21,545 nucleotides of DNA from IMG/VR virus record IMGVR_UViG_3300036466_000301, positions 1-21,545 of that record. One strand, written 5' to 3'. This document shows, in pieces, positions 1-21,545 of this stretch. A program made the translations under genes and the position numbers. Position 1 is the stretch's first letter. Every line of letters begins with the position of its first letter. The notes under the pieces were generated by a model. The model was not told where the DNA came from. It worked only from the letters and a program-made list of their open reading frames with translations, and searched no databases. The DNA comes from a virus.

Positions 1-147
1 CGCATGGAAAGGTAGCACCTGACTCACCCGTGAATAGGGGTTCTTGTCAAGTATATTACTGTTAAATCCCTCGTCATAGAAATGACGGGTTAACTCGTCC
101 ATTATTTCCGATTTAATGGTTGTTTTCACACCTTGATGAGGGGTCAT
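1..147 (-). CDS. Unknown phage protein, 5' part only (runs off left edge)
   Basis: This leftward gene begins at 147 and leaves the window at position 1, giving 49 residues that open MTPHQGVKTTIKSEIMDEL. AAGGAG lies 7 nt upstream of the ATG at 147, inside the end of the preceding gene. A second ATG at 150 would overlap that gene's stop as ATGA and add one Met. No motif is recognised in the visible part. It is the fourth gene of the operon that starts at about 1260. The downstream portion is outside the window, so size and function cannot be judged. Confidence 0.7.
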   Translation of the reverse strand, partial: MTPHQGVKTTIKSEIMDELTRHFYDEGFNSNILDKNPYSRVSQVLPFHA

Positions 148-458
148 CATTTAACTCCTTCTTGTTTACCAGCAGCCTCGCCGGCCAGTGCTGCATAAGC
201 GGCACCATCTACGAAATCGTCTAAACGGAACTTACCACCACGAGAACGTGACATTTTCAGTAATTCCATGAATTGCCAACCTTGCACTTCAGTCAGATTG
301 GTTCCGAACATTGCGTTGAACGCATTAACGGTAGCTTCCATCGACCGTTCACTCTCGGTATCACGTTCAGCAGCGCGGTCACCGATGCAGTGTGACGCTT
401 TGGATAGGATGCTGACAGCGTCCTCGGTCGGTATTTCAGGTGATGGCCCTAATTCCAT
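147..458 (-). CDS. DUF6378-like phage protein
   Basis: A 103-residue acidic-to-neutral protein. The stretch ASHCIGDRAAERDTESERSM, then FNAMFGTNLTEVQGWQF, LLKMSRSRGGKF and DGAAYAALAGE matches what I remember of the DUF6378 family, a phage protein of unknown role with conserved Arg/Asp/Glu positions. I chose ATG 458 because AGAGGTGA sits 7 nt upstream; a GTG at 464 would overlap the upstream stop and add two residues. It follows the HAD gene directly, and its own 3' end carries the ribosome site of the next gene. The family name is recalled and was not searched. No function is proposed. Confidence 0.75.
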   Translation of the reverse strand: MELGPSPEIPTEDAVSILSKASHCIGDRAAERDTESERSMEATVNAFNAMFGTNLTEVQGWQFMELLKMSRSRGGKFRLDDFVDGAAYAALAGEAAGKQEGVK

Positions 459-460
459 AA

Positions 461-883
461 TCACTCACCTCTCATTTTATCAGTAATGTGGATCGTCGGT
501 ATTCCCAGTGTTTCCACGTATGCGAGAATAACGGGGTCATCGTCAACCCACAGTTCAATCTCATCTCTGTTCTGGTCAATCCAATCACGCTTAAACTGGT
601 GAGGATGACGGTGGTCGTCGTATGACCGTTCAATGATCTCGTCAGCGAATAAACCATGGTCAGCCATCCATTGACGTGTACCGAACTGGCTATTGGTCAC
701 CACGTAAATCACCGAGATACAGAAGTGCTTATACAACTTAACTGCCGTCGGTATCGGTTTACCGTTAGCGTTAACCCACTGTTGCCACTCGACCCAGTTC
801 TCAGCACTGGTTTTATCATCAGGGACAGTGTGGTCGGAACCAGCATTGTTGCGGAGTGTACCGTCGAGGTCGAATACTATCAT
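461..883 (-). CDS. HAD-superfamily phosphatase/hydrolase
   Basis: A 140-residue compact HAD-fold protein. Motif I is FDLDGTL at residues 4-10, with Asp5 as nucleophile and Asp7 as acid/base. Motif II is VVTNS at 61-65. Lys99 in HQFKRDW can serve as motif III, and the acidic motif IV is WVDDDP at 112-117. No cap domain is evident, which suits small phage HAD proteins such as the 3'-phosphatase part of polynucleotide kinase, but there is no P-loop, so no kinase. The substrate is unknown; a nucleotide or DNA/RNA 3'-phosphate is a guess. The start overlaps the upstream stop as ATGA, and GAGGTG precedes it by 5 nt. Confidence 0.85.
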   Translation of the reverse strand: MIVFDLDGTLRNNAGSDHTVPDDKTSAENWVEWQQWVNANGKPIPTAVKLYKHFCISVIYVVTNSQFGTRQWMADHGLFADEIIERSYDDHRHPHQFKRDWIDQNRDEIELWVDDDPVILAYVETLGIPTIHITDKMRGE

Positions 884-1260
884 GCCGACACCTCGTCAGT
901 GGAATACACCAGTGTCGGTTCAAGGTCTTCCTCATGACGGTAATACCCTATGAAGCCGTTCTCACACCATGGTTTAATAAACTCGAAGAATTGCTGAATT
1001 TCACTCTCGTAATTCTTGATATTACCCTTACCAAGCAACGAATAATGATTACCGATTTCGTCGAAAGTAAGTGAACCGACGCTGGTTAACGTGTGGTAAT
1101 AACTACCGTTTTGAAACAAGCAACCCCAACGACTCGGCTTGTCTTGTAGTCGTGGTGAATCATAATCACCATTACAGATGGCTCGAACAGTATTGATTAC
1201 TTCATCAGGTGTATCATCTTTAAAATCGACATTCACGTAAATCTCGGTATACATTCCCAT
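880..1260 (-). CDS. Conserved phage protein of unknown function
   Basis: A 126-residue protein opening MGMYTEIYVNVDFKDDTPDE, rich in aromatic residues, with a WGCLFQNGSYY segment and a WCENGFIGYYRHEEDLEP segment. I recall similar proteins across enterobacterial phages but no function. ATG 1260 is preferred because GAGGG lies 8 nt upstream. ATG 1275 is possible, since AAGGTG lies 10 nt before it, and ATG 1254 would give MYTE. It is the first gene after the promoter at 1293-1321. Its C-terminus TDEVSA is encoded by the DNA that carries the GAGGTG ribosome site of the next gene. Confidence 0.8.
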   Translation of the reverse strand: MGMYTEIYVNVDFKDDTPDEVINTVRAICNGDYDSPRLQDKPSRWGCLFQNGSYYHTLTSVGSLTFDEIGNHYSLLGKGNIKNYESEIQQFFEFIKPWCENGFIGYYRHEEDLEPTLVYSTDEVSA

Positions 1261-1281
1261 CTCTAAAACCCTCATCAATTA

Positions 1282-1329
1282 AAAACACCTTTACTATAAT
1301 ACCGGTGGCATCGGTTGTAAAGGTGTTTT
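1282..1329. repeat. 13-bp inverted repeat enclosing the promoter
   Basis: Arms AAAACACCTTTAC (1282-1294) and GTAAAGGTGTTTT (1317-1329) are perfect complements around a 22-nt loop. One arm overlaps the -35 and the other overlaps the end of the -10 and the start region. T-rich DNA follows on both sides, so read-through RNA from either side could form a terminator-like hairpin. A pair of repressor half-sites is another reading. Bases 1316-1343 recur identically at 15853-15880. Confidence 0.7.
1293..1321 (-). promoter_or_regulatory. Leftward sigma70-type promoter
   Basis: On the minus strand there is TTTACA at 1321-1316, a 17-bp spacer, and TATAGT at 1298-1293. The flank upstream of the -35 is AT-rich, like an UP element. 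The predicted start lies about 7 nt past the -10, giving a short leader before the gene at 1260. The same -35/-10 pair recurs at 8655-8683 and, as TTTACA/TATACT, at 15830-15858. Confidence 0.75.
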
Positions 1330-1344
1330 ATAAAATTATTTTAA

Positions 1345-3822
1345 TCATGGATGACGTCGCTGAAACCCAACCACGTTATTAACAGCAAAATTAGCCTTAA
1401 CGGTAATACCTGTGAACCCCTGTTTATCACCTGGTTTATACCCTATCGCTAATGACGAATTACGTAAGCAACGATTGAAGTTACCCTTCATCATAGGGGT
1501 CTTAACCCCCTCGGTGTTGCACCATAGTCGGTAAGCACTATATAGGTCATCCAACATGGTAAAATCGTCACCACCGAGCACACAGGACGACTCAACGAAC
1601 TGTGACAACGGGAACATCTCACGCTTGATCTCGTTCTTCTCAACCAAACCAGCATTGGCCTCGGTGAACTGACCGTTGTTACTTCTCAGGCGGCGTAGTC
1701 CTTCAATCGCCCACTGACAGATACCGGCAGTCTCGGTTTTAAGTTTCTCCCCGAGGTGTGGGTCTTCACCGTTGCCATAGAATGACTTAGTGAATGGGAA
1801 CACCATCATACGCCTCACCAGTGCACCAGAGGCATCGTGGAAGGCTGGCATACCGTTAGCACTGAGCAAGACCTTGGTTTTCATCACCTCGTTACGTGAA
1901 CCTTTATACAGCTCGTGGAATGACACAGGGTCGCCGCCGACCACGGCCAGCATGGTACTAAGTACGTCATCACGGCTCGATGGATGAATATCACGCGCAT
2001 CGGGGATCATGGTTAGTGATTTACGTGCCATCTCGTTCAAGCTGGTATCCTTGTGTATCTTCCCCAGTGCCGGTGCTGCGACGTTATCGTGACCAACGAC
2101 GTTGCTTAACACAGTAGTTGTCGTACCCTTACCGCCACCAGACTTACCAGTGAACAGGGCGAAGCGTTGCAATGATACGTCCGTCGTCAGACAGTACCCC
2201 ATCCACTCTTGCAACTGGTCTTTCAGTAGTTGATCGTCACCCCATATCGAGTCGAGGAAACTGAACCACTGTGGACAACGTGCGCCCGGTTCGAAGTCAT
2301 AATCGAGTTCATTCAGTGCGAAGAACGCTGGTGTGTGTGGTAACAGCTTTGGTGTCTCGGCGTTAAGGTCCACAATGCCGTTCTGGAAGATGGCCAGGTT
2401 ACTCGTATCACTATTCTCACCGGTCAACCAGGTGCCATTCTCGACCTCATCGACGTTAACGTGGTCACAGACTACCTTGAAGATACCTGCAGTAAGCGCA
2501 TCTGCTGGTTTAAACACCGCAAACGACCGTTGTATCTGTGCCTTAATCACTTCATCATCAACGGTTTTCCATGACTTACCAGTGAAGGTGTAGAACTGCT
2601 TCTTATTGCGGATCAGGTTAACCCCATCATAATTGGCACCGACGAACACCACAGCAAAATCGTAATGGCTCGACTTAGGTGTAAGCTGGGCCACACGAAT
2701 ACTCGCGTCAGCGCGTGAGATACGGTAATCACCACGCAGTGCGTCAAGGTCGGTATTATCGGTGGTGACGGTCGGCCTACCTGTGACAATTACCTCACTG
2801 GCAGTCGGCGTAACCGGCTTGTTGAATAACTCTGCTTGACCTTCCCAACCGCACGACGGTTCTTGGCGGGGTATTGCCTGGAATCCCGCTTTGGCTGTTT
2901 TACAACCAGGTGCTGATTTAGGGTAGTGATAGGCACGATAGACAACACCGACAAAGTGGTTTTTCTCATGTGCTTCCCATGGTGGGAGGCAACGAGGGTT
3001 GTAGTGTTCCCATAAGAGTTCAGTAGCAAGCTTGAGAGGGATACCGTGGTCGTGTCCATAACAGGCAACACGGTAAAGCTCGTGAGTACCACTACCTAGT
3101 ACAGCAGGATGTGCCGCATTAGTAATGAACGAGATAAAGTTGTTGCGTTCAAAATCATTGTCCTCGTAACCGATACCTTCATCAATACCTTTACGAGCAT
3201 CGATCCAACGGTGCAACTCGGCATCTTTATCAGCAGGTAACAGGTGGCCAACACGGATGTCCTCGACCGAGTATCTTGGTTTCGATTTACTCAGGTCACT
3301 CACCACACTGTACGACACCGGTGTTGCCGGGTTCTTCAGGTGTAAGCTACCTGGCAAACGTGCCACACGACACGGGTCAATGACCTGACTATCGGAACCA
3401 TAGAACATCGATAGCTGTTTCTGGATCACAGTCCAATCGTTGTGGTCGATATCACCGGCATCGATTAACCAATAGGCATGACCATGAGTATCGTCACGCT
3501 TAGTGATGAAATGAGGTTCAACAGCCCACTGAGGCTCGGTCATCCCATCGAAATCAACGAAGAACACACGGAAATCGTTGATATTGTAGATTTCACGCCC
3601 TTGCAGGTCAGTACCGTTAATGCAGACATAAATACCACATTGCTGTGATTGCGCCCACTCAATGTATTCGAGTGAGTCCTGTAATGTGCTGTGCCAGACC
3701 TTGGCTAAATCTGGCCGCTGGGTTCCGTCCTTCGGGTCATAAAACGCTTGAAAGGTGACAACAGAGGTGTCGGAACCCGTCAACGCCGAGATGTACTGCA
3801 GCGCTTGATTGAGGTCGTGCAT
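1345..3822 (-). CDS. PrimPol-SF3 (D5/P4-like) DNA primase-helicase
   Basis: An 825-residue replication protein. The N-terminal archaeo-eukaryotic primase (PrimPol) domain shows FVDFDG at 88-93 for the metal-binding DxD, HGHAYW at 113-118 for the s-x-H motif, and DPCRVARLPGSLHLKN at 149-164, a typical signature. A linker and D5_N-type region lead to an SF3 helicase with Walker A GKSGGGKGT (559-567), Walker B MIPDARD (605-611), sensor VLLSANG (651-657) and arginine finger RRMMVF (670-675). It should synthesise primers and unwind the phage origin or fork. GAGG lies 6 nt before the ATG. It is the last gene of the leftward replication operon. No helicase or primase motif is missing. Confidence 0.93.
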   Translation of the reverse strand: MHDLNQALQYISALTGSDTSVVTFQAFYDPKDGTQRPDLAKVWHSTLQDSLEYIEWAQSQQCGIYVCINGTDLQGREIYNINDFRVFFVDFDGMTEPQWAVEPHFITKRDDTHGHAYWLIDAGDIDHNDWTVIQKQLSMFYGSDSQVIDPCRVARLPGSLHLKNPATPVSYSVVSDLSKSKPRYSVEDIRVGHLLPADKDAELHRWIDARKGIDEGIGYEDNDFERNNFISFITNAAHPAVLGSGTHELYRVACYGHDHGIPLKLATELLWEHYNPRCLPPWEAHEKNHFVGVVYRAYHYPKSAPGCKTAKAGFQAIPRQEPSCGWEGQAELFNKPVTPTASEVIVTGRPTVTTDNTDLDALRGDYRISRADASIRVAQLTPKSSHYDFAVVFVGANYDGVNLIRNKKQFYTFTGKSWKTVDDEVIKAQIQRSFAVFKPADALTAGIFKVVCDHVNVDEVENGTWLTGENSDTSNLAIFQNGIVDLNAETPKLLPHTPAFFALNELDYDFEPGARCPQWFSFLDSIWGDDQLLKDQLQEWMGYCLTTDVSLQRFALFTGKSGGGKGTTTTVLSNVVGHDNVAAPALGKIHKDTSLNEMARKSLTMIPDARDIHPSSRDDVLSTMLAVVGGDPVSFHELYKGSRNEVMKTKVLLSANGMPAFHDASGALVRRMMVFPFTKSFYGNGEDPHLGEKLKTETAGICQWAIEGLRRLRSNNGQFTEANAGLVEKNEIKREMFPLSQFVESSCVLGGDDFTMLDDLYSAYRLWCNTEGVKTPMMKGNFNRCLRNSSLAIGYKPGDKQGFTGITVKANFAVNNVVGFQRRHP

Positions 3823-3836
3823 CGTACACCTCGTTA

Positions 3837-4079
3837 TTATTCTTCAGCGAGTTTTCCGAGGATGTGTTCGGCTTTGAGCAGTGTTGCCGTTGATACCGCA
3901 TAATTAGGCTTACTGGTGTAAGTGGCAATACTGGCGTAACCTAAACCACTTGCGGCACTGACTTTATCGATGCCATGTTTCTCAACCAATACCTTTAAAC
4001 GACGGCAACGTTCTTCAGGAGTAATGACACGCTCGGCATCATATCTCTCGGATTGTTTTTTTAATAGCTCAATGTTCAT
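3837..4079 (-). CDS. Small putative helix-turn-helix protein
   Basis: An 80-residue charged protein. After a Lys/Arg/Glu-rich start, the segment GIDKVSAASGLGYASIATYT (residues 36-55) reads like a helix-turn-helix: a Cro-like 'VSxASGLGYxSI' pair followed by a short C-terminal helix. It could be a small regulator or a DNA-binding accessory of the primase-helicase just downstream. Its ATG overlaps the MazG stop as TAATG, so translation is probably coupled; no strong independent ribosome site is seen. The HTH call is from pattern only and could be wrong. Confidence 0.65.
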   Translation of the reverse strand: MNIELLKKQSERYDAERVITPEERCRRLKVLVEKHGIDKVSAASGLGYASIATYTSKPNYAVSTATLLKAEHILGKLAEE

Positions 4080-4618
4080 TAGTACTTCTTCCCATTCTCA
4101 GCAGCACGAGCCGCACGTTGATGATCAACACGGTTTTTATTGTATGCCACTTTTTCGTTGATGATGGTTTCGAGGGGGATGCTGAACAGATCACAGTACC
4201 GGAAAGCAGCCGAGACAGCGTCTGACAATTCAAAAGCATAACTGTTGTCATTCTCATCTTCCCGTTCTTGTACTTGAATGTATGCTGATGAAACCAGGGC
4301 ATGAAGCAGGGCAATTAAACCAACGTCGTCTTTACCTGTTACTTCTGCATTACTCCACATTTCACTATCATAGCCAGTAAACCCGACACTACCGAGATAA
4401 TCAAGACAACGAATAACGAAATCAGCTATTTCAACCTGGAACATCGGATATTGTGGAAGATGGTCGTCCATCAGGTTTTTACGGTCACCTTCCATGGCTT
4501 CAGACAACTCTGAATGGAATAAACAAACCATGGTTGCGAAACTACGTGGCTTATCCCACCACCCCATTTCACGGTTTTGCTGGTGAATACGGTTCTGTAA
4601 CGCTACTAAATCAATCAC
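4079..4618 (-). CDS. MazG-like nucleotide pyrophosphohydrolase
   Basis: A 179-residue all-alpha NTP pyrophosphatase. The metal-binding ExxE is in HSELSEAMEGD (Glu37, Glu40) and the paired ExxD in VEIADFVIRCLDYLG (Glu63, Asp66). The C-terminus, with AYNKNRVDHQ and a Lys-rich end, matches phage MazG proteins as I remember them. The enzyme hydrolyses (d)NTPs to (d)NMP and pyrophosphate; in phages it may adjust nucleotide pools or alarmones. The start is GTG at 4618, overlapping the upstream stop as GTGA, with GAGAGG 8 nt before. A residue 95-135 insert separates the catalytic helices from the C-terminal part. Confidence 0.88.
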   Translation of the reverse strand: MIDLVALQNRIHQQNREMGWWDKPRSFATMVCLFHSELSEAMEGDRKNLMDDHLPQYPMFQVEIADFVIRCLDYLGSVGFTGYDSEMWSNAEVTGKDDVGLIALLHALVSSAYIQVQEREDENDNSYAFELSDAVSAAFRYCDLFSIPLETIINEKVAYNKNRVDHQRAARAAENGKKY

Positions 4619-5052
4619 TTCATCATCCTCTCATTAAATTCGTTGTACATGGAATCGACATCATCGGCACAGGTGACAAAATCGGCAATACCGCCAGCAT
4701 TGATGACTTGCTCTCTAAAGATATTCTGCCCATGTTCCCTAGTATTGGGATTATATGAAAGTTTCTTTATAAAACCAAGTTTTTTAACTTCCGGTGCTGT
4801 GAATACAGCCACTTGCTTTCCGACCATTTCTGGTGTAACAGTGATAGTTGTCCAGCCAACCAGGTCAGAAGTACGGATGGAATCGTTACTTTTCTTACCT
4901 TCATTACCGAGGCCGAAGAACACCGGGCGACCGTCTTTCGTGTAGGCCACACCAGTATTATTCCTCATCAGTGTGGCGTTATACATTGCCGCCCGGAGTT
5001 TCACATCCTCAGTGGCTTTGTTCTCTTTAGTGGCCACTATACTCGTCCCCAT
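4615..5052 (-). CDS. VRR-NUC domain endonuclease
   Basis: A 145-residue PD-(D/E)XK nuclease of the phage VRR-NUC type, which cleaves branched or flapped DNA such as Holliday junctions. After RNNTGVAY come FFGLGNEG, SDLVGW with catalytic Asp63, and FTAPEVKK with Glu88 and Lys90. GQNIFREQVINAGGIADFV (108-126) is the usual helix after the catalytic core. The first 26 nt overlap the nucleotidyltransferase-like gene. ATG 5052 has no clear ribosome site; a GTG at 5037 is an alternative. It likely works with the ssDNA-binding protein and nuclease upstream in recombination or replication-fork processing. Confidence 0.88.
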   Translation of the reverse strand: MGTSIVATKENKATEDVKLRAAMYNATLMRNNTGVAYTKDGRPVFFGLGNEGKKSNDSIRTSDLVGWTTITVTPEMVGKQVAVFTAPEVKKLGFIKKLSYNPNTREHGQNIFREQVINAGGIADFVTCADDVDSMYNEFNERMMK

Positions 5053-5401
5053 CTAATGTTTCAGGATTGAAAAGGTCAACGGTGATACCTTTCCATCTTG
5101 CTTTAGTGACGAACCCGAAACATTGGAAATCACTCAAACCAACTTTGGACAATAAATCGAAAATGTCAGGCATTTCAAAATGGTCTATGTCCTGACGATG
5201 GCGGTAGATCATGATATCAATATCTTTCCGTTCACCTGTCTTATAAACCAACCCACCTGTCAACGCTGGGAAATAACCAGCTGGTTTCAGTACTGCATAC
5301 AATTCACAACAAAGGTCTAACCCGTCTTGTAGTACGGCTTTCTCCCCACCTTGGCATTCTTCTGGTGAAACGTCAGGTGATGGTACAGTTAATCCGAACA
5401 T
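5027..5401 (-). CDS. Nucleotidyltransferase-fold protein
   Basis: A 124-residue protein with the minimal polymerase-beta-like nucleotidyltransferase pattern. LTGGLVYKTGERKDIDIMI carries the Gly-Gly turn (49-50) and Asp60/Asp62, and ITVDLF supplies a third carboxylate, Asp109. I recall similar stand-alone proteins in other phages. The substrate is unknown; adding a nucleotide to RNA, protein or a small molecule is possible. GGAGG lies 9 nt before ATG 5401. The last 26 nt are shared with the next gene. Between this gene and the one upstream (5402-5470) there are 69 bases with no gene, only a loose GC-rich imperfect dyad. Confidence 0.75.
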   Translation of the reverse strand: MFGLTVPSPDVSPEECQGGEKAVLQDGLDLCCELYAVLKPAGYFPALTGGLVYKTGERKDIDIMIYRHRQDIDHFEMPDIFDLLSKVGLSDFQCFGFVTKARWKGITVDLFNPETLDGDEYSGH

Positions 5402-5470
5402 AATCTCAATCCTCCCGTGTTAGCGGAACCCCAGCCCCACCGATATCATCAGTGAGGCCGGTGTCATCGG

Positions 5471-6511
5471 TTATTGTGGGTTAGTGTAGTTTGGTTTCGC
5501 ATAACCAGCGGTGATGATTTGCTCATCAGTCCAATCCTGACCTTTCAACGCTTCATAGGTGTAAGGTGAATCAGCGTTCATGATAACGTTACCCGTTGTC
5601 GGTATAGCCGGGGCAGCAGGAGCAGCAGGAGCAGCAGGAGCAGCAGGAGGTGTCTGTGGGGCTACGGGTTCTTCAACCCATTTACCTTTGCCTTGTGCTA
5701 CTAACACATCTTCAGTCCACGCAGGGTCAGCCTGATACTGTTCCTTAGTGAATTGAGTATCAGTATGCACGTACTTTTTAACAACCTGTACTGGTGCCTG
5801 TGGCGCTGGCGGGGTCTGTGGCGCTGGCGGGGTCTGTGGCGCTGGCGGGGTCTGATGTTGGTTAAATTGCAGACCTGTACCGGCTTGGACATTGGTATTA
5901 GCGTGACCACGACCAGCGAATGCCTGTGTTGCCGACTGTGTAGGGCCACGACCGAATGATTCATCGTCATAAACCATCTGCACGTTTAACACTGTCAACG
6001 CAATAATACGAGATTGGTCTGATTTAGTGTAAGCAGACACCTCGACCTGTGCGTCACACCAACAACCACCGTAAATCGCGTCAGGTTGAATGTCACGAGT
6101 ACCAGTGGGGTCAACGCAACCAACAGGGTTAACGTTCTTCATTGACACGATTTCATAACCTGCAGTAATAGGGTCGCTGGTTCCAGGTAGAGGGTTACCA
6201 TTGGCGTCTTTCTGCATAATGGAATTACCATCAACAAACTCAGGTGGGTATTGAACACCAGTGTATTGCTTAACTGTAGCAGGGGTAACATCGGGTAAAT
6301 CGACGTTCCATTCCTCCTTAACCACTTCCCTAATTGCTTGTTTAAGTACGTCCGGTGTCGATGGGAATTGCAACCCTGCCTTAGCGATCACACCTTGTCC
6401 TGTTGTTGGGAACATGGCCTTAATCTGATACTTACCTGACTTCTCGTAAGGTGTTTTCAGGTTGGGTAGAGATGCACGGAATAAACCGGTAAAGATAGTA
6501 CGATTAGCCAT
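5471..6511 (-). CDS. DUF2815-family single-stranded DNA-binding protein
   Basis: A 346-residue protein. Residues 1-190 look like the phage ssDNA-binding core (DUF2815): a TGLFRASLPNL start, FPTTGQG, then YGGCWCDAQVEVSAY, and IALTVLNVQMVYDDESFG. The tail, residues 195-346, is unusual. A PQTPPA repeat linker (220-242) leads to a mini-domain at 253-279 (FTKEQYQ, AWTEDVLVAQG), then a Pro/Ala linker (282-304), then a related mini-domain at 317-340 (YTYEALKGQDWTDEQIITAG). It would coat ssDNA at the fork and recruit partners through the tail. AGGAG lies 7 nt before the ATG. It directly follows the DUF2800 nuclease, a pairing common in phages. Confidence 0.85.
   Translation of the reverse strand: MANRTIFTGLFRASLPNLKTPYEKSGKYQIKAMFPTTGQGVIAKAGLQFPSTPDVLKQAIREVVKEEWNVDLPDVTPATVKQYTGVQYPPEFVDGNSIMQKDANGNPLPGTSDPITAGYEIVSMKNVNPVGCVDPTGTRDIQPDAIYGGCWCDAQVEVSAYTKSDQSRIIALTVLNVQMVYDDESFGRGPTQSATQAFAGRGHANTNVQAGTGLQFNQHQTPPAPQTPPAPQTPPAPQAPVQVVKKYVHTDTQFTKEQYQADPAWTEDVLVAQGKGKWVEEPVAPQTPPAAPAAPAAPAAPAIPTTGNVIMNADSPYTYEALKGQDWTDEQIITAGYAKPNYTNPQ
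5801..5854. repeat. 18-bp tandem repeat, three copies, in the SSB linker
   Basis: The 18-bp unit TGGCGCTGGCGGGGTCTG occurs three times head to tail at 5801, 5819 and 5837 and encodes three PQTPPA hexapeptides on the minus strand. A second run of 9-bp GCAGCAGGA-type units at about 5610-5645 encodes the second Pro/Ala linker. Both preserve frame, so copy number can change tail length without breaking the gene. Confidence 0.9.
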
Positions 6512-6513
6512 TA

Positions 6514-7704
6514 TCAGGCTCCTTGTCTGTTACTGAACACACCGACCGCTGATTTAGCTGGTTCGGCACGGTTACTGAATACACCCTTAGCACTGTTATC
6601 ACTAACACGCACAGCAGGGCGGTTATCATTCATTTCCACCAGTGTTGTACTCGGTGGAGGGGTTAGATAATATTTATCCACTATCTGTTTCGGTAGCAGC
6701 TTCTTAGCCTTGGTTTTACCTATCAGAAGTGGGTCGTTATACAGATCTGTTTCATTGACACCACATGCTTTAGCTGCAGCAATGAAACCTGCTTTGTCCT
6801 CTACCTTCGCTCTCGGGTATGACTTAACCAGCTTATAATCCGTCATATTGTGACCATTTCTGGCCTCATCGAGCATACGGTCAGCTACCATGTCGAGGAA
6901 CTTCTTAGCACTGCCGATCTCCTTATAAACCACTTCCAGTTCACCGAGACTAATTTCAGTGAGTGGAACATCGGTATAAGCGATTTTAAGTGCTTGTTCC
7001 ATACGAGCACGACAATTAGCCTGAGCAGGACACCAGTGACACCATTCACCCGCACGTGGTTTCCGGTTAGGATCCTCGGCTAGTGCCACCGAGCGACGGT
7101 ATTTTTCACGCCACTGTGCTACTTCAGCCACAGTGTAAGTCGCGTTACGTACTGGGCCACTGATATGACCACCGTTTGGTTGAACGATCGTGACCGTGAC
7201 AGTGTCGACTTTATCCCATAGGTTATAGGTGTCGAGTGTTGCAATCGCATACCCGAGACCCTGGGAATTATCGTCAGCCTCGACTAGACCATAACCATTC
7301 TTATAGTCGATGACGTGGCATAACCGTTGACCAGGTACGATAAAGATACAGTCCGAAGTGCCGTAAACATCGGTACGACCGAGGCTGCTCATTACCACAC
7401 GTTGTTCGAGCAACGGTTTCACACCATAGCGACCACTCAGGTCATTAATGACGTTAACGTAGAGACTAACGTCATCAGCCATTTTCTCAGTGACCTCATG
7501 GTTCTCGACGGTTAAGCCGATCATGTCGTGAGGTATGACACCAAGAGCAATACAGGTTTCGCCTAATGCATGGGCAGCAGTTCCGAGTTCAGCGGCAGGA
7601 TTGGACTTGTTGGGATAACCAGCCGACATCCGAATTGATGCAGGGCAGGCGTCCTCCATCCAACGGTGACTACTACTGAAACTAAATACTGAATGCTCAC
7701 CCAT
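6514..7704 (-). CDS. DUF2800 Cas4/RecB-like PD-(D/E)XK exonuclease
   Basis: A 396-residue nuclease. GTAAHALGE (41-49) gives the His found in Cas4/RecB-type enzymes, LLEQRV contains Glu100, and SDCIFIV and HVIDYKNG (130-137) carry Asp118, Asp133 and Lys135. Cys20 with CHWCPAQANC (Cys222, 225, 231) can form the four-Cys iron-sulphur site. The C-terminal 130 residues are helical with a repeated GVFSNR element (374-379 and 388-393). It would resect or trim DNA ends beside the ssDNA-binding protein encoded next. AAGGG lies about 9 nt before ATG 7704 and is embedded in the end of the upstream gene. No single-strand annealing protein is seen nearby. Confidence 0.85.
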   Translation of the reverse strand: MGEHSVFSFSSSHRWMEDACPASIRMSAGYPNKSNPAAELGTAAHALGETCIALGVIPHDMIGLTVENHEVTEKMADDVSLYVNVINDLSGRYGVKPLLEQRVVMSSLGRTDVYGTSDCIFIVPGQRLCHVIDYKNGYGLVEADDNSQGLGYAIATLDTYNLWDKVDTVTVTIVQPNGGHISGPVRNATYTVAEVAQWREKYRRSVALAEDPNRKPRAGEWCHWCPAQANCRARMEQALKIAYTDVPLTEISLGELEVVYKEIGSAKKFLDMVADRMLDEARNGHNMTDYKLVKSYPRAKVEDKAGFIAAAKACGVNETDLYNDPLLIGKTKAKKLLPKQIVDKYYLTPPPSTTLVEMNDNRPAVRVSDNSAKGVFSNRAEPAKSAVGVFSNRQGA

Positions 7705-7709
7705 AGTGG

Positions 7710-8609
7710 TTATCCCTTAGCTAACTCAGCATCGACGTCACGACCGTTAGGGACGGACTTGTACCACTCAACCCACTGGTCGGCAGACTCTTTCAATGCG
7801 TCGTACAGTTTACCTAAACCACCACGACCGATTTGACTGAGTGTAGTGGCACCTTTCACAGCGGTGTTGAGGTGATAATTAACCAGTGATTCCATCAGGT
7901 TGTGCTCGCCATTGGTTCCTGTCTCGATCAAGTCAATACGGTCAATCTGGTCTTGACATAAGTCAAGGTAATCAGCCCAAGCTTTACACTCGTTAAACAC
8001 GGTGACGTAAGCATCAGCAGGTAGTGCGTCGAACTTATCGGCACCGGCTGGTTTTAACACATCACGAATGATCAGGTCATAATCAATCTTGAAATCGTTA
8101 GTCAAACGGTTGATTTGTTCGAGTGCCTGGCGCTGCTCGGTGGGTTCGGTTTTCGGTGGCTTAGGCGTCGCAGGTGCTGAAGGTACAGCAGGGGCTTGTG
8201 GTGCCTGTGGTGTCTCTGGTACAGCAGGGGCTGCTGGTGTGGCGGGTACTTCAGGTGCTGCTGGTGCTTGTGGGGTGGCCTCGGTTTCGACCTGTGTGTC
8301 ACCAACATCAGCCTCAGTCACCAGGTAAGCGGTTTTCCACGCTTCGAATGCGTCTTTATCGCAACCACGCTTCAGTTTCCACGTACCGTCGTTGTTTTTA
8401 CCTTTAGTGCCAGCATGAAATTCTTCATTCCATGGCAAACCTTGAACGTCGAGTTCTACGTTGGTGTTACCTGTGTCGGAAGTATCTGGTTCACTGGCCA
8501 CATCTACACCAGTAATTACCTCAGACGAACACGCTGTCTGTGCAAACACCTTTTCTTCCAAAGCCTTTACACGCGCTTCGAGAGATTCCAAAATTCCTAA
8601 TTCAGACAT
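7710..8609 (-). CDS. Coiled-coil, Pro/Ala-rich phage protein of unknown function
   Basis: A 299-residue acidic protein and the first gene of the leftward replication operon. Residues 1-22 form a short coiled coil (LESLEARVKALEEKV). GLPWNEEFHAGTKGKN followed by DGTWKLKRG (about 57-82) is a motif I recall from many phage DNA-metabolism proteins, with no assigned role. A long Pro/Ala linker spans about 112-152. A helical C-terminal domain of about 140 residues follows. AAGGAG lies 7 nt before ATG 8609. Position suggests a replication or recombination accessory, possibly a scaffold or SSB partner. The repetitive linker is similar in composition to that of the ssDNA-binding protein two genes downstream. 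Confidence 0.75.
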   Translation of the reverse strand: MSELGILESLEARVKALEEKVFAQTACSSEVITGVDVASEPDTSDTGNTNVELDVQGLPWNEEFHAGTKGKNNDGTWKLKRGCDKDAFEAWKTAYLVTEADVGDTQVETEATPQAPAAPEVPATPAAPAVPETPQAPQAPAVPSAPATPKPPKTEPTEQRQALEQINRLTNDFKIDYDLIIRDVLKPAGADKFDALPADAYVTVFNECKAWADYLDLCQDQIDRIDLIETGTNGEHNLMESLVNYHLNTAVKGATTLSQIGRGGLGKLYDALKESADQWVEWYKSVPNGRDVDAELAKG

Positions 8610-8654
8610 TGAATGTCTCCTTTGTTGTGGGTTGCTCGTTATCGAGTGGTAGTA

Positions 8655-8683
8655 ACTATAAACATGATAAATTTAGTTGTAAA
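8655..8683 (-). promoter_or_regulatory. Leftward promoter of the replication operon
   Basis: On the minus strand TTTACA (8683-8678), a 17-bp spacer and TATAGT (8660-8655) match the promoter at 1293-1321 exactly at both hexamers and spacing. The upstream DNA is strongly AT-rich. Transcripts would begin near 8648 and reach the ATG at 8609 after a leader of about 40 nt containing AAGGAG. Confidence 0.8.
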
Positions 8684-8690
8684 GATATAT

Positions 8691-8718
8691 TTGAAAATAT
8701 TTTTATAAAGAGTATACT
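8691..8718 (+). promoter_or_regulatory. Rightward promoter of helicase-lysis operon
   Basis: TTGAAA (8691-8696), a 16-bp spacer and TATACT (8713-8718). The -10 lies inside the 10-bp palindrome GAGTATACTC and directly follows AAAGAGTAT, a sequence shared with the control region near 18239-18377. The promoter is divergent from the leftward one; the two -35 boxes are only 7 bp apart, so one regulator could control both. Confidence 0.7.
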
Positions 8719-8751
8719 CGGTGATGTTGATTAAATGATTGGAGGTAAGAG

Positions 8752-8958
8752 ATGTCAGATATTAAATGTGTAGTGGTTAACGTCAGTAAAGACTTTAAAG
8801 ATGTAGAATTTGAGCAACTGAAGCGCATATTTAACGACATGAAACATGTAATGGCTAGTACCCAACCTATCATCATGTTTGAAAATTACAGTATGGTTGG
8901 TTCTGCTGAACTGGCCGATGACGGGGTGTTAACCATTACTATCAGTAAGGGAGAATAG
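8752..8958 (+). CDS. Small phage protein of unknown function
   Basis: A 68-residue acidic protein (opening MSDIKCVVVNVSKDFKDVE), with a predicted beta-alpha-beta feel and no recognised motif. It is the first gene of the rightward operon. GGAGG lies 6-7 nt before the ATG, so it is well translated early. Its 3' end, AAGGGAGAATAGAG, carries the ribosome site of the next gene. No function is proposed. Confidence 0.75.
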   Translation: MSDIKCVVVNVSKDFKDVEFEQLKRIFNDMKHVMASTQPIIMFENYSMVGSAELADDGVLTITISKGE

Positions 8959-8960
8959 AG

Positions 8961-9236
8961 ATGGTTGATAATAAAATTATTGTATCGAAGCTTGAAGACA
9001 TTGCAGGTCTTCATCGACACCCTTTGTACGTCAGAGAAATCTGTAAAAACGGCGCTATCGCATTACACAGAACCAGTTCCGGCCTCAATGACGTAATGAT
9101 TAGAAATCAGCAATTAACTGACAAACTATGTCGATCACGTCAGCACGTTAAAGCGATGGTTGACATATTCCCCAAGAACGAGGAATTCAACACACTGTTA
9201 ATCGAAATTGACTCTCTGCTCGGACATGTTAAATGA
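8961..9236 (+). CDS. Small phage protein of unknown function
   Basis: A 91-residue protein (MVDNKIIVSKLEDIAGLHR...), basic in the middle and ending in an amphipathic helix. No family is recognised. GGGAG lies 7 nt before the ATG and the stop overlaps the helicase start as ATGA, so helicase translation is probably coupled to this gene. Sited just before the SF2 helicase, it might be a helicase accessory, but only position supports that. Confidence 0.75.
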   Translation: MVDNKIIVSKLEDIAGLHRHPLYVREICKNGAIALHRTSSGLNDVMIRNQQLTDKLCRSRQHVKAMVDIFPKNEEFNTLLIEIDSLLGHVK

Positions 9237-11080
9237 AACATCTTCTTCCACCAACTGAAATAGTGATGCGGGATTACCAACAGGTCGCTATTAACGATAC
9301 TGACCGACTGCTGGCCACACCTGGGAATAACACGGTAATAACAGTTCTTCCGACAGGTGCCGGTAAATCCCTGGTCAAATCTTACTACGCCCGTCGATAC
9401 TATGAACGTGGTGAACTGACCATCATCTTCGCCCACCGTGACGTATTACTCGGGCAGATCAGCGATAAGTGCTGTCTGATGAAAGTACCTCACACCTTCA
9501 TCTGTAGTGATAAAACCAGGCGAAACATTACTAACGACAACCTCAGTAAATACGGTGATTCGTACTGGGATGAAACTTCCCATGTTATCGTAGTATCGGT
9601 GCCGACGTTCCTGGCTCGTATTAAGTCTGGAATCATCACTCGTGAGTTCTGTGACTCGGTTAAACACTGGATGCTCGATGAAGCACACCATTTGCTGTCC
9701 TCGGACGTTTATAACGACTGTGACGGCGACATCGACGCCATGTGGGAAGCTGTACGCTCGGGTGAGGGCAAACTCGGTAATCAATGGGGTGTATGTACTG
9801 AGTTACTATCCAATGCCCGAGGACTCGGTGTAACAGCCACACCTAAGCGCGGTGATAAGAAGGGCCTTGGTTCCCATGCTGATGGCCACGCCGATGCCAT
9901 GAGTGTAACCACGACCATGTTCGACCTCATTAAAGGTGGTCACCTCACACCGTATGAAATCTACACCACCGGCACCATCGATGTTAAGGGTATCAAGCAT
10001 AACAAAGACGGTGACCTCAATAGCAAACAACTCTACATCAAAACCAAGGAGGCCGATATTACCGGTGATGCGGTGGCGGAATACCGTAAACACCTCGATG
10101 GTAAACCGGTGATCACGTTCTGCGTTAACGTCGAACATGCTAAGGAAGTGGCCAAGGCGTTCAACGATGCAGGTATCCCGAGCATGATGGTTAACGCCAA
10201 TACTGCCGATGCTATCCGTCAGAAAGCCGTTGCCGACCTCAGAGACGGTCGTATCCTTAACCTGGTGAACGTTGACCTGTTCGGTGAGGGTTTCGATGCT
10301 CCTGCTGTGGCAGGTGTGATTATGATGCGTCGTACTGAGTCATACTCACTGTTTAAGCAGCAATTCGGTCGTATGCTTCGCCCTGCACCGGGTAAGAGTG
10401 CTGGTATCCTCATTGACATGGTAGGTAACGTTAAATATTTCATGGTTGAGTATGGTCTTATTGCACCACACGACGACCCTGAGTGGACCCTCGACAACGA
10501 ACGGCAAAACAAGAAGTCTCAGGGTGGTGACGACGACGGTGAGGGACGTCCTGAAACCATCACCTGTGGTAATAAGATGTGTATGGCATTTGGACTGCTA
10601 CCAATTAAACCAGAGCAGGTCGAGAAATTCCGTGGCACCGCACTACTCTTTATTGACGGGAAATGCCCGAAATGTGGGTGGTGTGAATCTGAGAAGGAGA
10701 AAACTGAACGTAAAACTGAGTTAAAATATCAGAAAGGTGATCTGGTTAAACTGGAATTATCGGTGATAGATGAACTCATTAAACAGCGTGACCATGCCCT
10801 GCAGCCGATGGAGCAATTTAGTAACTCGGTGCAACACACTAACTTCGCTTACGCTGCTAAGGCCCAGTTTGCCCGACGTCAACATGCACTGAACGTATTA
10901 CGGTTTAAAATTCAACGATGGTGTGAGAACCATGGGGTTATGACTGGCCAATCAGTATCGTTGGTACAGGCTGACTTTGAGATTAAATTCGGGGTCAATA
11001 TATTTAAGGCTCAGACCGGTACAGCATCCGAGTTGGAAAAACTGTCGGCTGAGATTGATAGAGAGGTGAGTAAGCTATGA
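9233..11080 (+). CDS. SF2 DEAH-box DNA helicase with C-terminal zinc ribbon
   Basis: A 615-residue superfamily 2 helicase. Walker A is LPTGAGKS (39-46), motif II DEAH (149-152), motif III TATP (201-204), motif V NVDLFGEGFDAP (346-357) and motif VI QQFGRMLRP (376-384). After an acidic linker (430-438), five cysteines (Cys445, 450, 478, 481, 484) form a probable zinc ribbon, and a helical tail of about 110 residues follows. Phage relatives (UvsW/RadD-like) remodel branched DNA, and this one may serve fork restart or recombination. The start overlaps the previous stop as ATGA. The final residues REVSKL are encoded by the DNA that is the ribosome site of the next gene. Confidence 0.9.
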   Translation: MKHLLPPTEIVMRDYQQVAINDTDRLLATPGNNTVITVLPTGAGKSLVKSYYARRYYERGELTIIFAHRDVLLGQISDKCCLMKVPHTFICSDKTRRNITNDNLSKYGDSYWDETSHVIVVSVPTFLARIKSGIITREFCDSVKHWMLDEAHHLLSSDVYNDCDGDIDAMWEAVRSGEGKLGNQWGVCTELLSNARGLGVTATPKRGDKKGLGSHADGHADAMSVTTTMFDLIKGGHLTPYEIYTTGTIDVKGIKHNKDGDLNSKQLYIKTKEADITGDAVAEYRKHLDGKPVITFCVNVEHAKEVAKAFNDAGIPSMMVNANTADAIRQKAVADLRDGRILNLVNVDLFGEGFDAPAVAGVIMMRRTESYSLFKQQFGRMLRPAPGKSAGILIDMVGNVKYFMVEYGLIAPHDDPEWTLDNERQNKKSQGGDDDGEGRPETITCGNKMCMAFGLLPIKPEQVEKFRGTALLFIDGKCPKCGWCESEKEKTERKTELKYQKGDLVKLELSVIDELIKQRDHALQPMEQFSNSVQHTNFAYAAKAQFARRQHALNVLRFKIQRWCENHGVMTGQSVSLVQADFEIKFGVNIFKAQTGTASELEKLSAEIDREVSKL

Positions 11081-11304
11081 GTAAAAGATTACACGTTGCA
11101 AGAAGTCCGTTGACAAATAAAATTTATACTGGGTCTGTTTCTAAAGATGGAACGTGCTGGTTGTCTGATAAAACAGACGTCACCAATGACACGATATGTG
11201 CAGTGATTGACCACATTATTGAGTTTGAAAAACGATCAGGAAAGAAGTTAGAACTAAGTTCAGATGGGAAGCCTGTTATCAGAGTTACTATTGAACATCT
11301 ATAG
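11077..11304 (+). CDS. DUF7446-like small phage protein
   Basis: A 75-residue protein opening MSKRLHVARSPLTNKIYTGS, then SKDGTCWLSDKTDVTNDTIC, then IRVTIEHL. I recall this 'SPLTxxIYxGxxxKDG..W..DKxDVTNDxIxAV' pattern as a common phage family (DUF7446) without a known role. GAGGTG lies 8 nt before the ATG, inside the helicase gene, and the start overlaps its stop by 4 nt. The family number is recalled only. Confidence 0.75.
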   Translation: MSKRLHVARSPLTNKIYTGSVSKDGTCWLSDKTDVTNDTICAVIDHIIEFEKRSGKKLELSSDGKPVIRVTIEHL

Positions 11305-11321
11305 AATCGTGAAGGTGAGTA

Positions 11322-11519
11322 ATGGAAGTAAACCACACTAAAGGTTATGTCAGGTCTGACGGACGTGACAGCCACATCCGCGTAATCTGTCCTGATTGCG
11401 GGTCAGGTGGTGGTTCACATTATCCTTGTTGGTGTTCTGAATGTGAACCAAGGGTGTTGATGGTGCCATACCGTTCTAACTGGAACGAAGTATTTAAGCA
11501 AGAGGTGAGTAAGTTATGA
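11322..11519 (+). CDS. Small zinc-ribbon-like protein
   Basis: A 65-residue protein with five cysteines in CPDCGSGGGSHYPCWCSEC (Cys23, 26, 36, 38, 41), enough for one zinc site. An N-terminal basic stretch and a C-terminal tail ending QEVSKL follow. AAGGTG lies only about 4 nt before ATG 11322, a short spacing. The end again encodes the GAGGTGAGT ribosome site of the next gene. It may bind nucleic acid or a host protein; no family is recognised. Confidence 0.7.
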   Translation: MEVNHTKGYVRSDGRDSHIRVICPDCGSGGGSHYPCWCSECEPRVLMVPYRSNWNEVFKQEVSKL

Positions 11520-11749
11520 AACACTATAGTGGTGTTGGTTTAGAGGTTAGTAAACTGATAGACCAAAATGGTAAACTGTTCGAGTTTGGCCTATGCAAAG
11601 CTCAAGAAGTATTAGACTTACGTAATGTACTACTTGAAATGGTAAAACTGATTGATGAGGATGGTGGTATTGGTCCTGACCTATGTGACTACGTAAAAGG
11701 TACAGTGAGGCCAATACTTGACAGAAAAGTCGAGGAAACCAATAAATGA
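11516..11749 (+). CDS. Small helical protein of unknown function
   Basis: A 77-residue protein, mostly predicted helix (LCKAQEVLDLRNVLLEMVKL), acidic, no motif recognised. GAGGTG is 8 nt before the ATG and the start overlaps the previous stop (ATGA). Its own stop overlaps the endolysin start as ATGA. Residues 10-14 read EVSKL, the same pentapeptide that ends two upstream genes, perhaps by chance or by duplication of a segment. Confidence 0.7.
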   Translation: MKHYSGVGLEVSKLIDQNGKLFEFGLCKAQEVLDLRNVLLEMVKLIDEDGGIGPDLCDYVKGTVRPILDRKVEETNK

Positions 11750-12228
11750 ACAATCAATTCGATGAGTTAATTAAGCAATACTGGGCGCAGTACATGCCTG
11801 GGTATGACTGGCGTATCGGCTGGGGTCAGATAATGCAGGAGTCGTCATTCAACACCCTTGCTGTCAGTCCTGCCGGTGCTGAGGGGTTGTGTCAGTTTAT
11901 GCCCGGTACGTGGCGTGACGCCATTGCCGCCGGTATTGTGTTACCCGGTACTCCCCGTACTGACGCTGTGGCCAGCATTAAAGCGGGTGCCTGGTATATG
12001 GGTAAAATGGTTAAATTCTGGACTACCCCACGTGATAAGGATAATATGATTAAGTGGGCGATGGCCAGTTATAACTATGGTGCCGGTAATGTCTTAAAAG
12101 CACAGAAAGCCGCTGGTGGTTCGTTGATATTTGAGGATTTGTTACCTCACTTACCAACCGAAACCGCTGAATATCCATATCGAATTCGTCAGCATGTTAT
12201 TGATGAGTTTGGCATTACGTTGTTTTAG
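11746..12228 (+). CDS. Endolysin: SLT-type lytic transglycosylase
   Basis: A 160-residue soluble muramidase of the lytic transglycosylase (SLT/GEWL) fold, which cuts the MurNAc-GlcNAc bond of peptidoglycan to give a 1,6-anhydro product. GQIMQESSFN holds catalytic Glu32; SPAGAEGLCQFMPGTW (41-56) and ASYNYGAGNV complete the family signature. There is no signal peptide or membrane anchor, so it needs a holin to reach the cell wall. The holin candidate and spanins follow at once. The start overlaps the previous stop as ATGA; no strong ribosome site is seen, so coupling is likely. Confidence 0.92.
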   Translation: MNNQFDELIKQYWAQYMPGYDWRIGWGQIMQESSFNTLAVSPAGAEGLCQFMPGTWRDAIAAGIVLPGTPRTDAVASIKAGAWYMGKMVKFWTTPRDKDNMIKWAMASYNYGAGNVLKAQKAAGGSLIFEDLLPHLPTETAEYPYRIRQHVIDEFGITLF

Positions 12229-12241
12229 GAGAGGTGGGTTT

Positions 12242-12460
12242 ATGCCACAGCAAAAAATAACCATCAAAGTTAATAAAGAGGTTCATAAACGAGCCTCGAC
12301 CTATGTCAATCTAGTCGGGCTGGTGGCCGCGGCGGTGATGCAGTATTTCCCGTCGCTCGGCTTATCAGGAACCATCACGGGGACTGTTATGATCCTGTGT
12401 AACATCACAGTGTTACTGTCACAGTCACTGACGTTTGTAACACCCGGGGGTGAGGAATGA
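12242..12460 (+). CDS. Holin candidate, two membrane segments
   Basis: A 72-residue protein with a basic, soluble N-terminus, two predicted membrane helices (about 22-38 and 45-63) and a short acidic end. Topology with both ends inside fits a class II holin that permeabilises the inner membrane for the endolysin just upstream. GAGG lies 7 nt before ATG 12242; the longer reading frame starting at 12131 has no ribosome site and lies inside the endolysin gene. The stop overlaps the i-spanin start as ATGA. Function rests on size, topology and location, not on a recognised family. Confidence 0.8.
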   Translation: MPQQKITIKVNKEVHKRASTYVNLVGLVAAAVMQYFPSLGLSGTITGTVMILCNITVLLSQSLTFVTPGGEE

Positions 12461-12744
12461 CCTGGTTACTCGGAGTAAAACGCTGGCTATATGTCGCCGG
12501 TGCTGTAGTGGTAGCAGCATTCGTTGCTTGGTTCCAGTATCTCCGCAAAGAGGTTAAAGAGCAGAAAGTCAAAATCGAGACTGTCGAGGATCGTAATAAG
12601 CGACTCAGAGCCGAGATTGACGAGGTTACTAAATTCACCGAGGTTAAACGGGAGATTAAAAATGCTGAGGACACTGTTACTAAGCTGTCTGATAATGCTG
12701 TCGATGACCAGTTGCTCGACAAATACACACGAAATAAGGACTAG
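12457..12744 (+). CDS. i-spanin (Rz-like)
   Basis: A 95-residue protein with an N-terminal membrane anchor (about 9-27, WLYVAGAVVVAAFVAW) followed by a long charged coiled coil (RKEVKEQKVKIETVEDRNK...). This is the inner-membrane spanin architecture: it spans the periplasm, pairs with the o-spanin lipoprotein and fuses inner and outer membranes in the last step of lysis. The o-spanin gene begins inside it in another frame. The start overlaps the holin stop. Confidence 0.88.
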   Translation: MTWLLGVKRWLYVAGAVVVAAFVAWFQYLRKEVKEQKVKIETVEDRNKRLRAEIDEVTKFTEVKREIKNAEDTVTKLSDNAVDDQLLDKYTRNKD

Positions 12745-12913
12745 GGTTGTAACCCTTTGTTCCGGTGTTATAATCATGTTTGAGAATGCCGAGGAAATAA
12801 CCAATACCACGACATCACTTAAGCGGCAAATATTGGAGAACAACGAGTCGATATCTGCGTGTCGTAAACATGGCCAGGAGAACGTCAATGGGAAGTACTC
12901 AGACACCCCCTAA
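12662..12913 (+). CDS. o-spanin (Rz1-like) lipoprotein, nested in i-spanin
   Basis: An 83-residue protein starting MLRTLLLSCLIMLSMTSC, a classic lipoprotein signal with the lipobox ending at Cys18 (SMTSC). The mature outer-membrane part is about 65 residues, rather polar. It starts in the +2 frame inside the i-spanin gene and extends 169 nt past it, the overlapping type of Rz/Rz1 pair. GGGAG lies 7 nt before ATG 12662. Relative to lambda Rz1 it is longer and not Pro-rich. The 3' end overlaps a tiny reading frame at 12888. Confidence 0.88.
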   Translation: MLRTLLLSCLIMLSMTSCSTNTHEIRTRVVTLCSGVIIMFENAEEITNTTTSLKRQILENNESISACRKHGQENVNGKYSDTP

Positions 12914-12944
12914 AGATCCTATTCCACCTAAAGAAGAAAAGTAA
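12888..12944 (+). CDS. 18-residue Pro/Lys-rich peptide (tiny gene)
   Basis: ATG at 12888 opens MGSTQTPPKDPIPPKEEK then stop. AGGAG sits exactly 7 nt before it, one of the cleanest ribosome sites in the window, and the frame overlaps the last 26 nt of the o-spanin. The stop is 2 nt before the next gene's ATG, so its job may be to carry ribosomes into that gene, which has no good site of its own. The composition resembles the start of the protein at 18450 (MTEEKKTPPTPKTPKK). Expression is unproven. Confidence 0.5.
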   Translation: MGSTQTPPKDPIPPKEEK

Positions 12945-12946
12945 CT

Positions 12947-13204
12947 ATGTTTATCGATGCAGCTTTACTATTTTGCTACGCACTGATAGCGGGCGTTTAC
13001 CGTAAAACATTAAATCTGGCGATACTGATATGGTTTGCTGTATCGATGATATTGGGGTCACTGATGCTTCCGGCATTGGTGACTTTTTCTATTTATTGGC
13101 TAATGGCACTAGGTATGATGACCTATGCGGCAGTTAGAGGGTCATGGTGTGTCCACTGTCAGTATGGGAACCATGGCGCTGTTACAGCTTGCAATGAGTG
13201 TTGA
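12947..13204 (+). CDS. Three-helix membrane protein with C-terminal Cys4 motif
   Basis: An 85-residue protein with about three membrane helices (5-18, 23-41, 43-62) followed by a short tail holding CVHC and CNEC (Cys68, 71, 82, 85). That Cx2C-x10-Cx2C spacing can bind zinc. Placed between the spanins and a holin-like gene, it may modify lysis timing or be an exclusion-type membrane protein. Its ribosome site is weak (AAGAAG at long spacing); coupling from the tiny frame ending at 12944 is plausible. I do not recognise the family. Confidence 0.65.
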   Translation: MFIDAALLFCYALIAGVYRKTLNLAILIWFAVSMILGSLMLPALVTFSIYWLMALGMMTYAAVRGSWCVHCQYGNHGAVTACNEC

Positions 13205-13373
13205 TTCTCTGATCACAAACACTGAAACAAGTCTTTATAATAATTACACAATTCTGGCTTTACTGGTGAACTTGTTTATAATAGGAACGTCTTTTTATCA
13301 CGGAACAGGTTTAAATAGTGTGGGGAATAATAACAACCATCCTGTTCACCATCACCACAATAAAAACCATTAG
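13164..13373 (+). CDS. Small membrane protein with Asn/His-rich tail
   Basis: Up to 69 residues from ATG 13164, with ATGs also at 13173 and 13194 (MSVDSL). It overlaps the end of the previous gene in another frame and has one membrane helix (NYTILALLVNLFIIGTSFY). Its end is polar and includes GLNSVGNNNNHPVHHHHNKNH, a natural histidine cluster. No start has a convincing ribosome site, so translation would be coupled. The stop lies 8 nt before the next ATG, which fits a real gene, but a chance frame cannot be excluded. Confidence 0.45.
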   Translation: MGTMALLQLAMSVDSLITNTETSLYNNYTILALLVNLFIIGTSFYHGTGLNSVGNNNNHPVHHHHNKNH

Positions 13374-13381
13374 GTACTGCT

Positions 13382-13636
13382 ATGGCCGACTTCTCAAAGC
13401 TAATCAACATCGCGACAAGTCCTGTGAGTCAAACAGCAGGCGAGATGATCGATAAAGCCGGTAAAACCAGTATTGTGGTCGGACCGGCGTCGATGGTGGT
13501 TGATAGGGTTACCGAAGGTGGGTTTACCATAGCGGAGTACGCTGCACTGGCGTCAATAGTAGTATCAGCTATGTGGGCAACGAAGCTACTTATAGATATT
13601 ATCGTGACAATTCTAAAGTATCGGAGGGGTGATTAA
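13382..13636 (+). CDS. T7 holin-like small membrane protein
   Basis: An 84-residue protein. The N-terminal half is soluble or amphipathic (MADFSKLINIATSPVSQTAG). One long hydrophobic helix (about 50-79) is introduced by GGFTIAEYAALASIVVSAMW and followed by the basic tail KYRRGD. Layout and the pattern 'small-residue turn, aromatic-Glu-Tyr/Trp, helix, Lys/Arg end' resemble T7 gp17.5-type holins from memory. It could be the real holin, a second holin or an antiholin to the protein at 12242. AGGT lies about 7 nt before the ATG. Its last 38 nt overlap the end of the convergent gene at 13599. Confidence 0.65.
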   Translation: MADFSKLINIATSPVSQTAGEMIDKAGKTSIVVGPASMVVDRVTEGGFTIAEYAALASIVVSAMWATKLLIDIIVTILKYRRGD

Positions 13637-13811
13637 CCCTCTGCCTCCATCCAGGCCTGAGATTCTCATCAAGCCATTTTTCACAGTCTGTCCCTTCAGG
13701 TGAGTTGCACCTGACATAATTGATTAACTCGGTGGCGTAAGGAGTCACCGTTAATAACGATAGCTCCAACGCTTCTATTCTAGCCTGTAACTGTTCTATT
13801 CTGCCTTGCAT
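13599..13811 (-). CDS. Small Cys-Trp motif protein, paralogue A
   Basis: A 70-residue protein. Residues 1-20 form a coiled coil (MQGRIEQLQARIEALELSLL). Residues 28-58 contain ELINYVRCNSPEGTDCEKWL and GWRQR, which align with the product of 14554-14727 at 18 of 31 positions. No known family is recognised. Its start overlaps the previous gene by 16 nt without a clear ribosome site. It is the last gene of the leftward accessory operon, and its end overlaps the convergent lysis operon by 38 nt; no convincing terminator with a T tract is seen there. Confidence 0.65.
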   Translation of the reverse strand: MQGRIEQLQARIEALELSLLTVTPYATELINYVRCNSPEGTDCEKWLDENLRPGWRQRVNHPSDTLELSR

Positions 13812-14080
13812 GACAACATACCAGCATCATAGAGAGCCTCGATGACGTCGATTGGGTGTTCCTTACCCTGACACACTTCGATAGCTTTATCGATGACAGG
13901 CTTACGGTTGTGGTCGAATGGTTTGAGTGTGGTGTGTTTTATAGGGAATACCATTTCAATATTGTTATCACCTAAACACATGAAGTACTCTCTGCCAACG
14001 TAGGATATCTCAATTGCATAAGTGCCTCCTAGGTACTCTGCAATACACTTCTCACCTACCCGTGGTTTAAACTCACTCAT
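13796..14080 (-). CDS. Conserved-looking phage protein of unknown function
   Basis: A 94-residue protein. The N-terminal 55 residues (FKPRVGEKCIAEYLGGTYAIE, then YVGREYFMCLGDNNIEMVF) look like a small beta-barrel of SH3 type, and the C-terminus is helical (VIDKAIEVCQGKEHPIDVIE). I recall similar N-termini in other phage proteins but no role. AAGGAG lies 7 nt before ATG 14080 and overlaps the previous gene's stop (ATGA). Confidence 0.7.
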   Translation of the reverse strand: MSEFKPRVGEKCIAEYLGGTYAIEISYVGREYFMCLGDNNIEMVFPIKHTTLKPFDHNRKPVIDKAIEVCQGKEHPIDVIEALYDAGMLSCKAE

Positions 14081-14301
14081 TTACAATCTCCTTCATCACT
14101 GGGTCTGCCGATAAGGCGTCTAAACTTATCAGCAGTTTTAGTACCTTTAATTACACTTGTTTTGTGGTTCTCATTCTTCCATACACAGTATTGAACCTCG
14201 GTTTTTATTGCAGTCTCGATACTGTCGAGCTTGTTCAGTGTGAACACATCCACGAACAATACCAGTAGTATCAAGGTCATTACTGTGTAGAATCTACCCA
14301 T
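14077..14301 (-). CDS. Small protein with N-terminal membrane anchor
   Basis: A 74-residue protein. Residues 4-22 (FYTVMTLILLVLFVDVFTL) form one membrane helix; the rest is polar and, by the charge rule, probably periplasmic. Cys39 and Cys73 could form a disulphide there. No family is recognised. Its ATG overlaps the previous stop by 8 nt; the ribosome site is weak. A role at the envelope, such as superinfection exclusion, is possible but unsupported beyond topology. Confidence 0.6.
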   Translation of the reverse strand: MGRFYTVMTLILLVLFVDVFTLNKLDSIETAIKTEVQYCVWKNENHKTSVIKGTKTADKFRRLIGRPSDEGDCK

Positions 14302-14557
14302 AAACCACCATCATTAACAGTATGAGAACCAACGCACCCAGGACGAGAGTGGTGGCACCAACTGGTGGGTATATGGAATGGACGTCAGGGTCACTCAGGA
14401 ATGAGTGGAAGTCCTGAATACAGTACGGTATCCATTCTGCGCCATTCCACCACATAACCTCATCGTCTTCGGTGATGTAATGGTATTGAATAAAATCACC
14501 CGAGATACGGAAATACTCGGTGCCGACCGGCATCTGTTTTCGGATTTGGTGGGTCAT
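14294..14557 (-). CDS. Tail-anchored small membrane protein
   Basis: An 87-residue protein with a soluble, aromatic-rich domain (RISGDFIQYHYITEDDEVMW, NGAEWIPY) and a C-terminal membrane helix (about 66-86, PVGATTLVLGALVLILLMMV). This is a tail-anchored arrangement with the domain probably in the cytoplasm. The domain pattern 'DDEVMWWNGAEW' suggests a small beta fold; no family is recognised. GGAG lies 7 nt before ATG 14557, and the start overlaps the previous stop as ATGA. Confidence 0.65.
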   Translation of the reverse strand: MTHQIRKQMPVGTEYFRISGDFIQYHYITEDDEVMWWNGAEWIPYCIQDFHSFLSDPDVHSIYPPVGATTLVLGALVLILLMMVVYG

Positions 14558-14727
14558 TCATCTTCTCCACTATCTTCAATAATTAACTCACCAGCTTTCG
14601 GCTGTTCAGTTCTATTGCGCCATCCTTGGCCGATATTATCATCTAGCCACCTCTCGCAGTTTGTTCCTTGTGGCGTGTTGCTGAGAACATAGGCTAGGAG
14701 CTCCTTGACGTAATCAGTCACAATCAT
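14554..14727 (-). CDS. Small Cys-Trp motif protein, paralogue B
   Basis: A 57-residue gene found in the gap between neighbours. The protein opens MIVTDYVKELLAYVLSNTPQ and continues GTNCERWLDDN and GWRNR, ending in an acidic tail (EDSGEDE). It is clearly related to the product of 13599-13811, sharing the GTxCExWLDxN and GWRxR elements. The start overlaps the previous stop by 14 nt, with only a weak GGTG before it; its stop overlaps the next start as ATGA. Homology to its neighbour is strong evidence that both are real. Function is unknown. Confidence 0.75.
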   Translation of the reverse strand: MIVTDYVKELLAYVLSNTPQGTNCERWLDDNIGQGWRNRTEQPKAGELIIEDSGEDE

Positions 14728-15070
14728 CACCAAAAAGACGAATTAATGATTCAATCTTTGTTCCTGTTTGCTCTGCGTACTCTTTAACCCCATATCCAAC
14801 GCCGAAATAAGAATCAGATATTTCACATGCAAGCTCGCCAAAGTAGCACGTTTCATTTTCTGGAAGTGAGACGAAAATATCTCTTACTTCAACGCATCTT
14901 TGACAGGTTTTATATGATGACGGCTCACCATCCCATATTCCGCTTGAATACTCGTATTTATCACCAGCATTAATTTCATGATGACATTCGCAGCACTTAT
15001 GCTGTTTCCTTGCTTTTCTTGTTTCCTGCTTAAATGCAGCAGGCATATCGCAACTATAAAAATCACTCAT
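14714..15070 (-). CDS. Zinc-binding phage protein (two CxxC pairs)
   Basis: A 118-residue protein. KARKQHKCCECHHEINAGDK (19-38) gives Cys26 and Cys29, and YKTCQRC gives Cys56 and Cys59, together a zinc site. The sequence between them, YEYSSGIWDGEP, matches a phage family I remember with the layout 'ARKxHxCxECxxxIxxGxxYxxxxGxWDGEPxxxKTCxxC'. The C-terminal half is acidic and aromatic. GGAG lies 8 nt before ATG 15070. The role is unknown; such small zinc proteins often bind a host protein. Confidence 0.8.
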   Translation of the reverse strand: MSDFYSCDMPAAFKQETRKARKQHKCCECHHEINAGDKYEYSSGIWDGEPSSYKTCQRCVEVRDIFVSLPENETCYFGELACEISDSYFGVGYGVKEYAEQTGTKIESLIRLFGDDCD

Positions 15071-15228
15071 CTTGATAACTCCACTCTCAGCATTTCATCT
15101 AACAACGCATTGCGAGCATTACGGCACCGGTTAAGCGCTGCGCCTCGGTACTGGTTCAGGATAGCAACACTGTTGCATTCAGACAGGAATTGCCTGGCGT
15201 TGCGGTAGTTTTGGATTAGTTGGTTCAT
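15067..15228 (-). CDS. Small basic helical protein
   Basis: A 53-residue gene read from the gap. The product opens MNQLIQNYRNARQFLSECNS and continues with Arg/Asn/Ala-rich helix (RGAALNRCRNARNALLDEML), ending VELSR. It lies 3 nt after the Ala-rich gene and its stop overlaps the next start as ATGA. The sequence before the ATG, GAGCGAGTAAGCC, looks like a decayed form of the GAGGTGAGTAAGC site found in the rightward operon. I recall no family. The tight fit between two genes and the intact frame support it. Confidence 0.65.
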   Translation of the reverse strand: MNQLIQNYRNARQFLSECNSVAILNQYRGAALNRCRNARNALLDEMLRVELSR

Positions 15229-15231
15229 GGC

Positions 15232-15795
<564 letters not shown>

Positions 15796-15829
15796 AATAA
15801 AAAACACCCTCTGTTTAACGATTAATGAC

Positions 15830-15858
15830 AGTATAGTCATCATCACAGAGGGTGTAAA
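15830..15858 (-). promoter_or_regulatory. Leftward promoter before Ala-rich gene
   Basis: On the minus strand TTTACA (15858-15853), a 17-bp spacer and TATACT (15835-15830). Upstream, 15853-15880 is identical over 28 bp to 1316-1343 at the other promoter. Arms 15804-15813 and 15846-15855 (ACACCCTCTG and complement) form an inverted repeat around the -10. The transcript would start near 15823, about 28 nt before the ATG at 15795. Confidence 0.75.
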
Positions 15859-15885
15859 GGTGTTTTATAAAATTATTTTAGTTGT

Positions 15886-16179
15886 CTATCCGTCCTTTAA
15901 TACATCTATTAACCTCATAGCCTCATCACCATATACCTGAGCTCCATCCCAACACTGCACATAGGCATCATCAGTGACACCATGGCCGCAACAAGCATTT
16001 TTAACGACCTCGGGGTTGAGGGTTCCAAGGCAACCGTCGTGGCCTTCGGTTGTACTCTCTTTATTACAATGACCACACTTCCTGTCAGGATCTGATTTAA
16101 CTGACTCACCTGTGTCGCAATAAAACCACATGGTTCCTCGTAGCTCAATAGCATGGCCTCGCCAGGTATTATGTGTCAT
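15886..16179 (-). CDS. Zinc-binding phage protein (CGHC / HDGCLGTL type)
   Basis: A 97-residue protein. TWRGHAIELRGTMWFYCDTG opens it, then CGHC (Cys35, 38), EGHDGCLGTL (Cys50) and ACCGHG (Cys63, 64). I recall this exact layout, 'CGHCxxxxTxEGHDGCLGTLPxVxNACCGHG', from many phages and prophages; it should bind zinc but its function is not known to me. The ribosome site AGGGAGGTGAT, 7 nt before ATG 16179, is close to a perfect anti-16S match, so high expression is likely. It ends just before the promoter at 15858. Confidence 0.88.
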   Translation of the reverse strand: MTHNTWRGHAIELRGTMWFYCDTGESVKSDPDRKCGHCNKESTTEGHDGCLGTLNPEVVKNACCGHGVTDDAYVQCWDGAQVYGDEAMRLIDVLKDG

Positions 16180-16565
16180 AACAATATCACCTCCCTTACC
16201 TCATTAACTCGTTTAATGGCACGGTTAAGGTTATCGACACCGTCGGGCTTAACACCTGTCCGATAGTATTCCTTAACTGCGGTAATCACCGTTTCACTGG
16301 TGAAGCTGCAGATGTCAATAACCACGTCGATGTCACCGGTTTCGAGGTACTGCGACACCTTAGCAGCCATAGCGTTGACAGTGTTGACAGTGCGGTCGAA
16401 ATTGGCCTGTGGGTAACTGTTTATTGTGTATGCCAGTGCAGGGTAATACCCTTTAACGTAGTAGTCGTGCAATGACGCTATTGCCGCCTCGCTGCGTATT
16501 TTAGTAAGCTTAATCAGTTTATCGATATACTCGGACTTCTCGTGGCCTTGAACCAGGTATTGCAT
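16176..16565 (-). CDS. PapB-like regulator with the domain in duplicate
   Basis: A 129-residue helical protein. Residues 14-62 (LIKLTKIRSEAAIASLHDYY, VKGYYPALAY) follow the pattern of the PapB fimbrial regulator family: 'LIxLTxIxSExxIxALxDYxVxGxxxxxA'. Residues 80-125 (VVIDICSFTSETVITAVKEY, YRTGVKP) look like a second, diverged copy. PapB-type proteins bind AT-rich DNA and oligomerise, so this may be a phage or host transcription regulator. GAGGG lies 7 nt before ATG 16565; the start overlaps the previous stop (TAATG), and its end overlaps the next gene's start. Confidence 0.75.
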   Translation of the reverse strand: MQYLVQGHEKSEYIDKLIKLTKIRSEAAIASLHDYYVKGYYPALAYTINSYPQANFDRTVNTVNAMAAKVSQYLETGDIDVVIDICSFTSETVITAVKEYYRTGVKPDGVDNLNRAIKRVNEVREVILL

Positions 16566-16738
16566 TATAGAACCCTCTTACTCAGACGGAATCGGTTACG
16601 TAACAGTGCTATCTGCGCTTTGCCGTACTCCCGACGTGATAGACAGTCAGGTGTTTTATCACCAACACCCCAGCGTTTACCACACCGAGGGCAATACACT
16701 TCATCGTTTTCGCGGATGGTGCGGGGATGTGGTGTCAT
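16565..16738 (-). CDS. Small CxxC zinc-ribbon protein
   Basis: A 57-residue gene read from the gap. The product opens MTPHPRTIRENDEVYCPRCG and continues KRWGVGDKTPDC, giving Cys16, Cys19 and Cys31 (a three-Cys, possibly His-completed site), then a basic helical end. I recall similar short 'CPxCGKRWxxxDxxPxC' proteins in phages. GGAGG is 7 nt before ATG 16738; ATG 16741 would overlap the previous stop by 4 nt. It is the last residue-level coupling before the PapB-like gene, whose start overlaps its TAA. Confidence 0.75.
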   Translation of the reverse strand: MTPHPRTIRENDEVYCPRCGKRWGVGDKTPDCLSRREYGKAQIALLRNRFRLSKRVL

Positions 16739-17043
16739 CATCTACCCTCCCTATTACGCACCACCAGTAATGACAGTAACACCAGTGGCCAATTGAATAG
16801 CAGTGTTCTCAGGTTACCGAGCATAACACCGATGATCAGTCCTGATCGGTGATAATTATCGGTGGTCGCTAACCAATCGAATTGTAACTGAAGTAACCTG
16901 ATAACTAATCCAATACGAGTGTTATCGGTGTTAATGTGGATTATCCGTGTCATCACCAGTATCATCCATATCGATACTAACAGGGACATAGTGAGCCAAC
17001 CTGACAACCAGGCGATTATGAATGTCATGATAAAGTCTCTCAT
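16738..17043 (-). CDS. Small membrane protein
   Basis: A 101-residue hydrophobic protein with one long or two short membrane helices near the N-terminus (about 4-32, FIIAWLSGWLTMSLLVSIWM) and another near the C-terminus (71-94, GVMLGNLRTLLFNWPLVLLS), with the basic end RNREGR. The middle is polar and would sit on one side of the inner membrane. No family is recognised. Its ATG overlaps the previous stop as TAATG, and GGGAG lies about 8 nt before it. Confidence 0.65.
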   Translation of the reverse strand: MRDFIMTFIIAWLSGWLTMSLLVSIWMILVMTRIIHINTDNTRIGLVIRLLQLQFDWLATTDNYHRSGLIIGVMLGNLRTLLFNWPLVLLSLLVVRNREGR

Positions 17044-18029
17044 TACCTGTACTCCCTTCCACTTAGACCACGTTCGGCCAGGATGCGGTGCATCTCAGCG
17101 TGTTCTTTACTGGTGATCCCGGTGACGCTGCGGGTATTGCATTTATATACTCGTTCACCATTAATAGTGAGGCAGACTTTACCGTCCTCTTTATCTTTAC
17201 TGAGACATACCGATCGGCGAGTGACTACACCCTTGCTGACTTTAAAGTTACCCTCTTTACGACGGGAACACAGTGCAGCGATGTAAGCATGGCCTTTCTC
17301 GCTGACATTTATACCGCCAATGTCAGGGACGGATGTTGGTTCGTCGTATGGGAGTTGGGTGAGCCACGCATCGAATCTGCCAGCATAGTTTTCTTTGCGG
17401 AGTACAGTGGCCTGACTAGGGGCATTGGTTTTATTCTCACCAACGACCGTAACCGTTAACTTGCTACCCTGCATGTTGGTTTTAAGTCGTAGCCCATGGT
17501 TCTTAGCAATAAAATAGACCTTGCGTCTTATTGACACCCTGTTAATGTCCACAGGAATGATCATGCTGACGGTTTTCTCGCGTCTCGAAAGGATAGGTTC
17601 CAAACGTATTTTAAGGTCAAAATCATTGGTGTTGGTTATCCTTAGCATTATCTGTCTATCCTTCATCATCAGCTTAGGTTTACCACCAACATCAAGTGAC
17701 TTCATTGCGTTGTAAACAGCAGCGCGAAACGAACTTTCACCAAATCGTTTATCACCAACCAAGTTGACGTATGCGAATGATTCCTCGTTATCGTGGAACA
17801 TCTGACACAGGTGACAACCAACTAACATGGTTGCTATTTGTTTTTGGGATGGTTTAGTCAGATATGTCACCTGCTTATATTTGTCGAACATGAAATGTGT
17901 ATCAACGGAAACGATTTTATTGTTCACCATCGACTCATAATAGATGTCAGGCAACGGTGCATCAACGGTGATAATCTCACCTGGTTTCATGTTGTAAATA
18001 TCACTTATATCGTTTAAAAACACATCCAT
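17043..18029 (-). CDS. Unknown 328-residue protein, first gene of accessory operon
   Basis: A basic protein of 328 residues. ATG 18029 (MDVFLNDISD) is preferred: GAGG lies 6 nt before it, as in the primase-helicase; ATG 18041 would add four residues. Recognisable pieces are few. A central basic region reads RKVYFIAKNHGLRLKTNMQG, and the C-terminal 100 residues (GHAYIAALCSRRKEGNFKVS, ERVYKCNTRS, SKEHAEMHRILAERGLSG) are Lys/Arg-rich with scattered cysteines. It could bind nucleic acid. As the leader of the operon next to a switch region it may act early on the host or phage transcription, an inference from position only. Confidence 0.7.
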   Translation of the reverse strand: MDVFLNDISDIYNMKPGEIITVDAPLPDIYYESMVNNKIVSVDTHFMFDKYKQVTYLTKPSQKQIATMLVGCHLCQMFHDNEESFAYVNLVGDKRFGESSFRAAVYNAMKSLDVGGKPKLMMKDRQIMLRITNTNDFDLKIRLEPILSRREKTVSMIIPVDINRVSIRRKVYFIAKNHGLRLKTNMQGSKLTVTVVGENKTNAPSQATVLRKENYAGRFDAWLTQLPYDEPTSVPDIGGINVSEKGHAYIAALCSRRKEGNFKVSKGVVTRRSVCLSKDKEDGKVCLTINGERVYKCNTRSVTGITSKEHAEMHRILAERGLSGREYR

Positions 18030-18073
18030 TTCACACCTCATTTATTTAATTTCTGATTAACGGATGTAACCTT

Positions 18074-18103
18074 AACATATGTTTTGCGCTTTGGCAATTG
18101 CAA
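18074..18103 (-). promoter_or_regulatory. Weak leftward promoter candidate
   Basis: On the minus strand TTGCAA (18103-18098), an 18-bp spacer and TATGTT (18079-18074), about 45 nt before ATG 18029. Both boxes deviate from consensus. It is the best candidate for the accessory operon leader but lacks the TTTACA hexamer shared by the other three leftward promoters, so it might be regulated differently or the true promoter may lie further right. Confidence 0.35.
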
Positions 18104-18215
18104 TTAGATGTATTTTTTCTTTGGTGGGATTAATCGAAAATGTAAAAAAGGTCATTTTAAAGGTTATAAGATACAATTATTAATCGTTGTGTCATTTTAA
18201 TAAACCAATAAGTTA

Positions 18216-18243
18216 TTGATATTATTACTTTTCTTACTATACT
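18216..18243 (+). promoter_or_regulatory. Rightward promoter candidate
   Basis: TTGATA (18216-18221), a 16-bp spacer and TATACT (18238-18243). The -10 overlaps the left arm of the inverted repeat at 18239-18253. It would give a long leader of about 200 nt to the gene at 18450, so it may be a minor or regulatory start. Confidence 0.45.
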
Positions 18244-18377
18244 CTTTTAGAACACCTCCTTTAAAAAGTAGTATAAAGTAAAAATAATATAAGAAAAAAC
18301 AATATAATACAGATACAAGGATTGCGGCATTATCTGACTGTAAAACCTTTTGATAGAAAGACGTTCTAAAAGAGTAT
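18239..18377. repeat. 15-bp inverted repeat flanking promoters
   Basis: ATACTCTTTTAGAAC (18239-18253) and GTTCTAAAAGAGTAT (18363-18377) are perfect complements separated by 109 bp. One arm overlaps the -10 at 18238; the other ends 4 bp before the TTGACA at 18381. The wide spacing argues against a hairpin and for paired binding sites or a looping operator. The core AAAGAGTAT also occurs at the divergent promoters at 8708. Confidence 0.75.
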
Positions 18378-18380
18378 TCT

Positions 18381-18409
18381 TTGACACACCACAACCCTTG
18401 GTTTAGTAT
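18381..18409 (+). promoter_or_regulatory. Main rightward promoter for packaging-side genes
   Basis: TTGACA (18381-18386), a 17-bp spacer and TAGTAT (18404-18409). The -35 is perfect. Transcription would begin near 18416, about 34 nt before the ATG at 18450, which has CGGAG 7 nt upstream. Confidence 0.7.
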
Positions 18410-18449
18410 TGCAAGGGTCAGATGACACTAACGTTAACGGAGAAATCTC

Positions 18450-18608
18450 ATGACTGAAGAAAAGAAAACACCGCCTACACCTAAGACGCCGAAGAAGGCT
18501 GAGCCAGTCGGTAAAGTGGTCGAGGTGAAGCACAAAGAAAACGGTCGTACCTTTAAAGTCAGTAAAGCGTACTACGAAGCCAATGAAGGTAAGCTAGAGT
18601 TGGTTTAG
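18450..18608 (+). CDS. Small Lys/Pro-rich protein
   Basis: A 52-residue gene read from the gap. The product opens MTEEKKTPPTPKTPKKAEPV, then a compact part KHKENGRTFKVSKAYYEANE and the end KLELV. CGGAG lies 7 nt before the ATG. It is the first gene after the promoter at 18381 and stops 1 nt before the HNH gene. I recall short basic proteins of this type ahead of packaging HNH genes but no function. Its Lys/Pro/Thr start resembles the tiny frame at 12888. Confidence 0.75.
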   Translation: MTEEKKTPPTPKTPKKAEPVGKVVEVKHKENGRTFKVSKAYYEANEGKLELV

Positions 18609-18609
18609 T

Positions 18610-19011
18610 ATGAAACGTCTTTGCAGCGCTGCAGGTTGTAAAGAAATCGTCGAGGACGGTAGCTCCCGCTGTCCTCGGCACCCCCTCACTCCACCGACCA
18701 TACCTAAGCGTCGGTACTCCCACCAGTACATTAACGGTAAACGCATCTATAACACCCAGAGATGGGTTAACCTGCGTAACCGCTATGCAACCCACCAGCC
18801 ACTATGTGAACACTGCCTGAGAGCCGGTTTAAGCGTTCCAGGTGAAGAAGTAGACCATGTTCATGAACTAGAGGACGGTGGTGATCCTTGGGATTGGGAT
18901 AATCTTTCTCATCTGTGCCACTCCTGTCATAACAGAAAAAGCGCACGTGAACGGTCTAAGCGTCGTCGTAAGAAAGGTCAGAACGGATTCGGGTCGATAT
19001 CGGATTTTTGA
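18610..19011 (+). CDS. HNH endonuclease, packaging-associated type
   Basis: A 133-residue HNH nuclease. An N-terminal zinc finger is suggested by Cys5, Cys10, Cys21 and His24. The nuclease core is CEHCLRAG (Cys66, 69), EVDHVHELEDGG (Asp82, His83), DNLSHLCHSCHNRK (Asn98, Cys103, Cys106, His107), so the H-N-H triad and structural zinc are complete. The end is strongly basic (RSKRRRKKGQN). In many phages such a protein is encoded next to the terminase genes and supports DNA packaging; terminase is expected further right but is not in this window. No ribosome site is obvious; coupling from the gene 1 nt upstream is likely. Confidence 0.88.
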   Translation: MKRLCSAAGCKEIVEDGSSRCPRHPLTPPTIPKRRYSHQYINGKRIYNTQRWVNLRNRYATHQPLCEHCLRAGLSVPGEEVDHVHELEDGGDPWDWDNLSHLCHSCHNRKSARERSKRRRKKGQNGFGSISDF

Positions 19012-19023
19012 GTAACGCACTTC

Positions 19024-19052
19024 TTGTAACACCCTTTACTTAGCGTTACAAT
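19024..19052 (+). promoter_or_regulatory. Promoter of the homing endonuclease gene
   Basis: TTGTAA (19024-19029), a 17-bp spacer and TACAAT (19047-19052), 27 nt before ATG 19079. A 7-bp inverted repeat (GTAACGC 19012-19018, GCGTTAC 19043-19049) brackets the spacer and overlaps the -10, so it could be an operator or a weak hairpin ending the HNH transcript. An own promoter is usual for homing endonuclease genes. Confidence 0.55.
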
Positions 19053-19078
19053 GGGTAAAAAGCTCAGAGGGAACATTC

Positions 19079-19609
19079 ATGAATACCGCTCCAGTTTTTG
19101 ATTTTTCGTCAGTAGCAACTAATGATAAATATTTACCTTATTTCGCCAGACATTATCTCTACTGTAAGTCGAGTGGTGTTATAACTAATTTAAACGGTAA
19201 GGTGATTAAACCGGCATCCGATAAAGGGTATGTGATTCTATCCAAGAAGGTCAAAGGTAGAAACATCCGAATCAGAGGTCACAGATTGATTATGTTCATG
19301 TGTGGTCATGACATCGCCGGACATGAAGTTGACCATATCGACGGTGACCGAACCAATAACAAGTACGACAACCTTAGATTGGTTTCAAGAAGTGTTAACA
19401 GAAGGAATGCAGCAAGGTCAAGGAAAAACACGTCAGGTGTCAGTGGTGTATGCTGGCATAAATGGCAAAAAAAGTGGGAAGTCAAAGGGTTAAAATGCAC
19501 CATCGGTTATCATGATAATTTCTTTGACGCCTGTTGCACCAGAAAATCATGGGAGAACTCGCAAGAGTATTATACTGATAGACACGGTGTTGTAGATGCG
19601 AAGTATTAG
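19079..19609 (+). CDS. HNH homing endonuclease with AP2 DNA-binding domain
   Basis: A 176-residue free-standing mobile endonuclease. The N-terminal part has NTS-type repeats around GVITNLNGKVIKP and YVILSKKVKGR. The HNH core is RGHRLIMF (67-74), VDHIDGDRTNN (84-94) and YDNLRLVSRSVNRRN (96-110). The AP2 segment follows, NTSGVSGVCWHKWQKKWEVK (117-136). All core residues are present, so it is probably active. It would cut alleles lacking it and spread by repair. GAGGG lies 7 nt before the ATG. It appears inserted between the packaging HNH gene and a repeat array, with its own promoter. Confidence 0.9.
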   Translation: MNTAPVFDFSSVATNDKYLPYFARHYLYCKSSGVITNLNGKVIKPASDKGYVILSKKVKGRNIRIRGHRLIMFMCGHDIAGHEVDHIDGDRTNNKYDNLRLVSRSVNRRNAARSRKNTSGVSGVCWHKWQKKWEVKGLKCTIGYHDNFFDACCTRKSWENSQEYYTDRHGVVDAKY

Positions 19610-19610
19610 A

Positions 19611-19750
19611 AAATATCCAAACGATCCAAGTGCCAAAAATCAAAATTACACTCCTAATGGCACTTTTTCAAAAATATCCAAACGATCCAAGTGCCAAAAA
19701 TCAAAATTACACTCCTAATGGCACTTTTTCAAAAACATCCAAACGATCCA
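19611..19750. repeat. 61-bp direct tandem repeat, two copies plus a fragment
   Basis: Copies at 19611-19671 and 19672-19732 are identical; a third, broken copy (about 18 bp, one mismatch) begins at 19733. Each full unit contains AAGTGCC and GGCACTT (for copy one, 19628-19634 and 19659-19665) followed by TTT, a weak terminator-like hairpin with a 24-nt loop. The unit begins right after the endonuclease stop. Since 61 is not a multiple of three, frame shifts each copy, so it is unlikely to be coding. Confidence 0.9.
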
Positions 19751-19876
19751 GGTATGGGTATTTCGGATTTTGTTCAGCGACGATCCAGGTGTGGGTTTTT
19801 CGGATTTTGTTCAGCGACGATCCAGGTGTGGGTTTTTCAAAAATCAAAAAGCCGATCCAGGTGTGGGTATTTCGGA
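19744..19876. repeat. 37-bp repeat, about four copies, last two degenerate
   Basis: Units begin CGATCCAGGT at 19744, 19781, 19818 and about 19853. The first two are full 37-bp copies differing at two bases, sharing CGGATTTTGTTCAGCGA at their ends. The third swaps its end for TCAAAAATCAAAAAG, which echoes the 61-bp unit; the fourth runs into the 9-bp array. Each carries GATC and CCAGG together. The mosaic suggests template switching or unequal recombination between repeats. Confidence 0.8.
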
Positions 19877-20047
19877 TCCTGGCTACCCTGGTTGCCCTGG
19901 TTGCCCTGGTTGCCCTGGTTGCCCTGGTTACCCTGGTTACCCTGGTTGCCCTGGTTGCCCTGGTTGCCCTGGTTACCCTGGTTACCCTGGTTACCCTGGT
20001 TACCCTGGTTGCCCTGGTTGCCCTGGTTGCCCTGGTTACCCTGGTCA
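19877..20047. repeat. 9-bp minisatellite, about 19 units
   Basis: Unit CCCTGGTTG or CCCTGGTTA is repeated without a break from 19886 to 20047 (18 units), with a degenerate first unit at 19877. The last base alternates in blocks (4 G, 2 A, 3 G, 4 A, 3 G, 1 A). Every unit contains CCTGG. All three forward frames are open only because the unit is nine bases with no stop; a Gly-Pro-Tyr/Cys frame looks collagen-like but has no ATG. Confidence 0.92.
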
Positions 20048-20234
20048 ATTATCGGCTGTTTCTAAGTCATTGTAAAATCAGGTAAAATCGTAATATTTGT
20101 GTGTTCTTATCCTTTTAATTCGTATTTTTTTAGATTTCGTATTGACTCTTTTCTCAAAATAAGTGATTGTTACCACATCGAAACGGAATGTTTTCGAAAA
20201 CAAATTTTTTAAAATGTTTTTAATAGGTGACAAC
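20048..20234. other. AT-rich gap, promoter uncertain
   Basis: 187 bases between the repeat array and the next gene. A perfect 14-bp palindrome TGTTTTCGAAAACA lies at 20189-20202, about 33 bp before ATG 20235, a plausible operator. TTGACT at 20142 has no good -10 at normal spacing. A reading frame extends upstream to 20163, but the ribosome site AGGTGA at 20225-20230 places the start at 20235. Confidence 0.5.
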
Positions 20235-20696
20235 ATGAACGCTCAAGACTTCCTGGCCAAAAACGCAACTATCAACTGTTCAATGCTCGCTGATATGCTG
20301 GGCGTATCTTCTGGAACCATTACAAAGATGAAAACAGAAGTTACTCGTATTCAATCATTAGCTCTGGACGCTCTCAACGCTGAGCAAAAAGCAGCAAACC
20401 TGATTGATGTGGATATCACTGAATGGTTCGACAAAGTTAACGGTAACACCTACTTTAGCGCCTGGGTTAACTTCAAGGGTGAAAACTATTTTCTACCGTT
20501 TCAATATGGTTACGGCTCCCACTGCGAAGACATGGCTTTGAAACTGTTAAGTGATAAAGGTCTTATCCCTGATGAATGGAGACGCTACACACTGCGCGAA
20601 AAATACAATATCAACATTAACACCAGTAGCCGCGAAGGGTTAAAGCGCGACATGTACGACGGTTCAGAACGTCAACTTAACCAATCACAATTTTAA
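20235..20696 (+). CDS. HTH-like phage protein with C-terminal unknown domain
   Basis: A 153-residue protein. Residues 15-38 (CSMLADMLGVSSGTITKMKT) look like a helix-turn-helix that would bind DNA. The C-terminal part, ITEWFDKVNGNTYFSAWVNF, FLPFQYGYGSHCEDMALKLL and SDKGLIPDEW, is a domain I recall from other phage proteins ('NTYFSxxVxxxGxxxxxPFQYGYGxHxxxxA') with no known function. ATG 20235 has AGGTGA 4 nt upstream; the longer frame beginning at 20163 has none. The palindrome just upstream could be its own operator. Regulator or nuclease-adjacent role is unproven. Confidence 0.75.
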   Translation: MNAQDFLAKNATINCSMLADMLGVSSGTITKMKTEVTRIQSLALDALNAEQKAANLIDVDITEWFDKVNGNTYFSAWVNFKGENYFLPFQYGYGSHCEDMALKLLSDKGLIPDEWRRYTLREKYNININTSSREGLKRDMYDGSERQLNQSQF

Positions 20697-20709
20697 GGGG
20701 TACATCACC

Positions 20710-21144
20710 ATGAAACACCCGTTTGTAATACCTGAAAGTTGTATCTTATCAGGTGGCAGTGTCTGGTCAGACTTAACGAATGATCCCGGTTATATTTATT
20801 TTCTGATAAAAGACGATCGTGTTATGTATGTTGGACAGACTGTATGTTTTGACAGTAGGTTCAAAGACCACCTCACCTCTGAAAAGGTTTTTGATAGGTA
20901 TGCTTTTATCACTACTGAAAGAGCCGAACTCGATGAGGTAGAAGCGTTGTATATACACACTCTACAACCTTCACTCAACCGTAAAATGCCTAGCAATAAA
21001 ACGGTTAACATCTCGAAACGTAAGCTGCTTGAGCTAATTGCTGAAGCACTACCTAAGCCTGAATGTACCCTCAAAGATGGACAACTGAGTTACTACTCGT
21101 TAGACCAGGCTGAAGTGATACTCAATAAACTAAGTGAACTATAA
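20710..21144 (+). CDS. GIY-YIG endonuclease
   Basis: A 144-residue GIY-YIG nuclease. The first strands are DPGYIYFLIKDDRVMYVGQT (25-44), containing the GIY-type and YVG elements; catalytic Arg50 and His54 are in DSRFKDHL, and the metal-binding Glu is in ELDEVEALYIHTLQPSLNRK (probably Glu78). The C-terminal 45 residues are helical and may recognise DNA or a partner. It could be a mobile intron-type nuclease or a phage repair or host-attack nuclease. AAGGGG lies 9 nt before ATG 20710. It is the second nuclease of likely mobile origin within 2 kb. Confidence 0.88.
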   Translation: MKHPFVIPESCILSGGSVWSDLTNDPGYIYFLIKDDRVMYVGQTVCFDSRFKDHLTSEKVFDRYAFITTERAELDEVEALYIHTLQPSLNRKMPSNKTVNISKRKLLELIAEALPKPECTLKDGQLSYYSLDQAEVILNKLSEL

Positions 21145-21155
21145 GGACTTGAGAA

Positions 21156-21323
21156 ATGATGCCTAGATTCGATCTAATGCGATTTTCTGTTGACATGAAT
21201 CGCGCCAAGTATGCCAACGATAAGAAATTCATTGGTGCCGTTAAACGCTCATATCATGGTCGTGATCCGTACTATGCTGAACACGCTATAAACTACGCGA
21301 ACACTCTTTTGAATAAGGATTAG
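21156..21323 (+). CDS. Small basic protein of unknown function
   Basis: A 55-residue gene read from the gap: MMPRFDLMRFSVDMNRAKYA, then KKFIGAVKRSYHGRDPYYAE and the helical end AINYANTLLNKD. AAGGA lies 8 nt before ATG 21156; ATG 21159 is an alternative. Its stop is 4 nt before the next gene. Positive charge and aromatic content would suit nucleic-acid binding, but nothing specific is recognised. Confidence 0.65.
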   Translation: MMPRFDLMRFSVDMNRAKYANDKKFIGAVKRSYHGRDPYYAEHAINYANTLLNKD

Positions 21324-21327
21324 TGAT

Positions 21328-21545
21328 ATGATTAAAATATACGAATTACAAGAGGTTAACGAGGTTGAATTTATCCAAGGGGATTGTTTTTTCAAACCTA
21401 AATTTAATTATGACCATATTACAAATTCAATTGTACCGAACGCGGACGATAACAAGCTGAGAACAGGTGAAAGGTTAACTAATAACTTATACAAAGTTGA
21501 GATCTGCAGACTTGGCTTGACAATTTATAACAAGTTAAACGGTAA
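21328..21545 (+). CDS. Unknown protein, 5' part only (runs off right edge)
   Basis: ATG 21328 with AAGGA about 8 nt upstream opens MIKIYELQEVNEVEFIQGDC and the frame is open for 72 codons to the window end. The visible part has no recognised motif. It directly follows the 55-residue gene and appears to be in the same operon. The total length is unknown. Confidence 0.65.
   Translation, partial: MIKIYELQEVNEVEFIQGDCFFKPKFNYDHITNSIVPNADDNKLRTGERLTNNLYKVEICRLGLTIYNKLNG

Follow-up and report, generated by a model that had tools for sequence, protein, structure and literature searches.

In the 21,545-nucleotide virus record analysed here (the window, 21.5 kb), an array of short repeats fills a spacer downstream of two HNH endonuclease genes, and the reading that we favour, with somewhat better than even confidence, is that of a terminator or insulator array which borders a swappable early-gene cassette, grown by local duplication and carrying a 9-bp array as a younger satellite. 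According to this reading, the first 268 bp (19610–19877) would be a row of degenerate sense-strand transcription terminators, which would stop the transcripts of the upstream endonuclease gene (HNH-A), and of the homing gene inserted after it (HNH-B), so that they do not reach the promoter of the exchangeable early-gene cassette that follows. Its units would have come from repeated local tandem duplication of the HNH-A 3'-end sequence together with its downstream stop signal, presumably by slippage or recombination, and the 9-bp array may have arisen later in the same spacer via slippage or unequal recombination.

The original prediction described a 437-bp mosaic of three repeat families, and TRF and a repeat search confirmed it where it had been placed. 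All three arrays were read on the plus strand: a 61-bp unit repeated 2.3 times at 19610–19750 (98% match, score 275), a 37-bp unit repeated 3.7 times at 19743–19877 (score 172), and a 9-bp CCTGGTTRC unit repeated 18.7 times at 19878–20045 (score 273), while the top score among 100 order-3 Markov surrogates of the window was 64. The three arrays stand as described, but the 61-bp and 37-bp families are not separate types, since both are built from one directional motif, roughly ACGMTCCWARTGGGKT, of which the window has eight copies (19621, 19648, 19682, 19709, 19743, 19780, 19817 and 19852). Within each 61-bp unit are two copies able to form a stem together (ACGATCCAAGTGCC at 19621 and 19682, ACACTCCTAATGGCAC at 19648 and 19709), and each 37-bp unit holds one (the last four positions), together with TCGGATTTT, as found in the 3' end of HNH-A. 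The chimeric joints were likewise borne out, the third 37-bp unit ending in TTTTTCAAAAATC..., which resembles the 61-bp joint, and the fourth continuing into CCTGGCTAC CCTGGTTGC. The 9-bp array is a satellite separate from the motif family and probably private to its lineage; it spans 168 bp, with an exact copy number that is given by the metagenome assembly and is uncertain, and the order of its variants (xGGGGAAGGGAAAAGGGAx) suggests growth by duplication of multi-unit blocks. A translated tandem repeat was ruled out, as units of 61 and 37 bp are not the multiples of 3 expected of one and no conserved gene is annotated there in relatives. The array is non-coding in all relatives and hence not the conserved 3' part of a translated gene, and isolate phages carry the same kind of array, which speaks against an assembly artefact.

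The phage is related to the roughly 44-kb Vibrio and Aeromonas siphophages (its primase is 54% identical over its length). Megablast of the whole window against phages gave no close relative. HNH-A (18610–19011, plus strand; phrog_144 8e-29, Pfam HNH 1.5e-9) is a terminase-linked HNH endonuclease gene with syntenic counterparts in Vibrio/Aeromonas siphophages (40–54% identity), and it is 3' of HNH-A that the array lies in relatives. The gap that follows its stop codon (19012–19078, plus strand) holds a predicted sigma70-like promoter (19024–19052, TTGTAA-17-TACAAT), and is followed by HNH-B, a homing-type HNH endonuclease gene (19079–19609, plus strand; phrog_99 1.5e-32, Pfam HNH_3 4e-11). Its stop codon ends at 19609 and the array begins with no gap, so the predicted start right after the endonuclease holds. 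Beyond the array, a shared element TCTAAGTCATTGTAAAATC (20061–20080, plus strand; TAAGTNATTGAWAA in relatives, read by eye from the sequence) precedes an AT-rich region (20081–20237, plus strand) presumed to contain the promoter of the downstream cassette. The first cassette gene (20238–20696, plus strand; phrog_6246) encodes a probable helix-turn-helix DNA-binding protein, weak matches to this fold being found for its homologue in Vibrio phage 393E50-1, to which positions 20119–20530 show 70% DNA identity; another gene in the cassette (20710–21144, plus strand) is GIY-YIG nuclease-like by a weak match (PF01541, 6e-4). In relatives, the operon extends onward to terS and terL. No close relatives of the 20238 gene or of HNH-B were found in IMG/VR. 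As a side observation, the 20061–20080 element is single in the window and is repeated on the opposite strand in two IMG/VR contigs, as tandem TTATAAATCAATGACTTAG copies with a period of ~27 bp in the same spacer (L118:3517–3598, L119:4137–4264), and it is a possible operator.

The array recurs across the phage family in one location and one orientation. The same motif was found in the non-coding spacer 3' of HNH-A in 142E35-1, 159E43-1b, LMAVpS1, Artemius, D63/D164, 1.004.O and 393E50-1, and in the IMG/VR contigs L108, L111, L113, L115 and L117–L121, amounting to about 13 phage lineages; among 268 fetched loci (~2.1 Mb), motif clusters occur only downstream of HNH-A and never on the strand opposite to its sense strand. 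When 46 sites from relatives, with the window left out, were used to train a position weight matrix, it scored the four 37-bp units of the window at 15.5, 19.0, 19.0 and 11.9, while the best score elsewhere in the window was 11.6. HNH-A is also present without the array, namely in KLEA5, 2.044, 489E54-1 and 103E44.1. In exact-pattern scans of IMG/VR, the 61-bp core had no match, the 9-bp array pattern occurred in 5 contigs, and the 37-bp core gave 79 single matches, which were rejected as all unrelated and mostly in coding sequence. A previously described repeat array of such a kind was not found in the literature searched (subscription journals not covered). The array of the window is one version of a fast-changing non-coding stretch found in many Vibrio-type phages right behind a nuclease gene linked to packaging.

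The original prediction also proposed a scar from repeated repair at the homing site, and called for comparison with relatives lacking the endonuclease. In many relatives the array is present and a homing gene is absent. One natural pair is L118 and L119, with 98.85% identity across the 3402 bp that lead to the HNH-A stop codon; past it, L119 has a homing HNH of ~600 bp that is absent from L118, and the motif array then follows in both. Since homing-free relatives and L118 carry the array, it is not a homing scar and was not made by HNH-B, and the simple homing-scar reading is removed. In HK97-like phages, the region upstream of terminase is a hot spot for HEG-like endonucleases (PMC10448857), and the present locus is similar in that several different HNH homing genes occupy the gap after HNH-A (in the window, L115, L117 and L119, with 33–74% identity to one another); it differs in that the repeat array exists without homing genes and is not part of one. 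In L112, a different, larger nuclease-like ORF (3418–4236) lies right after HNH-A, a further nuclease gene in this gap.

Among the roles listed in the original prediction, that of a terminator array is the one backed by comparative data. Hairpins folding at -8 kcal/mol or lower and leading directly into a U-tract were counted in 14 array segments and in 60 dinucleotide shuffles of them. The sense strand had 18 and the antisense strand 4, against 3.6±1.7 (maximum 7) in shuffles, which is a 5-fold excess relative to shuffles and a 4.5-fold one relative to the antisense strand; some of the 14 phages are related, and the segments are not fully independent. At least one such sense hairpin was present in 12 of the 14 phages (3.2 expected), and their density was 7.2 per kb in arrays and 1.3 per kb in random genome windows of relatives. 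In the window, AAGTGCCA and TGGCACTT form a terminator-like hairpin (19628–19669, plus strand; -8.6 kcal/mol), whose 8-bp stem encloses a loop of 22 nt and is followed by TTTTTC, and folding gives a second exact copy with its T-tract at 19689–19730 (plus strand). These stems and loops are those of weak hairpins, which counts against the terminator reading. A strict consensus terminator scan, which does not count hairpins with an 8-bp stem and 22-nt loop, found no plus-strand terminator in the window array; folding of the 37-bp units is no more stable than that of shuffles, no strong hairpin was found in L117 and 142E35, and Rfam gave no match above the gathering score for the array, only a chance-level hit. 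The array-less KLEA5, 2.044 and 103E44.1 have hairpins with T-tracts in the corresponding region, in segments chosen by eye. Taken as terminators, the hairpins would end transcription in vivo much as intrinsic (Rho-independent) or tandem terminators do, where the upstream gene's transcript carries a hairpin and then a U-tract, and a new promoter region comes next; unlike these, the array is made of many degenerate units that share a conserved 5' half, some of the stems pair one unit with its neighbour, and both copy number and sequence change fast.

The conserved 5' half of the motif is one ground of the strongest alternative, an operator- or enhancer-like array of binding sites in which a directional motif would be bound by a phage protein, for instance one of the helix-turn-helix proteins at the cassette start, and would control the cassette. 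Positions ACG.T are strongly conserved outside the hairpin (information content of 1.5–1.75 bits), and the conservation of this half (ACGMT) exceeds what a terminator needs; hairpins formed by single motifs were considered as the basis of this conservation, and protein binding was retained because the 5' half is conserved beyond pairing. Helix-turn-helix proteins are often among the cassette genes, and some phages have, close by, repeats of another conserved element, TAAGTNATTGA. However, every motif copy lies on one strand, the enrichment of hairpins with U-tracts is strand-specific, and the motif stays constant while the cassette genes vary between phages, so we regard a binding-site array as possible but improbable.

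With regard to the cassette border of the terminator reading, the predicted recombination hot spot was supported in part, in that borders of module presence and absence, and replacement of arrays, fall at the array. A module of about 1.1–1.3 kb differs between 393E50-1 and 489E54-1 and between 142E35-1 and 103E44.1; it starts at the end of HNH-A and consists of the array, an AT-rich spacer and small genes, and 103E44.1 lacks the array together with the whole module. As the module border lies at the HNH-A end between close relatives, the array forms the left edge of a cassette of early genes that can be exchanged. Moron and other exchangeable early-gene cassettes are similar in being modules that bring a regulatory spacer of their own and that one close relative has and another lacks; the module described here differs in its border, which is made up of a duplicated gene 3' end and private satellites.

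This duplicated end can be seen in the arrays of 142E35-1, LMAVpS1, Artemius, 1.004.O and 393E50-1, which contain a further copy of an 18–29 bp segment that includes the HNH-A stop codon (for 1.004.O and 393E50-1 the null is partly contaminated by the kept second copy, and both are still above its maximum). The recurrence of the stop segment means that the duplicated unit included the 3' end of the gene; in the window, the trace of this end in the array is 9 bp only, TCGGATTTT. The same observation, together with the start of the array at the HNH-A stop and the position of module borders and homing insertions, all at the HNH-A 3' end, could be read as the product of nuclease action, in which HNH-A (or the homing HNHs) would cut the HNH-A 3' end and break repair would multiply the local sequence, giving a hot spot that admits cassettes and homing genes. 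The HEG-like endonuclease hot spot upstream of an HK97-like terminase (PMC10448857) agrees with this, but the four phages with HNH-A and no array do not, nor does L118, where no homing gene is necessary, and we hold such nuclease action to be unlikely. Slightly less probable still is a self-renewing boundary element, in which HNH-A would act on the gene that encodes it, at the 3' end, and repair of the breaks would keep duplicating that end, to yield both a terminator array and a standing recombination port for early-gene cassettes and homing genes.

The simple arrays of 9–16 bp behave differently from the motif: they are unrelated between lineages and are swapped between near-identical phages. 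D164 matches D63 at 99% identity as far as the array, with a TCTATCCA-type satellite in D164 only, and L120 and L121 are 96% identical up to the start of unrelated satellites; several contigs (L119, L120) end inside such arrays, as assembly breaks would give. The 9-bp array, which differs between lineages, probably has no sequence-specific role. A functionless, neutral satellite tolerated in an intergenic spacer would explain this turnover, but as an account of the whole it is very unlikely, since divergent phages have the motif array with conserved sequence, on the same strand and at the same place, and it is enriched in hairpins.

Of the remaining roles, a replication origin or packaging (cos) element is the least probable of all, in spite of the non-coding, repeat-rich, AT-rich spacer adjoining a packaging-linked gene. 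The records of KLEA5 and 2.044 end in a common sequence, GACCCGYGCCTTC, taken as the cos end, which in 393E50-1 lies at 46496, between the array (about 44650–44900) and terS (46661), i.e., ~1.6 kb beyond the array; with this cos-like end just before terS, and relatives with homologous packaging genes that lack the array, the array was rejected as the cos site. It is not an essential replication origin either, because relatives with homologous replication genes lack it (103E44.1 is 87–89% identical to the array-bearing 142E35-1 in the primase and polymerase regions), and GC skew shows no turn at the array. HNH-A is by phrog and synteny of the same kind as the HNH packaging nuclease of HK97-type phages, which sits beside cos and terminase; unlike that arrangement, the array stands apart from the inferred cos.

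The locus is of interest because, at one constant position in a phage family, non-coding repeats emerge, give way to others and persist beside a cassette border, with several natural before/after pairs. The insulation and swapping of phage early genes, and the origin of satellites in compact genomes, are thereby testable in cultured Vibrio phages (D164/D63, Artemius, LMAVpS1).

Other repeats were seen along the way. A second tandem array, (CATCATT)n, with a 7-bp unit repeated 10–14 times, lies just before AGGGGGG upstream of terS, near the presumed cos, in 142E35-1, 159E43-1b and 103E44.1, among which its copy number differs (L088:6416–6515, L089:6589–6673, L087:43023–43105). In the window, an imperfect 9/21-bp repeat (15271–15506) within a minus-strand ORF (15232–15846) encodes a long Ala-rich run (AAAADAAYAARAA), and another minus-strand ORF (5471–6511) has in-frame repeats of 18 bp (three copies, 5798–5854) and 9 bp (four copies, 5613–5649) that give PPAPQT- and PAA-rich linkers. 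An AT-rich 15-bp tandem repeat (18262–18307) occupies part of the divergent promoter gap that separates 18041 from 18450.
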